DNA of 64,000 nt from Mesotoga infera. Its GTDB lineage: Bacteria > Thermotogota > Thermotogae > Petrotogales > Kosmotogaceae. Below the pieces are notes generated by a model. The model was not told the origin of the DNA, did no database searches, and saw only the letters and a list, made by a program, of their open reading frames with translations. The stretch's first letter is position 1. Each line of letters starts with the position of its first letter. The stretch spans positions 372,001-436,000 of the forward strand of contig NZ_LS974202.1 in the NCBI RefSeq assembly GCF_900157305.1, written 5' to 3'. Below, in pieces: positions 1 to 64,000 of the stretch. A program made the position numbers and the translations under genes.

Positions 1-1401
1 GGCTTCGCGCTCGTGATACTTTGCGTTAAGAACTTCATGGGGCACGCCTTTCTTCTTAAGTAAATTGCTCAGCTGTTCACTCTTCTCTATGGAGGTTGTT
101 CCTACCAGCACTGGCTGGCCCTTTTCGTATCTCCTGACGATCTCCTCAATTATCGCTTCGTTCTTTTCTTCGCGAGATTTGTAAATCAGATCTTCCTTGT
201 CCACTCTTACAACTTCGCGGTTGGTGGGAATGACTGCTACCGGTGTGTTGTACATGGATATGAATTCGGCCTCTTCCGTTGCGGCTGTCCCGGTCATACC
301 GGAGACCTTCTCGTACAACTTGAAGTAATTCTGGAAAGTGATAGTAGCGAAAGTGACCGATTCCTGTCTTATCTGAACGTTTTCCTTTGCTTCTATTGCC
401 TGGTGGAGACCTTCCGAGTATCTTCTACCCTGAAGAAGTCTCCCAGTGAACTCATCCACTATCACGACTTCACCCTCTTGACTCACGAGATAATCGACCT
501 CTTTTCTGTAAAGAGTCATGGCTTTAAGCGCGTTGAGCAGGTGGAAGAGGTAGTCATAGTTGCTCGGATCGTATAGATTGTCTATCTGCAGCAATTTCTC
601 TGCCTTTGCTATACCTTCGTCGGTAAGGGTGACAGTCCTGTCTTTCTCGTCAACCAGAAAGTCCTTTTCCTGCTGAAACCTCTTGGCGAAGAAGGCGAAC
701 TGCCGATAGAGACTGGACGAATCCTCGGCCGGTCCGGAGATTATTAACGGCGTTCTCGCCTCGTCTATCAGTATGGAGTCGGCCTCATCCACGATAACGA
801 AGTTGTGGCCACGTTGAACTTTGTTTTCGAGCGAATAGACCAGGTTGTCCCTGAGATAATCGAAACCGAACTCGTTAGCCGTACCGTAAGTAATGTCGCA
901 GTTGTAGGCTTCTTTCCGGTTGACCGGGTCCATGCTGGCCTGTATGAAGCCTGCCTTCATCCCGAGATATTCGTACACGGGTCCCATCCAGCCCGCATCT
1001 CTCTTAGCCAGGTAATCGTTAACGGTTGCGAGATGGCAGCCCTTTCCGGTAAGAGCGTTAAGATACAGTGGCATGGTCGCGACAAGGGTCTTTCCCTCGC
1101 CGGTTTTCATTTCGGCTATCTTTCCTTCGTTCAGGGCCATTGCTCCCATAAGCTGCACGTCGAAAGCCCTCATTCCTGTGGTCCTCTTCGCGGCTTCCCT
1201 TACCAGCGCGAAGGCCTCGGGTATCAAGTCTTCCAGAGGGCTGCTTTCGGCCGCTTTCTTCAGCTCCTCGGTTTTTTTCAAAAATTCTTCTTGAGTAAGT
1301 TTACTAATTGAGGGCTCTAAGGAGTTAATTTTCTCGACTACTTTTGAGTACTTTTTGAGAAGCATTTTGTTTTTGTCGAAAATCTTGTCGAAAATGGACA
1401 T
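1..1401 (-). CDS. secA: Preprotein translocase subunit SecA, N-terminal part (cut by window edge)
   Basis: ATP-driven motor that pushes unfolded preproteins through SecYEG. The visible 467 codons start at ATG 1401 behind the minus-strand sequence GGTGATTGT and stay open to base 1, so the C-terminal half lies outside. Seen in the translation: the SecA-specific block [19 protein letters not shown], Walker A MKTGEGKT (about residues 98-105), VNDYLAKRD, the Walker B/DEAD segment [20 protein letters not shown], and GMTGTA followed by the start of the second helicase domain. It lies 9 bp downstream of the secreted unknown gene and is the last visible gene of a long minus-strand operon. Identification is secure; only the 3' end is missing. 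Confidence 0.97.
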
Positions 1402-1410
1402 ACAATCACC

Positions 1411-2862
1411 TCAGTAAAACCGGAGCGCGTGTACCATTTTACCGTTCTCCAGAAAAGTTTGCTGATAGAAGATCGCACTGTCCAGCGAAATCCCTATCAG
1501 CGATTTGAAGATCTTCTTCACATCGACGAAGGCCTCGACGATGTCTTTCTCCATTCCCAGTTCTCTCACAAACTCATAACTGACGTTGTCCCGAAGCGTT
1601 CCCGACGATGAAGCGGCCGAGTAATACTCTTCGGGAGTGAGTGTCGTGAGCACCGTGGTCGAGGGTGAGAAAATGAAATATATCGTATCGAAATCATTCT
1701 CCAGTTCATATACCCGGTTTCCCCTGTAAAGCGAAGTCTTAGCACCCCACTCTTTGAGAGGGTTTTCGAGGAAAGAGGTATCGCCGTTCTTGTTTTTGAA
1801 AACAGCCGAGACTTTTGGAACCTCCGAAACCAGTTCTCCGTATATCCGGGCATTTCCGGTACTTTCTCTAGACAGGAGTACTATGTAATCGGCCAGTTCC
1901 CTGTAAGGTTCGAGATCAAGCTCGAACCAGTGGGTCAATTCATTTCTAAGAGTTTCCACGGAAGAGGAGGGGAAGAAGACCGTATAGTCGCCATAAGTCT
2001 TTTCCGAAGCCTCGCTCTCTTTCGTATCGGCGAGCTTCAAAAAAACTTCCAGATCCTGCGAATTGAGGAATATCGTGTCCTGAACTATGGTTGCAGACAG
2101 CGTATGGCCTTCTGGCCGGGCGAAAACAACCGTATTGTCCACCGAGAAGGGTGATTGAAGTCCGAGATCGATCTTGAAACGATCGCTGTCGAAGAAGCCA
2201 GTGATGGTGTAGTCGTAACTCATCTCGGCTATCTCTCTAGCCTTTTCACTCGATTCGAGCAACCTTCTTCCCTGTCCCTGATAGGTGCTAAGGGCCGTTT
2301 GAACGGCTTCCCTGTTGCCGCCTATTATAAGGAACCCGTCTCCGGTGTGGTAGTAGAGTGTCCCACTATTGCTTCTCAACTCGCTTATTATCTCCCCGGG
2401 CTGTGCAAAGATAGTCATATCCAAAAGGGCCGCTACAGCTTTGAGGAGGGGAAAGGAAGACTCGCTCTTCCAGACTATGAAGATTCTCGCCCTGGAAAGC
2501 TTGAGCTTCTCGAGGAGGTAAAAGGGATCGAATGTGAGAAGGTCTTCCAGCGAGAGCTCCAGACCTTCTCCAGCCAGAAGAAGATCCCTGTTCAAAGCGT
2601 TCTTCAGAAGACTCGTATCGACTTCGGCGTTGTAGCCGGTCGCGTCTATTATCCCGTAAATAGCTCTCTCGGCGCCGAAACCATCGTCTCCAAGGTAGGC
2701 ACCGAAGAAATTGGTATTGTCCCTCAGAGTCTCGAGAGTCGATCGCATACTTCTTAGAACAAGAAAATATCCCGCACTCTCTGGCACGAAATCGAAAAGC
2801 TCTTGAGCCGCTACTCCAGAAAAATGAATCACAAAGCACAAAATAAAAATGAAAAGCTTCAA
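1411..2862 (-). CDS. Secreted protein of unknown function, 483 aa
   Basis: I do not recognise the family. The first ~20 residues (MKLFIFILCFVIHFSGVAAQ) are a typical Sec signal peptide with an AQ-E cleavage context and no lipobox Cys, so the product is probably periplasmic or outside the inner membrane. The rest is soluble, rich in Ser, Leu and acidic residues, with repeated 'YTVFF/FFDSDRFK'-like beta strands but no catalytic motif I can name. It somewhat resembles the large secreted DUF3352-type proteins; that is only an impression. It sits between tlyA (76 bp upstream) and secA (9 bp downstream), so it is co-transcribed with the export motor. Confidence 0.8.
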   Translation of the reverse strand: MKLFIFILCFVIHFSGVAAQELFDFVPESAGYFLVLRSMRSTLETLRDNTNFFGAYLGDDGFGAERAIYGIIDATGYNAEVDTSLLKNALNRDLLLAGEGLELSLEDLLTFDPFYLLEKLKLSRARIFIVWKSESSFPLLKAVAALLDMTIFAQPGEIISELRSNSGTLYYHTGDGFLIIGGNREAVQTALSTYQGQGRRLLESSEKAREIAEMSYDYTITGFFDSDRFKIDLGLQSPFSVDNTVVFARPEGHTLSATIVQDTIFLNSQDLEVFLKLADTKESEASEKTYGDYTVFFPSSSVETLRNELTHWFELDLEPYRELADYIVLLSRESTGNARIYGELVSEVPKVSAVFKNKNGDTSFLENPLKEWGAKTSLYRGNRVYELENDFDTIYFIFSPSTTVLTTLTPEEYYSAASSSGTLRDNVSYEFVRELGMEKDIVEAFVDVKKIFKSLIGISLDSAIFYQQTFLENGKMVHALRFY

Positions 2863-2938
2863 AATGAACCCGATGGGCCAAATTTAAAGCGGATCGGGTT
2901 TTCCCTCCCTTCGATTGACCTTAAAACTCTACCGGTTG

Positions 2939-3724
2939 CTAAAGAGAAAAAACTCTATCAACTATACACCACGTATCGATATCGGCATAGATCTGTTTTT
3001 TCACTGTCAGGAGCAAATACTCTATGTTACCATTCTTTCCACGAATTGGAGAAAAAGTCACGTTCTGTGCGTATAGGCCGGCCTCTCTGAAGGCCTCTAT
3101 GGATCTCTCCAGAACTTCCACGTGAATGGCACGTGACTTTACGACTCCTTTTGAGACTCTGCCGGGACCGGCTTCGAACTGGGGTTTCACCATGGAGACG
3201 CACAATCCCTCATCCTTAATAAGTTTGCCGATTTCACGGGCAATCGAAGAAGTCGATATGAAGGAGAGATCGACAGTTACCAGGTCAACACTCCCCCCGA
3301 TCATCTCGAGCGTGAGTTTTCTCAGATCCGTCTCTTCTAACGATACGACACGTTCATCGTTTTTCAGCGATGGGTGAAGCTGATTCTTACCCACATCGAC
3401 GGCAACTACACGCTTGGCCCCCTTCTCAAGAAGCAGCTGAGTGAATCCTCCAGTTGAAGAACCGAGATCTACAACCTCTTTACCTGAAACATCGAGACTA
3501 AAAAACTCCAGGGCCTTTTCCAGCTTGTAGTATCCACGACCCACAGGCTGTTTCCCACCGGTTATCGCGATGCGGCTCTCGACATCGACCCTGAAGCCTG
3601 GTTTTTCAACGACTGAGCCCTCCACCATCACTCTGCCGGCCTTTATCAATTGGCTGGCCTTGCTTCTACTCTCTGACATTCCTTTGCTTAATAAAAGTTC
3701 ATCGAGCCTAAGTTTCGAATTCAT
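2939..3724 (-). CDS. tlyA: TlyA-family RNA 2'-O-methyltransferase
   Basis: Family members methylate riboses in 16S and/or 23S rRNA; the old name is hemolysin A. The 261-aa protein begins with an S4 RNA-binding domain ([27 protein letters not shown], residues ~6-32), followed by an FtsJ-like Rossmann fold with [14 protein letters not shown] (SAM loop), [11 protein letters not shown] and VDLSFIS. I chose ATG 3724, which overlaps the end of truA by 17 bp, because it gives the canonical [11 protein letters not shown] start; the frame stays open a further 36 codons upstream but that part is antisense-like and inside truA. Whether it modifies one or both subunits cannot be told from sequence. Confidence 0.93.
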
Positions 3725-4460
3725 CGAATATGACCTTGTAAAAGACCAGTCCCTGAGGAGGTGCAGAGCTGGGAAGATTCGACCTATCCTGAGAAAGAAG
3801 GAACTCTCTAACCTTGTCCTCTTGAATTGCACCCGTTCCCACCTTTACAAGAGTGCCGACTATGTTCCTCACCATTCTTTTCAAAAAGGAAACGCCCTCT
3901 ACTCTGATTAGAATCAAATGGGAAGGATATCTGATTATCCTGATCGACGAGATAGTTCTGATTGGGTTTCTATCGTCTCTTCCCGTCTTGAAAGCTGAAA
4001 AATCGTGTTCTCCGGTCAGCTGATCGGCAGCTTTCCTCATCGCTTCTATATCCAACCTATAAGGAAACCACCAGACGTACCTTCGCCTAAATATATCAGG
4101 ATCGTTCGAATTGAGTATGTAATAGTGGTATATCCTCTTCTTCGCCGCAAATCTTGGACTGAAATTGGACTCCACTTCGTGAACCCTTCTGACATAAATG
4201 TCGGCCGGAAGATTCGCGTTCAGGGCATCGCACATTATTTTGGCACTCAAATGATCTAGGTTAGAATCGAAAGCTATGACCTGTCCGTAACCATGGACGC
4301 CGGTGTCGGTTCTTCCGGCACCCTGAGTCACGATCCTGTATTTGTGGATCCTCTCGAGCGCATCCTCGAAGGTACCCTGAACCGTTCGCATTTCCGGCTG
4401 ATTCTGAAAACCGAAGAAATCCGTCCCGTCGTAGGAGACAACAGCCGCAAATCTTTTCAT
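3708..4460 (-). CDS. truA: tRNA pseudouridine(38-40) synthase TruA
   Basis: Isomerises uridine to pseudouridine in the anticodon arm (positions 38-40). The 250-aa length is normal. Seen: the N-terminal strand [19 protein letters not shown], the catalytic motif [11 protein letters not shown] with the nucleophile Asp52, and the C-terminal block [18 protein letters not shown]. It begins 2 bp after the preceding unknown gene and its end overlaps tlyA, so two RNA-modification genes are translationally coupled. Confidence 0.97.
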
Positions 4461-4462
4461 GA

Positions 4463-5071
4463 TTAGGCAGTTAAGGCCAGATCTAGCATCTCTGTGTAAA
4501 GATAGACCATCGAAGATAAATCTTTACCCATCCTTGACAGATCTCCGCCGTAAACATTCCACAGGATTTTGCTCACGATCGTTTCTACATACTTCAAGAG
4601 CGCGCTTTCGAGTTTGCCCTTCTCGAGATTTTCAAGGTAAAGTGAACTTATTTTTTCGCCAAGCCACGAAGAAATGATCTGGTCGTTGAATTTCAGCGAT
4701 CCATCGGCGTAGTCGCGGAGCATTTTATAAACCTCTTCGGTGGTTTCCCTTATTGAAAGATGACTGGAAACGGCTCCTATAACGGCCATATCGAAGTATC
4801 CCTCCAGAGAGTCTGGAACTTCCATTTCGTATTTGAAATACAGGAGATTCGTGTCACTGTGCTTTCTTTCGAAGGATATCTTTCTTCTCATGGCACTCTC
4901 CAGACCGAAAGCGCTCAGACAGTTCCAGTATTTCTCCTTCAGAAGCAAAGAGGCTTGATCGGTCGACCAGGTAGTCATAAAGCCGGTTTTGGTCCGGTGA
5001 TCGAACGTTGCTTTTTTGGGAGTCAAATACTCGTTGTCGTTGTACAGTATGTGTGCATATTTGTGATTCAT
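4463..5071 (-). CDS. Conserved-looking protein of unknown function, 202 aa
   Basis: Not recognised. A soluble, mostly helical protein with no signal peptide, membrane segment or Cys cluster. Features: an aromatic N-terminus ([16 protein letters not shown]), a central acidic-amphipathic stretch and a helical C-terminus ([19 protein letters not shown]). The start ATG 5071 overlaps the stop of the phosphohexomutase by 4 bp, and truA starts 2 bp after its stop, so it is tightly embedded in the operon and very probably expressed. Function cannot be inferred beyond that. Confidence 0.78.
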
Positions 5072-6726
5072 CGGCCTACAATCCCTTCAACCAGTTCTTT
5101 CATTTCATCTATATTCTTTCTTGCTTCTTCTCTGCTCGATCCCTTGGCCATGAGATAGAATTTGATTTTGGGCTCCGTCCCTGAGGGTCTAGCGATGAGT
5201 TTGAGGTCACCCTCAAACTGCATAGATATGACATCCGAAGCCGGTAGTCCTTCTATGCCCGGGCTGTAATCTAGTATTTCGATCAACTTTCTCCCTTTCA
5301 TTGGCGGGACCCCCTTCTCTCTCAATTCTTTCATTATGGAATCTATTTTGAACTTACCCTCGATCCCTTCGTATTCTTTGTTCACCAGGTCCTCCATGAA
5401 ATACCCGTACCTGGAGTAAATCCCCTCGAGATAATCGTAGAGAGTTTCGCCCTTCTTTTTGAGGAACCCACCGATAACACTCGCAAGAGCTGCCGCGACA
5501 ACCGCATCCTTATCCCTGGCGTGCTTTCCGAATAGATATCCATAACTCTCCTCGAAACCGAACAGGAAGTTTTCTCCTCCAGAGACTACGGATTTCTCTA
5601 TCAATTCCCCTATGAACTTGAAACCCGTCAGGGTTTCCTTGACAGCCACTCCATAATTGGAGGCAATTTTCTTAACCAGATCGGTCGTTACTATCGTCTT
5701 CACTATGAAGGGATTATCCGGAAGCTTTCTTTCCATCATATCGAGTATGAAAGCCACCATGATAGAACCTGTCTGATTGCCGTTCAGAAGAAGGAAGTCG
5801 CCATTATGCTTAACCATCAGCCCCATACGATCGCAGTCGGGATCGGTAGCTATTATCATGTCGCAGTTGCGTTCACGCGCCAAATGCAGGGCCATTTCAA
5901 AGGTTCGTGGATCCTCGGGATTGGGGTAGCCTACCGTTGGGAAATTGCCGTCGGGCGTCGATTGCTCTTCGACACGGAAAACTTCGTGGCCGAGATCAGA
6001 TAGCACTCTGTACACCGGATAGTTTCCGGTACCATGTAGAGGAGTGTATACCAGTCTCATATTATCATAATTGTTGCATAAAGATCTCACTTCATTTTCT
6101 ATAGTTTTCATGAAACTGGAAAGTATATTTTCCGGAGCGATCTCGATAAGTTCCTTCCTTGGGGTATACTCTTCGAAGAAATCCGACTCGTTTACCCTTT
6201 CCGTTATCCTCGCGGCAGGTTCGGGAACGGCCTGCGTTCCGTCAGAAGTGTAGACTTTGTATCCGTTGTACTGAGAAGGGTTGTGACTCGCCGTAATCAC
6301 AATGCCGCCGCTCGCTTTGAGTTCCCTGACGGCGTAACTGAGAACGGGAGTCGGAGTTGGTTCGTTGAAGAGGTAAACCCTTATTCCCATAGAAGACAGT
6401 ACATCCGCCGCCACTTCAGAGAACTCCAGCGATTTGTTCCTCGTATCGTAGGCTATGACAACCGACGGCTTTTTCGAAGTTTCGAGTATCCACTTTCCAA
6501 AACCCAGCGTAGCCCTCGTAACGGTTTTCGAGTTCATCATATTGGTTCCCGCCCCCAGCTTTCCTCTCATGCCGCCGGTCCCGAATTCCAGATCCGTGGC
6601 GAACCGTTCTTTCACATCTTCAGCCGAAAGGTTTTCAAGTTCGCCGAGTAACTCACCGGAGGAATGTTTAAGCCATCTACTGTACTCTTTTTCTATCGCC
6701 AGGTTATCTCTCATGCTTCCTACCAC
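5068..6726 (-). CDS. Phosphoglucomutase/phosphomannomutase (alpha-D-phosphohexomutase)
   Basis: Interconverts hexose-1- and hexose-6-phosphates through a phosphoserine intermediate. The 552-aa, four-domain protein shows the phosphoserine loop TASHNPSQYNGYKVY (Ser147), the metal loop DPDCDRMG, the sugar-selecting loop GFEESYGYLFG and the phosphate-binding RPSGTEPKIKFY. The GEESYGY loop with this length is typical of bacterial PgcA-type enzymes acting on glucose/mannose phosphates and possibly phosphopentoses. It shares an operon with glgA and galT, which supports a role between glucose-6-P and glucose-1-P. ATG 6726 overlaps the upstream gene by 7 bp; an ATG four codons later (6714) is also possible. 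Confidence 0.93.
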   Translation of the reverse strand: MVGSMRDNLAIEKEYSRWLKHSSGELLGELENLSAEDVKERFATDLEFGTGGMRGKLGAGTNMMNSKTVTRATLGFGKWILETSKKPSVVIAYDTRNKSLEFSEVAADVLSSMGIRVYLFNEPTPTPVLSYAVRELKASGGIVITASHNPSQYNGYKVYTSDGTQAVPEPAARITERVNESDFFEEYTPRKELIEIAPENILSSFMKTIENEVRSLCNNYDNMRLVYTPLHGTGNYPVYRVLSDLGHEVFRVEEQSTPDGNFPTVGYPNPEDPRTFEMALHLARERNCDMIIATDPDCDRMGLMVKHNGDFLLLNGNQTGSIMVAFILDMMERKLPDNPFIVKTIVTTDLVKKIASNYGVAVKETLTGFKFIGELIEKSVVSGGENFLFGFEESYGYLFGKHARDKDAVVAAALASVIGGFLKKKGETLYDYLEGIYSRYGYFMEDLVNKEYEGIEGKFKIDSIMKELREKGVPPMKGRKLIEILDYSPGIEGLPASDVISMQFEGDLKLIARPSGTEPKIKFYLMAKGSSREEARKNIDEMKELVEGIVGR

Positions 6727-7058
6727 CTTCCGACACTTTTTATATGATTTATCTCTCCCGTACTCAGCACTTCCACAACGTCAAGGCGAATTTCGTCGAA
6801 TTTCGGCTTTTTCTGTGCTATGAATCTGTTGGCAGCCATCTCGAGATGCCTCAATTTTCTCTCGTCCACCCTGTATCTTGGCGGGGAGAAACCATTTCCA
6901 CCCTTGACTTCAACGAAGACCAGGACTTTGCCATCGTAAGCCACTATATCGAGTTCTCCGAACCTGTAAGACACGTTTCTGGCGACTATCCTGTATCCCG
7001 TACTTTTAAGGTACGTGCAGGCAATTTCTTCGAACTCGCTTCCAAGTTCTCTACTCAT
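6720..7058 (-). CDS. YraN/UPF0102-family nuclease-like protein
   Basis: A 112-aa protein of the UPF0102 family, a compact restriction-endonuclease-like fold of uncertain cellular role. Seen: the family N-terminus (GSEFEEIACTYLKSTGYRIVARN), then the fold's metal-binding pattern FGELDIVAYDGKVLVFVEVKGG, with E/D...ExK-type acidic residues, and RKLRHLEMAANRFI. It overlaps gatC by 8 bp upstream and the phosphohexomutase by 7 bp downstream. Family assignment is firm; biochemical function is not established. Confidence 0.9.
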   Translation of the reverse strand: MSRELGSEFEEIACTYLKSTGYRIVARNVSYRFGELDIVAYDGKVLVFVEVKGGNGFSPPRYRVDERKLRHLEMAANRFIAQKKPKFDEIRLDVVEVLSTGEINHIKSVGRW

Positions 7059-7353
7059 CTTTATAGATTCTGGGAACGTTTATGTAGGATCCAACCTTCT
7101 CCGGGAAGTTATCCGTTATCTTTTCGTTGTTTTCAAAGTGTTGAACCACGTCGGATCTGGGCTCTAAGTCTATCTCCACTGGAGATATCATCTCGTCCAC
7201 GCTCAGGTCGAGGTTATCGAGCAGAGTCATGTACTGTAGAATCTCTTCGATATCCCTCTTGAGACCGATTCTTTCTTCTTCTTCAAGCTCGAGTTTTGAA
7301 AGGCTCTCAAGGTGATGTAAAAGCTCCTCGCTAATTCTGGTCTCCAAGTTCAT
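7051..7353 (-). CDS. gatC: Asp-tRNA(Asn)/Glu-tRNA(Gln) amidotransferase subunit C
   Basis: Small subunit that clamps GatA to GatB in the complex converting mischarged Glu-tRNA(Gln)/Asp-tRNA(Asn) to the correct amide. The 100-aa product has the GatC pattern: LESLSKLELEEEERIGLKRDIEEILQYMTLLDNLD, then a P-rich linker (MISPVEIDLEPRSDVV) and a C-terminal YINVPRIYKDE tail. I chose ATG 7353, whose ATGA overlaps the galT stop, because it gives the family start; the longer upstream extension is galT coding sequence in another frame. gatA and gatB are not in this window. Confidence 0.93.
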   Translation of the reverse strand: MNLETRISEELLHHLESLSKLELEEEERIGLKRDIEEILQYMTLLDNLDLSVDEMISPVEIDLEPRSDVVQHFENNEKITDNFPEKVGSYINVPRIYKDE

Positions 7354-8360
7354 CCCTCCCCATCGATTTTGACTTCTCTCAAATACATTGCCGCATGTTC
7401 GGGGGGCATTGGATTTATATAAAAGCCCGAGCCCCACTCGAATCCCGCCACTCTCGTAAGGCGCGGCACTATCTCGAGATGCCAGTGATAGTGAGTCATA
7501 TCCTTTCCATCCCTGATACCCGTATGAAGCATGAAGTTGTAAGGCGGGTTATCGAGGGACTTATGTATTCTGAGCAATGTGTTCTTCAAGATAAAGGCGA
7601 AGCCATCTATCTCTCCTGCCGTTATTTCACCGAAATTGTGGTTGTGGACTTTCGGAACTATCCAGGTCTCGAAAGGAAATCTGGCAGCGAAAGGTTCGAA
7701 AGCTATGAAATCCTTATTTTCTTCGACAACCCTGGTCCCTTCGAGTCGTTCCTGATTCACCATATCACAATATACGCATCTTTCTCTGAAGCTATAATAA
7801 TCTATTGATCCGGCAATCTCTTCGCCAACTCGCTTCGGCACAATTGGCGTGGCTATCAGCTGACTGTGCGAATGTGCAAGAGAAGCGCCTGCCTCTCTCC
7901 CGTGGTTTTTAAAGATCAGAATGTATTTGATCCTCTCGTCTTTTTCGAGAGATCTGAAACGCTCTTTATAAGCCCAAATTATTTCTTTCACCTGCTGGTA
8001 GGAAAGAGTTGCCAGCGTAGCGTTGTGATCGGGCGTTTCGACGATGACTTCATGACCTCCAAAACCCTTTATAACATCGTACATACCGTGTCCGAATCTC
8101 TCCGGTTCCGCCCCGGGATCGAGGGCGGGAAACTTGTTCTGTACTACCCTGACCCACCAGCCAGGGCTATCCTTCTCGGTATCGGCCGGTCTGAAGGCCA
8201 TGACTTCCGGTGGAGTCGTGTGTTCATTGCCGTAATCGAATGGACAGAAGGTGGTTTCGGCTTTTTCTTTGGAGTTTATGAAATCGTGGGGCCTTCTCGC
8301 CCTCTCAGTAGCTATTATCACCCAGCGCTTTATTATCGGATCTTTTCTGAGTTCAGGCAT
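7350..8360 (-). CDS. galT: Galactose-1-phosphate uridylyltransferase
   Basis: Leloir-pathway enzyme exchanging UMP between UDP-glucose and galactose-1-phosphate. The 336-aa HIT-superfamily protein has the catalytic HSHSQ motif (His163-Ser-His165-Ser-Gln167) in the context NHGREAGASLAHSHSQLIATP, metal-site pairs CPF (Cys39) and CVYCD, and the C-terminal HTG...HYHWHLEIVPR segment. It overlaps glgA by 8 bp and gatC by 4 bp. The glgA-galT pairing is, from memory, also present in Thermotoga maritima, supporting the Thermotogota assignment. Confidence 0.95.
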   Translation of the reverse strand: MPELRKDPIIKRWVIIATERARRPHDFINSKEKAETTFCPFDYGNEHTTPPEVMAFRPADTEKDSPGWWVRVVQNKFPALDPGAEPERFGHGMYDVIKGFGGHEVIVETPDHNATLATLSYQQVKEIIWAYKERFRSLEKDERIKYILIFKNHGREAGASLAHSHSQLIATPIVPKRVGEEIAGSIDYYSFRERCVYCDMVNQERLEGTRVVEENKDFIAFEPFAARFPFETWIVPKVHNHNFGEITAGEIDGFAFILKNTLLRIHKSLDNPPYNFMLHTGIRDGKDMTHYHWHLEIVPRLTRVAGFEWGSGFYINPMPPEHAAMYLREVKIDGEG

Positions 8361-9762
8361 CGCCTTTGACCTCCAGAATCTTCTCGTAAACGGCTAGATA
8401 GTTCCTTGCTGAGGCTTTCCAAGAGAAGTCTTCCTCCATAGCGTTGAGGACGATCCTGCTCCAGGTTCGCGGATCTTCGTAAGCCTTTATAGCCCTTTTC
8501 AGAGTCTTGAAAAGCTCTTCGGGACTGTAATCGTAGAATCCAAAACCGTTTCCCTCGAAACTCGATGGGTCGAATTCCTTAACCGTATCGGCGAGACCAC
8601 CGGTGAACCTCACCACGGGCACCGTTCCATATCTCATGGCGAAAAGCTGACCGAGTCCGCAGGGTTCGTATCTCGAGGGCATCAAGAACATATCGCAGCC
8701 ACCGTAGATCTTCTGGGCCAGGTCCAGATTGAAAGTTATCTTCGCCGCAATTTTATCGGGACACTCAACCTGCAATCTTTCAAACATACTTTCGTACTTC
8801 TTCTCACCCGTACCCAGCACTATTAACTGGATAGGCAGTTCTATCAAATCCTCTTTAATCGCGGCTATCAGGTCTAGCCCTTTCTGGTCTACGAGTCTCG
8901 AAATGAGGCCGATCACGGCGTTTCCCGTGTGTGGCAGGCCAACAAAATCCTGCAAATACTTTTTATTGACAGCTTTGCCTTCGACATTTTTAGAATCGAA
9001 ATTGACCCAAAGGTGTCTGTCCTTAGCCGGGTCGTACTCGGTTGTATCAATACCGTTGAGAATACCTATCAGATCGTCTTTTCTCTCTCTCAACACCCCG
9101 TCGAGCCCGGCGCCGTACTCGCTTGTCTGTATCTCTTTAGCGTAGGTCGGCGATACTGTGTTAATCATATCCGAAGCTATCAACCCGGCTTTCAGGCAGT
9201 TGATGTTGTCGCCAGAAGAAATCTTCTCCCATCTGTCTTTTTCAATTCCAGAGATACGCAGATAGCTTTCGGGATAGATGCCCTGGTAAGCCAGGTTGTG
9301 TATGGATATCAGTGTTCTGGCTGGCTTTCCGATCTGGTCGAGATATACGGCCATCAGTCCGGTGTGCCAGTCGTTCAAATGAACGATGTCGTAGCTGCCT
9401 TCTGAGGCGAACACGGAAGCTGCGTCGGAAAAGGCCATGGCTTGAAGTCCAAGATCGCTCACGTTATAAACATCTGGAACGTTCATGAGTTCGTCGTTCT
9501 TGAGAAGGTAAACGCTCACCTCGCTGGAGGGTAGTTTCGTTCTGTGAAGCTCGAATTCGTATTCCTTTTTGATGAACCTGGTCTTGACAGTCCTGCCGGT
9601 ATTCTCTATTCCTATATTCTGCACAGAGCCGTGAAAAGGCATCAGCACGTCTATATCCAGTCCTAGTTCCTTCAAGGCTTTGGGAAGAGATCCCGCCACA
9701 TCGGCGAGCCCTCCAACTTTTGCCAAAGGATAAACTTCATACGAAACGAAAAGCACTCTCAT
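8353..9762 (-). CDS. glgA: Glycogen synthase (GT5 family)
   Basis: Transfers glucose from a nucleotide sugar to the non-reducing end of an alpha-1,4-glucan. The 469 aa match the family length. Seen: the N-terminal KVGGLADV loop (Lys15), HLNDWHT, the catalytic-core IHNLAYQG and the C-terminal E-x7-E region MFLMPSRYEPCGLGQLFAMRYGTVPV. It sits between the MBL hydrolase (4 bp away) and galT (overlap 8 bp); with the phosphohexomutase in the same operon this gives a glucose-1-P to storage-glucan route, although no glgC or glgB is present here. Confidence 0.96.
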   Translation of the reverse strand: MRVLFVSYEVYPLAKVGGLADVAGSLPKALKELGLDIDVLMPFHGSVQNIGIENTGRTVKTRFIKKEYEFELHRTKLPSSEVSVYLLKNDELMNVPDVYNVSDLGLQAMAFSDAASVFASEGSYDIVHLNDWHTGLMAVYLDQIGKPARTLISIHNLAYQGIYPESYLRISGIEKDRWEKISSGDNINCLKAGLIASDMINTVSPTYAKEIQTSEYGAGLDGVLRERKDDLIGILNGIDTTEYDPAKDRHLWVNFDSKNVEGKAVNKKYLQDFVGLPHTGNAVIGLISRLVDQKGLDLIAAIKEDLIELPIQLIVLGTGEKKYESMFERLQVECPDKIAAKITFNLDLAQKIYGGCDMFLMPSRYEPCGLGQLFAMRYGTVPVVRFTGGLADTVKEFDPSSFEGNGFGFYDYSPEELFKTLKRAIKAYEDPRTWSRIVLNAMEEDFSWKASARNYLAVYEKILEVKGDA

Positions 9763-9766
9763 ATAT

Positions 9767-10387
9767 TCACCTCTTGAAAAGCGGCAAATCGTGAGAGAAA
9801 ATAACCGTGTCGGCTTCCTCGAAATACTTCAAAACGAAGGCCGCCGCGTCGTCGTCTCTCATTCCCTTGCGCATTTCATGATAATTTATCTGCCTTATGC
9901 AGACATCTCCACAGATGAAAACCTTTCCGAAGTTGGTCGAATCGAAGAAATACGATACATGGTCTCTCGAATGATAGGCAGAACCGAGAACCTTTATGCT
10001 TCCGAGGATCGTGTCGCCGTCGGAAACCGTAACCACTTTATTCCACGAATCTATGACCTTTCGATACATCTTCCCGATCAGCGGTCCAAAGGAGGCGTAA
10101 TTCCTGCTGGAATAACTCCCGTGGAGATAGACAGTTGCGCGGGTAAAGAAAATCGTGTTGAACGCGTGGTCCAGATGTAGATGTGTGAGAAGGATATCGG
10201 TTATGTCTTCAGGAGAAAGGCCAAAAATGGATAGCTTTTCCTCGAGGATCTTTATTGAGGGAAATCCACCTGGATCGACCAGCACTTTTCTATTATCTTC
10301 TATAAGTAATGAACAACTACTATTTGAGGCATCCACCATTCCCGGTACATAGAGGGTGCTACCGGGAAAGAGGAGATGTAAGTCCAA
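9767..10387 (-). CDS. Metallo-beta-lactamase-fold hydrolase
   Basis: A 206-aa MBL-fold protein with the two-metal signature THLHLDH (His69, His71, Asp73, His74), a later His in GSAYHSRDH, the bridging Asp in FICGDVC, and a C-terminal FSHDLPLF His. The substrate is unknown; this short single-domain type includes glyoxalase-II-like and lactonase-like enzymes. It lies between uppP (1 bp upstream) and glgA (4 bp downstream). No signal peptide, so cytoplasmic. Confidence 0.87.
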   Translation of the reverse strand: MDLHLLFPGSTLYVPGMVDASNSSCSLLIEDNRKVLVDPGGFPSIKILEEKLSIFGLSPEDITDILLTHLHLDHAFNTIFFTRATVYLHGSYSSRNYASFGPLIGKMYRKVIDSWNKVVTVSDGDTILGSIKVLGSAYHSRDHVSYFFDSTNFGKVFICGDVCIRQINYHEMRKGMRDDDAAAFVLKYFEEADTVIFSHDLPLFKR

Positions 10388-10388
10388 A

Positions 10389-11177
10389 TCACATCACTCC
10401 CAGAATAATCAAACCCACTGTACCAATAATTATACAGTAAATACCGAAGAATCTCAGTCTTCCCTTGAGTACGAGCAGTTTCACCAACCATAGACCGAAC
10501 AACCCTGTAACGAAGGCAATTGTCGCCGCCGGTAGCAACGTTGTAAGAGGAAGATCGACATTGGACAGTTTCAGAATGCCTGCTCCCAGAGTGACAGGCA
10601 GGCTCAGCAGGAATGAAAACCTGACCGCTTCGCTTCTGGTCAGACCTATGAGTAAAGCGCCGAAGATAGTCATGCCGCTTCTTGAGATGCCTGGTACGAT
10701 CGCTATGGCCTGGAAAAGTCCAATCGAAAGCGCACCCGCTATAGAGATTTGCAGAACCCTTCTCTTGCCCTTGAAACTGTCGGAGATGAGTAATACCAAA
10801 GCCGTCACGAACAGCATAACCGAGGCGAGCCACGCGTCCGAGAATAGAACCTCTATCTTTTCTTCGAAGAAAAAACCGAAAACCACGGCCGGAATCGTGG
10901 CCACCAGAAGCAGGAGTATATATCTCAGCGAGTTCTTTCTGTCTTTTCTGTCGGCCAATTTCGAAAGGATCAACCAGATGTCGCGGTACGTGAAAACCAG
11001 AACGGCAAAAAAAGTGGCGAGGTGAAGAACTGTGAAGAAAGCCGCTTTAGATTCCTCATTCAGAGGGACATTTAAAAAACGCGAGAAGATCGTCAGATGA
11101 CCCGATGAAGAAACTGGGAGAAACTCCGTCGCACCCTGCAAAAATCCAAGAAATATGTACTTAAGAAAGTCAGGCAC
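10389..11177 (-). CDS. uppP: Undecaprenyl-diphosphatase UppP (BacA)
   Basis: Integral membrane enzyme that dephosphorylates undecaprenyl pyrophosphate, recycling the lipid carrier for peptidoglycan and confers bacitracin tolerance in other bacteria. The 262-aa protein has about eight hydrophobic segments and both signature blocks: GFLQGATEFLPVSSSGHL (Glu and Ser/His active residues) and PGISRSGMTI (catalytic Arg). The start at 11177 overlaps the CBS-ACT gene by 8 bp. Confidence 0.96.
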   Translation of the reverse strand: MPDFLKYIFLGFLQGATEFLPVSSSGHLTIFSRFLNVPLNEESKAAFFTVLHLATFFAVLVFTYRDIWLILSKLADRKDRKNSLRYILLLLVATIPAVVFGFFFEEKIEVLFSDAWLASVMLFVTALVLLISDSFKGKRRVLQISIAGALSIGLFQAIAIVPGISRSGMTIFGALLIGLTRSEAVRFSFLLSLPVTLGAGILKLSNVDLPLTTLLPAATIAFVTGLFGLWLVKLLVLKGRLRFFGIYCIIIGTVGLIILGVM

Positions 11178-11784
11178 CGAAACCCTCCTCTTCGCTTATA
11201 GTCTCGAAGGATATACCGTTCTCCTCGAGTATTCCGGCTATGTACTGAATATCTGTCTCGTCCGTCCTTATCACTACCCTTTTGGTTCCTTCGCTATCGC
11301 CGGAGGCAGTGATTATCGAGAGAATGTTGATCTCCTTTTCGGCCAAAAAGTCCACCACATCTCTCAGCGCACCGGGTTTATCCACCATACAGATCGAGAT
11401 CCTCGCACCGGGTTTGTCCATGGCGGTGAACTCCATGAGACCTTCGAGAATCTCGAAAACGCTAATTACACCCGTCACGACAAATTCTTCATCGACGACC
11501 GGCAATAGATAATCGTGGCTTTCGATCAACATCAGCGCCGCGTCTTCTATGAAGTCTGATTCGGTGCAATAGAAGGCCGGCTCCCTGACTATCTCGGCCA
11601 GTTCTTTCGTGTAGTCTTCGCTATCTATTTCATCTACTGAAACTATGCCTGAGAGCCTTCCATTCTGAGTCGTCGTTATTATCGTAGATAACCCGTACTC
11701 CCTAACTTTTTCGAGAACACTTCCCAACAACTCGCTTTCTTTGAAAATGGGGTAAGTCCTGTTCATCCATTTTTCGATGTTCAC
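11170..11784 (-). CDS. CBS-pair plus ACT domain protein (AcuB-like)
   Basis: A 204-aa regulatory protein. Residues ~7-60 and ~70-130 are two CBS motifs (SELLGSVLEKVREYGLSTIITT; ALMLIESHDYLLPVVDEEFVVTGVISVFEIL), which usually bind adenine nucleotides; ~135-204 is an ACT-like small-ligand domain (RISICMVDKPGALRDVVDFLAEKEINILSI). Its target is unknown. It is the first gene of the 11.8-kb minus-strand operon. The start is GTG 11784, with GAGAGG about 9 bp upstream; an internal ATG at codon 7 is possible. Confidence 0.85.
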   Translation of the reverse strand: MNIEKWMNRTYPIFKESELLGSVLEKVREYGLSTIITTTQNGRLSGIVSVDEIDSEDYTKELAEIVREPAFYCTESDFIEDAALMLIESHDYLLPVVDEEFVVTGVISVFEILEGLMEFTAMDKPGARISICMVDKPGALRDVVDFLAEKEINILSIITASGDSEGTKRVVIRTDETDIQYIAGILEENGISFETISEEEGFGA

Positions 11785-11841
11785 TCTTCTCGCCTCTCTT
11801 CAATTACCCGGAATTTTTATCAGTTTCCGTCATCTTTAACT

Positions 11842-11847
11842 TATAAT
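11842..11847 (+). promoter_or_regulatory. Putative -10 box in the 100-bp divergent region before the tandem-HD gene
   Basis: TATAAT occurs once here, 38 bp before the GTG start at 11885; no convincing -35 hexamer is placed at 16-18 bp. The complementary strand reads ATTATA and, shifted by two, TATAAG, so divergent start sites for the CBS-ACT operon may overlap it. A GGGGG run at 11873-11877 serves as ribosome binding site for the plus-strand gene. Confidence 0.4.
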
Positions 11848-11884
11848 TGAACAATCCAGTATACTCTCGATTGGGGGAATAACG

Positions 11885-13015
11885 GTGTTTCATGGTTATG
11901 TAAAACTCCTTGAGCTTGCAACGAATCTCTTTACGATGTACAGATGGAACAACATGCCAACGCTCGTCAGAACCAACGAGGCGGAAAACGCCTTTGTGTC
12001 GGCACAGTACTGCCTGTTGATGTCGGAAATGTCGGCCCTCCACGGGTTGAAGCTCGACAAGAACAAGCTCTTCCAGCGGCTGGTTCTCAAAGAACTGCCC
12101 AAGTGTCTTCTCTCGGATATCTCGGTCGATACGAAGATACTTATAAAATCCCTGTCTCCGGAAAAATGGACCGCCGTCTTCTCCAAAACTGTCGAAGAGG
12201 TCGTACAGTACTTCCCCTCTAAAAGAAGGGGAGAGTTCTTCGTCTCCATGGTCGACACGAAGGACTCTTCGATCGAAGGCCGCATAATTCAAACGGGTGA
12301 TCTGCTTTCGGCAATGCTGGAGGCCGAAATACACGGCAGATACTTCCCGGATTTCTTTGCCAGACCCCTCAAGGATCTTGAAAAGAGACTTGAGAATTTC
12401 AAGGATTTCCAACCCTACAGTCTAATAGCAAATTCCGACTGGATTAAGCGATACTCCGACGCCCTGGTGGTCCTTTTGCGCGCGGTCAGATGGAACAGGC
12501 TCAACAGGAACGTTCCCACAACCGTCGCGGGTCATTCCTTCTACGTCACTCTCACATCCTACATTCTATCCAGCATGGAGATAGAGAATGGGGGGAAAAT
12601 CGACCCGGTGGAAGTCATAAAGCGCGCCCTCCTGCACGACATACCGGAGAGCATGACCGGGGATATAATCACTCCGACGAAAAAGAAGGTCCCTGGATTC
12701 GAAGAGGTGATATCCCAGGTCGAGGAGCAAATGGTCAGCGGTAACTTGCTCCGCGGTATGCCAGATGAACTTGTCAAAGAGCTCAAATCACGAATGCTCG
12801 ATCCTTTCGCCACAACCGAAGGGGAACTAGTAAGAGCGGCCGACCAATTCGCTGCCACGGTGGAGTGTCTCATGGAGATCCGTTCCGGCAATACCCAACC
12901 GGCCTTCAGGGATGCCCTGCACAGAATGCTCGACGACCTCTCCTCTTCGACTTTCGAAAGCGTCCGGTTCGTAACGGAATCATTCAGATGGGGACTCGAC
13001 TGGGCCGGCAGGTGA
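11885..13015 (+). CDS. Tandem HD-domain protein: degenerate N-terminal copy, intact C-terminal YfbR-like copy
   Basis: A 376-aa protein made of two homologous halves. The C-terminal half (~185-376) has the HD-hydrolase pattern: RWN...VAGHSF (His217), RALLHDIPESMTGDI (His251-Asp252) and RAADQFAA (Asp320), as in YfbR-type 5'-deoxynucleotidases. The N-terminal half repeats the layout, MYRWNN...EAENAF, RLVLKELPKCLLSDI, IIQTGDLLSA, but His217 is replaced by Asn35 and His251-Asp252 by Lys69-Glu70; only Asp139 remains. So I infer one catalytic and one structural or regulatory half. Start GTG 11885. It is a lone plus-strand gene between two minus operons and abuts the aminotransferase end to end with no gap. 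Substrate unknown; dNMP hydrolysis is the family guess. Confidence 0.85.
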   Translation: MFHGYVKLLELATNLFTMYRWNNMPTLVRTNEAENAFVSAQYCLLMSEMSALHGLKLDKNKLFQRLVLKELPKCLLSDISVDTKILIKSLSPEKWTAVFSKTVEEVVQYFPSKRRGEFFVSMVDTKDSSIEGRIIQTGDLLSAMLEAEIHGRYFPDFFARPLKDLEKRLENFKDFQPYSLIANSDWIKRYSDALVVLLRAVRWNRLNRNVPTTVAGHSFYVTLTSYILSSMEIENGGKIDPVEVIKRALLHDIPESMTGDIITPTKKKVPGFEEVISQVEEQMVSGNLLRGMPDELVKELKSRMLDPFATTEGELVRAADQFAATVECLMEIRSGNTQPAFRDALHRMLDDLSSSTFESVRFVTESFRWGLDWAGR

Positions 13016-14179
13016 TCAGCGCTTCCCTTCCCTTAGAAAAGCCTCGAACCTGTCAAGCCCCTCCTTTAGATCTTCCATGGAGCTGGAGTACGACATCCTA
13101 ACGAAGCCTTCGTAAATGAAAGCGCTACCTGGAACCATTCCAACTTTCTTCTCTTCCAGTAATCCTATAGCAAACTCCTGCGAGTCCTTGAATCTACCCC
13201 CAAGGTAAGGTCGAACATCTATAAAAACATAGAAGGCCCCGGAAGGGTTGTTAAAAACCATGTTCATGGCGTTCAGCCTAGAAACGACGAAATCCCTCCG
13301 TTCCTTGAAGGTCTTCACCATATCGGAAGTATCGACTTCGAAGGCCTTCAGTGCGGCGTACTGGGCCATCGTGTTCACGTTCGAGACCAGATGACTCTGT
13401 ATCTTTCCAACAGCCTTCGCCAGTTTCAAAGAAGTGGCCGAATAACCGACCCTCCAGCCAGTCATCGCATAGGTCTTCGAGAAGGCGTTTATAACGGCCG
13501 TTCTCTCTTTCATTCCAGGCACAGAACCTATAGAAAAATGCGGAGCATCGAAAACAAGCTTTTCATACACCTCGTCGGATATGACTAGAAAATCCCGTTC
13601 AATGCTTAGCGCGGCCAGTTCCCTGAGGAAGCTTTCCGGATATATGGCGCCTGTCGGGTTGTTCGGCGAATTTATAATGATACCTTTGGTTTTTGAAGTG
13701 AGCACCTTCTCTATTTCGGCTATTTCCGGTACGAAGCCGTTCTCTATTCTCGACTCTACGATCACTGGCTTTCCACCACAGAGTCTTATCTGGGCTTCGT
13801 AGCTCACCCAGGCCGGCGAGATTATAACTATCTCGTCGTCGGGATTCATAATGGCCTTAAGAACGTTGTAAATAGCCTGCTTCCCGCCATTGGCGACTAC
13901 GATCTCATCGGCCGAGTAGTCTAGTCCGTTGTCGATTTTAAGTTTCAAAGAGATCCTCTTTCTCAACTCATCAATACCCGTCGCGTTAGTGTACTTGGTT
14001 TTTCCTTCGTTCAAAGCGAGTATGGCGGCGTCGATTATCGGTCTGGGAGTCGGAAAATCAGGTTCACCGGCCGTGAATTTGACCACGTTCTCGCCCGCTT
14101 TTGCCAGTTCCAGTGCCTTTTTATTGAATTCCAGAGTAGCAGAAGGAGTAACCGAAGAAACTAAGCGTGATAACTCCAT
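13016..14179 (-). CDS. Class I/II PLP-dependent aminotransferase (aspartate aminotransferase type)
   Basis: A 387-aa fold-type I aminotransferase, most like subgroup Ib aspartate aminotransferases. Seen: FTAGEPDFPTP at the substrate end, NSPNNPTGAIY, SDEVYEKLVFD, and the PLP lysine in AFSKTYAMTGWRVGY (Lys235). Substrate (Asp, aromatic or prephenate) cannot be fixed from sequence. It is the last gene of operon 2, 41 bp after the preceding gene, and converges directly with the tandem-HD gene. Confidence 0.92.
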   Translation of the reverse strand: MELSRLVSSVTPSATLEFNKKALELAKAGENVVKFTAGEPDFPTPRPIIDAAILALNEGKTKYTNATGIDELRKRISLKLKIDNGLDYSADEIVVANGGKQAIYNVLKAIMNPDDEIVIISPAWVSYEAQIRLCGGKPVIVESRIENGFVPEIAEIEKVLTSKTKGIIINSPNNPTGAIYPESFLRELAALSIERDFLVISDEVYEKLVFDAPHFSIGSVPGMKERTAVINAFSKTYAMTGWRVGYSATSLKLAKAVGKIQSHLVSNVNTMAQYAALKAFEVDTSDMVKTFKERRDFVVSRLNAMNMVFNNPSGAFYVFIDVRPYLGGRFKDSQEFAIGLLEEKKVGMVPGSAFIYEGFVRMSYSSSMEDLKEGLDRFEAFLREGKR

Positions 14180-14220
14180 TGGAGCACCTCCATAATAAAT
14201 ACTTGTATATGGTTGAAAGA

Positions 14221-14859
14221 TCAGATTTTATTTACGATTTCAAGTACAACCATTGCGAAATCGTTCAGGCTATCTTTTTTACAGAGCCTTGCACCGGCTT
14301 CTTTCTTTCTCTTGCCGTTCACCAGGGAAGAACCGACGGCCATGACGATTTCGTTCATGCCGTACATCAACTTCTCTATGAACTCCACCCTGAAGCCTGG
14401 TATTTCGTCCCTGATGGCAGTCACCGTCGCTTCAACCACGGCCATGTACTTTTCGTCATCACCTAAATCGACGACCGAGGTCCCCTGAAGCTCTTTTCCG
14501 TAGTGGTCCAGAGTGACCGTGATGTCCAGTTTTTTGTTGGTGGCCTTCGTTTCGAGACTTTGTAACTGGAAGGAGTATCCCTGCGAATCTTCTTTGGTGA
14601 AGCCGTCCGTTGCGGAAGTCTTTTTCTCTTCGGTATCCAGCGCTATCTGCGCTATGGATACTATTTTCCTGTCGATCTTAACTCCAGAGGCTGCAAAGAT
14701 GGCAGTTTCAATGTCTCGCACCAGTTGCTTCGCCGGTTTGGAAATATCTGCGAGCACGTGGATTTCGACCATTTCGCCGTCTTCATCGTTGACGATGCGT
14801 GCGCCGTGCACACCCGGTAACTTTGAAACTATTTCATCAACCGCGAGCTTGGTTTCCAT
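14221..14859 (-). CDS. Protein of unknown function, 212 aa
   Basis: Not recognised by name. The N-terminal ~75 residues form an alternating beta-alpha pattern (VHGARIVNDEDGEMVEIHVLAD, AKQLVRDIETAIFAASGVKIDRKIVSIAQI) that reminds me of a small domain seen in actinobacterial conserved hypotheticals; the C-terminal half (LDITVTLDHYGKELQGTSVV ... KYMAVVEATVTAI) looks like a second alpha-beta domain. No signal peptide, membrane segment or obvious catalytic triad. It is co-transcribed between a two-TM protein and the aminotransferase. Confidence 0.78.
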   Translation of the reverse strand: METKLAVDEIVSKLPGVHGARIVNDEDGEMVEIHVLADISKPAKQLVRDIETAIFAASGVKIDRKIVSIAQIALDTEEKKTSATDGFTKEDSQGYSFQLQSLETKATNKKLDITVTLDHYGKELQGTSVVDLGDDEKYMAVVEATVTAIRDEIPGFRVEFIEKLMYGMNEIVMAVGSSLVNGKRKKEAGARLCKKDSLNDFAMVVLEIVNKI

Positions 14860-14877
14860 AAAATCAACCCCCTAGAC

Positions 14878-15090
14878 CTAAAAAACTATCGCAAAGAGTA
14901 ACGAAAGACCCAGAAAACTGCCGGCAACCAGGAGGGAAATCCAGCCTTTCTTGTCGTACGGCCTGTAATCCTGAGGCTTTACTTCACCCTTTGGTTTACG
15001 CACCTTCTTCGTGCCGATCTCGAAAAAAACAACCGACAGAAAAAAGGCACACATCGCAATTATGAAAAGAACGTTAGATATCTGATCCAT
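14878..15090 (-). CDS. Small membrane protein, two TM helices, 70 aa
   Basis: A 70-residue protein with hydrophobic helices at ~5-25 (VLFIIAMCAFFLSVVFF) and ~50-70 (ISLLVAGSFLGLSLLFAIVF) joined by a basic, Lys-rich loop (KKVRKPKGEVKPQDYRPYDKK). The positive loop suggests it is cytoplasmic. Start ATG 15090 lies 3 bp after comB; 18 bp separate it from the next gene, so it is clearly inside the operon. Function unknown. Confidence 0.72.
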   Translation of the reverse strand: MDQISNVLFIIAMCAFFLSVVFFEIGTKKVRKPKGEVKPQDYRPYDKKGWISLLVAGSFLGLSLLFAIVF

Positions 15091-15093
15091 GAA

Positions 15094-15789
15094 CTACCCT
15101 CGCACGAATCCATTTTCCCGCCAGACGGGTAGCAAATCGTACATGTTGATTTTAGCACAAAATACCACATCTTCGAAATAACCGATGGAGAAGAGTTTTT
15201 TGGCGTGGTCGCAGTTATCGATAAGGAATTGATCGAGAGGAAGCTTTGCGCTCCTGAAAAGGAACACAGCCGCTCTGGAAGCGTCGTCCAAGAGACGATC
15301 CTCGAAAGCTGAAGCGGCGGCGCCGGCCAGGAGTACGTCCTCCATAGAGAAGGCCCCTCCAGACCCGGCACATTGAATCACTACCGACCCCGACTCCTTT
15401 TTGATCTCTTCGATTACCCTGGCGAGATTTAGGAAGGATGCGGCCACGATCTTTCTGGCTCCCTTCGAATGCAGGGCAGCCGAAGTACCGTTTGTCGTTT
15501 TCATGACTATCTCCCTGCCCCTCACCAATTTCTCCTTGAAATCCAGGGGCGAGTTTCCCAGATCGAATCCCGGTATCATGTGACCGCCGCTTTCGCCGGC
15601 CAAAAGAACCCAAGGTTCTCTCTGCTTCATCGCGAAGGCCTCTTCAACCGTCTCCACAGGCACTACCCGGCTCGCTCCAGCATGGAGGGCGGTGACGATG
15701 GTGCTCGTGGCCCTCAGAACATCCACAACGACAGCCAGATCAACCTCTCTTGAAAGTTCGGCGGGAAGGAAGTTAACCTTTATCTTCAT
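15094..15789 (-). CDS. comB: 2-phosphosulfolactate phosphatase family protein (ComB)
   Basis: A 231-aa ComB-family protein. In methanogens ComB dephosphorylates 2-phosphosulfolactate in coenzyme M synthesis, but bacterial members occur where that pathway is absent. Seen: AVVVDVLRATSTIVTALHAGA near the N-terminus, LLAGESGGHMIPGFDLGNSP, MKTTNGTSAALHS and IQCAGSGGAFSMEDVLLAGA, all family blocks. No other coenzyme M or sulfolactate gene is nearby. It lies 5 bp after the histidine phosphatase gene. Family certain, in vivo substrate open. Confidence 0.9.
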   Translation of the reverse strand: MKIKVNFLPAELSREVDLAVVVDVLRATSTIVTALHAGASRVVPVETVEEAFAMKQREPWVLLAGESGGHMIPGFDLGNSPLDFKEKLVRGREIVMKTTNGTSAALHSKGARKIVAASFLNLARVIEEIKKESGSVVIQCAGSGGAFSMEDVLLAGAAASAFEDRLLDDASRAAVFLFRSAKLPLDQFLIDNCDHAKKLFSIGYFEDVVFCAKINMYDLLPVWRENGFVRG

Positions 15790-15794
15790 TCAAA

Positions 15795-16418
15795 TCACCG
15801 TGCTTGCGCAAGATGACGGTGGATGTTGAGTTCGAAGAGCCTCCAGCCCGTTCCGCTTTCACCGGTGCATATGGTCGATATCGAGCAGTTGTCCAGGTTG
15901 AAACTGTAGTTGTTCTGAAGCGGCATGCCCAAAACATAACAGAGGATGCTCTTTATGAAAAGGGCGTGCGAGACGACTATTATGGACTGGCCTTCTTTAT
16001 GGAGCCCCTCAACGTATTTCAGAAAACCGACCGAACGTCTCTGCAGCTCTCCTAGAGATTCCGTCTCGGGCATATCTGCCCATGGATCGCTGCGCCATTT
16101 TTGAATAAGCTTGCCGTGAGTCTTGAAAGACTCTTCGATTTCGGCACCGCTCCAGAGACCGATGTGAGCCTCTCTCAGCAACGGTGTAACGATGGGTTCT
16201 TTGCCGAACTCACCGGCGATAAATTCCGAAGTCTCCAACGCCCTCGACAGATCGCTGGTGTAGATCGCCTCCGGAACTTCGAAGTGTTCGAGGAGATACC
16301 TGGCCGTGACCCTGGCCTGGGCACGACCTACATCTGAAAGCGGCACATCGGAACTTCCCTGCCATCTTCTTTCTTTGTTCCACAAGGTGGTGCCGTGTCT
16401 TACGAAAACGATCTGCAT
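15795..16418 (-). CDS. Histidine phosphatase family protein (phosphoglycerate mutase-like)
   Basis: A 207-aa branch-1 histidine phosphatase: FVRHGTTLWN with the phospho-accepting His8, the downstream YTSDLSRALETSEF (Arg), a Glu in REAHIGLWSGAEIEE and the second His in VVSHALFIKSIL. Small members act as cofactor-dependent mutases, fructose-2,6-bisphosphatases, or nucleotide-loop phosphatases (CobC type); the substrate cannot be set. It follows the DNA polymerase gene by 15 bp. Confidence 0.9.
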   Translation of the reverse strand: MQIVFVRHGTTLWNKERRWQGSSDVPLSDVGRAQARVTARYLLEHFEVPEAIYTSDLSRALETSEFIAGEFGKEPIVTPLLREAHIGLWSGAEIEESFKTHGKLIQKWRSDPWADMPETESLGELQRRSVGFLKYVEGLHKEGQSIIVVSHALFIKSILCYVLGMPLQNNYSFNLDNCSISTICTGESGTGWRLFELNIHRHLAQAR

Positions 16419-16433
16419 TCATTCCCTCCCAAT

Positions 16434-19130
16434 TCACTTCAGAAGTATTTCGTCGGGTTCCAGCGCTTTGAGACGCGCCCTCTGGATAAGGCGAGTCTTT
16501 CCTTTCACCTTGATGGTCACGCTTTCCCTGGGCGACGCATCTTCTATGAAGTCTCTATCGACACTCCCGTACACGATCCTAGAGACTTCCCTGACACTTT
16601 CCTTCCACACCGAAGGTTTGCCGTCCTTGAAAACTACGTATCCCTGAATCGGGAGCGAATCGTTAACCTCTATGAATGTTCTCCCGTCTGTTATATAACT
16701 CTTACCCATGTAGTCTACCCTTCTGAAAGTCGCAAGCCCCGTTTGCAGTCTCGCCAGGGCTGCCGTTACGCTTGTATCGGCAATCTCATCTGAAATTTCA
16801 GGCCCTTCGATGAAGGTCAAGTTGAAACTCAATGCTTCCAGCTCCATCAGCGCTCTCTCTATATCGGTATCGTACTCCTTCTTCTCCTGAACTTCTTCTT
16901 TGAAGCCGAAGACCGATCTGATAGACTTCAACTCCGGGGCCATACCAGTCAGCGCGTTGTTGATCTGCCGGAGGAGCTCTTTGCGGTTTCCGTAAAGATC
17001 GAAATACCCGCTCTTTATAAGCCGCTCGAGATCCTTGGCATGTAGCTTTCTTCTGTATGTTCTGACGAAAGAGAAGAAGCTCTCCTCTTCGGGCCTCGCC
17101 GGCAATTCGCCGTATCCAAGCAAAGATGGAATTGAAAGGAATAACTCCCCGCCTTCTTGAGTGGTCTCTGCGTTTGTAGAGATCTCTACCCCGCTATCTC
17201 GCAACTCGGCCACGAGCCTGGAAAGGTTGTGTCCGGAGACCTCTTTGATGATCTCCCCGTAGAAACGGCTGGGCCGGTTGGCCTTGAAGTAGGCCAACCA
17301 GTAAGAGATCAGGGCGTAGCAGAGACTGTGCGATTTGTTGAAGGCGTAACCAGCGAAGTTCATCAGAAAGGAATAAACACTTCTCCGCTTCTCGTCAGGG
17401 AGGCTGTTAAAACCGGCAGCACGGTTCAATATCTGATCGACTTTTTCTGCGTCCTTTTTCGAGATAGCCCTTCTCAGAAGTTCGCCATCGTCAAGGCTCA
17501 GGGCAAGCTCTTTGCCCGCTATGCTCAGCAACTGTTCCTGATAGACCAGAAAGCCGTTCGTTTCCGAGAGTATCGAGTCTCTGTTCCTCACTCTCTCAAG
17601 CTCGCCGGGAACCCTGTTCAACTTGATGTATCTATCGGCAACCCCGGATTTTATCGGACCGGGGCGGTTGAGGGCTATAGCTATTGAAACGTCGTTTATT
17701 GACGAGAGGTCTATGGATTTGACTATCTTGGTGGCGAAGGGGCTTTCCAGTTGAAAAATGCCCGTTGTGTAGCCTTTCTTCAACACCTCGTATGTCTTTC
17801 TGTTCGATGTGCCAAAATCCCAGGGTTCCTTGCCCAGCGTGAGTCTCTTCAGGAGCGTCAAGTTACGCAGCCCCAGTATATCGATCTTCTGCAATCCCAT
17901 CGCCTGAAGCGATTCCATATCCCAGAGCGAAACCTGGAACTCCCCCTCCCTCTCCAGGGGGACCATCGTATTCAATGGAACATCGCTCAGGAGCACACCG
18001 GCGGCATGGATCGAAAAACCTGAATAAAAGCCCACCAACTCGCACGACAAATCGAAGAGTTTCCTCATCTCCTCGTCTCTCTCGAAAGAGCGGGGAAACC
18101 TCTTTCCGTCGTTGCTCCAGTCTATGAGGTGCGAGATCCTGGCTTCATCTATTCCCAACCGTCTCCCGATTTCTCGGGCCGCCCCTTTGAAGCCGAAAGT
18201 CGAGGCGGTCCTTATCAAACAAAAGCGATCGTCGCCGAAGAAGTCCCTCAGTTTCCGAAGAAGCTCCTGTCTCATGCGGTCTTCGACGTCTATGTCTATG
18301 TCGGGAGGATCGTCTCTTTTTACGCTTAAAAACCTTTCGAAATAGAGTCCTTCCTTCACGGGATCAACTCTAGTTATACCCAAAAGATAACTCACCAGGG
18401 AACCAGCCGCCGAGCCTCTCCCAGGGCCTATCCAGCAACCAATCTCCCGTGCCAGCGATACTATTCTTGACACTGTCATGAAGTAATCCTGGATGCTCTT
18501 TAGACAAATGACCGATACTTCTCTATCAAGTCGAGATAGATACTTCTCCTCGGCGGTTCTGTCGGAAAGCCTTCCCGAGAGAAGCGCTCTGAAGTTCTCC
18601 GGAGAAATCTTCTCGGGGAAAGTCTGCGTGTAGGGCTTGAGCGAAAAGCTTTCGGGAAGGTTCGACTCTCTTTCGATTCCGTTCCGGAGGGTCTCATATC
18701 TCTCTTTGTCCGGCAGCGAGTAGTCTCCGTCAAGATCGATTCCCCTAAGAGACGAGTAGATCTCGAACTTCTTTCTGTCCCGGCTCAGATAGCGCGTCTC
18801 CCAGATCGGATTGGGCGAGGCGGGATCGAGATTTTTCGGCCGCCCTTCGAACCTTATAATGTTGGGGGATTCGCTTTTAGAGGCGGCGATAAGTTCGCGA
18901 AAGCCTTCCATATTTCTGGCAATCCTGTAAGATTCGCCCTCTCTGATTCCCGGGAGTGTTGTTATCGAGTGTCGTGCCAGGACCTTCGACCACTTCACGA
19001 AAGAGGCCAATGTCCGGTCGATTATGACGCATCTTCTATAACCATGTCTCTCCAGCTCACGTGCCGTCTCCTCCGGGAGCAGTACGGACTGGTAGAGATC
19101 GTAAGAGGTAACTATGAAGGCCGTTTTCAT
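16434..19130 (-). CDS. dnaE: Short DnaE-type DNA polymerase III alpha subunit with a dead PHP domain
   Basis: C-family polymerase of 898 aa, much shorter than canonical DnaE (~1100-1160). The palm is intact: GPGRGSAAGSLVSYLLG (~236-251), PDIDIDVED (two catalytic Asp within ~277-281) and KIDILGLRNLTLL (third Asp); HAAGVLLSD and the fingers block AYAFNKSHSLCYALISYWLAYF are also present. The N-terminal PHP domain aligns with the family but lacks metal ligands: the usual HxH is TSY (8-10) and the DH motif is DR (38-39). The C-terminal OB/tau-binding region is reduced. Thermotoga maritima, from memory, also has a short DnaE beside PolC, so this is probably the second polymerase. It overlaps rluD by 4 bp. 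Confidence 0.92.
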   Translation of the reverse strand: MKTAFIVTSYDLYQSVLLPEETARELERHGYRRCVIIDRTLASFVKWSKVLARHSITTLPGIREGESYRIARNMEGFRELIAASKSESPNIIRFEGRPKNLDPASPNPIWETRYLSRDRKKFEIYSSLRGIDLDGDYSLPDKERYETLRNGIERESNLPESFSLKPYTQTFPEKISPENFRALLSGRLSDRTAEEKYLSRLDREVSVICLKSIQDYFMTVSRIVSLAREIGCWIGPGRGSAAGSLVSYLLGITRVDPVKEGLYFERFLSVKRDDPPDIDIDVEDRMRQELLRKLRDFFGDDRFCLIRTASTFGFKGAAREIGRRLGIDEARISHLIDWSNDGKRFPRSFERDEEMRKLFDLSCELVGFYSGFSIHAAGVLLSDVPLNTMVPLEREGEFQVSLWDMESLQAMGLQKIDILGLRNLTLLKRLTLGKEPWDFGTSNRKTYEVLKKGYTTGIFQLESPFATKIVKSIDLSSINDVSIAIALNRPGPIKSGVADRYIKLNRVPGELERVRNRDSILSETNGFLVYQEQLLSIAGKELALSLDDGELLRRAISKKDAEKVDQILNRAAGFNSLPDEKRRSVYSFLMNFAGYAFNKSHSLCYALISYWLAYFKANRPSRFYGEIIKEVSGHNLSRLVAELRDSGVEISTNAETTQEGGELFLSIPSLLGYGELPARPEEESFFSFVRTYRRKLHAKDLERLIKSGYFDLYGNRKELLRQINNALTGMAPELKSIRSVFGFKEEVQEKKEYDTDIERALMELEALSFNLTFIEGPEISDEIADTSVTAALARLQTGLATFRRVDYMGKSYITDGRTFIEVNDSLPIQGYVVFKDGKPSVWKESVREVSRIVYGSVDRDFIEDASPRESVTIKVKGKTRLIQRARLKALEPDEILLK

Positions 19131-20053
19131 CTCGTCATCCCAGACAGGTTCACCAGAACCTTTTTCATATCGTCGGGCAGCGGTGCTATGAAAGTCATCT
19201 TTTCCGAAGATCTGGGATGGAAGAGAGTCAACTTCGCGGCGTGAAGCATCTGACGTTCAACTCCGTATATCGTATCCTCCCTCGCCCTGCCGTACATGGC
19301 GTCACCCAAGAGAGGATGGCCTATCTCCTTCATATGCAGCCTTATCTGGTGGGTTCTGCCCGTTCTCGGGCTGGCCAAAATCAGTGAAGCCTCCCCGCCG
19401 AAGGTCGCCAGCGTTTTGTAGTAAGTCAGTGATTCCTTCCCGTCCTCGCTCACCCTCATTTTCAACCTGTTGACGGGGTGGCGTGAAATGGAAAAAGCAA
19501 CCTTACCCGTCGGCGGAGTTTTTCCTTTCACAATCGCGAGATAGTCCTTCGATGTTTCTCGGTTCTTGAACTGCGCCGAGAGAGCGATATGAGAAAGATC
19601 GTTCTTGGCGACGACTATCACACCGCTGGTATCCTTGTCGAGCCTGTGGACTATCCCCGGCCTCATTACGCCTCCGATCCCCTGAAGATCCATACAGTGA
19701 TTCAAAAGAGCGTTCACCAGCGTTCCAGATTGTCTGCTGGGGAGCGGGTGCACGATAACCCCGGGATCTTTGTTCACCACTACGATATCTCTATCTTCGT
19801 AGATTATTTTCAGCGACATCTCTTCCGGCTCTATCGACATCGCTTCGGGCCTGTCGGGAAGTTCGAAGGTTATCGATTCGCCGGATTTGACCCTGTAACC
19901 GGGTTTCTTCGAGATCTTATCGACAAAGACCTTGCAATCTCTTATTTGGCGCTGAATGGCCGTACGAGATATCCATGGAGGAGCTTTCTCAGAAACTAGT
20001 TTATCGAGGCGCCAACCGTTCTCCCGGTTAGTCACGAGTATTTCGTGAATCAC
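19127..20053 (-). CDS. RluD-family pseudouridine synthase
   Basis: A 308-aa RluA/RluD-type enzyme with an N-terminal S4 domain (RLDKLVSEKAPPWISRTAIQRQIRDCKVFVD) and catalytic motif GIVHRLDKDTSGVIVVAKN, Asp being the nucleophile. The C-terminal block PRTGRTHQIRLHMKEIGHPLLGD is also intact. It probably targets 23S rRNA (helix 69 if a true RluD), but RluA/C/D cannot be separated by eye. It overlaps lspA by 26 bp, a common lspA-rluD pairing. Confidence 0.95.
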   Translation of the reverse strand: MIHEILVTNRENGWRLDKLVSEKAPPWISRTAIQRQIRDCKVFVDKISKKPGYRVKSGESITFELPDRPEAMSIEPEEMSLKIIYEDRDIVVVNKDPGVIVHPLPSRQSGTLVNALLNHCMDLQGIGGVMRPGIVHRLDKDTSGVIVVAKNDLSHIALSAQFKNRETSKDYLAIVKGKTPPTGKVAFSISRHPVNRLKMRVSEDGKESLTYYKTLATFGGEASLILASPRTGRTHQIRLHMKEIGHPLLGDAMYGRAREDTIYGVERQMLHAAKLTLFHPRSSEKMTFIAPLPDDMKKVLVNLSGMTR

Positions 20054-20528
20054 GTCTTTCCCTTCGATACATTGATAAGATCAGAAGGATCGCTCCAAAG
20101 ACTATACAACTATCGGCGGCATTGAAGATCGCCGGAAAGCCTCTGAATTCGAGAAAATCCACGACGTGTCCGAGTCTCAACCTGTCTATCAGGTTGTTGC
20201 CGACCGCCCCGCCAACGATCACGCCTATCAGAAAGGTCTCGAACCGGGATAGTTTCGAAGCGAAGACCATAGATAACACGACTATCGCCATGACCAGCGA
20301 GACCGCGACAGAAACTAGAACCAACGGCTCCTGGCTACTGAACAGACCGAAAGCGACTCCAGTGTTCTTGACATACCTGAGACCGAAAATATCACCGATC
20401 AGATCTATTCTCTGAAAATACGTCATATTCTTCTCTACTAAGTACTTTGTTACCTGATCGATTATCAGTGCCAGAGACATACCAAATATTGAAAGCAATA
20501 AAACCACTCCAGATAGTTCCGCCCTCAC
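20028..20528 (-). CDS. lspA: Lipoprotein signal peptidase (signal peptidase II)
   Basis: Membrane aspartyl protease that removes the signal peptide from diacylglyceryl-modified prolipoproteins. The 166-aa protein has four TM segments and both catalytic blocks: NLIDRLRLGHVVDFLEF and FNAADSCIVFGAIL, plus VKNTGVAFGLF. Its partner lgt is also in the window (24011-24898) but in another operon. Starts 15 bp after yebC. Confidence 0.96.
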   Translation of the reverse strand: MRAELSGVVLLLSIFGMSLALIIDQVTKYLVEKNMTYFQRIDLIGDIFGLRYVKNTGVAFGLFSSQEPLVLVSVAVSLVMAIVVLSMVFASKLSRFETFLIGVIVGGAVGNNLIDRLRLGHVVDFLEFRGFPAIFNAADSCIVFGAILLILSMYRRERRDSRNTRD

Positions 20529-20543
20529 CCGGGGCCATCGATC

Positions 20544-21302
20544 TTAACCAATCTCTTCTGCCAGCGCTTCCATTTCCGATTCGTCTATATCGGAGTTGTC
20601 GTAGACTTCCTGAACGTCGTCGTTATCCTCGAGAATATCCAGAAGCTTCAAAAGCCGGCCGGCCTCCGAGCCCGATACTTTGAGACTGTTGCTGGGTATA
20701 TAGCTCAGCTCGTAAGAGAGAGTGTAGCCGTTCTCTTCGAGGGCGGTCTTGACGTCCGACGCGGTATCCGGAGAGGTGACGATCTCTATGGGGTCGATAT
20801 CGTCTTTTATATCCTCGGCGCCGGCCTCTATTGCGAGAAGCTGGAACTCTTCAAGATCCGAGATCTGTTCTTTGGAAACCGAGATGACGCCTTTTCTTTC
20901 GAACATCCAGGCAACCGCACCGCTCTCGGCCATTGTGCCGCCGTATTTGGATAGCGTGTGTCTTATCTCTTGGGCCGTCCTGTTCTTGTTGTCAGTCAGA
21001 CACCTTATCAAAAGAGCCACTCCGCCGGGAGCGTAACCTTCGTATAATGCTTCCGAGAAAGACTGCCCCTCCATTTCTCCGGCGCCCTTCTTGATGGCTT
21101 TTTCCATCGTGTCTTTAGGCATATTGGCCGCTCTGGCCTTTTCAATGGCCGTTCTGAGTGACGTGTTAGTATTGGGGTCCGAGCCTCCTTCTCTGGCAGA
21201 AACCATCAATTCTCTGATTATCTTGGTGAAAATCTTGGATCTTTTGGCGTCCTGAGCACCTTTTCTGTGCTTAATGTTCGCCCATTTGTTGTGACCGGAC
21301 AT
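20544..21302 (-). CDS. yebC: YebC/PmpR family protein
   Basis: A 252-aa three-domain protein of the YebC/TACO1 family, originally called a transcriptional regulator and now linked to translation of difficult (e.g. proline-rich) sequences. Seen: [23 protein letters not shown] at the start, [22 protein letters not shown] and the C-terminal YIPSN...[20 protein letters not shown]. Length is normal. It follows the DUF2344 gene by 1 bp. Confidence 0.96.
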
Positions 21303-21303
21303 T

Positions 21304-21963
21304 TCAAATCCCTCCTATTTCATCCAGAATATTAGTCGTAGCTCTATTCTTGTAGTAACCTTCTTTTACATAAACAAATACCCCTTCGTTAGAAGCGGTT
21401 TCCTCTCTCGACAGGATCTTCAGCAATTCTTCCGATGGTACCGGTCTTTCCGTTGGCTGGAAATATTCTACCATATGGCAGGTTTTTAGAGTTGTTACTG
21501 TCAAGTTTTGAAAAACTTCTCCGGCCATGAAAGAACGCTGCCCGTTCTTGGTCTTTTTCACCACAATCATTTGCGGGTTGAAGCGGGATGGCTCGAAGCG
21601 TTCTGCGGGAAGACTCAGCGAAAACCTGTAGGAATCAAGAAAATCGTCGATCTTTATGTCCTTTGGTAGATACCAAGCCCCCAATGCTCTCAAGGTGAAA
21701 ACCGAATACGCTTTTAGAAGTTCCAGAACGTTATCCACCCTATTCTCGCAGTCCAGCAGCACATAATTTGCCAGACTGCCCACACCCGTTGGAACGGCCG
21801 GTGAGTAGCTGATCTTCATTCTCGGATGAAAGCCCTGGGTGAAGGAAACTGGGATCGACGATCTGCGGATCAACCTCTCGATGGCCGTCGCCATCTCCTG
21901 ATGGGACAGAAACCTCAGAAGACCGCCCGTAGAGAAACGAATCGCAAGTTTTCCAGCGCTCAA
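21304..21963 (-). CDS. DUF2344 / TIGR03936 family radical-SAM-associated protein
   Basis: A ~219-aa protein of the family found next to, or fused to, B12-binding radical SAM enzymes. Seen: [43 protein letters not shown]..., the family's N-terminal core. I start it at TTG 21963, preceded by GGAGG five bases upstream, which gives the canonical start just before the first conserved strand. The open frame continues to an ATG at 22050, but that codon lies inside the promoter at 22022-22050. The partner radical SAM gene is not in this window. First gene of operon 2. Confidence 0.85.
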
Positions 21964-22021
21964 AAGACCCTCCAGGTGACTGAACAGAAACTCTTTGTTG
22001 TTCGACAGTTGTGCAGTTATA

Positions 22022-22050
22022 ATTGTATTCGATACTCCAGGACTTTGCAA
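22022..22050 (-). promoter_or_regulatory. Promoter of the yebC-lspA-rluD-dnaE operon
   Basis: On the minus strand: -35 TTGCAA (22045-22050), 17-bp spacer, -10 TACAAT (22022-22027), each one or two changes from sigma-70 consensus. The predicted start near 22015 fits a TTG start at 21963 and excludes the ATG at 22050. The opposing phosphodiesterase gene starts at 22084, so this is a compact divergent region. Confidence 0.75.
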
Positions 22051-22083
22051 TGATATATTGATCTTTTAGATAGAGGTGCGCAA

Positions 22084-22551
22084 ATGTGGATGATAATGTC
22101 CGACTCTCACGACAATGTACCGAAGGTTTCCAGAGCGATCGATCTCGCCATCGAAAGGGGAGTCTCCGTCGTTTTCCACTGCGGCGACCTGGTCTCTCCC
22201 TTCACCGCGAGGGAACTGTTGAGATACAAAGGTACGCTCTATGTCGTTTTTGGAAACAACGACGGCGAAAGGATTGGTCTGAAGAATCTTCTTGGATCTT
22301 CGATCGGAACGGGCCCCGTTTCTCTGTGGCTGGAAGGCAAGAAAGTGGTGATGATGCATGAGCCTTTCGGCCTGAACGGCACCATCATGGCCGATTACAT
22401 ATTCTACGGTCATACCCACAGAATCGATACGAGCAAGGAGGGCGACAGATTGATTTTGAATCCAGGGGAGAGCTGTGGATACCTCACGGGAAGATCTACC
22501 GTGGTCCTGCTCGACCCTGTCAATCGATCATACGAGGTGGTGGAGATTTGA
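22084..22551 (+). CDS. YfcE/MJ0936-type metallophosphodiesterase
   Basis: A 155-aa calcineurin-like phosphoesterase. Seen in order: MSDSHDN (Asp-x-His), HCGDL, FGNNDGE (GNND replaces the usual GNHD/GNCD), a central HEP and the C-terminal GHTH with NPGE(S). These small enzymes act on phosphodiesters (for example 2',3'-cNMP or artificial diesters); physiological substrate unknown. Ribosome binding site GAGGTG ends 7 bases before ATG 22084; an ATG three codons on is possible. It is transcribed away from operon 2. Confidence 0.92.
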   Translation: MWMIMSDSHDNVPKVSRAIDLAIERGVSVVFHCGDLVSPFTARELLRYKGTLYVVFGNNDGERIGLKNLLGSSIGTGPVSLWLEGKKVVMMHEPFGLNGTIMADYIFYGHTHRIDTSKEGDRLILNPGESCGYLTGRSTVVLLDPVNRSYEVVEI

Positions 22552-22599
22552 GCCGGTCAATAATAACATCAGTTTAACCGTGCCATCGGAATGGATAAG

Positions 22600-22605
22600 T
22601 ATAAT
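22600..22605 (+). promoter_or_regulatory. Putative -10 box before trigger factor
   Basis: TATAAT in the sequence AAGTATAATTGG, 39 bp before the GTG start of tig. No good -35 hexamer at the right distance; TTTAAC at 22573-22578 would need a 21-bp spacer. Reported because the 92-bp gap between the phosphodiesterase and tig suggests separate transcription. Confidence 0.4.
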
Positions 22606-22643
22606 TGGACAGCAAGTAACAATCTGAATGGAGGGAAAGATAA

Positions 22644-23930
22644 GTGGAAAAGAATTTTTTGAAGAAGGAGAAGAACATCGAGAAATTCATCTTCTACTTC
22701 ACGCCCGAGGAAGTCGAAAAGGCGGAGGGCGAAGTTGTGAAATACGTGAACCAGCACTATTCGATACCGGGATTCAGAAAGGGCAAGGTCCCTGTAAGTA
22801 TCGTGAGAAACTTCCTCGACGAGAGTTTCGATGAAATGGTTCTCGAGAACCTTTCCGATACCATAGAAAAAGAGATCAAGGAGGAGAAGCTCTATATTCC
22901 CGCGTCCATAGTCAGCCAGAAGCGAGAAGGAGATGTCGCTTCGATAGAGGTTGAACTCCACAGAGAGCCCGAATTGAAGATAAAGGATTTCGGTGAGCTC
23001 GAACTGATGATACCAAAAAGAGACGAGGTGGTCGCCAACTATGTCAGCAACAGGCTTGAAGAGTTGCGGAACGAACACGCGATCATCGAACCGAAAGACG
23101 GCCCGGTCGAAATCGGAGACATGGCAAAGATCGAGTACTCCATAATTAAAGACGGGAAGAAGATCGCCGACAAGAAGGTCCAGGAGGTTCAGATCACTGC
23201 GGAGGACGACAGGCCGATGGTGAAAAACCTGATCGGTCATTCCAGGGGTGATACTATTCAGTTCAACAGGACTTTCGAAGGATCGGACAACGAGTATTTT
23301 TACAGCATAGAGCTTAACGAAGTCTTCAAGAAGAGCCTACCTGAGATCGACGATGAATTTGCCCGAACGGTCGATCCCGATCTATCGACCCTCGATGAAC
23401 TGAAGAAGAAGATCGAGGAAGAGGGAGTGAAATCCTTCGCCGGCTGGAAAAAGGACTTCCTTCGTCAACAGGCTATGGATAAAATAGACGATCTTGTGGA
23501 AATCGAGATAGCAGAATCCACGATCGGGTTTTTCGTCCAGAGGGCGATCGAGAACTCGAAAAAGGACAAGAGCTACGACGGGTATCTTAAGCAGGCAGAA
23601 AGCCTGGAAAAACTCGTAGAAGAATTCAGGACGGGGATAATCAATGAAGTGAAGAAGAACAGATTCATCGAGGAGATGGCCAGAATAGAGGGGCTCAAAG
23701 TGGAAGAGGATGAACTTGTATCCTACTCCGAAGAGATGTCTTCTTACTGGGGAATGTCGGCCGATAGAGCCCGCGAGATGATCAAATCCAGAGAGGATAT
23801 CAGAGAGGACCTGACATCGACGATTCTTAGAAACAAAGTCCTGGATATAGTGGTTGAAAGGGCTAAAGTCGTTGAGATAGAGCCAAAGAAAGAGGCCCCG
23901 GAACAGTCCGAGCAAAAAGAAAAAGAGTAA
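22644..23930 (+). CDS. tig: Trigger factor
   Basis: Ribosome-associated folding chaperone and peptidyl-prolyl isomerase. The 428 aa fit the family. The N-terminal ribosome-binding domain carries the signature loop GFRKGKVP (residues ~47-54), then a divergent PPIase domain (~150-240, IEPKDGPVEIGDMAKIEY) and the helical C-terminal domain, ending in a charged tail (EPKKEAPEQSEQKEKE). Start is GTG 22644 with GGAGGGAAAG upstream. It is 80 bp before lgt. Confidence 0.95.
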   Translation: MEKNFLKKEKNIEKFIFYFTPEEVEKAEGEVVKYVNQHYSIPGFRKGKVPVSIVRNFLDESFDEMVLENLSDTIEKEIKEEKLYIPASIVSQKREGDVASIEVELHREPELKIKDFGELELMIPKRDEVVANYVSNRLEELRNEHAIIEPKDGPVEIGDMAKIEYSIIKDGKKIADKKVQEVQITAEDDRPMVKNLIGHSRGDTIQFNRTFEGSDNEYFYSIELNEVFKKSLPEIDDEFARTVDPDLSTLDELKKKIEEEGVKSFAGWKKDFLRQQAMDKIDDLVEIEIAESTIGFFVQRAIENSKKDKSYDGYLKQAESLEKLVEEFRTGIINEVKKNRFIEEMARIEGLKVEEDELVSYSEEMSSYWGMSADRAREMIKSREDIREDLTSTILRNKVLDIVVERAKVVEIEPKKEAPEQSEQKEKE

Positions 23931-24010
23931 AAACAAACCGATTCCGTCCGCGGGGAAGAGGTCTTCGACCCTTCCCTCCTGGATGGAAACCATCTTTTGG
24001 GGGTGGAGTT

Positions 24011-24898
24011 ATGAAAAAGAAGATCGTAATATCGTCAATTTTGATAGCGGTTGCAGTGGTCATGTTCTTTTTCCTCAAGGCCGTTTTCAGGGGCGATTTG
24101 ATACTGAACCCGATTATTGTCGAGAATCTCGGCCCATTCACGATAAGATGGTACGGGGTGTTGATAGCCGCCGCGATAATCACCGCCTATCTTCTTGCCA
24201 GGAGAAAGGCCTTTAAAGAAGGAATAAAAGAGGAACACATAATAGAAGGGATCTTTCTCGGGATAATCTTCGGAGTCATGGGAGCGCGGCTCTATTACGT
24301 GGCCTTCAATTTCGAGTTTTACAGGGGCGACTTCTGGAGTATATTCAGAACCTGGGACGGAGGCCTTGCGATACATGGAGCCTTCTTCGCCGCGTTGTTG
24401 GTAGCCTTTTTATATGTGAAGTTGAGAAAGAAGGCTCAACTCAACTTCTTTCAGGTAACGGACCTTTTTACAGCTGTCCTTCCCCTGGCCCAGGCCATCG
24501 GCAGGTGGGGTAACTTCATGAACTACGAAGCCTACGGCAGTCCGACAGATCTGCCCTGGAAGATGTTCGTGCCAGAACAGTACAGAATGCCCGGTTATTC
24601 GAAGTTCGAGTACTTCCACCCAACCTTTCTGTACGAGAGTCTGGCAAACATCGCCATTTTCGCTTTTCTTTACTGGTATCTCGAAAAGAGAAGAAATTAT
24701 GGCGAGGTAACCGCGCTGTACATGATACTTTACTCGACAATCAGGTTCTTCGTCGAGGGACTGAGGCTGGACAGCCTTTACATAGGTCAGACGGAGCTGA
24801 GAACGGCAAAAGTCGTGTCCGTGGTCCTGTTTGTCGCCGGCATCGTGCTTTTCATCCTTGCCCGTTATAAAGGCAAACCAGTGAAAAGAGTTTCTTGA
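24011..24898 (+). CDS. lgt: Prolipoprotein diacylglyceryl transferase
   Basis: Inner-membrane enzyme that attaches diacylglycerol to the lipobox Cys of prolipoproteins. The 295-aa, seven-TM protein has IRWYGVLIAAA, GGLAIHGAFFAALL, the signature QAIGRWGNFMNYEAYG and HPTFLYES. Its 3' end overlaps the convergent rdgB gene by 47 bp. Start ATG 24011 has GGGGGTGGAG just upstream. Confidence 0.96.
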   Translation: MKKKIVISSILIAVAVVMFFFLKAVFRGDLILNPIIVENLGPFTIRWYGVLIAAAIITAYLLARRKAFKEGIKEEHIIEGIFLGIIFGVMGARLYYVAFNFEFYRGDFWSIFRTWDGGLAIHGAFFAALLVAFLYVKLRKKAQLNFFQVTDLFTAVLPLAQAIGRWGNFMNYEAYGSPTDLPWKMFVPEQYRMPGYSKFEYFHPTFLYESLANIAIFAFLYWYLEKRRNYGEVTALYMILYSTIRFFVEGLRLDSLYIGQTELRTAKVVSVVLFVAGIVLFILARYKGKPVKRVS

Positions 24899-25439
24899 AA
24901 GCTATGGCCCTGTGCGAAAGTCGGTTTTTCACTTCGCATCCAAGTTCGCCGAAGGTTTTGTCGTACCCGTCGGGAATAAAAATGGGATCATAACCAAAAC
25001 CTTCCGTTCCCGAAATGCCAGGGGCTATCCTTCCCTCCACGCTGCCTTCAGCTCCCAGAAGGCTACCGCTGGAGCAATCGTAGAAGAGAGCTGCGCAGAT
25101 GAATCTCGCAGTTCTCTTTTTTTCTCCTTTCATACGGGCGAGTATCTCCTGCATTTTATCGCGGTAGGAGGCTCCTTCCATGAACCTCGCGGAATTGACG
25201 CCCGGAAAACCGCCTAAGGAGTCTATCACGAGGCCGGAATCATCTGAAAGGAGATACACACCGCTATTTCTGTACGCTTCGATCTTCTTCAGAGCATTTC
25301 CATAAAAAGTGCCGGCGTCTTCCGCAACAGACTTTCCCGGAATAATCGAAGTTATAAGATCCAGATCGAAGCCCTCCGGCAGCAGTTGCTCGATCTCCTT
25401 GAATTTATGATGATTTCCGCTCACAAGGTACAGCCTCAT
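24852..25439 (-). CDS. rdgB: dITP/XTP pyrophosphatase (RdgB/HAM1)
   Basis: House-cleaning enzyme that hydrolyses ITP, dITP and XTP. The 195-aa protein has SGNHHKFKEIEQLL near the N-terminus, the catalytic DDSGLVIDSLGGFPGVNSARF, and the C-terminal GFGYDPIFIPDGYDKTFGEL...NRLSHRAIAFKKL. It is last in a six-gene operon and overlaps rpe by 4 bp. Its last 15 codons lie opposite the end of lgt. Confidence 0.96.
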   Translation of the reverse strand: MRLYLVSGNHHKFKEIEQLLPEGFDLDLITSIIPGKSVAEDAGTFYGNALKKIEAYRNSGVYLLSDDSGLVIDSLGGFPGVNSARFMEGASYRDKMQEILARMKGEKKRTARFICAALFYDCSSGSLLGAEGSVEGRIAPGISGTEGFGYDPIFIPDGYDKTFGELGCEVKNRLSHRAIAFKKLFSLVCLYNGQG

Positions 25440-26083
25440 CTCTTCATCTCCCTGATCTTCGCGATCACCTTCGAAGGCGAAGAAGTCCTGAAGACGGCGG
25501 CTCCCATGATGAGTATGTCTGCGCCTCGTTCCACAAGTTCCCCCGCATTTGAAAGACTTACGCCACCGTCGACGGCTATTTCGTAGGAGTATCCTTGCTC
25601 ATCTCTCAAACGATGTAACCGTTCTATCTTCAACGATGCCCGGGGTATGAACTTCTGGCCGGTGAATCCTGGGTTTACGGTCATAACCAGCACCCCGTCA
25701 ACGAAGGGCAGTATCTCCTCGAGAGCCTGAACTGGTGTCGCCGGATTGATTACGACGAAGGCCGAAGCCCCCAGATCCTTTATCGAAGTTATTAGCCTAT
25801 GGAGGTGAGGGTTCCCTTCAACATGCACGTGCAGGTTTCTTGCGCCGAGTTGTACGTACTCGGCGATGAACTTTCCAGGGTCTTCGATCATAAGGTGGAC
25901 GTCCAGCGGCGGGTGGTCAATCCTGCCGAGCGCCTCCATGATCGGAGTGCCAAAGGTGATGTTCGGAACGAAGACTCCGTCCATGACGTCCACATGGAGC
26001 AGATCGGCATCGATAACCTTTTTCACTTCTCTCGAAAGGTTCGAAAGGTCCGCGGCTAGAATCGAAGGCGATATTTTGGCCAC
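25436..26083 (-). CDS. rpe: Ribulose-phosphate 3-epimerase
   Basis: Pentose-phosphate enzyme interconverting ribulose-5-P and xylulose-5-P. The 215-aa TIM barrel shows ISPSILAADLSNL, HVDVMDGVFVPNITFG (metal His/Asp), DVHLMIEDP, VMTVNPGFTGQKFI and VDGGVS. It overlaps rsgA by one base and rdgB by four, a common rsgA-rpe neighbourhood in bacteria. Confidence 0.97.
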   Translation of the reverse strand: MAKISPSILAADLSNLSREVKKVIDADLLHVDVMDGVFVPNITFGTPIMEALGRIDHPPLDVHLMIEDPGKFIAEYVQLGARNLHVHVEGNPHLHRLITSIKDLGASAFVVINPATPVQALEEILPFVDGVLVMTVNPGFTGQKFIPRASLKIERLHRLRDEQGYSYEIAVDGGVSLSNAGELVERGADILIMGAAVFRTSSPSKVIAKIREMKR

Positions 26084-26970
26084 TATTTTTTTCCTCCTTC
26101 ATTGTCTTTAAGCTCTCTGGTCATTCTAAAGTAACTGTCGTACCTGCTTTCGGATATATCCCCCGCTTCCAGCAGTTCTTTTACATAACAACCCGGCTCG
26201 TCTATATGGATGCAATCGGAAAAGGCGCACATTCCCCTCTCCTGCGCCAGTTCGGGAAAGTGATCCTGCAAGTCTTCCACTTCAATCGATGGCAATTCGA
26301 GGTTGGCAAAGCCCGGCGTATCGGCTATAAGTCCTCCGAAATCGAACTGGAGGAGCTCGGCGTAGGTTGTAGTATGCCGTCCCTTCTCGAGGGTCCTGGA
26401 AAGATCGGAGACTCTAAGCTGCAGACCGGGATTGAGAGTGTTCAAAAGGCTGCTCTTGCCCACGCCCGACATGCCAGCCATCGCGCTTATCTTGCCCTTC
26501 AACGCCTCGCGCATCCGTTCAATATTGATCTTCTTCTTAGAGGACACCGGGATTATCTCGTAGTATTCGCCATAAATACCGGTGAACTTCGAAAGCTCTT
26601 TCCCTTCGAGGAGGTCTATTTTGTTGACGACTACCACGACCGGGATTTTCGAAATGCTCGACATGACCAGGAAACGATCGGTTATGAAGTTTGGAACTTC
26701 CGGCTCTCTAAGAGAGAGCACGAGGATTATTTGCTCTATGTTAGAAATTCTCGGTCTCGGCAACTCGCTTTTTCGAGGAAGTATCGCCTCTATTCTGCCC
26801 TGCCCTGCGCTTGAGAGCGAATATTCGACCACGTCTCCCACAATTGGCCTGATTCCCTGCGCCCTGAATTTGCCAGGCATTGAACAAAGAACCCTACCGC
26901 CCGACGCTCGATCGACCACTTCCATATTCCTGCTACCGAACCTTACTACTATTCCCCTTCTTCTTTCCAA
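26083..26970 (-). CDS. rsgA: Ribosome small-subunit GTPase RsgA
   Basis: Circularly permuted GTPase that helps late 30S maturation. The 295-aa protein has an N-terminal OB fold, then G4 (VVVNKIDL) before G1 (GMSGVGKSSLLN) and G3 (DTPGFANLEL), and a C-terminal zinc knuckle CAFSDCIHIDEPGCYV. It overlaps rlmN by 22 bp. Confidence 0.97.
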   Translation of the reverse strand: MERRRGIVVRFGSRNMEVVDRASGGRVLCSMPGKFRAQGIRPIVGDVVEYSLSSAGQGRIEAILPRKSELPRPRISNIEQIILVLSLREPEVPNFITDRFLVMSSISKIPVVVVVNKIDLLEGKELSKFTGIYGEYYEIIPVSSKKKINIERMREALKGKISAMAGMSGVGKSSLLNTLNPGLQLRVSDLSRTLEKGRHTTTYAELLQFDFGGLIADTPGFANLELPSIEVEDLQDHFPELAQERGMCAFSDCIHIDEPGCYVKELLEAGDISESRYDSYFRMTRELKDNEGGKK

Positions 26971-27992
26971 ACCCTTCCCCCTTTCTGTCGTCTCAATTGA
27001 CCGCAGGCGGCCGCGATATCAATCCCACGTTCGTATCTCAAGGCCGCCTCGATTCCCTTCGATTTTATGGCCTTCACGAACTCATCTATCGTTTTTTCGT
27101 CGGGCCTTTCATGTTCCCGATCGACTGGATTGACCGGAATGACGTTTACGAAGGCCTTCAGACCCTCGAGGTATTTCACGAGCCTCTCCACGTCTTCTTT
27201 AGAGTCGTTCATCCCCTTCACCAGCGCGTACTCGAAAGTCAATCGGTTTCCTGTCTTTCTCTGGTAATAATCAAGAGAAGCCCTGAGAGTCGAAAGTGGA
27301 AATCTTCTGTTTACAGGCATCAGAAGACTTCTGATACGGTCGTCGCAGCTGTGCAGAGAAACGGAAAGCCTGAGATCCCTGCCCGAGTCGGCCAGTCTCA
27401 TAATTCCCTCCGGAAGGCCGGCGGTTGATATCGTGAAGTGTCTTATTCCCAAGTTCCTTCCAGCCGGTTCATGCAGGATATCTATCGAGGCGTACAGATT
27501 CTCCTCATTAAGAAAAGGTTCGCCCATTCCCATAAAGACTATGTTATCAACCTCCGAGCCGAGATCTTTCTCCATGAGCAGGACCTGTCCCACTATCTCG
27601 CCGGTTGAAAGATTCCTGGTGAAGCCACCGACACCCGTGGCGCAGAAGGAGCATCCCAGCGCGCATCCCACCTGCGAGGAGATGCAAAAAGTGAAGTGTT
27701 CGGGATGTCTCAAGAGCACCGATTCGATGTACTCACCATCGTGAAGACGCCAGAGAAACTTCTCAGTTCCATCGGAAGAAACCTGCTTATTGACGACTTC
27801 CATTAGCGGGAAATACAGTTCCTCCCGCAGCTTCGCGCGCAGCGCCTTCGAAAGGTTTGTCATTGAATCGAAATCGGTGATCTTCTTTCTGTAAACCCAG
27901 TCGAAGATCTGGTTGGCCCTGAAGGCTCCCTCGCCCAGCCGGCACATTAAATCCCTTAACTCGTTAAGTCCCGTCGAAAGCAAGTCTATCAT
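26949..27992 (-). CDS. rlmN: 23S rRNA (A2503-C2)/tRNA (A37-C2) methyltransferase RlmN
   Basis: Radical-SAM enzyme methylating A2503 of 23S rRNA and A37 of some tRNAs. 347 aa. Seen: the radical SAM cluster Cys110-x3-Cys114-x2-Cys117 in SSQVGCALGCSFCATG, GMGEPFLN, STAGLPEG, and the C-terminal methyl-carrying Cys in GIDIAAACGQL. Overlaps the RsmB-like gene by 4 bp. Confidence 0.97.
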   Translation of the reverse strand: MIDLLSTGLNELRDLMCRLGEGAFRANQIFDWVYRKKITDFDSMTNLSKALRAKLREELYFPLMEVVNKQVSSDGTEKFLWRLHDGEYIESVLLRHPEHFTFCISSQVGCALGCSFCATGVGGFTRNLSTGEIVGQVLLMEKDLGSEVDNIVFMGMGEPFLNEENLYASIDILHEPAGRNLGIRHFTISTAGLPEGIMRLADSGRDLRLSVSLHSCDDRIRSLLMPVNRRFPLSTLRASLDYYQRKTGNRLTFEYALVKGMNDSKEDVERLVKYLEGLKAFVNVIPVNPVDREHERPDEKTIDEFVKAIKSKGIEAALRYERGIDIAAACGQLRRQKGGRVWKEEGE

Positions 27993-29002
27993 TTGATCCT
28001 CCCGAGAAGGCAGATATAACCGGGGAGCGGTGATGAGTCGGGTAGCAGCCAGTAACCATAACCGTCGAAAAGCCCATCTATCCCGAAATCTTTCAGAAAC
28101 GCCCCCATCTGCATGGCGGCATAACCGGGTATCTCTCTGACCAGCAAGGTGTTCTCTTCAAGACTCAGCGCCTGTGAGTAATAAATGAATTCCTCTAGAG
28201 GAGATTCTTTAAGCCTCCCGACAATTGACGCCCTGATCTCTTCTGCGCTTCTGATGAGGCTTTCTCTGCCTAGTGTATGGAAGAGCCATGGCTTGGAGTT
28301 GAGCCGGGCCGTTTGGCTGCCGGAGTACTTGAAAATTGGGAGGCCGGGTTTTTGCAGGATGAACTCCATCTCGTCCCGTCTCTCGATTCCATCGGCCGGT
28401 CTGCCTTTTTGAAAGACCACGAAGAGATCTGAAAACTTGCTCTTTTCGAACACGTAACCGTTCTCGAGCATTGCCCTTTCGCCGCTCTTCGAATAATACG
28501 TCTCGAGCGGAGGCGTCTGGTTATACTCCATCAGGCCTTCGAGATCAGTGATGTACTCGATGCCCCTCCAGAGATCGAAGAGCCATTCTGGATGGGAGTG
28601 TTTCACGTGAGCGGGTACATCTCGAGTAAGACCGCCCGAAGAGAGTTTCCGCAGAACGGCGTTGGCGAGCCGCCTGAACTCTTCGACGCCTATAAGCTGT
28701 ACCGAAGAGTGAATAGCTGCGTAAGGAGGAACGTTATCGAGAAAGAGGAGCTGAAGGGCGCCCATTCTGAGAGCGTTCAACACCGACACCGGTAAACGGC
28801 CGGGCTTGCTCAGGTACTTCGAAAGTTCGTAGTCTATTCTGATCCGCTTTCTCAGCGTCTCGAAAATCAGATTGGAACAGAAGGCACGATCCTTGAATGA
28901 AAGAGTGGAGATAGCCATCTCCACTTTTTTCGAAGAAATGTACCCGTTGCTGTCAAAAAAGGAAAGCACTTCGAGAGCTATCGAACGTGATGTCTGCATC
29001 AA
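27989..29002 (-). CDS. RsmB-like protein: NusB-type RNA-binding domain with a degenerate methyltransferase part
   Basis: 337 aa. The first ~130 residues match the NusB-like domain of 16S m5C967 methyltransferase RsmB (RSIALEVLSFFD..., FCSNLIFETLRKRIRIDYEL, PPYAAIHSSVQLIG, RLANAVLRKL), followed by the RsmB linker HSHPEWLFDLWRG. Beyond it the SAM-binding DACAAPGGKT-like loop and the catalytic Cys motifs are absent, and the remaining ~190 residues are divergent, ending MQMGAFLKDFGIDGLFDGYGYW...PGYICLLGRIK. So it is either a non-catalytic RNA-binding protein or a fast-evolving relative. It overlaps rlmN and the Zn-peptidase by 4 bp each, with rRNA-related genes downstream. Confidence 0.78.
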   Translation of the reverse strand: MMQTSRSIALEVLSFFDSNGYISSKKVEMAISTLSFKDRAFCSNLIFETLRKRIRIDYELSKYLSKPGRLPVSVLNALRMGALQLLFLDNVPPYAAIHSSVQLIGVEEFRRLANAVLRKLSSGGLTRDVPAHVKHSHPEWLFDLWRGIEYITDLEGLMEYNQTPPLETYYSKSGERAMLENGYVFEKSKFSDLFVVFQKGRPADGIERRDEMEFILQKPGLPIFKYSGSQTARLNSKPWLFHTLGRESLIRSAEEIRASIVGRLKESPLEEFIYYSQALSLEENTLLVREIPGYAAMQMGAFLKDFGIDGLFDGYGYWLLPDSSPLPGYICLLGRIK

Positions 29003-29682
29003 TCCCTGCTTCCATAAGCCCCTGCGATCAGAAGCATTCTCAACAGCTGGAGAATGGCGGTCGCAGTGGAGGCTACATAAGTCATGGCAGCCGCTCCCAG
29101 AACCGAGCCTACGGCCTTCAGCTCAGTCGAAGGCATTCCCATGGAAGCCAGAAGCTTTTTAGCTCTGGAACTGGCGTTGAATTCTACCGGTAACGTTACT
29201 AGCGTGAAAAACACGAAAGCCGAAAAGACGAGTATCCCCACCCTTATAAGCAGCGGGGAGACAATCAGGAGACCGATGACAAAGAGAATCCAGGACAGAC
29301 TCGATCCGAGCTGGGCCACCGGCACGACGGCGTTTCTCACAACCAGAGGGGCGTACTTCTCTTTATCCTGGATCGCGTGGCCTATTTCATGTGCGACAAC
29401 ACCCAGAGCGGCGATTGAGCTGCTGTCGTGAGTCGCCTGAGAGAGTCTCACCACTCTCTTTCTGGAGTCGTAATGATCGGTGAGGTTCCCCCTGACTCTC
29501 TCTATATGTATATCGTAAAGTCCCGCGTTGTCCAGCAATCTCCTGGCCAGCTGAGAACCGGTATAGCCGAAGGTCGACCTGACTTTCGAGTACTGAGAGA
29601 AGCGAGAACTCACCAGAAACTGGGCGTAAGCCGCTAGAATAATCGCCGGAATCAGTACTATGAACGTCGGATCCCAAAACAT
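28999..29682 (-). CDS. Membrane zinc metallopeptidase (Zn_peptidase_2, YugP-like)
   Basis: 227-aa integral membrane metalloprotease family of unknown substrate. Seen: an N-terminal membrane helix (FIVLIPAIILAAYAQFLV), the zinc motif VVAHEIGHAIQD (His98-Glu99-His102), two central membrane helices and a C-terminal one. I chose ATG 29682, which has GGAGGTGATT directly upstream; the frame runs on to 29730 but those codons overlap the promoter at 29702-29730. First gene of a six-gene operon. Confidence 0.92.
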   Translation of the reverse strand: MFWDPTFIVLIPAIILAAYAQFLVSSRFSQYSKVRSTFGYTGSQLARRLLDNAGLYDIHIERVRGNLTDHYDSRKRVVRLSQATHDSSSIAALGVVAHEIGHAIQDKEKYAPLVVRNAVVPVAQLGSSLSWILFVIGLLIVSPLLIRVGILVFSAFVFFTLVTLPVEFNASSRAKKLLASMGMPSTELKAVGSVLGAAAMTYVASTATAILQLLRMLLIAGAYGSRD

Positions 29683-29701
29683 CCAATCACCTCCATATAA
29701 A

Positions 29702-29730
29702 ATTATATATCCGTTGTATTTGACGGTCAA
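29702..29730 (-). promoter_or_regulatory. Near-consensus sigma-70 promoter of the zinc peptidase-rlmN-rsgA-rpe-rdgB operon
   Basis: Minus strand: -35 TTGACC (29725-29730), exact 17-bp spacer, -10 TATAAT (29702-29707). The predicted start near 29695 leaves a leader of about 13 bases before ATG 29682, and fixes that start. Confidence 0.85.
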
Positions 29731-30242
29731 ATGCCGATATCGTTTCGATGCTATACTCTTCTGAAGGGTCTAGAGGATGCCGCTGGATCGAGAGCGACTA
29801 TTGTGTGGTGGGCGGTGAGCAATGGTGAGATGGCGGATCAAGTCCGGCATGACGGAAAGGAGGAAAGAACGCGAAAATGGTGACTGACGGGCTCCTGACG
29901 TCTGTCCCATTTTTCGCGAAGACCGAGATCCTGACTTGGAGCACGTCAGGATGACGTGAGCGGACTGTCATCCCGGGCTCCGACCCGGGATCCACTCCTT
30001 AGAAAACCGTGATTCTGAGTCAAGCTCAGAATGACGTCAAGTGGGTCCGGCATGATGGGAAGAAAGAAGGACTGTCATCCCGTAATGCTTTTATACGGGA
30101 TCTCGTTCTTTTCGCTCCTAACGAAGAACCTGGACGCGCAGCGTCGGAACGTCGAACGGTTCTTTTGCTCTTTCCAAGAACGGGTGCATGCTCCGGACGA
30201 AGGACGGCTCTTTCTGCTCTTCCAATAGACTAAAGAGGAGGT
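29731..30242. repeat. 512-bp gene-free stretch with REP-like palindromes
   Basis: No credible gene. At least five short inverted repeats follow one another: 29870-29880/29907-29918 (CGCGAAAATGG against CCATTTTTCGCG, one base unmatched), 29928-29935/29945-29952 (ATCCTGAC/GTCAGGAT), 29970-29977/29984-29991 (ATCCCGGG/CCCGGGAT), 30012-30019/30025-30032 (ATTCTGAG/CTCAGAAT), 30077-30084/30094-30101 (ATCCCGTA/TACGGGAT). Each of the last four is flanked on one side by GTCAT or ATGAC, as in REP/palindromic-unit families. From about 30125 the sequence changes to a GC-rich segment that shares short blocks with 38971-38992 and 40075-40085. Confidence 0.75.
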
Positions 30243-30614
30243 ATGAAAATGTTTTACGTAACCAAGGAGTTCATTTTCGATGCGGCTCATAACCTCGTGA
30301 GTTATCACGGCAAGTGTGAAAAACTACACGGGCATACATATAAAGTACAAATAACTGTGGTAGGAGAACCCGCCGAGGAGGGAATGGTGATTGATTTTCT
30401 AGAACTAAAGGCCATTGCCCGCTCGAAGGCCATCGATCTGCTCGATCACTCGTATATAAACGAGATCATATCCCAGCCAACGGCCGAGAATATCGCCAGA
30501 TGGATCTTCGAAAGAGTGTCGCCCGAACTGGAAAGGGAGAACTGCCGGGTATATGAAGTCACCGTTTGGGAGACCCCGACGAGTTCTGCAAAATACAGGG
30601 TGGGAGAGATTTGA
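30243..30614 (+). CDS. queD: 6-carboxytetrahydropterin synthase QueD family
   Basis: Second step of queuosine/7-deazaguanine synthesis: 7,8-dihydroneopterin triphosphate to 6-carboxy-tetrahydropterin. The 123-aa PTPS-fold protein has the zinc ligands FDAAHNL (His16) and LHGHTY (His29, His31), the nucleophile Cys25 in HGKCEKLHGH, and the later LDHSYIN and PTAENIA blocks. Start ATG 30243 follows GAGGAGG. Its stop overlaps ecfT by 4 bp. No queC, queE or queF is in the window. Confidence 0.93.
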   Translation: MKMFYVTKEFIFDAAHNLVSYHGKCEKLHGHTYKVQITVVGEPAEEGMVIDFLELKAIARSKAIDLLDHSYINEIISQPTAENIARWIFERVSPELERENCRVYEVTVWETPTSSAKYRVGEI

Positions 30615-31396
30615 TAACGGTCCCGACCGGCCGATATATCTCGACCGGTTCTTCGATCCACGCCATCGACCCTTCGGCCAAGATAGTTTCCTTCATCTTG
30701 CTGGCCTTTTCTTCGCTCTTTCTCAAAGAACCGGTCGACTTTCTCGTCTACGGAGCTCTCTGGACGGCGATCTATATTCTGTCGGCCGTTGCCCTAGGGG
30801 AGTACCTATCGACCCTTTGGGGCATCAGGTTTCTTCTCTTGCTGGTCTTAGTCTTTCAATCGTTCTTCACTCCCGGGAGGGTGCTGCTCGACCTGGGAGT
30901 TGTAAGGATTACCGTTGAAGGGCTGTTAAACGGTCTCACACAGTCGGGAAGATTGATTTTCGCGGTTCTCTTCGGTACAACGCTCTCACTCACCACCTCG
31001 CCGGTCGAGATTTCGACTGGTTTCGAAAGGATACTCAAAAGACTGGGGCTTGGTGAGTCCAGGGGCTCCAAAATCGGTCTGGCCGCCTCTCTCACGCTTA
31101 CTTTCATTCCTCTGATATCTTTGCAGACCGAAAGGATCATAATGGCCCAGAAGGTTCGAGGTGTCGAGTTCGACAAAGGAGGCCTCTTCAAGAAGGTGAA
31201 GAACGCGCTCTCGGTCGTGATACCCGTGATAGTCACCTCGCTGAAAAAGGCGCAGGACACTGCAGCGGCCCTTCAGATACATTTCCGATCGTCCAATCGC
31301 ACGGGGATTCACTTACGAGTATCGAGATGGAAATTGCCAGAAAACCTTCTGACAGCCACGGCCTTCATGGCCCTGCTGGGCGTTATCCTTCTGTGA
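30611..31396 (+). CDS. ecfT: ECF transporter transmembrane component EcfT (CbiQ family)
   Basis: Membrane scaffold of energy-coupling-factor vitamin/metal importers. 261 aa from TTG 30611, which shares TTGA with the queD stop and follows GGGTGGGAGAGA; an upstream extension would lie inside queD. Seen: SIHAIDPSAKIVSFILLAF, five to six TM segments and the cytoplasmic coupling motif ERIIMAQKVRGVEF (an A-R-G type helix that docks the ATPases). No EcfA ATPase or S component is adjacent. Coupling to queD suggests a pterin or deazaguanine cargo, but EcfT is often shared by many S components. Its end overlaps the HEAT gene by 14 bp. Confidence 0.88.
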   Translation: MITVPTGRYISTGSSIHAIDPSAKIVSFILLAFSSLFLKEPVDFLVYGALWTAIYILSAVALGEYLSTLWGIRFLLLLVLVFQSFFTPGRVLLDLGVVRITVEGLLNGLTQSGRLIFAVLFGTTLSLTTSPVEISTGFERILKRLGLGESRGSKIGLAASLTLTFIPLISLQTERIIMAQKVRGVEFDKGGLFKKVKNALSVVIPVIVTSLKKAQDTAAALQIHFRSSNRTGIHLRVSRWKLPENLLTATAFMALLGVILL

Positions 31397-32663
31397 AACC
31401 GAAAAGCTCTCCCAGCCTCGATGGATTTATCCTCGCCATAGCCCTGGAGGCGGCAAGTCTCAACCTGCCGTCGTTGGAGAGATCGATAATCACCGATTCT
31501 AGATCGCCGGCCAGATCCTCGAGCTTGAGAAAACCGCTTACTGAAGCTGCCAGCATTCTGACGGCCGCCTCTTCCTTCTTGTTTTTCAAGAGTCTAGAGA
31601 TCAGGCCGCTGCAGTTGAAAAGTCTGAGCTTCTTGACTGCCCTTAAAGAGGCTTTTTTCAGTCGGGACGAAGTCGATCTTAGCGACTCCTCAACCACTGT
31701 TTCAATAGATTGATCCTTAAGATTGCCCAGCGCTTCCAGAGAGAGAGCCCTGACCCTATCGGAAGGATCTTCAAGTCCCTGATGAAGGATCTCAACCGAA
31801 GAGGGCTCCTGTAAACCCTTCAGGTACTGCGCCCCGTAGAACCGACATTCTTCGTCCTCAGAATTCATAAATCTCTCGGCCAATCCGAGAAGCTGTGAAT
31901 CGTAGCCCTTTATCTTGCGGAAAACCTTCAACGAAGGCAGGGAGATATACTTGTCATCGGAATCGAGCAGTCTTTTCAGGGCCGGGACGGCTATCTCCTC
32001 CGGGAAGACCGATATAAGGTCGATTATACTCTCCTTTATCGAAGCCGAACGATACTTCGAAAGGCTTTCCAGAAGAGCGCTCATTGCCTGCGAATTCCGC
32101 TGGGTCATCCTCGAGGCGAAGGCCATCTTTTGGAGTTTTTTGGGTAGGGCAGAGAGCCTCTCCTCGTCGAGTTCCAGCTCGCCACGGTAGGCCGATAGTA
32201 TAGTCTGAATCTCGTTGATGGGATCGTTCTCGAATTCCTTCAGAAGCTCTGTATCTCCCGATTCGAGGAGGGAAAGCACGAAGGTCTTCCTGACTTTTTT
32301 CGACGGGTCGGAAGCGACCCTTCGCGCCAGGTCTAGGTCTTCGTAACCGAACTCTATCAGTTCCTTGACTGCGGCGCTTCTCACTGTGTCGGAAGGGTCT
32401 TCAAGAGAGAGGAGTATCTTATCCTGTCCGATACCGCTCCTGGACATCGAGGTTATCACGCTTCTCCGCACTTCGGGCGAGGGATCCTCCAGAAAGGCTT
32501 CAAGGTCCTCGATGATTATCTCCCTGTCGGAGGCAGACTTTATCGCGCGTGCCCTGACGTATGATGAAGGCGAGCTCAGCATGTCTTTCAAGTTCATCTC
32601 GGTTCTGGAGATTATTTCCTCCTCTATCGCCTGAAGAAGTTTCCTTATATCTTTCGGCATCAT
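31383..32663 (-). CDS. HEAT-repeat protein, 426 aa
   Basis: Helical-repeat scaffold. Most of its length is a string of ~30-residue HEAT-like units: SSPSSYVRARAIKSASD, DPSPEVRRSVITSMSR, DPSDTVRSAAVKELIEFG, DPSKKVRKTFVLSLLESG, DPSDRVRALSLEALGNL and others with the D-P-x3-V-R turn. Partner unknown. It is last in the rel operon, overlapping the pseudopilin gene by 4 bp. No signal peptide or membrane helix, so it should be cytoplasmic. Confidence 0.88.
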   Translation of the reverse strand: MMPKDIRKLLQAIEEEIISRTEMNLKDMLSSPSSYVRARAIKSASDREIIIEDLEAFLEDPSPEVRRSVITSMSRSGIGQDKILLSLEDPSDTVRSAAVKELIEFGYEDLDLARRVASDPSKKVRKTFVLSLLESGDTELLKEFENDPINEIQTILSAYRGELELDEERLSALPKKLQKMAFASRMTQRNSQAMSALLESLSKYRSASIKESIIDLISVFPEEIAVPALKRLLDSDDKYISLPSLKVFRKIKGYDSQLLGLAERFMNSEDEECRFYGAQYLKGLQEPSSVEILHQGLEDPSDRVRALSLEALGNLKDQSIETVVEESLRSTSSRLKKASLRAVKKLRLFNCSGLISRLLKNKKEEAAVRMLAASVSGFLKLEDLAGDLESVIIDLSNDGRLRLAASRAMARINPSRLGELFGFTEG

Positions 32664-33082
32664 AGAAAATCACCTTCCACTCTGAAAAGTAGTTCTCGAC
32701 CATCTATCGTGAGCCTTATCGAATTGCCCTCGTTTGTAAAAAAGGCGCTCTCGTCGAACTCCATGACCTCGTTGTAGGAATTGCCCGATCTTCTCATGAT
32801 CTTCTGCTTGCTTACGTAGTATCTTATCCTTCTTATCTTTCCATCGACCAAAGCGTCGAAAGACACGAAATCGGTAGAACAGGAGAAGTTGCCCGTTGCG
32901 AGTTTCAGATCTCTCTCGAGCATATCCAGAGTCCTGAAGATCGCCAGAGAGTCCCGGACTTCTTTCGAGATGCGAAACACGAAAGAATTGACGATACCGA
33001 AGACCTTCAGCATAGATATCAGCAGGAGAGCGGAGATCACAAGAGAGACCAAGAGCTCAACTAGAGAAATCCCCTTCTTCAT
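32660..33082 (-). CDS. Prepilin-like protein with N-methylation motif (pseudopilin type)
   Basis: 140 aa with a type IV prepilin leader: MKKG then ISLVELLVSLVISALLLISM, with Glu at +5 and a following ~20-residue hydrophobic helix. The globular part (LAIFRTLDMLERDLKLATGNFSC...) resembles PilW/GspJ-like minor pilins. It needs a prepilin peptidase and assembly ATPase encoded elsewhere. It overlaps gltX by 26 bp and the HEAT gene by 4 bp. Confidence 0.87.
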   Translation of the reverse strand: MKKGISLVELLVSLVISALLLISMLKVFGIVNSFVFRISKEVRDSLAIFRTLDMLERDLKLATGNFSCSTDFVSFDALVDGKIRRIRYYVSKQKIMRRSGNSYNEVMEFDESAFFTNEGNSIRLTIDGRELLFRVEGDFL

Positions 33083-34481
33083 ACTCGATAAGCTCCAGAA
33101 GGTTCTCCAGACGATTCAGAACTCTGTCCCTTCCGAGTATGGATATAGTCTCGAAAAGGCCGGGTGTTACCAGTCTTCCGGTGACTCCACCCCTCAAGAG
33201 CTGGAACGTGTTTTTCTTTGAAGTTATCTTTTCCTCGGCAAGATCTCTGATAACCCTTTCGACTCCCTCAACCGACCAGTCGTCGGAGCTCTCGAATCTC
33301 CTTATGGCAGCGGCGATCAGATCCTTGCTCCAATCGTTCTCGAGGTATTTGACCACGTATTCTTCCTGGTAGTCTATCTCCTCGCTGAAAAAAGGTAGGG
33401 AGAAATCGTAGAGCTGCTCGATCGTGTTGATCTTCTCCCGACACATCGATATGACTTCCAGTGCGTAGAAGGGTTCGCTCTCGACGGAGGCGTAGTAGTC
33501 GAAGCGGCCCGTGTATTTAAGCCATAGCCCGAACTCTGCCAGAAGTCTTTCCGGTTCCATGAGACGCATATGTTTTCCATTTATCCACTCAAGCTTTTCG
33601 TAATCGAAGACGACGCCCTTATTGGATATGTCGGAGGGTACGAAATCCTTCACCTTTTCGTGGTAGTCGAAGATCTCCTGATCGACCGTCCAACCGAGAA
33701 GGGCCAGGTAATTCATAAGACCGACGCTGAGATAGCCTTCACTCCTGAAGTGATCCACACTCGTGTGGCCGTGTCTTTTGGAAAGAGGCGAGCGGTCACT
33801 GCCCAGGATCAGAGGAATGTGCATGAAGATGGGATGTTCCCAGCCCAGCGCCCTGTACATCATTATCTGGCGCGGCGTGTTCGTGAGATGATCTTCCCCT
33901 CTGAAGACATGAGTGATCTCCATGAGATGATCGTCGATGACCACGGCAAAATTGTAAGTCGGGTAGCCGTTCGACTTGATTATGACGAAGTCACCGAAGT
34001 TTTCATTCTCGAAGCTCATGTTGCCTTTAGAGAGATCAAAGAATTCAGTGATACCTTCGGGTATCTTGAATTTTATAGTGTAGGTCTCATCGGACGAGAG
34101 ATCGGTCGGTTTTTCTTTAGAAGTTCTGAGTACATTTTCCGGATCGTCTTTGTGGTAAACGGCGTAGTAGGCCGATCCCTTCTCCACTAGTTCACGGGCG
34201 AACCTGTCGTATATGCCCAGTTCCACCCTTTCGCTCTGACGGTATGGACCGTACGGGCCGCCTATATCGGGACCCTCCGACCAGTCGAGTCCGCACCACT
34301 TCATAGAAGTAAGGATCTGATCCTCGAACTTTTTTTCCGAGCGCTCCGTATCGGTGTCCTCTATTCTCAAAACAAAGTTTCCAGATTGATTTTTCGCAAA
34401 AAGCCAGTTGAAAAGCGCCGTTCTCACTCCACCAACATGGAGATTGCCTGTCGGGCTAGGCGCAAACCTACACCTTACCAT
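33057..34481 (-). CDS. gltX: Glutamyl-tRNA synthetase
   Basis: Class I aminoacyl-tRNA synthetase charging tRNA with Glu. 474 aa. Seen: the HIGH-type motif APSPTGNLHVGGVRTALFNW (~8-27), HVFRGEDHLTNT, and the KMSKS equivalent SPLSKRHGH. With GatC in this window, it may also make Glu-tRNA(Gln) for amidation; discriminating behaviour cannot be judged by eye, and Thermotogota often have two GltX. Overlaps the LOG gene by 14 bp. Confidence 0.96.
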   Translation of the reverse strand: MVRCRFAPSPTGNLHVGGVRTALFNWLFAKNQSGNFVLRIEDTDTERSEKKFEDQILTSMKWCGLDWSEGPDIGGPYGPYRQSERVELGIYDRFARELVEKGSAYYAVYHKDDPENVLRTSKEKPTDLSSDETYTIKFKIPEGITEFFDLSKGNMSFENENFGDFVIIKSNGYPTYNFAVVIDDHLMEITHVFRGEDHLTNTPRQIMMYRALGWEHPIFMHIPLILGSDRSPLSKRHGHTSVDHFRSEGYLSVGLMNYLALLGWTVDQEIFDYHEKVKDFVPSDISNKGVVFDYEKLEWINGKHMRLMEPERLLAEFGLWLKYTGRFDYYASVESEPFYALEVISMCREKINTIEQLYDFSLPFFSEEIDYQEEYVVKYLENDWSKDLIAAAIRRFESSDDWSVEGVERVIRDLAEEKITSKKNTFQLLRGGVTGRLVTPGLFETISILGRDRVLNRLENLLELIEYEEGDFSS

Positions 34482-34998
34482 TTTCTGCCTCCTCCAAACA
34501 CTTCAGCAATTGGGTCATGTCTTGTGCCTGTCTGATTTCTACGGTTCTGCGATTGTCCAGGTATCTGCCCTCAATCATAACCGGAAGTATCCTGTCTGTC
34601 CACCCACCGGTCCCTTTCATGAGTATAACAGGCTTTCCGTAAGAGTACGAGGAGAGTATCTCGAGCAAAGTGCCGGCCTCTCCGCCGATCGAGATCACAG
34701 CATCGGCCGATTTCGATATGATCAGCGACCTGAGGGCGAAATCCATGCCGGTTCTGATCTTTATCTGGTTGTAATCGTTTCCCTCGTCGTTTGACGGTAG
34801 AATGCCGAGCACTCTTCCGCCGTGTGAAGAGGCACTTTCGGAAACGAGTTCCATCACACCGTCCCTTCCACCAGTGATGATAACGTCTCCTCTTTCGGCC
34901 AGTATTTTTCCCACCTGATGACATATCTGAGAGAGCTCAAAGACGGGTGATCTGTCGGTTGGACCGGAATAGCCGATCACCGCGACCTGCAGCATCAA
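34468..34998 (-). CDS. LOG/TIGR00725-family Rossmann nucleotide-binding protein
   Basis: 176-aa protein of the lysine-decarboxylase-like (LOG) superfamily. Seen: VAVIGYSGP at the start, VITGGRDGVMELVS (GGRxG variant), and SIGGEAGTLLEI, equivalent to the PGGxGTxxE motif. Members include cytokinin-type phosphoribohydrolases that act on nucleoside monophosphates; activity of this subfamily is not established. It overlaps lptB and gltX. Confidence 0.88.
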   Translation of the reverse strand: MMLQVAVIGYSGPTDRSPVFELSQICHQVGKILAERGDVIITGGRDGVMELVSESASSHGGRVLGILPSNDEGNDYNQIKIRTGMDFALRSLIISKSADAVISIGGEAGTLLEILSSYSYGKPVILMKGTGGWTDRILPVMIEGRYLDNRRTVEIRQAQDMTQLLKCLEEAENGKV

Positions 34999-35717
34999 TC
35001 ATCACTCCCCAGATACTTCTCCACGACTGCACTGTCGGTCAGTACGACCGACGGATCTCCCGAGGAAATCACCTCTCCCTTGTACAGAACGTATAACCTA
35101 TCGACTACACGGCTAATAGAGGTGACGTCGTGATCGGTCACGATAACTCCGATGCCTTTGTCCCTCAACTTCCTGATCATTTTCTGGATGTCTTTCACCG
35201 TCATGGGGTCTATTCCAACGAAGGGTTCGTCCAGCAGTATGAAGGAGGGTGAAAGGGTCAGCGTTCTGGCAAACTCTAGTCGTCTCTTTTCTCCGCCGGA
35301 GATCACCGAAGAGGGCTGGTCCTTTAGCGAGAGAATGTTGAACTCCTCAAGAAGCTTAATAGCGGTCTCCTCGTTGTTATCTCTCTCTCCTGTCAACTTC
35401 AAAACCATCTTGAGGTTCTCGATAACCGTCAAACCGCGAAATATAGAAGTTTCCTGTGGCAGATAGGCTATCCCTCTGCGCGCCCTTTCGTGTATCGGCA
35501 GGTGTGTAATCTTCTCCGCGTTGAGATAGATATCCCCGGAGTTGGGAATCACTATACCCAGTATCGACTTGAAGGCGGTGGTCTTTCCGGCGCCGTTGGG
35601 ACCCAGAATTCCCACCACCTCAAGGGAAGATGCCTCTATCGAGACGTTATTCAAAACCTTCCTTCTTCCATAACGCTTCTCGAGATTGAGACATCTTAGG
35701 TATGAAACCTTGTTCAC
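34995..35717 (-). CDS. lptB: LptB-type ABC transporter ATPase
   Basis: 240-aa ABC ATPase. Seen: Walker A LGPNGAGKTTAFKSI, Q-loop YLPQETSIFRGLT, signature ISGGEKRRLEFART, Walker B FILLDEPFVGIDPMTV and H-loop VTDHD. The DEPFVGIDP and ISGGERR-like wording is typical of LptB, the motor for lipopolysaccharide transport. Thermotogota are thought to lack classical LPS, so it may move another outer-envelope lipid. It sits directly after the OmpH/Skp gene (4-bp overlap), a setting that also suggests outer-envelope biogenesis. Confidence 0.88.
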   Translation of the reverse strand: MNKVSYLRCLNLEKRYGRRKVLNNVSIEASSLEVVGILGPNGAGKTTAFKSILGIVIPNSGDIYLNAEKITHLPIHERARRGIAYLPQETSIFRGLTVIENLKMVLKLTGERDNNEETAIKLLEEFNILSLKDQPSSVISGGEKRRLEFARTLTLSPSFILLDEPFVGIDPMTVKDIQKMIRKLRDKGIGVIVTDHDVTSISRVVDRLYVLYKGEVISSGDPSVVLTDSAVVEKYLGSDD

Positions 35718-36211
35718 TTCTGGAATCCTTTCATGTATTCGATTATGGCGTCGGTGACATCGTAAGCCGGCGCGCCATAGACTACGACTTCGCTGGATAT
35801 TACCATATCGATTCCTATAAATGTTGAGTAATCCCTTATTCTCTTGTTCACCTGTTCCATGATTACCTGAAGCTTCGCGTTGTAGGTGGTTTCTAGAGTC
35901 TGCTCGTACTGGCTTTTCTTCGTCAGTATCTCCTGCTGCTTAACGGCCAGCGACTCCTGGCTCGCTCCTGAAGCCACAAGATCCTGATACTCTTTGCTCA
36001 GACTGTCCAGCTGTGCCTGATAAAACTGCATATCCTTCTGGTAATCGGTGTTGAGCGTATTCCAGTCTTTCGTGGCCTCAAGGACTTTCTGCATGTCTGC
36101 GAAAGCGATCCTCGCGGGATCGGAAGGCCCTGCACCGCCTTCGGAAACGACAACGACTCCGACCACGGCGATTATAACTACCATAAAAACAACCTGCAGG
36201 GTTTTTTTCAC
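35714..36211 (-). CDS. OmpH/Skp-family periplasmic chaperone
   Basis: 165 aa. An N-terminal hydrophobic signal (LQVVFMVVIIAVVGVVVV) is followed by IAFADMQKVLE and a long coiled-coil hairpin rich in Gln, Lys and Glu (~50-120), then a C-terminal beta segment (IDMVISSEVVVYGAPAYDVTDAII). This is the Skp/OmpH layout, whose trimer carries outer-membrane proteins across the periplasm. It supports a diderm cell with an outer toga. 11 bp after dtd; overlaps lptB by 4 bp. Confidence 0.9.
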   Translation of the reverse strand: MKKTLQVVFMVVIIAVVGVVVVSEGGAGPSDPARIAFADMQKVLEATKDWNTLNTDYQKDMQFYQAQLDSLSKEYQDLVASGASQESLAVKQQEILTKKSQYEQTLETTYNAKLQVIMEQVNKRIRDYSTFIGIDMVISSEVVVYGAPAYDVTDAIIEYMKGFQK

Positions 36212-36222
36212 AAAAACACCTC

Positions 36223-36669
36223 CTAAAATTTTTTATTTGAATCCAGAAGAATCGTAACCGGACCCTCGTTGATCAGTTCCACTTCCATGTGAGCTTGAAA
36301 GACTCCGGTCTCGACTCTCACAAAGTTAGACGCCAGTTTGAGAAAATCGTTGAAGAGGCCCTTCGCCTTTTCTGGGTCGGCCGCATCGGTGAATGACGGT
36401 CTCCGACCCTTTCTGGCATCTCCCATGACGGTGAACTGGGAAATGGCAAGCAGGGAGCCGCTCACATCGAGAAGTGAAAGATTCATTTTGTCGTTCGAAT
36501 CTTCAAACACCCGTAGGTTTACTATCTTGTCCACTAACCACTCTACGTCACCTATCCCGTCTGAGGTTGCGATTCCGACCAGCGCAACCAATCCTTTATC
36601 TATACTACCGGTCGTTTGACCATCCACTCTAACGCTGGCCCTGATTACCCTCTGAATGACCGCTCTCAC
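36223..36669 (-). CDS. dtd: D-aminoacyl-tRNA deacylase
   Basis: Proofreading enzyme removing D-amino acids (and Gly from tRNA-Ala) from tRNA. 148 aa. Seen: MRAVIQRVIRASVRVDG, the substrate-pocket block SQFTVMGDARKGRRPSF (the SQFTL family motif) and NEGPVTILLD (the GxP motif). Start is GTG 36669, preceded by GGAGGAGTGAT and sharing GTGA with the rel stop. The open frame continues 41 codons upstream within rel, which I reject. Confidence 0.95.
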   Translation of the reverse strand: MRAVIQRVIRASVRVDGQTTGSIDKGLVALVGIATSDGIGDVEWLVDKIVNLRVFEDSNDKMNLSLLDVSGSLLAISQFTVMGDARKGRRPSFTDAADPEKAKGLFNDFLKLASNFVRVETGVFQAHMEVELINEGPVTILLDSNKKF

Positions 36670-38843
36670 ATCACTCCTCCAATCCTCTTGACGTTTTGCA
36701 CGCCCTTCATTCCTCTCAAGTTTTCCATGACCGATGTCAATTGGGCCACGTCCTTCACCAGAATGTTCGCCATAAGGGTATCGTATCCCCACTTTCCCGT
36801 TTCCACCGAATACTTCTTGACCTTCGCGCTCTTGCTCTCGAGTCTCTCAAGAAACCTGTTAGCCATCGCTTTGTCGCTGCTGTCGAACTCGACCACTATC
36901 CACGCACTGAACTTTTCGCCTGTGATCATCGACCAGTGCGCTTCGACCAGTTTGTCCTGAGAGATCCCCTTCACGTTCCGGCAGCCGCGATTATGTATGG
37001 ATATCCCCCTGCTGCTCATAACTGCGACAATATCGTCACCGGGAAGCGGAGTGCAGCACTTGGCGAAATAGACGGCTATTCCGGTCTCTCCGCCGACCAC
37101 GACCTCGTTGCCTTTGGCCTGCTTCTGCTTAACGAGCTCGGTTTCTTCGGGAAGTACTTCGACCTCTTCTTTCGGAACCAGAGCGCTGAGAACTTCTCCC
37201 ATGGTTATTGAACCATCTCCGAGTTTCGAAAAAAGGTCGTTTTCGTTGTGAGCGGCAAAACGTACCATGAGGTTCTTCACTTCTTCTCCTTCGAGGAGGT
37301 CGTCCATGGATACGGCAAGGCGTTTGCTTATCTTTCTAAAAATCTCCTTGCCCCTTTCTATAAGCTTGGCCGAGTATTCATTTTTGAAAAAACGCTTGAT
37401 CTTCGCCTTCGTCGAGTTGGCTTTCACATATTTCAGCCAGTCAAGGCTTGGCCCTTCGCTGGCCTTGTTGACCATCACCTCGACACGGTCGCCTAGTTGA
37501 AGCTCGTAGTTGACCGGAACCAGTTTATCGTTGACTTTGGCGCCGGCGTAGTGATGGCCGATCTCAGTGTGAATGGCGTATGCGAAATCTATTGGAGTGG
37601 AGCCTTTGGGTAGATGTACCACCTCGCCTTTCGGGGTGAAGACATAAACCTCCTCCACCTCGAGCTCGCGTGAAATGGATTCCATGTCCTTGAAGCTTTC
37701 GATGAAATCCTTCTGCCAATCGACGAGCTGGCTGAACCAGGCCCTGTCTTTGACATCTATGCCTTCTTTGTAAATCCAGTGAGAGGCCACCCCGTATTCG
37801 GCTTCTTTGTGCATTCTTTCGCTTCTTATCTGTATCTCGAGGGGTTCTCCCCTGTGCGTTATAAGGGTAGTATGGAGAGATTTGTAGCCGTTCGACTTCG
37901 GGGCGGCGATGTAGTCCTTGAACCTTCCGGGCATAGGAGGCCAGAGCGAATGAACAACTCCCAGTACCTTGTAGCAGTTGACTTCGTCGCCTGTAATGAT
38001 CCTCAGGGCTATGAGATCGAAGATCTCGTCGAAGGGTCTATCTTTCTTTATCATCTTCTGCCATATACTATATAGATGCTTTACGCGGCCCTCTATAATG
38101 GCGGCTATCCTGTTCTTTCTGAGTTCCCGGAGTACGATGTTTTTGTATTCGTCCATTATATCCTGGCGTTCTTTAAGCTTTTTATTGACCTTCATCTTGA
38201 GCTCTCTGAACTCTTCGGGATACTCGTATTTGAAGGAGAGATCTTCGAGTTCGGCCTGTATTTTGTGGATACCTATCCTGTGCGCGATTGGTGCGTAGAT
38301 CTGGATCGTTTCGCGGGCCTTGTCTTCCCTCTTTTCGGGACTTTTCACGAACTCTAGCGTCCTCATGTTGTGCAGTCTATCGGCGAGCTTCACGATGATA
38401 ATCCTCGGGTCCTTGGAGAGGGCCAGTAGCATCTTTCTGAGCGTTTCGACCTTCATTCTAGACTTTACTATCTTCGAGTCAAGCTTTTCGTTCAGCTTCA
38501 AATTGCTTATCTTGGTAACGCCATCGACTATAAGCGAGACGGTCTCCCCGAACTTCTCGGTTATCTCGCTGAGGGGCACGTTGCAATCTTCGACTATATC
38601 GTGTAGAAAACCGGCGACGATAGTGTCTGTGTCTGCGGAAAGCTGCGCCAGAATCTTCGAAACTTCGACGGGATGGCTTATGAAGGGCTCCCCAGAATCG
38701 CGCATCTGTTCCTGATGGTGAAAGCGAGCAAACTCGTAGGCGTCCAGAATTCTCTCTTTGTCACGTCTCTTGAGGCGGTATTGAAGTATGCTTTCCAGTT
38801 CGCCCAGCAGTATCTGGGCATCTAACTCTGTTCTTGCCACCAT
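36666..38843 (-). CDS. rel: Bifunctional (p)ppGpp synthetase/hydrolase (Rel/SpoT)
   Basis: Stringent-response enzyme. 725 aa, full length. Domains: HD hydrolase (~30-190) with SHPVEV and FLHDIVEDC (His81-Asp82, Glu85-Asp86 intact), synthetase (~220-340: EGRVKHLYSIWQKM..., FDLIALRII, YKSLHTTLI), TGS (~385-445: VFTPKGEVVHLPKGSTPIDFAY), a Cys-containing zinc-finger/RIS region (CCTPLPGDDIVAVMSSRGISIHNRGC) and a C-terminal ACT. Both active sites appear intact, so it should make and degrade (p)ppGpp. First gene of an eight-gene operon. Confidence 0.96.
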   Translation of the reverse strand: MVARTELDAQILLGELESILQYRLKRRDKERILDAYEFARFHHQEQMRDSGEPFISHPVEVSKILAQLSADTDTIVAGFLHDIVEDCNVPLSEITEKFGETVSLIVDGVTKISNLKLNEKLDSKIVKSRMKVETLRKMLLALSKDPRIIIVKLADRLHNMRTLEFVKSPEKREDKARETIQIYAPIAHRIGIHKIQAELEDLSFKYEYPEEFRELKMKVNKKLKERQDIMDEYKNIVLRELRKNRIAAIIEGRVKHLYSIWQKMIKKDRPFDEIFDLIALRIITGDEVNCYKVLGVVHSLWPPMPGRFKDYIAAPKSNGYKSLHTTLITHRGEPLEIQIRSERMHKEAEYGVASHWIYKEGIDVKDRAWFSQLVDWQKDFIESFKDMESISRELEVEEVYVFTPKGEVVHLPKGSTPIDFAYAIHTEIGHHYAGAKVNDKLVPVNYELQLGDRVEVMVNKASEGPSLDWLKYVKANSTKAKIKRFFKNEYSAKLIERGKEIFRKISKRLAVSMDDLLEGEEVKNLMVRFAAHNENDLFSKLGDGSITMGEVLSALVPKEEVEVLPEETELVKQKQAKGNEVVVGGETGIAVYFAKCCTPLPGDDIVAVMSSRGISIHNRGCRNVKGISQDKLVEAHWSMITGEKFSAWIVVEFDSSDKAMANRFLERLESKSAKVKKYSVETGKWGYDTLMANILVKDVAQLTSVMENLRGMKGVQNVKRIGGVM

Positions 38844-38861
38844 CTCACCTTCTATCTAGTT

Positions 38862-38891
38862 ATTCTAGCATGAAGCCCCGGTCCGTTGCAG
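38862..38891 (-). promoter_or_regulatory. Putative promoter of the rel operon
   Basis: Minus strand: -35 CTGCAA (38886-38891), 18-bp spacer, -10 TAGAAT (38862-38867) preceded by TGC, an extended -10. The predicted start lies about 11 bases before ATG 38843. Confidence 0.55.
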
Positions 38892-38959
38892 TAGAAAGGA
38901 GCCGTGGTGGGTTGTGGGTTGTTGGCGAAAAAATCACGAGAAAGAGTGTCGAGAGTATG

Positions 38960-39015
38960 CTTGGCTCACGAGAACCGGGGTGCGCGGCGTCGAAGAACCG
39001 CTCTTCCCGATCTTA
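38960..39015. repeat. Fragment of a short dispersed GC-rich repeat
   Basis: Bases 38971-38992 (AGAACCGGGGTGCGCGGCGTCG) match 30125-30146 (AGAACCTGGACGCGCAGCGTCG) at 18 of 22 positions, both followed within a few bases by another GAAC. The sequence lies between the rel promoter and the methyltransferase gene and has no ORF. Confidence 0.4.
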
Positions 39016-39079
39016 GTGCTGAATAGCCTGTAAAAAGCTTATAATCACCTAGATACACCATTTAGCGGGTCAGGCAGAT

Positions 39080-39427
39080 ATGATAAACTTGTGGTTGAGG
39101 ACAGATACAGGGGTGGTTTCTTTGCCTCTGAACTGGATAGATGTTCAGAACCTGGATTTTTATCATCTTTTGTTTCTGGAGAGACACCATTTGATGTGGT
39201 TCGCGAAAAGCCATTCGAAAGATAAGGTTCTGGCGATCGCCCTCAAAGCCCATCCGGAGGTCCTGTGGTATTTCAAGAGACTGCTTCCCGAAGCGGCCGA
39301 GGTTTTCGAGAATATGGCGGGTTCGGTGAGTCCCGACCTCTCGGGCGAGGAGATACGCCGGGCCGAGATCGAAGTGATGCGTTCGATAAACGACTGGATG
39401 GTCTATGTGGTCGATCCGGCTATCTAC
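39080..39427 (+). repeat. Left arm (A) of a 348-bp inverted repeat
   Basis: Bases 39080-39427 are repeated inverted at 41597-41944 with two differences that I found (a C to T making Pro to Ser, and a G to A making Ala to Thr). Weaker similarity extends about 50 bp upstream of both ATGs, covering the -10 area and the block ACACCATTTAG. Arms enclose about 2.2 kb. Confidence 0.9.
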
Positions 39428-39922
39428 GACCGCCTGGAGTTCACCAGATGGGACGACAGTGAGCTGACCGACTTCGTAGATTTTTCCGGTAGGCGCGTCG
39501 TGGATATAGGCGCCGGTACGGGAAGGCTTTCCTTTGTGGCCGCCTCCAGGGGAGCTACCGTATACGCAGTCGAACCGGTCAGAACACTGAGAGACTATCT
39601 CAAGAGGAAGGCCGAAACGATTGGCTACAAAAGGTTCTATGTGGTTGACGGCTTGATTGAAGAAATACCCTTTGAAGATGATTTCGCCGATATAGTTATA
39701 TCAGGCCATGTCTTCGGCGATTTTCCAGACCGTGAGTACGGCGAGATGGTCAGGGTGGTTAGGAACGGGGGCGATATCGTCCTCTTTCCGGGAAACAACG
39801 ACACAGACAACGAGATTCATGACTTTCTAGCGGGAAAGGGTTTCGGCTGGGGAAGGTTCGAAGAACCGGGCACGGGTTTCGTTAGGAAGTACCGTCTGAA
39901 AGTCGAAAAGCGATCACTCTAG
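39080..39922 (+). CDS. Class I SAM-dependent methyltransferase with an extra N-terminal domain
   Basis: 280 aa. Residues ~1-120 form a helical N-terminal domain of no known family (INLWLRTDTGVVSLPLNWID..., ERHHLMWFAKSHSKDKVLAI). Residues ~130-250 are a methyltransferase: motif I VVDIGAGTGRLSFVAA, motif II VYAVEPVR, motif post-I VVDGLIEEIPF, and DIVISGHVFGDFPD. Substrate unknown. A TATAAT lies at 39040-39045. The N-terminal 348 bp and the last 24 coding bases recur in inverted orientation at 41573-41944, so this is one of a pair. Confidence 0.85.
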   Translation: MINLWLRTDTGVVSLPLNWIDVQNLDFYHLLFLERHHLMWFAKSHSKDKVLAIALKAHPEVLWYFKRLLPEAAEVFENMAGSVSPDLSGEEIRRAEIEVMRSINDWMVYVVDPAIYDRLEFTRWDDSELTDFVDFSGRRVVDIGAGTGRLSFVAASRGATVYAVEPVRTLRDYLKRKAETIGYKRFYVVDGLIEEIPFEDDFADIVISGHVFGDFPDREYGEMVRVVRNGGDIVLFPGNNDTDNEIHDFLAGKGFGWGRFEEPGTGFVRKYRLKVEKRSL

Positions 39923-39923
39923 A

Positions 39924-39982
39924 GGGACAGCTCTTTTTTAATTCGAAGCGCATTAGTGGAGATGGGCTTGTTATTGTTTCAG
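39924..39982 (+). repeat. Left copy (B) of a 59-bp inverted repeat
   Basis: Matches 43195-43253 inverted with a single mismatch (GGGCTTGT against GGGCCTGT). Read on the minus strand it carries CTGAAACAATAA, the last three codons and stop of the AAA ATPase gene, so it looks like the 3' remnant of another ATPase copy plus its downstream sequence. Confidence 0.88.
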
Positions 39983-40182
39983 GTTTATCTCATCAATTTT
40001 CTTTCGAGGTCGGAAAGTTCACCGGTAATATTTATTATGCTCTTTCAAAGAGTGAGATCACGCTCAACAAAGCTGGACGGCTCTTACCGCTCTCTCAAAA
40101 AGTCGTTGACTGGCCCGTTTCAGGAATGATATCATTGTTTTGTTAGTTAGGCATAAGTAATCAATCCGGGAGTTGCTCTATT
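39983..40182. promoter_or_regulatory. 200-bp gene-free region with a promoter for the marR gene
   Basis: Promoter on the plus strand: -35 TTGACT (40106-40111), 18-bp spacer, -10 TATCAT (40130-40135), 48 bp before the GTG start. GGACGGCTCTT at 40075-40085 recurs at 30202-30212. Nothing else is recognisable. Confidence 0.55.
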
Positions 40183-40617
40183 GTGACCAGCGTGAAAGAA
40201 AAGCTTATAACTATCGTCGAAAGATTTTCCACGCTTATGGCCGAGCGCGAAGAAAGGGCGTTAAACAACGAAGGATCATCCAGGCTCACAGTACGGCAGA
40301 TGTATTATCTGAACATCATTGCCAAGATGGATCGTCCCACTATCAGCCAGATGGCCGAACGTCTCAGCGTAACAAAGCCTACCGTGACGACCACGGTGAG
40401 GAAATTCATTGAGGAAGGCTACCTGAAAAGAATCCAATCCGAGGGAGACAGGAGAATTTTCTGGCTGGAGTTGACAAACAGGGGACGAAAGGTGATCCAG
40501 ACTTACTACAAAATACACAAAGATTTTTCACACAAAATCTGCGAGGTTCTCGATACAAGGGAAGCGCAGGAGTTGATCAAAATCCTCGAAAAGATATTGA
40601 GGAAGATAGATTCGTAA
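40183..40617 (+). CDS. MarR-family transcriptional regulator
   Basis: 144-aa winged-helix regulator. Seen: the DNA-recognition region MDRPTISQMAERLSVTKPTVTTTVRKFIEEGYLKRIQSEGDRRIFWLELTNRGR (~48-100), with the D-R-R wing motif, flanked by dimerisation helices. Start GTG 40183; an internal GTG four codons on is possible. It lies 22 bp before the esterase gene and probably controls it and/or itself; ligand unknown. Confidence 0.9.
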   Translation: MTSVKEKLITIVERFSTLMAEREERALNNEGSSRLTVRQMYYLNIIAKMDRPTISQMAERLSVTKPTVTTTVRKFIEEGYLKRIQSEGDRRIFWLELTNRGRKVIQTYYKIHKDFSHKICEVLDTREAQELIKILEKILRKIDS

Positions 40618-40639
40618 ACACTTTCAAACGAGGTACAAA

Positions 40640-41578
40640 ATGCTTAAGACGTTAGTGATAGCAGCGACGCTGATTACAATGGGGTTCTATCTGGTCATAG
40701 CTTCGAAAAAGGGGGTTGACGAGACCTTCTGGTTGAACCACGACGGAATCGATAGAAAGACAATAGTTCACCTTCCCCCGAAAGTCGAAGACGACTCAAA
40801 ACTGCCCCTGGTCTTCGTGTTTCACGGACTGTTAGGCAACGCCAACTACACCAAGAATACTTACGGAATAACCGAGATATCCGACAGAGAGGGTTTCATA
40901 GCGGCCTATCCCGAAGGTACCGGCCCGCTGAAAAGCGTTTTTCTGAGCTGGAACGGCGACTTTTGCTGTTCATACGCAAAGGAAAACGAAATAGACGACG
41001 CGCGATACATAGTCGAACTTTTGAAGGAACTCAAACGAAATTATCCAGTCGATGAGAACAGAGTGTATCTGGTGGGTCTGTCCAACGGAGGCATGTTGAC
41101 CTATAAACTGGTGTCCGAGTACCCCGAGCTATTCGCGGCAGCGGCCATCGTTTCATCTTCGCCGGCAGGCGGAGCGAGCGAGGACGAAGTTTGCAGAATC
41201 GAGCCGCCGCCGAAACCGGTGCCGATGATCATCTTCCATGGGATGCTCGATCCGATAATACCTTATCATGGAGGTTACTCGTCCGCTTCGGAAGAGACTA
41301 TCTTCTTTCCCTCCATACCGGAATCTATAGACCTGTGGATCGCCGGCATGAACGCCGTCGAACTGGAAGAGACGAGTCTGGAGGGCGGAAAAGTATTGCT
41401 AAAAAAGTACGGGAGACCGGGAGAGGACTTCGAGATCCACTTCTACACCATCGTGGATGGAGATCACACCTGGCCGGGAAGAGAGAAGGGGTTGGACGCC
41501 CTTCAAAGCAGCTCTAAATCGAGTGTCAAAGCGAGCGAACTCATATGGGATTTCTTTCGTGATCGCCGGCTGGAGTGA
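40640..41578 (+). CDS. PHB-depolymerase-family esterase, membrane-anchored
   Basis: 312-aa alpha/beta-hydrolase of the LpqC/poly(3-hydroxybutyrate) depolymerase type. N-terminal residues 3-21 are a signal anchor with no cleavage or lipobox site. Seen: VFHGLLGNA (oxyanion loop), VGLSNGGML with nucleophile Ser148, HGMLDPIIPYHGG (acid) and DGDHTWPG (catalytic His), plus a CC pair in DFCCSY. Members cleave acetyl- or feruloyl-sugar esters or polyesters; this one should act outside the cytoplasm. It follows the MarR gene by 22 bp. Confidence 0.87.
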   Translation: MLKTLVIAATLITMGFYLVIASKKGVDETFWLNHDGIDRKTIVHLPPKVEDDSKLPLVFVFHGLLGNANYTKNTYGITEISDREGFIAAYPEGTGPLKSVFLSWNGDFCCSYAKENEIDDARYIVELLKELKRNYPVDENRVYLVGLSNGGMLTYKLVSEYPELFAAAAIVSSSPAGGASEDEVCRIEPPPKPVPMIIFHGMLDPIIPYHGGYSSASEETIFFPSIPESIDLWIAGMNAVELEETSLEGGKVLLKKYGRPGEDFEIHFYTIVDGDHTWPGREKGLDALQSSSKSSVKASELIWDFFRDRRLE

Positions 41579-41944
41579 TCGCTTTTCGACTTTCAGGTAG
41601 ATAGCCGGATCGACCACATAGACCATCCAGTCGTTTATCGAACGCATCACTTCGATCTCGGCCCGGCGTATCTCCTCGCCCGAGAGGTCGGGACTCACCG
41701 AACCCGCCATATTCTCGAAAACCTCGGCCGCTTCGGGAAGCAGTCTCTTGAAATACCACAGGACCTCCGGATGGGTTTTGAGGGCGATCGCCAGAACCTT
41801 ATCTTTCGAATGGCTTTTCGCGAACCACATCAAATGGTGTCTCTCCAGAAACAAAAGATGATAAAAATCCAGGTTCTGAACATCTATCCAGTTCAGAGAC
41901 AAAGAAACCACCCCTGTATCTGTCCTCAACCACAAGTTTATCAT
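41573..41944 (-). pseudogene. Inverted, internally deleted copy of the methyltransferase gene
   Basis: Same start codon and 348 bp as the gene at 39080, with 2 differences, then a junction joining codon 116 (TATCTAC) directly to CTGAAAGTCG, the start of the last eight codons. The missing 468 bp equal 156 codons, so the frame is kept but the whole SAM-binding domain is gone. The copy ends one base before the original stop (CTC TAG becomes CTC CAG), and the frame then runs 57 codons into the antisense of the esterase. It cannot be an active methyltransferase; a stand-alone N-terminal-domain product remains possible. A TATAAG box lies near 41978-41983. Confidence 0.85.
41597..41944 (-). repeat. 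Right arm (A') of the 348-bp inverted repeat
   Basis: Partner of 39080-39427. A further 24 bp at 41573-41596 matches 39896-39919 in the same inverted sense. Confidence 0.9.
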
Positions 41945-42023
41945 ATCTATCTGACACTACTAAATGGTGTTTCTGGCTACTTATAACCTTTATAGAAGCA
42001 TCACGAGATGAGGAGAAATGTGT

Positions 42024-42069
42024 TATGATGTAGGTGGAGTTACTCCACCCGGGTGGAGTTACCACACCC
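42024..42069 (+). promoter_or_regulatory. Promoter with tandem palindromic operator before the AAA ATPase gene
   Basis: A -10-like TATGAT (42024-42029) is followed at 42033-42049 by GGTGGAGTTACTCCACC, a 17-bp palindrome with one central base, and then by a second GGTGGAGTTAC at 42052-42062 that ends in CACACCC rather than TCCACC. Two copies spaced 19 bp apart over the expected start site look like a repressor site. No good -35. Confidence 0.5.
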
Positions 42070-42093
42070 GATTGTTCAAAGCGAGGCGAGCTT

Positions 42094-43206
42094 ATGTTTT
42101 TCTCCATCAGCCCGAAGACAAAACGGAGCGAACTTTTTGACCGTGAAAGAGAAATGAATGAATTGAAAAGGGCCACAGATAATGATCGACTGATCGTGCT
42201 CGACGGCCTAAGACGCACTGGAAAAACTTCACTTCTAAAGGTCTTTTTGAATGATACCGAAAACTTCAAAGCCTTTATCGACTGCCGCCATTTCGTCAGA
42301 GGCAATGTTATCGATTCCGTTGAATTCAATAATGCCCTGATCGACTCTATCGAAAAGGAAACAAAGACTGGAAAGTTCAGGAAACTTCTGGAATCGATCT
42401 CTTCAATGACAATACGAGACGTGCAGTTGAGTTTCGAAAAGAGCCGTAGACAAAGGAACCTCGCTTCAGTGCTCAAGAAACTCGATACAACTCTAGAAAG
42501 AAAAAGCGTAAAATTTATCGTGGCGCTGGATGAAGCACAGAACCTGAGATTTTACGGCAAAGGCGGCAGGGATTTCCTCAACTTGCTCGCCTATACTTTC
42601 GATAATCTCAAGAACATTATCTTCATTCTTACAGGCTCGGAAGTGGGCTTGCTCTTTGACTTTCTCAAACTAGAAGACCCCGATGAACCCCTCTACGCAC
42701 GCTACATCACTGAAATCACTCTTAAAAGGTTCTCTCGCGAAGAATCCATGCAATTCCTGATAGCCGGACTGGATGAGATCGGGGTCAACTTCAACAAAAG
42801 CGATCTTGAAAAAGTAATAACAACTCTCGATGGCGTAGTCGGCTACCTCGCAATTTTTGGATATGAAGTCTACAAGAACGGACCTGATTTCGAGACGGCT
42901 CTCGAAAGGGCCGGAGTTATGGCGAAAGGGCTGGTTAAAAAGGAAATCGACAGTTTGCTCGCCAGATCAATAAATTACGGCTATGCCCTGAAAGCGGTAG
43001 CGTTCGGTATGGAGAGGTATTCTCAAATAAAAAAATACATAGAAGCGAACTTCGGGCCTATTCACGACTCCACACTCAGCAATATTTTGAACGGACTCGT
43101 GAAGCAAAGTTTTCTGGAGATTTCCTTCTCAAAATCGATGAAGAGCTACTCTATACCCGATCCGATAACTAGCAGCTTCTGCGCTTCGATGAATCTGAAA
43201 CAATAA
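42094..43206 (+). CDS. AAA/STAND-type ATPase of the archaeal-ATPase family (COG1672-like)
   Basis: 370 aa. Seen: Walker A LDGLRRTGKTSLLK (38-51), Walker B FIVALDEAQNL, a sensor-like FILTGSEVGLL and a C-terminal winged-helix-like domain (KKYIEANFGPIHDSTLSNILNGLVKQSFLEI). Such genes are often multicopy in archaea and Thermotogota and their role is unclear. I start at ATG 42094 after GCGAGGCGAG, which gives the family beginning (FDREREMNELKRA); an ATG at 42034 would lie inside the operator. Its 3' end and tail are duplicated at 39924-39982. Confidence 0.85.
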   Translation: MFFSISPKTKRSELFDREREMNELKRATDNDRLIVLDGLRRTGKTSLLKVFLNDTENFKAFIDCRHFVRGNVIDSVEFNNALIDSIEKETKTGKFRKLLESISSMTIRDVQLSFEKSRRQRNLASVLKKLDTTLERKSVKFIVALDEAQNLRFYGKGGRDFLNLLAYTFDNLKNIIFILTGSEVGLLFDFLKLEDPDEPLYARYITEITLKRFSREESMQFLIAGLDEIGVNFNKSDLEKVITTLDGVVGYLAIFGYEVYKNGPDFETALERAGVMAKGLVKKEIDSLLARSINYGYALKAVAFGMERYSQIKKYIEANFGPIHDSTLSNILNGLVKQSFLEISFSKSMKSYSIPDPITSSFCASMNLKQ

Positions 43207-43253
43207 CAGGCCCATCTCCACTAATGCGCTTCGAATTAAAAAAGAGCTGTCCC
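43195..43253 (-). repeat. Right copy (B') of the 59-bp inverted repeat
   Basis: Spans the last three sense codons and stop of the ATPase gene and 47 bp beyond. One mismatch to 39924-39982. Confidence 0.88.
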
Positions 43254-43280
43254 TTGAGAGAGCCCGATTGGGGTCGGATA

Positions 43281-43305
43281 GAAAACGGCCGCTACCGGCG
43301 GCCGT
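43281..43305 (-). terminator. Rho-independent terminator of the Opp operon
   Basis: Perfect 8-bp stem ACGGCCGC/GCGGCCGT (43285-43292, 43298-43305) with a 5-base loop; on the minus strand it is followed by TTTTC. It lies 29 bp after the stop of the last transporter gene. The U-run is short. Confidence 0.7.
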
Positions 43306-43333
43306 GTAGGTTTATAACAAAAAGCCCGATTAC

Positions 43334-44299
43334 TCAGAGAGGGTAATGACATCTCACGAAGTGTCCGGGTTTGTGCTCGCTCAGCTCGGGAGCCTGACTG
43401 GCGCATTTTTGATCGGCGTGGGGGCACCTGTTGTGAAACCTGCACCCGGAGGGCGGATTTATCGAGCTGGGGATCTCGCCTTTCAGCAACCTTTTTTCGC
43501 GTTGAAATTTTGGATCGGGTATCGGGTTGGAAGCCATCAGGAGATCGGTATAAGGATGCGATGGGTGGTTGAAAACGGTGTTTTTCTCGCCCATTTCGAC
43601 GACTTCTCCCACATACATGACTGCTACCCTGTCGGCTATGTAATCGACCAGCGAGAGATTATGGGTTATGAACATATAAGTCAGGCCTTCCTGCGACCTT
43701 ATGTCCTTCAACATCTTCAAAACCATCGCTTGCACGGAGACGTCCAGCGCCGAGGTGGGCTCATCCAGAACTATGAATTTCGGCTTCAGGACGATCGCCC
43801 TGGCGAAGGCTATTCGCTGGCGCTGTCCGCCGGAAAACTCGTGTGGATAGCGGAACATGTGTTCGTCTCTTAGGCCGACTTCCTTCAGCACGGCCGAGAT
43901 CTTGTCCTTTATTTCGCTTTCCGTGATCTTGAAGTGTATCTTCATTCCCTCTCCTATGATGTTCTTTATGAGCTTTCTTGGATGCAAAGAATTGTATGGG
44001 TCCTGGAAGACTATCTGCATCTTTCTCCTTACATCCAGAAGATCCTTGCCCTTCAATTTGAGGATTTCCGAACCGTCGAAGAAGATTTTTCCCGAAGTCG
44101 GTTCTATAAGCCTCAAGACGCTTCTTGCAAGCGTGGTCTTTCCCGAGCCGGACTCGCCGACGACAGCGAATGTCGAGCCCCGGGGGATTTCCATCGTGAC
44201 GTCATCCACGGCCCTCACAAAGAGTTTCTTCGAGAATATCGACTTTTTCACCGGGAAGTAGGTCTTCAGATTTTCTATCTTTATGAGAGTGTCAGGCAT
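43334..44299 (-). CDS. oppF: Oligopeptide ABC transporter ATPase, OppF/DppF type
   Basis: 321-aa ATPase of a peptide importer. Seen: Walker A GESGSGKTTLARS, signature FSGGQRQRIAFARA, Walker B FIVLDEPTSALDVSVQ, H-loop ITHNL and the C-terminal oligopeptide/dipeptide domain with CRFHNRCPHADQKC (the Cys-rich OppF/D tail). It overlaps oppD by 8 bp. The gene symbol denotes family, not proven substrate; the locus suggests murein peptides. Confidence 0.94.
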   Translation of the reverse strand: MPDTLIKIENLKTYFPVKKSIFSKKLFVRAVDDVTMEIPRGSTFAVVGESGSGKTTLARSVLRLIEPTSGKIFFDGSEILKLKGKDLLDVRRKMQIVFQDPYNSLHPRKLIKNIIGEGMKIHFKITESEIKDKISAVLKEVGLRDEHMFRYPHEFSGGQRQRIAFARAIVLKPKFIVLDEPTSALDVSVQAMVLKMLKDIRSQEGLTYMFITHNLSLVDYIADRVAVMYVGEVVEMGEKNTVFNHPSHPYTDLLMASNPIPDPKFQREKRLLKGEIPSSINPPSGCRFHNRCPHADQKCASQAPELSEHKPGHFVRCHYPL

Positions 44300-45284
44300 T
44301 TTCTTTCACCTCGCCTTTGTTGCCGTAGAGGTAACAGGCCACGAAATGTCCCGGTTCCACCTGAAGTAGTGGAGGTCTGTTTTCTTTGCAGATCTCCATA
44401 ACGCGGGGACACCTTGGATGGAACCTGCAGCCGGAAGGCGGATCCACCAGATCGGGCACGGTCCCCTTTATCGCCTTGAGCTCGTCGGTTCTCCCCACTC
44501 TCGGCACCGCCAACAGTAGCCCCCCTGTGTAGGGATGGAGCGGCCTCTCGAAGAGCTCGAAAGTCGAGGCGTATTCGACGGAGTTGCCGGCGTACATAAC
44601 CATGACTTTGTCGCAGAATTCTGCGACGACGCCCATGTCGTGGGTGATGAGCATCACGGCGTTTCCCATCTTCCTGGCCAGCTCGTCGAGGAGTTCCAGT
44701 ATCTGCGCCTGTATCGTAACGTCCAGCGCCGAGGTTGGCTCGTCTGCAATGAGCAGCTTGGGATGAGTGGCCAGGCCCATTCCTATCATTACTCTCTGAG
44801 ACATACCACCGCTCAGCTCGTGGGGATAGCTGTTCATTACCCTTTCAGGATCAAGGCCGACGAGTTTGAGTATCTCCCTGACTTCGGGATACGTTTTCTT
44901 TATGGGCATTTTCTTCGATTTCGCTATGGCCTCTCCGATCTGGTATCCAACTTTCATTACCGGGTTGAGCGACGATCTGGGTTCCTGGAAGATCATCGAC
45001 ATCTCTATGCCTCTCACACCGTTCATTTCTTCTTCGGAGAGTTCGAGGAGCGACTTGCCGTTGAAGATCACTTTGCCGGCCTGTATCTCGCCGGGCTGTT
45101 CGATCAACCTCATCACCGCCAGCGATGTGACGGACTTTCCGCAGCCGGTTTCGCCGACCACACCGAGACGTTCTCCGGAATCCATCCACAGCTCCACACC
45201 GTCGAGCGCCTTTATGACTCCCCTGTAAGTGTAGAAAGAGACTTTCAGTCCGGACACATCGAGCAGTTTACCTCTCAGTTCCAT
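44292..45284 (-). CDS. oppD: Oligopeptide ABC transporter ATPase, OppD/DppD type
   Basis: 330 aa. Seen: Walker A GETGCGKSVTSLA, Q-loop IFQEPRSSLNP, signature LSGGMSQRVMIGMG, Walker B LLIADEPTSALDVTIQ, H-loop LITHDMGVVAEFCD, and the C-terminal CRFHPRCPRVMEIC tail. Together with OppF it forms the heterodimeric motor. 4 bp after the OppC gene. Confidence 0.94.
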   Translation of the reverse strand: MELRGKLLDVSGLKVSFYTYRGVIKALDGVELWMDSGERLGVVGETGCGKSVTSLAVMRLIEQPGEIQAGKVIFNGKSLLELSEEEMNGVRGIEMSMIFQEPRSSLNPVMKVGYQIGEAIAKSKKMPIKKTYPEVREILKLVGLDPERVMNSYPHELSGGMSQRVMIGMGLATHPKLLIADEPTSALDVTIQAQILELLDELARKMGNAVMLITHDMGVVAEFCDKVMVMYAGNSVEYASTFELFERPLHPYTGGLLLAVPRVGRTDELKAIKGTVPDLVDPPSGCRFHPRCPRVMEICKENRPPLLQVEPGHFVACYLYGNKGEVKENA

Positions 45285-45288
45285 ACGG

Positions 45289-46161
45289 TCACCTCCTCAA
45301 CCTGGGATCCAGCATGTCTCTGATTCCGTCTCCCAGGAGGTTGAAACCGAGAACGACGAAGGCTATGAATATGCCCGGAAAGGTCGAGATCCACCACTGG
45401 TCGATCAAAAAGTTTCGGCCGTCGGAAACCATAGCTCCCCACTCCGGTGTGGGTGGCTGCACTCCCAGTCCCAAAAAACCCAGACTCGCGGCGGTAAGTA
45501 TTATCGTTCCCATCCTGAGTGTCAGCTGAACGAGAACCGGCGAAATGCACATGGGAAGCACATGGAGGAACATTATGCGCAGGTTGCCCCCACCGGCGGC
45601 CTTTATAGCCTCGATGTACGGTTGCGACTTGACTTTTATCGCCTCGGCTCTCGACAGCCTCGCGTACGTGGTCCAGGAAACAATGGATATCGCTATGATC
45701 GTGTTGGTGAGGTTAGGCCCCAGCATGGCGGCGAAAGCCATTGCCAGCACGAGACTTGGGAAGGCCAGGAACATGTCGGTAATCCTCATGAGTACCTCGT
45801 CAACGATACCCCCGAAATATCCGGCCGTCACTCCGATGATTATACCGATCGAACCGCTTATTACCGAAACTAGAAATATGATCCAGAGAGCCGTCCTCGA
45901 CCCTGAGATGACTCTGCTGAAAATGTCCCTCCCGAACTGATCCGTACCGAAGAGATGTTGCCAGCTTGGGGATTGGAGCTTTATCGAAAGGTTCTGTTCA
46001 ATTGGATCGTACGGTGCTATTAGCGGGGCGAAGGCTGCAATCAGCAGGAATATCACTATTATTACCGACCCTATCATCGTCAGGCGGCTTCTTCTCCAGA
46101 GAAAAGCCGTGTGCTTCAGGTCGTCCATGAAGGGGCGGGATACTTTGGCTGTCTTTTCCAT
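45289..46161 (-). CDS. oppC: Oligopeptide ABC transporter permease, OppC/DppC type
   Basis: 290-aa permease. An N-terminal cytoplasmic segment leads into TM1 (MIGSVIIVIFLLIAAFAPLIAPYDP), then the family LFGTDQFGRDIFSRVISGSRTAL and the coupling EAA-like region YIEAIKAAGGGNLRIMFLHVLP. About six TM segments. It lies 5 bp after OppB. Confidence 0.94.
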   Translation of the reverse strand: MEKTAKVSRPFMDDLKHTAFLWRRSRLTMIGSVIIVIFLLIAAFAPLIAPYDPIEQNLSIKLQSPSWQHLFGTDQFGRDIFSRVISGSRTALWIIFLVSVISGSIGIIIGVTAGYFGGIVDEVLMRITDMFLAFPSLVLAMAFAAMLGPNLTNTIIAISIVSWTTYARLSRAEAIKVKSQPYIEAIKAAGGGNLRIMFLHVLPMCISPVLVQLTLRMGTIILTAASLGFLGLGVQPPTPEWGAMVSDGRNFLIDQWWISTFPGIFIAFVVLGFNLLGDGIRDMLDPRLRR

Positions 46162-46166
46162 TCAGA

Positions 46167-47177
46167 TCACATCCTCATCCTTGGATCGAGAAGAGCGTAA
46201 AGAATATCCACTATCAGGTTAGCCAGTGAATAGATGAATGCTATATACAGCGTTCCACCCATGACTGCTGGATAGTCTAGGAAGAGCATTCCGGTCGTTA
46301 TGTATCTACCCAGCCCAGGCCAGGAGAAGACCGTTTCGGTCAAGACCGCTCCCTCCAGAAGGCCTCCGAAGACCAGCCCTATTATGGTTATGGTGGGTAT
46401 CATGGAGTTTCTGAGGGCGTGGCGGTAGATAACGACGTTTCTATTCAAGCCTTTGGACTTGGCCGTCCTTATGAAATCCTGCTTCAGTACGTCCAGCATG
46501 CTCGCCCTGGTTATTCTCGCGATAGATGCCGTAGCGTTGTAGCCGAGGACGAAGGCGGGAAGGAGAATGTGGAGCAACGCTTCTTTGAAAGTGTCCCATT
46601 GACCGGCGAGGGCCGAGTCGAGAAGGTACATTCCGGTCACCCTGGGAGGCGGATATGTGAAGAAACCGAGTCGACCGCCCCCGGGAAGCCACCCAAGCTT
46701 GAAGTAGAAAACCAGCAACAGGAGCAGTCCTATCCAGAAGACCGGCATTGATACTCCGAGTATAGAGAAGATCCTCGAAAACTGATCTATCGCTTTGTTT
46801 CGATGAACGGCCGAAAGAACTCCCAGCGTTATTCCCAGAAAGATCGAGATTATTATCGCAACGATGGCGAGCTCCATCGTAGCTGGGAAATAGTTCATGA
46901 TGTCTTTCATGACAGGGTTACTGGTTTTCAAAGACACTCCGAAGTTTCCCTGCAATGCACCGGCGATGAAATTTCCGAACCGTATGATCAGAGGTTGGTC
47001 GTATCCGAGTTTGGCCTTCAGTCTATCTACGGCTTCTGGAGGGGCGTTGCCACCGAGGATAGCTCCCACAGGATCGGCAGGTATTACATTGGCTATGAAG
47101 AAGACGATACAGGCAACCCCAAATAGAACTATGATCATCAAGAATAGTCTTCTCAGTAAGAATTGTCCGAAGTTCAC
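46167..47177 (-). CDS. oppB: Oligopeptide ABC transporter permease, OppB/DppB type
   Basis: 336-aa permease starting FLLRRLFLMIIVLFGVACIVFF, with FGVSLKT, about six TM segments, the coupling helix FIRTAKSKGLNRNVVIYRHALRNSMIP and a C-terminal block GTLYIAFIYSLANLIVDILYALLDPRMRM. It is separated from the binding-protein gene by 74 bp holding a strong hairpin. Confidence 0.95.
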   Translation of the reverse strand: MNFGQFLLRRLFLMIIVLFGVACIVFFIANVIPADPVGAILGGNAPPEAVDRLKAKLGYDQPLIIRFGNFIAGALQGNFGVSLKTSNPVMKDIMNYFPATMELAIVAIIISIFLGITLGVLSAVHRNKAIDQFSRIFSILGVSMPVFWIGLLLLLVFYFKLGWLPGGGRLGFFTYPPPRVTGMYLLDSALAGQWDTFKEALLHILLPAFVLGYNATASIARITRASMLDVLKQDFIRTAKSKGLNRNVVIYRHALRNSMIPTITIIGLVFGGLLEGAVLTETVFSWPGLGRYITTGMLFLDYPAVMGGTLYIAFIYSLANLIVDILYALLDPRMRM

Positions 47178-47221
47178 AGAATTACCCCCAATAGAGATTT
47201 CAGATTTTTATGAAGGATAAC

Positions 47222-47242
47222 GCCCCGCTCAGAGAGCGGGGC
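47222..47242 (-). terminator. Hairpin between binding-protein gene and permease genes
   Basis: Perfect 9-bp stem GCCCCGCTC/GAGCGGGGC with a 3-base loop (47231-47233). Not followed by a U-run, so it is probably a partial terminator or 3'-end stabiliser that keeps the binding-protein mRNA more abundant than the permease mRNA, a common arrangement in ABC importer operons. Confidence 0.65.
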
Positions 47243-47251
47243 GGGGGATAT

Positions 47252-48823
47252 TTACTTAGAAACCTTGGTGAAGTCGAACAGCATTCCGTAACCGAACGCC
47301 GCTTCTTCGAAATTCTTGACTTCCTTGCGGATACCCCAGAATTCGACTGTCTGGTAGAGCATGGCGAACGGCCCGTTGTGGAACCAGTATTCGGTCAGGT
47401 CCTTGTAAATCTGTTCACGCTTGTCCGGATTTGGCTCTATCTGACCCCACTCGCAAAGGGTGGCAGCATAGTCGTCGTACCAGGCGTTTCTCCAGGCAAG
47501 TTGATTGGCCCTGTAATTGGCGTGGGACATGGCCAGATTGTCCGGGTCGGGATAGTCGTTGCCCCAGCCGGCGATGATCATCTGGTGACCCTGCGCACGG
47601 TATTTAGCATACATCTGGGAAGATTGAACGATTACCAGATTCGCCTTAATGCCGACTTTGGCAAGATCGGCCTGGATTTTCTCGGCCTCGGCCTTTCTGG
47701 TATCGGTGTTGCTCGTGATCAGCTCGACTTCGAACCCATCGGGATATCCGGCTTCGGCAAGGAGTGCCTTGGCCTTTTCTATGTCCTGGTAGAAGGGATT
47801 CTTTTCGACATAGCCGAAATATCCCTTGTTTATGAAGCCCTGGACAAGAATCGCGTTATCGAGCATTATGTCCTTTACGATCTCCTCGTAGTTGATAGAG
47901 TACCTGACGGCCTCTCTTACCTTCGGGTCCTTGAGGGGTCCCCAGCTGGCGTTCATGGCCAGATACTCGTTCGAGTGACCCGGAACCTTGACCTCGACCA
48001 CGTTGGGATTCTTCTTGGCCTCGGCGAGAAGCTGCGGTGTGAGATCCCAGGCTACATCGATGTCGCCTCTCTCCAGGAAGAGTCTCTGGTTGGAAGCCTC
48101 TGGTACGTCTCTTATCATTATTCTCTTTAGAGGCGGCTGGGGGCCGTAGTAATTGGGGTTGGCCTCGAGAAGAATAACGTTGTTTCTCTCCCACTGCACC
48201 AGAACGTATGGACCGGCGCCTGCGGAATGGTCGGCGAGCCAGGCCGTACCGAGATCGCCATTGACTTCATTGGCGAGAACCACTTTTTTGTTGACGATCC
48301 CGGTGAACATGTTCGAGAGTATGCCGAGGGTTATATTTTCGGCGTACGGAGCGTTCAGAGTTATCGCTATGGTGTTTTCGTCGATCTGCTTGATCTTCTC
48401 GTCAACGTTATCTTTGTTGATTCCGAAAATGTCTACGAGGAACCATGCCGAGACAGATTCGAGTAGTATGGGCCTCTTCAAAGAGAAGAGAACATCTTCG
48501 GCAGTGAGGGGATCACCGTTGGAAAACTTGACTCCTTGTCTTATGTGGAAGATGTAGGTGAGTCCATCTTCGGAGATTTCCCAGCTCTCGGCTATGTCCG
48601 GAACTGGGACTATCACGCCGTCGATGGCTTTGAGATTGACCAGTTGAGCGTAGCAGGCGGCGACGATCTTGTTGGGAAGTACCTCATAGGCGACTGCCGG
48701 ATCCATGGTTATGAAGATACCGGTGTTGGCGCCTATCACCAGAGTATCTTTCGGTGTCGCGGCAAATCCAGTGACTGCAACAATGAGTACCGTTAAGAAA
48801 ACTAGCATGAAGCTTCGCTTCAT
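47252..48823 (-). CDS. Extracellular solute-binding protein of a peptide transporter (SBP family 5)
   Basis: 523-aa binding protein. Signal peptide MKRSFMLVFLTVLIVAVTGFAA without a lipobox Cys, so it is likely secreted or held by another means. Seen: the SBP_5 blocks LAESWEISEDGLTYIFHIRQGVKFSNGDPLTAEDVLFSL and KDPKVREAVRYSINYEEIV. Start ATG 48823 follows GGAGGTGCAAGA; the open frame continues upstream without a start signal. First of the five transporter genes, after the epimerase. Confidence 0.93.
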   Translation of the reverse strand: MKRSFMLVFLTVLIVAVTGFAATPKDTLVIGANTGIFITMDPAVAYEVLPNKIVAACYAQLVNLKAIDGVIVPVPDIAESWEISEDGLTYIFHIRQGVKFSNGDPLTAEDVLFSLKRPILLESVSAWFLVDIFGINKDNVDEKIKQIDENTIAITLNAPYAENITLGILSNMFTGIVNKKVVLANEVNGDLGTAWLADHSAGAGPYVLVQWERNNVILLEANPNYYGPQPPLKRIMIRDVPEASNQRLFLERGDIDVAWDLTPQLLAEAKKNPNVVEVKVPGHSNEYLAMNASWGPLKDPKVREAVRYSINYEEIVKDIMLDNAILVQGFINKGYFGYVEKNPFYQDIEKAKALLAEAGYPDGFEVELITSNTDTRKAEAEKIQADLAKVGIKANLVIVQSSQMYAKYRAQGHQMIIAGWGNDYPDPDNLAMSHANYRANQLAWRNAWYDDYAATLCEWGQIEPNPDKREQIYKDLTEYWFHNGPFAMLYQTVEFWGIRKEVKNFEEAAFGYGMLFDFTKVSK

Positions 48824-48875
48824 TCTTGCACCTCCTTTTTTCCCACGAAATAAGGGTGACAACATAAAAAGAATA

Positions 48876-49910
48876 TTAAAATAAGATTGGGTATTGTCTA
48901 TCTCTTTCCTGTCTGAAACCCACCGGCTCTACATTCTTCAGAAGCAGGTGAGAATCGAGATCGTGGTACATGAAGGCCCCCGTACCGGCCGCAAAGTGGA
49001 CGCTCTGGGAGACGCCGATCCCCGATTCGCTCATGCAGCCTATCATCAGTCCGATTCCCGCACTGTTGCACATTTCCACTATCGCCAGGGCATCGGAGAT
49101 ACCCGATTTCATAAGTTTTATATTTACGAAATCCACCGCGCCTTCCTTTATTAGACGCATTACATCGAACTTCGTTCGCGCGCTTTCATCGGCGCCGACC
49201 GGGTACATCGAGCCCTGTCTGACGATTTTGAGTCCATCGAAGTCCTCGGCCGGTACTGGTTGTTCGAATATGCCGACCGGAACACTGTTCCTGTACATCG
49301 CGTCGATGAATCGCAGAGCTTCTTTCGGCGTGTAGCCGGTGTTGGCGTCTATTATGTATTTAACGCCCTTTATTTCGTCGTTGACCGCCAGTACCCTTGC
49401 GATATCACTCTGAAGGTCTTCTCCGACTTTCATCTTTATAACTTTGTGACCGGCGTTGAAGATCTCCCTGGCATCATTGACGGTCTCTTCCAGGCTCCCT
49501 ATGCTGACAGTCTTGTCGGTTTCCACGAAATCTTTCATCCCTCCAAGTATCTGATAGACGGGCGTGGAAATCAGCCTGGAGAAAGCGTGGAGCGTTGCGA
49601 ACTGAACCGCGGCCTTCAGACTCGGGGCGCTTCTCGAATAGGCGTCGAGCTTCTTGAACACCCTGCGGTAATCTCTCACATCCAGTCCCTTTATCGCCTC
49701 AAGCATCTCCGAACTGAGCTGGAAGATGCTTTCGTTGCTCTCTCCGTTAACTCTGAACGAAGAGGACGCCTCACCCAGACCGATCGTACCGTCGGCGAGA
49801 ACAAGCTCGACTTCTATATTAACTTTCGAACTGGATACGTTGTTTGCGATGTGAAAAGGTTTTACGAAGTCCCATTTCCTTTCGGTGAAACGAAGATCGC
49901 TTATTTTCAT
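48876..49910 (-). CDS. Dipeptide epimerase (L-Ala-D/L-Glu epimerase type, enolase superfamily)
   Basis: 344-aa enolase-superfamily (MLE subgroup) enzyme that epimerises dipeptides such as the murein fragment L-Ala-D-Glu. Catalytic and metal residues are in place: Lys159-Met-Lys161 (KMKVG), Asp188 (IDANTGY), Glu216 (FEQPV), Asp241 (ADESA) and Lys265 (NIKLMKSG). Start ATG 49910 has GGGAGGAG. Thermotoga maritima TM0006 is, from memory, a characterised member. Position between GntR and the peptide importer supports a role in murein-peptide use. Confidence 0.9.
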   Translation of the reverse strand: MKISDLRFTERKWDFVKPFHIANNVSSSKVNIEVELVLADGTIGLGEASSSFRVNGESNESIFQLSSEMLEAIKGLDVRDYRRVFKKLDAYSRSAPSLKAAVQFATLHAFSRLISTPVYQILGGMKDFVETDKTVSIGSLEETVNDAREIFNAGHKVIKMKVGEDLQSDIARVLAVNDEIKGVKYIIDANTGYTPKEALRFIDAMYRNSVPVGIFEQPVPAEDFDGLKIVRQGSMYPVGADESARTKFDVMRLIKEGAVDFVNIKLMKSGISDALAIVEMCNSAGIGLMIGCMSESGIGVSQSVHFAAGTGAFMYHDLDSHLLLKNVEPVGFRQERDRQYPILF

Positions 49911-49952
49911 TTGCTCCTCCCGATTAAAGAAAGACTTTGACGAAAAACTATA

Positions 49953-49982
49953 ACTATGATACTCCATAGACGGCACAGTCAA
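49953..49982 (-). promoter_or_regulatory. Possible promoter and operator before the dipeptide epimerase gene
   Basis: Minus strand: TTGACT (49977-49982) as -35, with either TATCAT after 15 bp (49956-49961) or CATAGT after 18 bp (49953-49958) as -10. The inverted repeat CTATG-N6-CATAG (49954-49969) overlaps it. This would let the regulator gene upstream control the epimerase-transporter genes separately. Confidence 0.4.
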
Positions 49983-50019
49983 AACAGTAGAGAATTAATC
50001 TTATAATACCATCGCTTTT

Positions 50020-50748
50020 TTATATTCGTCTTACGATCTTGAACTTGCTCTTATCGGCCCTATAAAGAGAAACGACAAATTCCACGCAGACATCGCTTTT
50101 GGTGTAGGTGAAGCGCTTTCTCAGGATCGCGCAGTCGTTCACTTCCTGCTTGAGGAAGCGAGCCTCGTCTTTCTTCAACCTCGCAAGTTCCATCTCTTCC
50201 TCCGCGTAGGAGATGTTTATTTCGAATTCATTTCTGAGTATATCGTAGAGCGATTCCTTCTCCATATCGCGCTGGACGATGTTCAGCAGTCTTATATCGG
50301 CACCGACGTTCAGATAGGCTTCCTCGATCGCGTACGGCTCCTCTTCGAGAAACCTGACCCTCTTCAAATAAACCACGAGAGCTTCGGCCGGGATTTTGAA
50401 AAACTCCACAGCATCGACCGGAACTTTTACAAGACGGTTTTCGAGCACCATCGACCTGGTTTCGCACCCCCTTTTCTTGGCCTCATCGGTGAAACCGGTC
50501 AACGTCGCGAGTTGCTCCTCTCTCTTGGAGCCTGTGACAAAGGTCCCTTTGCCTTTGAGCCTCTCGATGAATCCCTCCCTTCTCAACTCGTCCATGGCTC
50601 TCCTGACCGTGAGACGGCTGAGCCCGTGTTTCTGGCAGAGCTCCTTCTCGGTGGGAAGTTTGTCACCCTTCTTGTACTTTCCCGACTGGAGGCCTTCCTT
50701 CAATTCGACGTACAGTTTGTAATAAAGTGGAACAGGCGTTTCCCCCAT
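50020..50748 (-). CDS. GntR-family regulator with UTRA domain (HutC subfamily)
   Basis: 242 aa. The N-terminal winged helix is clear: PLYYKLYVELKEGLQSGKYKKGDKLPTEKEL, HGLSRLTVRRAMDELRREGFIERLKGKGTFV. The C-terminal ~165 residues form a UTRA ligand domain (LVVYLKRVRFLEEEPYAIEEAYL...). HutC-type members sense amino sugars or small acids. Start ATG 50748 has GAGAGGG at good spacing; an ATGA-overlapping ATG at 50766 lacks a ribosome site. It probably controls its own operon; ligand likely a murein sugar or peptide. Confidence 0.9.
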   Translation of the reverse strand: MGETPVPLYYKLYVELKEGLQSGKYKKGDKLPTEKELCQKHGLSRLTVRRAMDELRREGFIERLKGKGTFVTGSKREEQLATLTGFTDEAKKRGCETRSMVLENRLVKVPVDAVEFFKIPAEALVVYLKRVRFLEEEPYAIEEAYLNVGADIRLLNIVQRDMEKESLYDILRNEFEINISYAEEEMELARLKKDEARFLKQEVNDCAILRKRFTYTKSDVCVEFVVSLYRADKSKFKIVRRI

Positions 50749-50762
50749 GATTTTCCCTCTCG

Positions 50763-51881
50763 TCATCTGTAGAAAAGTCTCCCTGGATGAATCAGACAGT
50801 CCTGCGCGAATTCGATGAATTCTTCTCCCGAACTTTTCCATTGATCGGGCTTGAGAGATCCCGACCTTATTTTCCTCGCGCTTTCTTTCACTCCCATGAG
50901 ATCGTCGAGTCGATCGGAAATCTCGAACTTTTCATATTTTAGCAAATACTCCATGATACTTAACGTCAACAGGAAAAAATTGTCGCTTTTCGACGGGAAG
51001 AATTCGATACCGTCGCAGCTCGCATTGGCATATTTGCGGTAAAAGGGCATGAACTCCCTCCTTCTGACCTTCACGGACGGGAAGTCTTCCTTTATTTTCT
51101 CAGCCATGTCGAAACCGTCGATCCAGGGCGCTCCTATAACGAGGAATGGTTTGAAAGTTCCCCGACCTTCCGAGACGTTGGTTCCTTCGAAGAAGCAGGT
51201 GCCTGCGTATCCGAGAAGAGAGTCGAAGGTCGGTATATTTGGCGAGGGAACGTTCCACACGAGCGAGGTCTCATCGAAAGTCTCGCCCTTCCAGCCTTCT
51301 GCCGGTACCACACGAAGATCCAGGTCGAGCCTATTCAGCTTTTTTAAGTATATGGCCAGCTCTCCAGAAGTGAGCCCGTACTGAAGCGGCAAGCGGTAAC
51401 CGCCAACGAAAGTTTGAAGATCGTTATCTATTCTTGAGCCGAAAACGCCCCTGCCCAGAGGGTTGACCCGGTCTAGCACCATGTACCGCTTCCCGCTTTC
51501 AGCGGCCGATTCCATCGTGAAGGCAAGAGTATAGATGAAAGTGTAATAACGGAGACCGACGTCCTGGATATCGTAAACGAGTATGTCCAGGCCGTCGAGA
51601 TCCTCGGCCCGCGGTTTGCGCTTGCTGCCGTAGAGACTCACCACCGGCACGTTGTACCTTGGATGGATACTATCATCGTACACGACCCCGTCGGCTATTC
51701 CACCCAACCCGTGTTCGGGAGTGAAGATCTTACGTACCTTCAACCCACTTTTGAACATCATATCTATACCGCAGCGAAGAGAGTTGTCGATGAACGAGTA
51801 GTTAGTTACTAGACCTATCGACATATCTTTCAGGTCGGCGAAATCGCGTCTCGAAAGTACATCTATGCCCTGTAATACCAA
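50763..51881 (-). CDS. DUF1343 exo-beta-N-acetylmuramidase NamZ family
   Basis: 372-aa DUF1343 protein; characterised NamZ enzymes release MurNAc from non-reducing ends of peptidoglycan fragments. Seen: IGLVTN, FTPEHGLGG, VVSLYG, LVYDIQDVGLRYYTFIYTLAF, LDRVNPLG and FEGTNVSEGRGT. No signal peptide, unlike many homologues, so it may act in the cytoplasm on imported murein pieces. I start at TTG 51881, preceded by GGAGGTGA at 5 bases; an alternative TTG at 51896 would sit ahead of that site. First gene of the nine-gene recycling operon. Confidence 0.87.
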   Translation of the reverse strand: MVLQGIDVLSRRDFADLKDMSIGLVTNYSFIDNSLRCGIDMMFKSGLKVRKIFTPEHGLGGIADGVVYDDSIHPRYNVPVVSLYGSKRKPRAEDLDGLDILVYDIQDVGLRYYTFIYTLAFTMESAAESGKRYMVLDRVNPLGRGVFGSRIDNDLQTFVGGYRLPLQYGLTSGELAIYLKKLNRLDLDLRVVPAEGWKGETFDETSLVWNVPSPNIPTFDSLLGYAGTCFFEGTNVSEGRGTFKPFLVIGAPWIDGFDMAEKIKEDFPSVKVRRREFMPFYRKYANASCDGIEFFPSKSDNFFLLTLSIMEYLLKYEKFEISDRLDDLMGVKESARKIRSGSLKPDQWKSSGEEFIEFAQDCLIHPGRLFYR

Positions 51882-51977
51882 GAAGCTCACCTCCAAACGA
51901 AATATCTCAAGTACAATAATGCCATATTGTCATGCCATTTAGTATCTTTCTATCGTCTCCTAATTATTAATCCAGTT

Positions 51978-52008
51978 AAAAAGGCCGATCTCTTCATCGG
52001 CCTTTTTT
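51978..52008. terminator. Bidirectional terminator
   Basis: Stem GGCCGAT/ATCGGCC (51983-51989, 51996-52002) with a 6-base loop, flanked by AAAAA on the left and TTTTTT on the right, so it can stop transcripts from either side. It ends the minus-strand MBL-fold remnant (stop at 52039). Confidence 0.8.
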
Positions 52009-52038
52009 CTGTCTTACGGGTGGCAGTATCGGGCTTTT

Positions 52039-52941
52039 TTATTTATCGCTTTCATAGATTTCCTCGGGGACAATACTTCCCAGGAGCGTATCGCTAAGTT
52101 GGGCGAACGGACCGTCGTATTTGGGAGGGGCGATTTGATCCTGTGGATAAATGTACGGCTGCGGATACCAGGCGTAGTCCGAAACCACGGCTCTGCGAAG
52201 AATTATATCGTTCTTTGATACATCTATCACGAGCAGGTCGGTGGCAATTGCGACGGGTCCTTCATACAACAAACGAATGTTTTCAATCGCAGGGCCGACG
52301 GTATCTTCGTTGGCCTGAAAGTGCGTGGTTACACCGAGCCTCGGGTTAGTTTGACTGAGTATATAGCCGAAGGCTTTCTGCGAGGTGTGTGAATTCCTTT
52401 GCACGGCCAATGCGAATCCCACGGCTCTTTCCCAGCCGGGGTCGCCCGGATTCAATCCCGAGTTCTTACTGGCCCACACTTCGGGTGGCACAACCATCTC
52501 ATGGATCAGAACATCGACACCCTTCGCCTGTTCGATCATATAGTAATTGGGTATCGTGTCGCCAGAGAAGATCATCGAAAGACCGTTCCATTCGAGTTTA
52601 TAGCTTATGCTTCCGTTTCTGTCGTGAACGGCGGGAAAATGTGTGATTTTCACGCCGTTCTCCTCGTAAGCAACTCCGCCAACCGTCATATACTGTAGTT
52701 CCTTAGCTATTATGTCGTAACCGTCGCGGCCGTCCTTAAGCCCGGTGCTCAAAAAACTGAAGGCTTCCACGTGCCATTTCATAAGTTTTTTTAGATTTTC
52801 GGCGAACGCCAGTTCAAAAGCACTGATCAACTGCCCTGGAGAACCACTATAGGTGGCATGTCCAAGAGCACAGGAAGCCATCGCCACGATCACTCATAAA
52901 ACCAAAGATCTCATAATTTTTCCCCGAATCGATCCTGCCAT
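52039..52941 (-). pseudogene. Decayed secreted metallo-beta-lactamase-fold protein
   Basis: Minus-strand ATG 52941 follows AGGAGGATGGGTG and opens a signal peptide MAGSIRGKIMRSLVL, then TGA at 52894-52896, then VIVAMASCALGHATYSG in the same frame. So the signal peptide is broken by a stop. The remaining 284 codons show the back half of a secreted MBL enzyme (ITHFPAVHDRNGSISYKLEWN, MIFSGDTIPNY, LIHEMVV, VTTHFQ) but no HxHxDH motif: about 100 residues between HATYSG and the helix SAFELAFAENLKK appear deleted. Reinitiation at GTG 52893 is possible but the product would lack half the metal site. Confidence 0.75.
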
Positions 52942-53183
52942 CACCCATCCTCCTTCACATGCTGATCATACTGACTCGAGTCTTTCGTAACTCCACGGAA
53001 CTGTCAGTAAACACGATAGATACAAATACTCAGATGCGAGTGAATTGAACTAATGGAATATATAACAGTCGTATGTTCGATGTCTCCGAAAACCGACTGT
53101 GAAATTTCGATCACTGTTTTGCACTAGCGGGAGTATAATACTACTCAGCGCGTGTGACAGGATACAAACCGGGGGTGATCGGG
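52942..53183. other. Divergent 242-bp non-coding region
   Basis: Contains TATAAT at 53134-53139 inside the near-palindrome AGTATAATACT, 45 bp before ATG 53184, and an inverted repeat ACAGTCG (53065-53071)/CGACTGT (53094-53100). No clear -35 and no other gene. Confidence 0.45.
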
Positions 53184-53615
53184 ATGCAGTTACCGCTCTT
53201 CATAACGGTGAATCTGATCAACGTATTCACCCTTTTGATGTTTCTGTCGAGGGTGAAATGGCCAAAAGTTGAGATCCTCTTCGGGACGGCGACGATCATC
53301 CTGGCTATTCCAGCGGCGATTATCGGCGTCCTCAATCTTTCTGGATCGTCAAATTTCTTTCTCTGGTTCCCCGCTATCCTTTATGCCCTTTGGGCTATGT
53401 TCGCGCTGGTTGTGGATTATCTTTTGAAGATAGAATTCAGGAATCCGGCTAAGCCATCCATACTGGTACCTTTCCTGATTCTTTTCTACTTTTCCATCAG
53501 TGGAATGGCCGCAGGATTTTACAGGATAAATCTGTACCTGTGGCTCGTTTCGGGAGCAACCTCCCTCCTCAACCTTTACGGAGCTTACTACGCCGGCAAA
53601 CATGGCAAAGGTTGA
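53184..53615 (+). CDS. Small integral membrane protein, about five TM helices, 143 aa
   Basis: Hydrophobic throughout: helices around residues 3-20, 27-52, 58-78, 92-114 and 118-135, with conserved-looking ALVVDYLLKIEFRNP between the third and fourth. This resembles a widespread small membrane family in Thermotogota, clostridia and archaea of unknown function. Start ATG 53184 follows GGGGTGATCGGG. The next gene remnant lies in the same frame after its TGA but belongs to a different protein. Confidence 0.72.
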   Translation: MQLPLFITVNLINVFTLLMFLSRVKWPKVEILFGTATIILAIPAAIIGVLNLSGSSNFFLWFPAILYALWAMFALVVDYLLKIEFRNPAKPSILVPFLILFYFSISGMAAGFYRINLYLWLVSGATSLLNLYGAYYAGKHGKG

Positions 53616-53624
53616 CCTACTCAT

Positions 53625-53999
53625 TGCGCTCCTTATAAAAATTACCATCTGACGGCACTTTTCTTCACCACCTTGGCCGAACTGCTTTTCACAAATTACA
53701 TAGACCCTTACGGTTTTACGAATACACTGGGGCACATTTTCAGACTCATCTCCTACTTCGTGATACTTGAAGGGATAGTCGTGCGATCCTTCACCGAGCC
53801 TCTGTATACGCTCTATAAAAACATGAATACTACGGTGGAGGAACTCACCAGCATCATGAGTGAAACCACTGAGATCAAGAATCCTTACGCCGCCGGTCGC
53901 CAGAAAAGGGTAGCGGCTCTCTCGGAAGAGACCGCCAAAAAGATGCACCTTACAAGACGCAGTATAAAAGAGCCGGAAATGCTAATAAATCTTTTTTAG
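53625..53999 (+). pseudogene. Fragment of a MASE3-HD-GYP signalling protein
   Basis: Begins mid-protein: TALFFTTLAELLFTNYIDPYGFTNTLGHIFRLISYF is the C-terminal end of a MASE3 membrane sensor domain; LYKNMNTTVEELTSIMSETTEIKNPYAAGRQKRVAALSEETAKKM is the start of an HD-GYP domain, with Arg where the first metal His should be (AGHQRRVA in active enzymes). It then ends with an unrelated tail LINLF and a stop. Both the N-terminal five or more TM helices and the HD and GYP motifs are missing. A translated fragment from TTG 53673 is possible but cannot be an active c-di-GMP phosphodiesterase. Confidence 0.75.
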
Positions 54000-54015
54000 T
54001 CGAAAGTGCGCTAAT

Positions 54016-56517
54016 TTATTCTATCGCTCTTATCGATTCTGTTATGCTGAGAGAGGTCACCTTTCTGGACGAGGCAAGCGTCGTCAATACTCCGGCTGCA
54101 AGCGTTCCGACAACTGCCAGAACAATCCCGACCCAGGGTATCGACCAGTTCAGATGGCCGATCTCTGTTTTCAGGAGCGAGTACACTGCGTAAGAGAGAA
54201 TCACTCCGAGAACGACAGACAAGATGGCGCTTATGAGCCCGAAGATCAACCCTTCGTATGTCAGCATCGCCTTGAGCTGTTTTCCGGTCATACCGACCGC
54301 CCTGAGTATTCCGAACTCTCTCCGGCGCAATATGATCGTTGTGTTTATGGTGTTGGTTATGCCGCAGATGCCTATGAAGCCGACTATTGCGATCAATCCA
54401 TAGACCAGCGTCGAAAGAGTCCTGATAGCGTTTTCCGTCTCTTTCCTGTACTGGCTGTAGGACAGGAAGGTCGAGTTTCTGTACCTTTTAGCGGTCTCCT
54501 CCACCACCGGCTCGATGGTTTCAGGATTAGCTCCCCTGCGCAGATATATGTCCACATAAGAGTAATGATCTATGTAGTCCATCATCGTTAGGTGGACGTC
54601 GTTGCCTTCAGGCCTCAACCTGTCGATTATCTCTTCGCTGCACGCCAGAAGGATTCCGCCCTCAACCGTGAAGGCTACAGAAGGCAGCTCCTGAACCACC
54701 GCGCCGACGATGAACTCGCTGTTTACAGGCAGCTGGACCATCGATTTTGTGAGGTAATAAGTCCTGAGCAACACTCTATCCCCTGCCTTTATATTGTGCC
54801 TGTTGCTGTTCTCGACATCTATGACAACCAGAGGTTCGGAAGTCATCCGTGCGAGATCAATCAATCCTGAGATCACTTTCGATTTCATCAGTTCTATCCC
54901 CGCCCTATTGTAAGCGAGAAGGGCCATGTACTTTCCAGACTGATCGACCATGGTGACTCGCATTCCAGCCTGAGGATCAGGAACGGTCACGTAGGTCTTG
55001 CTTTCCATCTCAGGGTCCTCGTATTCGCTGAGCAGCCGTCCGGTAAGGAACTTCGCCGCGGCTACCGTCTCGACACCTTCTATTGACTGCAGATCTTCGA
55101 TCGTTTTTCCGTTGGGGCCACCATCGTACATGCCCGTGACGCGTATCGAGAAGTCTGACTTCACAACGCCCCGGGCCAGTCTCTCGGTGTCGAAGTTCCC
55201 CGCAAAATACGAGAAAGCTATAAAGAGAGTCGCGGCGATCGTCATCGAGACAACGGAGATGGCCGTGGTACGGAGGTTTCTTATCATGTTCCTCTTTGCC
55301 AGTTTCAGGGAGATCTTTTCTCCGTACGCGGACTCACCTGCAGCGAACTTTCTGATTTTGCATCCAGTCGACTCGACTCCGTACTGTCTCATAGCCTCGA
55401 CGGGAGATATTTTGCCGGCGCGAAACGCGGGAATCAGCGATGAAAAAACCACAGACAGAAATCCCAGAACAGCTCCGACCACAAGCGAGAGCGGAGTGAT
55501 CGAAACCGCGAAGCCATCGAGGCCAGTCAGCCGAAAGCCGGCATACAGAGCCACGGCGAAGGAAAGCAGGACGCCTGCTGCCAGACCAATCGGGATGCCG
55601 AAAACGCTTACGAGTATCGACTCTCGAAGGACGACTTTTCGTATCTGGGCAGCAGTCGCACCGGCAGCCCTGAGAAGCCCAAATTCGCGGATTCTCTCCA
55701 GCACCGATATGTGAACCGTGTTGTAAATGGAGACCATCGAAGCGACGGCAACGAGAAGCCCAAGAACTACCGCGGGCCAGTTAACAGGAGAGAGAGTCTC
55801 GAGGTGATAGATCAGAGAGCCGTTGTATCTGACCCTGTCCTTTAGTTCGAGGTCGGAAGCCACTTTCTGGGCCGCGATTCTTAGCGTCTTGTTTTCCGCG
55901 TCGACAGTGAAATAGACATTCTTCACCACTTCAGATTTCGAAGCTATCGTGGAAAACTCCTGAGCCGAGACGCTCACGAAAGCCCTCGACAGGGAGCTCT
56001 CCTGTATTGCCGTCGAAATGATCCCGACGACTTCAAAAATCCTTTCATTGCCGTTTATGTTCAGTGATACTCTCTGACCTGTTTTTGAAGAGATTCCCAG
56101 AAGCTGGGCTGCAAATGTGTCGATGGCGATCTCACCCAACTTCTCAGGTAGCCGGCCGTTAGTTACTCTCTTTCCCCTCAGGCGCAGGGTAAGCCCGTCG
56201 GCCTCTTCGATCAGCAGCGAAGCCTTTTCTTCGGGAAAGTCTATGAAACCGGCTATCTTCTGGATTCCAACGTCTTCGGTAAGCACATGGGCGCTCATAT
56301 CCAGGATCTCGGAGTCGGTTGCCTTCTCAACTTTGCCGTGGTATGCGCCTACAGAGTCCTCGAGGGCACGGATTTCGGAAGATTCTATACTTTTGAAGGT
56401 TATCATGATAGCCGTTATGAAAGCGACTGCCAGCGCCACTCCGAGAAGGGTGTAGAAAGTTCTTCTGAGTCTTCTGGAGAGGTACTTTCCACTCAATTCG
56501 GTGTAGCGTTTCATCAC
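54016..56517 (-). CDS. FtsX-type ABC transporter permease, 833 aa
   Basis: Large permease with two FtsX modules. Layout: N-terminal cytoplasmic patch and TM1 (TFYTLLGVALAVAFITAIMI), a ~200-residue extracellular MacB-like domain, three TM helices (VVLGLLVAVASMVSIYNTVHI, ILVSVFGIPIGLAAG...), a second TM start (AISVVSMTIAATLFIAFSYFA), a second external domain and three final TMs ending VTSLSITESIRAI. The C-terminal FtsX motif RRREFGILRAVGMTGKQLK is repeated by REFGLLRAAGATAAQIRK in the first module. Overlaps the ATPase gene by 4 bp. Such exporters move peptides, lipoproteins or drugs; cargo unknown. Confidence 0.9.
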   Translation of the reverse strand: MMKRYTELSGKYLSRRLRRTFYTLLGVALAVAFITAIMITFKSIESSEIRALEDSVGAYHGKVEKATDSEILDMSAHVLTEDVGIQKIAGFIDFPEEKASLLIEEADGLTLRLRGKRVTNGRLPEKLGEIAIDTFAAQLLGISSKTGQRVSLNINGNERIFEVVGIISTAIQESSLSRAFVSVSAQEFSTIASKSEVVKNVYFTVDAENKTLRIAAQKVASDLELKDRVRYNGSLIYHLETLSPVNWPAVVLGLLVAVASMVSIYNTVHISVLERIREFGLLRAAGATAAQIRKVVLRESILVSVFGIPIGLAAGVLLSFAVALYAGFRLTGLDGFAVSITPLSLVVGAVLGFLSVVFSSLIPAFRAGKISPVEAMRQYGVESTGCKIRKFAAGESAYGEKISLKLAKRNMIRNLRTTAISVVSMTIAATLFIAFSYFAGNFDTERLARGVVKSDFSIRVTGMYDGGPNGKTIEDLQSIEGVETVAAAKFLTGRLLSEYEDPEMESKTYVTVPDPQAGMRVTMVDQSGKYMALLAYNRAGIELMKSKVISGLIDLARMTSEPLVVIDVENSNRHNIKAGDRVLLRTYYLTKSMVQLPVNSEFIVGAVVQELPSVAFTVEGGILLACSEEIIDRLRPEGNDVHLTMMDYIDHYSYVDIYLRRGANPETIEPVVEETAKRYRNSTFLSYSQYRKETENAIRTLSTLVYGLIAIVGFIGICGITNTINTTIILRRREFGILRAVGMTGKQLKAMLTYEGLIFGLISAILSVVLGVILSYAVYSLLKTEIGHLNWSIPWVGIVLAVVGTLAAGVLTTLASSRKVTSLSITESIRAIE

Positions 56518-57236
56518 TTCTTCCCTCCAAGAGCGGAGGAGAATACGCTTCCCACATCTCTGTTGGAGTAATCGGCCACTATCTCTCCGTCTTCCAGGGC
56601 GACTATTCTATCGGCCCTCTCGGCGATGTCCTCCTCATGGGTCACTATCACCAGCGTCTGATGAAACTTCCTCGCACTGATCTTCAACAGGTCCATCACC
56701 TCCTGGCTCGTTTTGCTGTCGAGATTGCCGGTAGGCTCGTCTGCGAAGACGATCGCGGGTTTGGTAATAAGAGCGCGGGCTATCGCCACTCTCTGCTGCT
56801 GACCGCCTGACAGAGCCGAAGGCAGGTGGTCCGTCCTGTCCTCGAGTTTCATCAGTCCGAGAAGTTCGTTGAGGTAGGGTTGATCGACCTTCCTTTCATC
56901 GAGTATGAGAGGAAGCTCGATATTCTCTCTTGCGGTCAGGACGGGGACGAGGTTGAAGAACTGGAAGACAAAGCCGATCCGTCTCCTTCTAAAGATAGAT
57001 AACTGTGTGTCCGACATCCCGTACAGGTTCTTCCCGTCTATATGCACGCTACCGGCCGTGGGACGGTCTAGCCCCGCGAGAAGATGAAGAAGCGTGCTCT
57101 TTCCCGAGCCGCTGGGACCTACGATGGCGACGAACTCGCCCTCCTCTATGGAGAAGTCGGCCCCTTTCAATGCGGTTACGGCGCTGGCGTTCGATCCATA
57201 CACTTTTCTCAATCCCGTTGCTCTTAGTACTTCCAT
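56514..57236 (-). CDS. ABC transporter ATPase, MacB/LolD type
   Basis: 240 aa. Seen: Walker A GPSGSGKSTLLHLLAGLDRPT (40-48 core), Q-loop FVFQFFNLVPVLTARENIELP, signature ALSGGQQQRVAIARA, Walker B IVFADEPTGNLDSKT and H-loop VTHEEDIAERADR. This class pairs with FtsX permeases, here the 833-aa gene that overlaps its 3' end. 96 bp separate it from the kinase gene. Confidence 0.95.
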   Translation of the reverse strand: MEVLRATGLRKVYGSNASAVTALKGADFSIEEGEFVAIVGPSGSGKSTLLHLLAGLDRPTAGSVHIDGKNLYGMSDTQLSIFRRRRIGFVFQFFNLVPVLTARENIELPLILDERKVDQPYLNELLGLMKLEDRTDHLPSALSGGQQQRVAIARALITKPAIVFADEPTGNLDSKTSQEVMDLLKISARKFHQTLVIVTHEEDIAERADRIVALEDGEIVADYSNRDVGSVFSSALGGKK

Positions 57237-57332
57237 GGTATGCCTCCTTAATTGTTGCTTCCACTGAGAATATAAGGAGTCTGTCTTATGACCGGATGAA
57301 GAAGAAGCTTAAGGAATCGCAAGATCGAGAAC

Positions 57333-58589
57333 TCATCCTTTCTCTCTTATCGGTAGTTCTATCGCAAAGATCGATCCCTTTTCGTTTGATGATTTGAGCT
57401 TTATATCGCCGTCGTGTCTCTCGATAATTGCCTTCGCAAGAGCGAGGCCAAGGCCTGTACCCTTTCTCGATCCGACAGCCGGACCACCCCGGTAGAAACT
57501 CTGAAAGATTTTAGGTGCATCCCCTGCGGCAATCCCGGGACCTTCGTCCGTGACTGTAAGACAGACGTAGGCCTCGCTCCTGGATATGTCTATCGACACC
57601 GTGCCTCCGTCGGGGGAGTAGTTGACAGCGTTCCTGACGAGATTGTCCAGGGCCTGTGAAAGCCACCTCTCATCGCAGAAGACCATGGCTGTAGATTCGG
57701 CCCCGACGGAGATCTTCAGGCCTCTGCTTTTGGCTATCTCCGAGTATCTTCTCGCCACATCCTTTGCCAGTTCTGCCAGATCGGCCTTCTTGAAGCTGAA
57801 CCTTATCGCTCCCGATTCAATCCTCGCGATATTCAGAACGTCGCCGATCAACCATTCCATTCTCTCGATATCTTCTCCGCTTCTCTCGAGGAACTCGTCC
57901 ATCCGTTCTCTTTCCATTTCCCTTCCTTCGATAAGCAGCTCGTTCATCGTTTTCAGAGAGGCCAGCGGAGTCTTGAGTTCGTGTGATATAAAGGAGATGA
58001 AGCCACGCATTTTGTCACGTTCAAAATTAACGCTTTCCATAGTCTTCTCGAGCCTTCTGGTGAGCGCGTAGAGCTGCGCCGAGAGGATTGCGGCGTCGCC
58101 TTCTCCATCGTAGATCGATTCACTGTCGTACCTGCCGCTCATCAGGGCGTCCAGTCTCAGAGATGTTTCTTTGAGAAAGTCCGATTGCTTCTTTGCGACA
58201 AGAATCAATAGCGAAAACCAGAAAATTACCAGCGTTATGGTGGAGAGTGAAGTTATGATGATGACCTTCGATCGAAAGGCTCCGTCGGAGAACTCGAAAC
58301 TATCGGGCGGTTCTTCGGTGTAGCCGAAAGGTTTTAATAACTCCAGCGCCGCTTCGTAGTCTTCCGATCCTTCTTCAGAGAGTATCTTCGGAACGTCCCC
58401 GTGCGTAATAACGCCCAGCGAAACCATCCTCCCGATCATCGATACTTCCCGCTCGTAAAGATGGCGTCTGTGATCTTCCAGAGAAAGACAAAGAGTAACT
58501 ATCGCGATCAGCACTATCGATAGTGAGAGAGCGATGCCGGTCAGGGCAATCACTCTGTTTTGCCTTTCTCTGAACAGGGATCTGAACAT
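57333..58589 (-). CDS. Sensor histidine kinase
   Basis: 418 aa. TM1 (~14-36) and TM2 (~108-132) enclose a short ~70-residue external domain, too small for a large ligand-binding fold, which suggests sensing in the membrane or through the partner transporter. Cytoplasmic: a linker, HisKA FISFISHELKTPLASL with phospho-His203, then HATPase N-box LVRNAVNYSPDGG, G1 DEGPGI and G2 GLGLALAKAI. One base separates it from the response-regulator stop. Confidence 0.94.
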   Translation of the reverse strand: MFRSLFRERQNRVIALTGIALSLSIVLIAIVTLCLSLEDHRRHLYEREVSMIGRMVSLGVITHGDVPKILSEEGSEDYEAALELLKPFGYTEEPPDSFEFSDGAFRSKVIIITSLSTITLVIFWFSLLILVAKKQSDFLKETSLRLDALMSGRYDSESIYDGEGDAAILSAQLYALTRRLEKTMESVNFERDKMRGFISFISHELKTPLASLKTMNELLIEGREMERERMDEFLERSGEDIERMEWLIGDVLNIARIESGAIRFSFKKADLAELAKDVARRYSEIAKSRGLKISVGAESTAMVFCDERWLSQALDNLVRNAVNYSPDGGTVSIDISRSEAYVCLTVTDEGPGIAAGDAPKIFQSFYRGGPAVGSRKGTGLGLALAKAIIERHDGDIKLKSSNEKGSIFAIELPIREKG

Positions 58590-59291
58590 CTACTTCTCTC
58601 CGTTCCATCTGTAACCGACACCCCTCAGTGTTTCGATCAGCTTTGGCTTTGAGGGATCTTCTTCGACTTTCTCCCTGAGTTTCCTTATATGAACCGACAG
58701 TGTGTTGTCTTCGATGAATTCTCCGTCGATACTCCAGACCTTCTCGAGAAGCTGATCTCTAGTCAGAACCGTGCCGCTGTTTTCAATCAGGCTTCGAAGT
58801 ATTCTGAACTCGGTGGGGGTGAGGAAGATCTCCTTGCCGGACCTATAGACCCTGATCTTTGCCGTGTCGAGCTTCACAGGACCGGACTCAAGCAGATCGC
58901 TTCCCTCGTCGGAGTGAGTTTTCTTGATTCTCCTGGCGTTGGCCTTGATTCTGGAGATTAGCTCTCTGAGCCTGAAAGGCTTTGTCACGTAGTCGTCTCC
59001 ACCGCTTTCCAGACCCATGACCACATTCACTTCCTCGTCCCTGGCGGTCAGGAAGATCACCGGCATGTCCGACAGCTCGCGGATCTTCCTGCACAGTTCG
59101 AAACCATTTCCGTCAGGGAGCATGATGTCTAGCAGCGCAAGATCGAAATGTCCGTTTTCCATCAATTCCAGGGCTCTTGAGACGTTTCCGGCTACGGTTG
59201 CGGACCATCCTTCCTGCTCTAGAGCGTAGCGTATGCCGTTTGAAAGGTTTTCGTCGTCCTCGACGAGTAGTATGCTCAACAAACGTGTCAC
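58590..59291 (-). CDS. OmpR/PhoB-family response regulator
   Basis: 233 aa. Receiver domain with acidic pair Glu11-Asp12-Asp13, phospho-acceptor Asp55 (LLDIMLPDGNG), Thr in FLTARD and Lys in VTKPF; C-terminal winged helix (LTPTEFRILRSLIENSGTVLTRDQLLEKVW..., NTLSVHIRKLREKVEEDP). It should control the downstream ABC genes. TATAAT on the minus strand at 59334-59339 lies 43 bp upstream; no clear -35. Confidence 0.95.
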   Translation of the reverse strand: MTRLLSILLVEDDENLSNGIRYALEQEGWSATVAGNVSRALELMENGHFDLALLDIMLPDGNGFELCRKIRELSDMPVIFLTARDEEVNVVMGLESGGDDYVTKPFRLRELISRIKANARRIKKTHSDEGSDLLESGPVKLDTAKIRVYRSGKEIFLTPTEFRILRSLIENSGTVLTRDQLLEKVWSIDGEFIEDNTLSVHIRKLREKVEEDPSKPKLIETLRGVGYRWNGEK

Positions 59292-59582
59292 CTCCAGATG
59301 GCTATGGCTGGCCTTTGTAGACCTGATGATTCTATTATATATGTTTAAATTCTACAACATGGACAGAATCGTCATAGTCGGCGAGCCGCAAGAGTGCAAA
59401 AACTCCTGTTAGATGGAATTGATTGATATCACAAATATCATTTCCCGTGGCAAGCTCCCGCTAGTAACCGTCCTTGCTTGTTCGCATCGCGAACCGGCAA
59501 TATTCTTGCGCGGCTGTCCATCATGATACAATGTTCTCCGTGAAACATATGCAACAAATCGATAACTGGGGGGTGAGATAAA
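59292..59582. promoter_or_regulatory. Divergent 291-bp region with promoters for the two-component operon and the acetyltransferase
   Basis: Minus strand: -10 TATAAT at 59334-59339. Plus strand: extended -10 TG-A-TACAAT (59524-59532) 50 bp before GTG 59583, with TCTTGC 17 bp upstream as a weak -35. The middle shows no gene. Confidence 0.55.
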
Positions 59583-60758
59583 GTGATTTTCAAAGAAATT
59601 ACCGATTACAGGGAATTGATCGAGATATCGGCTCTGGCCTTTTCCTTCGAGAAGATAGATCAAAACGAACTTGAAGAACTCTATGAGCAGCTGGTCGAAG
59701 GGGGTCGCCTGTTTTATGGAACCTACGACGGAGAGACTCTGGTGGCCGGATGTGTTGTTTATCCCTACAGAATGCGATTGAGGGAAAGCGTAGTTACGAT
59801 GGGCGGCATCGCTCTCGTCTGTTCTAGGCAGGACTACAGGGGCAAAGGTGGCGTCAGGCTGCTTCTGTCTGGCACTCTGGAGTCCATGAGAAATCTCGGT
59901 TATCCTGTATCAGTTCTTTATCCCTTCCAGAGAGGCTTCTACAGGAAATACGGCTGGGAAGTCTTCGACAGGTGGCAGTTGATCAAATTCTCGCCTTCCA
60001 GCATAAGGGATTTCGATTCGGGCGACATCGAAGCCCGGGATATGGCCTTCCCCGATGAAGAATCGATGGAGTTTTACCGGCGCTACGCTTCCTCCAAATA
60101 CAATTGTGTCTTGAGGAGCGAAGCCGACTGGCGGGACAGACTATCGCCAGTATGGTCTTCCCAGGTCGCCAAAAGAGTGGTCAGATTCACCAGAAAAAGT
60201 GAAGTCGTTGGGTTGATGGATTACTCGATCAACCAGGACCGTAAAGAAGGAGGTTACTTTCATTCCATACTTACCTTCGCGTGTGAGGAGGAGAAAGTCA
60301 GACAGGCCATGTTCTCGTATATAAAGAGCCTTTCCCATCAGGTCAACAGGGTTCATCTGTTCGGGCCTATGAATTGCGAGATTTGGCCGTACCTTTACGA
60401 CAAACCCGACGAATGCCAGTTGAGAGAGGGGTCGATGATAAGAATAGTGGATATCATGAAACTCGACGGCTTGAAGATCGACAGCCCGGACGTCAAGATC
60501 GCACTCAAGATAGAAGACGCACAGTGTCCGTGGAATGCTGGGGGCTTCATGCTGAAGATAGGGAATGGGGTGCTGAATCTGACCAGAATCCCAGAAGAAG
60601 AGGCGCGGCTTGAAGCGGGGATCGGAGCTATTTCGACTGTCATCGGCGGAAGAGAGTCGTTGAGGAGAATGGTGGAAATGAAGCTGATTAAGCCCCTTAG
60701 CGGTTATAACGGAGAGGACATAAAAAGATGCGATGTCTTCATGAACGAGCCTTTTTGA
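59583..60758 (+). CDS. Eis-like GNAT acetyltransferase
   Basis: 391 aa, length and layout of the Eis family (two GNAT-like domains plus a sterol-carrier-like C-terminal domain). Seen: LVAGCVVYPYRMRLRESVVTMGGIALVCSRQDYRGKGGVRLLL, the acetyl-CoA loop being RQDYRGKGGVR (Q/RxxGxG/A type), and YPFQRGFYRKYGWEVFDRW. Family members acetylate aminoglycosides, lysine or polyamines; substrate here unknown. Start GTG 59583 follows GGGGGGTGAG. Confidence 0.88.
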   Translation: MIFKEITDYRELIEISALAFSFEKIDQNELEELYEQLVEGGRLFYGTYDGETLVAGCVVYPYRMRLRESVVTMGGIALVCSRQDYRGKGGVRLLLSGTLESMRNLGYPVSVLYPFQRGFYRKYGWEVFDRWQLIKFSPSSIRDFDSGDIEARDMAFPDEESMEFYRRYASSKYNCVLRSEADWRDRLSPVWSSQVAKRVVRFTRKSEVVGLMDYSINQDRKEGGYFHSILTFACEEEKVRQAMFSYIKSLSHQVNRVHLFGPMNCEIWPYLYDKPDECQLREGSMIRIVDIMKLDGLKIDSPDVKIALKIEDAQCPWNAGGFMLKIGNGVLNLTRIPEEEARLEAGIGAISTVIGGRESLRRMVEMKLIKPLSGYNGEDIKRCDVFMNEPF

Positions 60759-60860
60759 AAAAATGAAAGCTAAGCATGACTTGCGAGAGTATATGATTTT
60801 ATCGGCTCACCGGGAGTATTGTGTTATCCTCTAAATTAAGACCCAAAAGGAGGTGGAAGA

Positions 60861-61526
60861 ATGGAGCTTCATCCTTCAAGAGTGGTTTTCAACTTGAAGA
60901 GATCGCTGGAATACTATCTATCGCTACCCTTGCAATACGATCAAATAGAGGACAGCTGGCCACTCATAATGTTTCTCCACGGGGCCGGCGAGAGGGGAAA
61001 CGATCTGTCGCTTGTGAAGAAACACGGCATTCCCAGAGTTGTGAACGAGATGGAGGACTTTCCATTCGTGACGGTGTCGCCGCAATGCCCGGAGAACGAC
61101 TGGTGGTTGAACAGACTCGAAGACCTGAAGTACTTGATAGACACTATAGTCGAACAATACAGGATCGATGAGTCCAGGATCTATCTCACGGGCCTTTCGA
61201 TGGGCGGATTCGGCACATGGCATATGGCGGTGGAATACCCGGAGACCTTCGCGGCGATCGCTCCGATTTGCGGGGGAGGGTTGGGCATACTGGGTTTCCC
61301 CGAACGTGTAGTTGAGATAAAACACATACCGGTCTGGGTCTTTCACGGCGAAAAGGACAATATCGTGCCGGTAGAGGAGAGCAGGGTGCTGGTGCGGGAG
61401 CTGAAATCGGCAGGTGGCAACGTCCAGCTGAAAATATATCCGGAAGCCGGACACGACGCCTGGACTGAAACGTATTCAAACCCTGAACTCTACGAATGGT
61501 TCATGAACAACAGAAGATCAGCTTGA
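60861..61526 (+). CDS. Alpha/beta-hydrolase, phospholipase/carboxylesterase type
   Basis: 221-aa esterase with SWPLIMFLHGAGERGND (oxyanion), YLTGLSMGGFGTW (nucleophile Ser113), VFHGEKDNIVPV (acid Asp) and EAGHDAW (His). Compact, no signal peptide, unlike the anchored esterase at 40640. Predicted to cleave short-chain esters; it resembles the predicted-peptidase/LpqC-like cytoplasmic group. AGGAGGTGG precedes ATG 60861. Its end overlaps the convergent membrane-protein gene by 9 bp. Confidence 0.9.
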   Translation: MELHPSRVVFNLKRSLEYYLSLPLQYDQIEDSWPLIMFLHGAGERGNDLSLVKKHGIPRVVNEMEDFPFVTVSPQCPENDWWLNRLEDLKYLIDTIVEQYRIDESRIYLTGLSMGGFGTWHMAVEYPETFAAIAPICGGGLGILGFPERVVEIKHIPVWVFHGEKDNIVPVEESRVLVRELKSAGGNVQLKIYPEAGHDAWTETYSNPELYEWFMNNRRSA

Positions 61527-61865
61527 TTTAATCTTTATTGGAACGATAATCGACCGGTCGAAAGAAGAAGCCGAAGCTTTAAGGCGTCTCGATCTGAGGC
61601 CTGCATAAGAGCTTCTAATATTCTGGAGAGCCTTTCTGTATATGAAGAACGAGAACAGCCAAATGGCGCCAATCAGAGCCCATATCGCGATCAGCAGTGG
61701 AAGCAACCAGCCGAACCCTTCGAGTCTTTTGCTTGCATTCATAAAACCGAAAATCCCGTATATAGAGACCGGCGTAACCACGGCCAGCAAGACCGAAGCC
61801 CTTATGAAATTGTTCCTTATCCGGTTTATTTTAGGTCTTCCATCTCGCCTAAGGGCAAAACTCAT
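61518..61865 (-). CDS. Small membrane protein with two TM helices, 115 aa
   Basis: An N-terminal basic segment (RRDGRPKINRIRNNF), TM1 (ASVLLAVVTPVSIYGIFGFM), TM2 (GWLLPLLIAIWALIGAIWLFSFFIY) and a basic Ser-rich C-tail. Not recognised. GGAGGTGAGG just upstream of ATG 61865 supports a real gene. Confidence 0.65.
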   Translation of the reverse strand: MSFALRRDGRPKINRIRNNFIRASVLLAVVTPVSIYGIFGFMNASKRLEGFGWLLPLLIAIWALIGAIWLFSFFIYRKALQNIRSSYAGLRSRRLKASASSFDRSIIVPIKIKSS

Positions 61866-62267
61866 AGAACCTCACCTCCGTACATCTTTCAAATTACACA
61901 ACAATTATACACGCTTCACTTTGTCCGGTTTTACCAAAGAAGATATCTTTGTATAAAGATATGAACAACTTTCAGACAGCCTGAAGAGAACACTTGTTCA
62001 AAAGAGACCACAGATCTGGGCTGTGAATAAAAACCGCTAACGGTGATGGAGGTCAGAGATGACGGATAAAAGGTTAGAAAGGCAAGGTCTTGGTACACTC
62101 TCACCTCTGTCCTCTGACCTCAGGTTCCCAAAGACAGATTCGTGCTATCGGATGAAAAACTGCCCGCTTTTCTGACTCTTTCTGCAACTCTTTTCGACGG
62201 ATAGCGTGTTTTGTGGCACGTAGTTGCATAATAATCGCTGAAAAGTAATTTGGCAGGGAGTGTTGTT
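61866..62267. other. 402-bp non-coding region before the pilin-like gene
   Basis: No ORF with a ribosome site. Two inverted repeats stand out: ATATCTTT-GTAT-AAAGATAT (61943-61962, perfect) and GAGGTCAGAG/CTCTGACCTC (62049-62058, 62112-62121, perfect, 53-base loop). A further weak pair GCTATC/GATAGC flanks 62142-62200. No riboswitch class recognised. Confidence 0.5.
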
Positions 62268-63293
62268 ATGAAAAGAGGTTTTTCACTCGTTGAGCTGTTG
62301 ATAGTTCTCTCTGTTGTGGTTTCGTTGATCGGAGTTGCAACTCCTCTTGCGCTGAATGCAGTAAAAAAGGCCAGAGCCGCTGCCGTCGCTTCGGATTTTA
62401 AGGCTCTCTCAAAATCCCTCAAAACTTCGATCTATCTCGACGAAAGTCTTCCGGCCTCTATCGATAGGCTTGGAAGAAACACGGACAGGGCTTACGGAGT
62501 CGCCTGGAGTAAAAATGGGAGCGACTACGAATTCGTTATATTCACCGATAGAGAAGTTGACACAAAAGCTCTCGCTGCGATTCTGCCAGATAGTGGAAAG
62601 GGATTTCCTTCTGGCCGGTATGAGTTCCTAGCTGGCGGGTTATCGAATACGGATCTATCCAGCGCTTATTACCGTTTCTCTAGCGATGGAAGTTCTATAA
62701 GCGCGAGCGGGGCTTTAGTAGATTATAACTTTTCTTTACTCGAGGGTCTTCCCTTCATATCTTCCCCCCCACCCCACGGGACATGGACTATAGTCGAAGG
62801 CGGTCTTTCCTCCCAGACCGGAAAGGGCAAGAGAAACAAGGGAATTCTCGAAAGCGATGAAAGCATGAGAGACTATGAAATAGATGTAGTTCTTCAGTAT
62901 ATAGACCCCGATGTCGATTCAAAAGACGCGAGGGGGTACAAGGTTCTTTTCCGCGCACAGGGAAACAATGCCAACAGCGCTGCCGGTTACTATCTGGATT
63001 TCGCCCCGGTTCGTCCAAGATTGGTATTACAGGAATTAAAAAACGGTTACGCAGGGAACGATATAGCCTACGTGGAATTGAAAGAACTCGCCGGATCGAA
63101 CTGGAAGACTACTTTGAACAATACGGTTCATACCCTGAAGATAGTAGCAAAGGGCTCACAGTTCAAAGTATATTTCAATGGAGTTCATGCCCTTTCCGCC
63201 AGCGACTCCACATTTGAAAGCGGAAGAGTCGGACTGGAGACTTATGGAAACGTAAAGGTCATATTCAAGAGCGTTACCATCAGATCTCTATAG
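62268..63293 (+). CDS. Pilin-like protein with a C-terminal LamG/concanavalin-like domain
   Basis: 341 aa. Type IV prepilin leader MKRG-FSLVELLIVLSVVVSLIG with Glu at +5 and a hydrophobic stalk, then a ~130-residue pilin-like part and a proline hinge (SSPPPHGTW). Residues ~175-341 form a beta-rich jelly-roll: DYEIDVVLQYI, GYKVLFRAQ, AAGYYLDF, HTLKIVAKGSQFKVYFNGVHAL, GRVGLETYGNVKVIFKSVTI, the pattern of LamG/3-keto-disaccharide-hydrolase (DUF1080) folds that bind or cut sugars. I infer a surface appendage or adhesin tip. ATG 62268 follows GGCAGGGAGTG; an upstream ATG at 62250 lacks a site. Confidence 0.87.
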   Translation: MKRGFSLVELLIVLSVVVSLIGVATPLALNAVKKARAAAVASDFKALSKSLKTSIYLDESLPASIDRLGRNTDRAYGVAWSKNGSDYEFVIFTDREVDTKALAAILPDSGKGFPSGRYEFLAGGLSNTDLSSAYYRFSSDGSSISASGALVDYNFSLLEGLPFISSPPPHGTWTIVEGGLSSQTGKGKRNKGILESDESMRDYEIDVVLQYIDPDVDSKDARGYKVLFRAQGNNANSAAGYYLDFAPVRPRLVLQELKNGYAGNDIAYVELKELAGSNWKTTLNNTVHTLKIVAKGSQFKVYFNGVHALSASDSTFESGRVGLETYGNVKVIFKSVTIRSL

Positions 63294-63379
63294 AAACCGA
63301 TGGACCAACCGGATCGATTCCTGTGAAAAAAATTCTGCATAACGATGGTAAAGTATAGGATTACTCTTCTAGGAGAAGT

Positions 63380-64000
63380 ATGGACTCTAGTGCGAGCAAA
63401 TTAAGAACTTTTATAAACTTGATTAGAAAGGAAAGATCACAGAACAATTCCATAGTCCAAAAAGCTTTGGAGACGAATCTACGCAGGATGTACTATCTAG
63501 CCCTGGTAGTTATTCCAATGCATATCGCGTATGTGGTCATGTTCTGGATTACTGAACCTTCCTCTGGCGAAGAAGCTGTTTGGCGAACGGGTATAATAGT
63601 AGTCCATTCGATTCATCTGATCGTCAGTCTCGCTTTAGCGATAATTATTTCCAGAGCCAAAAGGCAAAACCATTTATCGAATAAGGCTGTCTTTATTCAG
63701 TACGCTTTTATCGTTTCGCTTTCAGCCATGGCGATCTCTCTGGTGACCATCGACCAGCACGTGACTACCAACATAACACCTTTTCTTGTTCTCTGTTTGG
63801 GATTGGCAGTTATCTTTCTTTTAAGACCGACGTCAGCTTTCATAATCTTTTCAGTTGTTCTAACGGCTTACCTGCTTTTGATCGGTATTGTCCAGAAGGA
63901 ACCCGCCATACTTTTGACCAACAGAGTGAACGGTATCACCTTCGTCGTATTCGGAATGTACCTTTCACTAATTTTATGGAATACAACCCGAAAGAATCTC
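63380..64000 (+). CDS. Multi-pass membrane sensor protein, N-terminal part (cut by window edge)
   Basis: ATG 63380 after AGGAGAAG opens a frame that runs to the window end (207 codons). The sequence has about six TM helices (YYLALVVIPMHIAYVVMFWI, TGIIVVHSIHLIVSLALAII, FIQYAFIVSLSAMAISLV, FLVLCLGLAVIFLLRP, AFIIFSVVLTAYLLLIGIV, GITFVVFGMYLSLILW). The TPFLVLCLG...LLRP and NRVNGITF blocks resemble sensor domains of GGDEF diguanylate cyclases; the output domain is outside the window, so that is a guess. It follows the pilin-like gene by 86 bp. Confidence 0.75.
   Translation, partial: MDSSASKLRTFINLIRKERSQNNSIVQKALETNLRRMYYLALVVIPMHIAYVVMFWITEPSSGEEAVWRTGIIVVHSIHLIVSLALAIIISRAKRQNHLSNKAVFIQYAFIVSLSAMAISLVTIDQHVTTNITPFLVLCLGLAVIFLLRPTSAFIIFSVVLTAYLLLIGIVQKEPAILLTNRVNGITFVVFGMYLSLILWNTTRKNL

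Follow-up and report, generated by a model that had tools for sequence, protein, structure and literature searches.

The methyltransferase locus of Mesotoga infera analysed here is probably the scar of a rearrangement, in which a small segment would have been inverted with duplication of its ends, followed by a deletion in one of the copies and by homogenisation of the arms that they share. The window, that is the whole stretch of DNA analysed, comprises 64,000 nucleotides (positions 372,001 to 436,000 of contig NZ_LS974202.1), and feature coordinates refer to it. The features of the locus are the following.

39026..39068, + strand: diverged promoter-side segment of the left methyltransferase (about 78% identity over 39026-39065 versus 41960-41999)
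39069..39427, + strand: left arm, with the methyltransferase start and N-terminal region (359 nt, 99% complementary to 41597-41955)
39080..39922, + strand: intact class I SAM-dependent methyltransferase, 280 aa (Methyltransf_11, E 2.6e-14)
39428..39895, + strand: SAM-binding-domain stretch of 468 bp missing from the right copy (alignment of the copies and Pfam)
39917..39989, - strand: ATPase 3' end and downstream flank, a reversed copy abutting the end of the left methyltransferase (93% to 43188-43260)
40183..40617, + strand: MarR-family regulator, within the inverted segment (PF01047, E 1.8e-13)
40640..41578, + strand: alpha/beta-hydrolase, a PHB-depolymerase-like esterase, within the inverted segment (PF10503; NF050058)
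41570..41596, - strand: final eight codons of the right methyltransferase, overlapping the esterase stop and with CAG in place of the TAG stop (alignment of the copies)
41597..41955, - strand: right arm, a truncated methyltransferase pseudogene (alignment of the copies)
41960..41999, - strand: upstream segment of the right methyltransferase, likewise diverged (78% to 39026-39065)
42034..43206, + strand: ATPase_2-family P-loop ATPase adjoining the right arm (PF01637, E 5.7e-19)
43188..43260, + strand: ATPase 3' end and downstream flank, partner of 39917-39989 (repeat scan of the window)

Two methyltransferase copies in inverted orientation

Alignment of the two copies confirmed the inverted repeat described in the earlier note: the arms 39080-39427 and 41597-41944 extend over 348 bp with two mismatches, at 39125 and 39248. 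Both mismatches change an amino acid (P/S and A/T), neither being synonymous. The in-frame deletion reported with the repeat was found as well, the right copy lacking exactly positions 39428-39895 (468 bp, 156 codons) and resuming at the last eight codons. The Pfam domain of the left methyltransferase covers residues 141-234. These alignments establish the repeats and the decay of one copy, and they revealed three features absent from the earlier note, namely the loss of the stop codon in the right copy, a diverged homology upstream of the arms and a second inverted pair. The stop TAG of the right copy is replaced by CAG, a substitution without effect on the amino acid of the overlapping esterase codon, and the lengthened frame, which enters the esterase gene in antisense, totals 181 aa. 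The arms can be lengthened to 359 bp (39069-39427/41597-41955) with four mismatches and 99% complementarity, whereas further upstream the homology reaches 39026/41999 (about 44 bp) at only about 74-78%. The 27-bp tail, made of the last eight codons and the stop position, is also common to both copies. The second inverted pair (39917-39989/43188-43260, 93%) corresponds to the ATPase 3' end and surrounds the arm pair. A repeat scan of the 64-kb window detected no repeat of at least 40 bp besides these two pairs, and the arm sequence occurs only twice in the whole chromosome of 2,965,660 bp.

Inverted repeats of such length can be misjoined when a genome is assembled from short reads, which could have produced a false inverted duplication or a misoriented inner segment. 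This origin is very unlikely given that the copies differ by substitutions, by the 468-bp deletion and by their diverged flanks, that the esterase-methyltransferase junction was seen independently in a sister genome (G003), and that the genome is a single contig with low contamination. Misassembly could still have affected the inner segment, in its orientation only.

Judged from its sequence, the right copy is a pseudogene. No microhomology was found at the junction of the 468-bp deletion, and deletion between short direct repeats was rejected on this ground as the origin of the gap. Orthologues of the left methyltransferase, with 50-67% identity, are present in most of the Kosmotogaceae searched. 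The gene is dispensable in the genus, since it has decayed in at least four other Mesotoga genomes: only fragments are left in G001, G003 and G006, and the copy of G009 contains five stops. The truncated right copy without a stop is consistent with such a genus-wide decay. A role in restriction-modification or defence was considered and rejected, as the family matches were to general class I methyltransferases and all NCBIfam matches fell below the cut-off; the single PADLOC match of the methyltransferase was limited to the generic domain. A promoter scan at both methyltransferase starts found nothing. A contig titled 'Clostridia bacterium' (L099, PWPR01000175.1) encodes a Kosmotogaceae-like methyltransferase with 51% identity, and this contig is possibly mislabelled or misbinned. 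The esterase lying between the arms exceeded the NCBIfam cut-off of NF050058, type 1 short-chain polyhydroxyalkanoate depolymerase (151.8 versus 150 bits).

Gene order in other Mesotoga genomes

In six other Mesotoga genomes (G001, G002, G004, G005, G007 and G009), the esterase converges on the methyltransferase, be it complete or decayed, and the 3' ends of the two genes are adjacent or overlap. Because the truncated right copy converges with the esterase in the same manner, it preserves the ancestral esterase junction. The pairing of these two convergent genes is retained across the genus.

The sister genome G003, which is about 90-93% identical to the window at the nucleotide level on the relA side, displays the order relA (-), a 94-bp methyltransferase remnant (+), esterase (-) and MarR (-). 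Relative to relA, the esterase and MarR genes of G003 thus point the other way from those of the window, and comparison of the two gene orders indicates that an inversion separates them. The earlier note had proposed that the segment may be invertible and that strains should be compared for its orientation. It has indeed been inverted at least once, as attested by the reversed esterase-MarR pair of G003, and in none of the genomes searched were the same arms flipped. Among the other Mesotoga genomes, the search for the arms in the other orientation gave no match, the arms being present only in this genome; a wider genome collection yielded just one distant relative and one unrelated methyltransferase, and viral contigs yielded no match.

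G003 combines on a single gene the two adjacencies, relA-methyltransferase and methyltransferase-esterase, that the window splits over two copies. Its methyltransferase is reduced to the 94-bp remnant, located at the expected place, the remainder being deleted. Information on the relA side comes from this single sister genome, a fragmented assembly of about 80 contigs. Synteny is lost beyond MarR, with relA, ATPase and opp on three separate contigs of G003, and the G003 neighbours of ATPase and opp lie hundreds of kilobases away in the M. infera chromosome, which defines a synteny breakpoint. Part of the ATPase downstream flank, as found in 39917-39989, is also located 3' of the ATPase in G003.

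Other observations were made on the flanks. Nothing in the sister locus matches positions 39990-40077, which separate the ATPase-tail copy from the region upstream of MarR. A repeat family with units of about 50-110 bp, represented in the window at 29829-30164, has well over 60 matches in the M. infera chromosome, and members of it also adjoin MarR and ATPase in G003. This family is possibly REP/MITE-like and is perhaps linked to the many synteny breaks. In the ATPase of G003 (L085:6066-6623, contig C30), a separate in-frame deletion has removed about 620 bp and left 185 of 390 aa, with an overlap of about 8 bp at the junction; it is a second in-frame deletion removing a domain among these genes.

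The mechanism and the order of events that we infer are the following. The ancestor would have carried relA, a forward methyltransferase, then the esterase and MarR genes in reverse orientation, an order still visible in the sister species. The esterase-MarR segment would have been reversed in an event that also duplicated, in inverted orientation, the methyltransferase on one side of it and the ATPase tail on the opposite side. One methyltransferase copy would thus remain next to relA, and the other with the convergent esterase. The latter would then have lost its SAM-binding domain, through the 468-bp deletion, and its stop codon. Finally, RecA-type recombination, by gene conversion possibly accompanied by crossing over, may keep the shared part of about 350 bp nearly identical. 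An inversion that duplicated its ends is favoured because the ancestral relA and esterase junctions survive on different copies, placed around a reversed MarR-esterase segment. It is further supported by the second inverted pair, which derives from the gene flanking the other end of the inverted segment. Against it, G003 retains too little of the methyltransferase to tell one ancestral copy from two, and the left ATPase copy consists of the tail alone, so that a second deletion would be needed if the whole ATPase had been duplicated.

We ranked second, as a possible but distinctly less probable account, an accidental crossover between inverted paralogues that were present beforehand, the truncated one next to relA and the intact one next to the ATPase, which would have flipped the segment with no duplication. 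It also explains nearly everything. Flipping the segment in silico generated the order relA, truncated methyltransferase, esterase (-), MarR (-), collinear with G003, with the ATPase tails lying as direct repeats on either side of a methyltransferase-ATPase unit; moreover, a crossover with a conversion tract would cover in one event the orientation, the identity of the arms and the diverged upstream segments. However, it requires a separate origin for the ATPase-side copy, and no methyltransferase adjoins this ATPase in any relative examined.

Probable arm homogenisation and the possibility of a switch

The two copies differ unevenly along their length. About 12 differences were counted in the 44 bp upstream versus 2 in the 348 bp of the coding arm (2-4 in 348-359 bp), and a Fisher test on these hand-counted differences gave P values of about 1e-8 to 1e-10. 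Copies produced by a single event should have diverged alike upstream and in the coding arm, which favours recombination or gene conversion between the arms; the earlier note had read their near-identity as a sign of recent duplication or ongoing gene conversion. From this contrast we infer that the identity of the arms is most simply explained by gene conversion, or by a crossover that left a long tract of conversion in them. Altered selection on the upstream segment, located beside the ATPase promoter, could alternatively be the source of the excess divergence.

Homologous recombination can act on inverted arms that are long and nearly identical, and the orientation of the segment differs between two species. 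Both facts would suit a programmed or frequent switch acting on the choice of the start that leads into the catalytic domain, or on the direction of the MarR and esterase genes. Such a switch is nevertheless very unlikely. When the segment was flipped in silico, the left frame became 181 aa and the right frame 280 aa, so that either orientation comprises one full and one broken gene; the flip being symmetric, nothing is turned off, and a phase switch of the methyltransferase was rejected for this reason. What the flip exchanges is the promoter regions of the two methyltransferase frames. In addition, the truncated frame is devoid of its own stop, and none of the other genomes searched contains the arms. 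A whole-genome search for serine resolvase families gave no match, and the nearest integrase-family match, for tyrosine recombinases, lies at 270 kb versus 411 kb for the cassette, about 140 kb apart; a recombinase would be unnecessary if RecA acts on the long arms. The invertible cassette that the earlier note had put forward as a possibility was therefore not upheld as a functional one, given the symmetric flip, the lost stop, the lack of a nearby recombinase and the absence of flipped arms from the genomes searched. RecA-mediated flipping between arms of about 350 bp is physically plausible and has perhaps already occurred; regulated or frequent flipping is unsupported. It is very unlikely that the arms recombine often enough for the population to contain the two orientations side by side, which would make the locus a recombinase-free, RecA-driven two-state system exchanging diverged promoters and reorienting MarR and the esterase.

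Comparison with known rearrangements

Duplication associated with inversion was described in Helicobacter pylori by Furuta et al. 2011, as cited in PMC8963470 and PMC4671568, and a duplication-linked inversion of about 128 kb is known in Thermus tengchongensis (PMC8963470). As far as the H. pylori process is presented in those citing papers, the Mesotoga locus resembles it in that inversion is tied to duplication at the ends and to the birth and death of gene copies. It differs by the size of the segment (about 2-3 kb), by the fact that both ends may carry duplicates, by the apparent later homogenisation of the arms, and by a duplication step deduced from a sister genome that lacks most of the gene. 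The hpn/hpn-2 pair of H. pylori, for which duplication by inversion was proposed (PMC4671568), consists of opposite-strand paralogues around a small cluster whose orientation varies between strains. It is a close analogue in form, with paralogues bracketing a cluster of variable orientation, but its two members are both genes whose role has been described, whereas one Mesotoga copy is broken. The staggered-break model of inversion, from the Drosophila literature (PMC7584159), resembles our locus in the order that it predicts when each end is cut in a staggered way, namely S1, S2 reversed, inner segment reversed, S1 reversed, S2; it is however a eukaryotic end-joining model, and the left ATPase copy of Mesotoga is nearly gone. 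Invertible phase-variation cassettes likewise have inverted repeats bracketing a segment able in principle to turn. The Mesotoga locus differs from them in having no dedicated recombinase nearby and no on/off outcome for the methyltransferase, and in not being conserved between species.

The locus is probably a small new example of duplication-linked inversion rather than a new kind of rearrangement. It offers a compact case of a rearrangement that both makes and breaks genes, for which a sister species supplies the earlier order, and it illustrates that a long, nearly identical inverted repeat combined with a domain deletion need not mean a switch. If the arms were found to flip in culture, the locus would provide a gauge of RecA-dependent inversion in a lineage for which few data are available.
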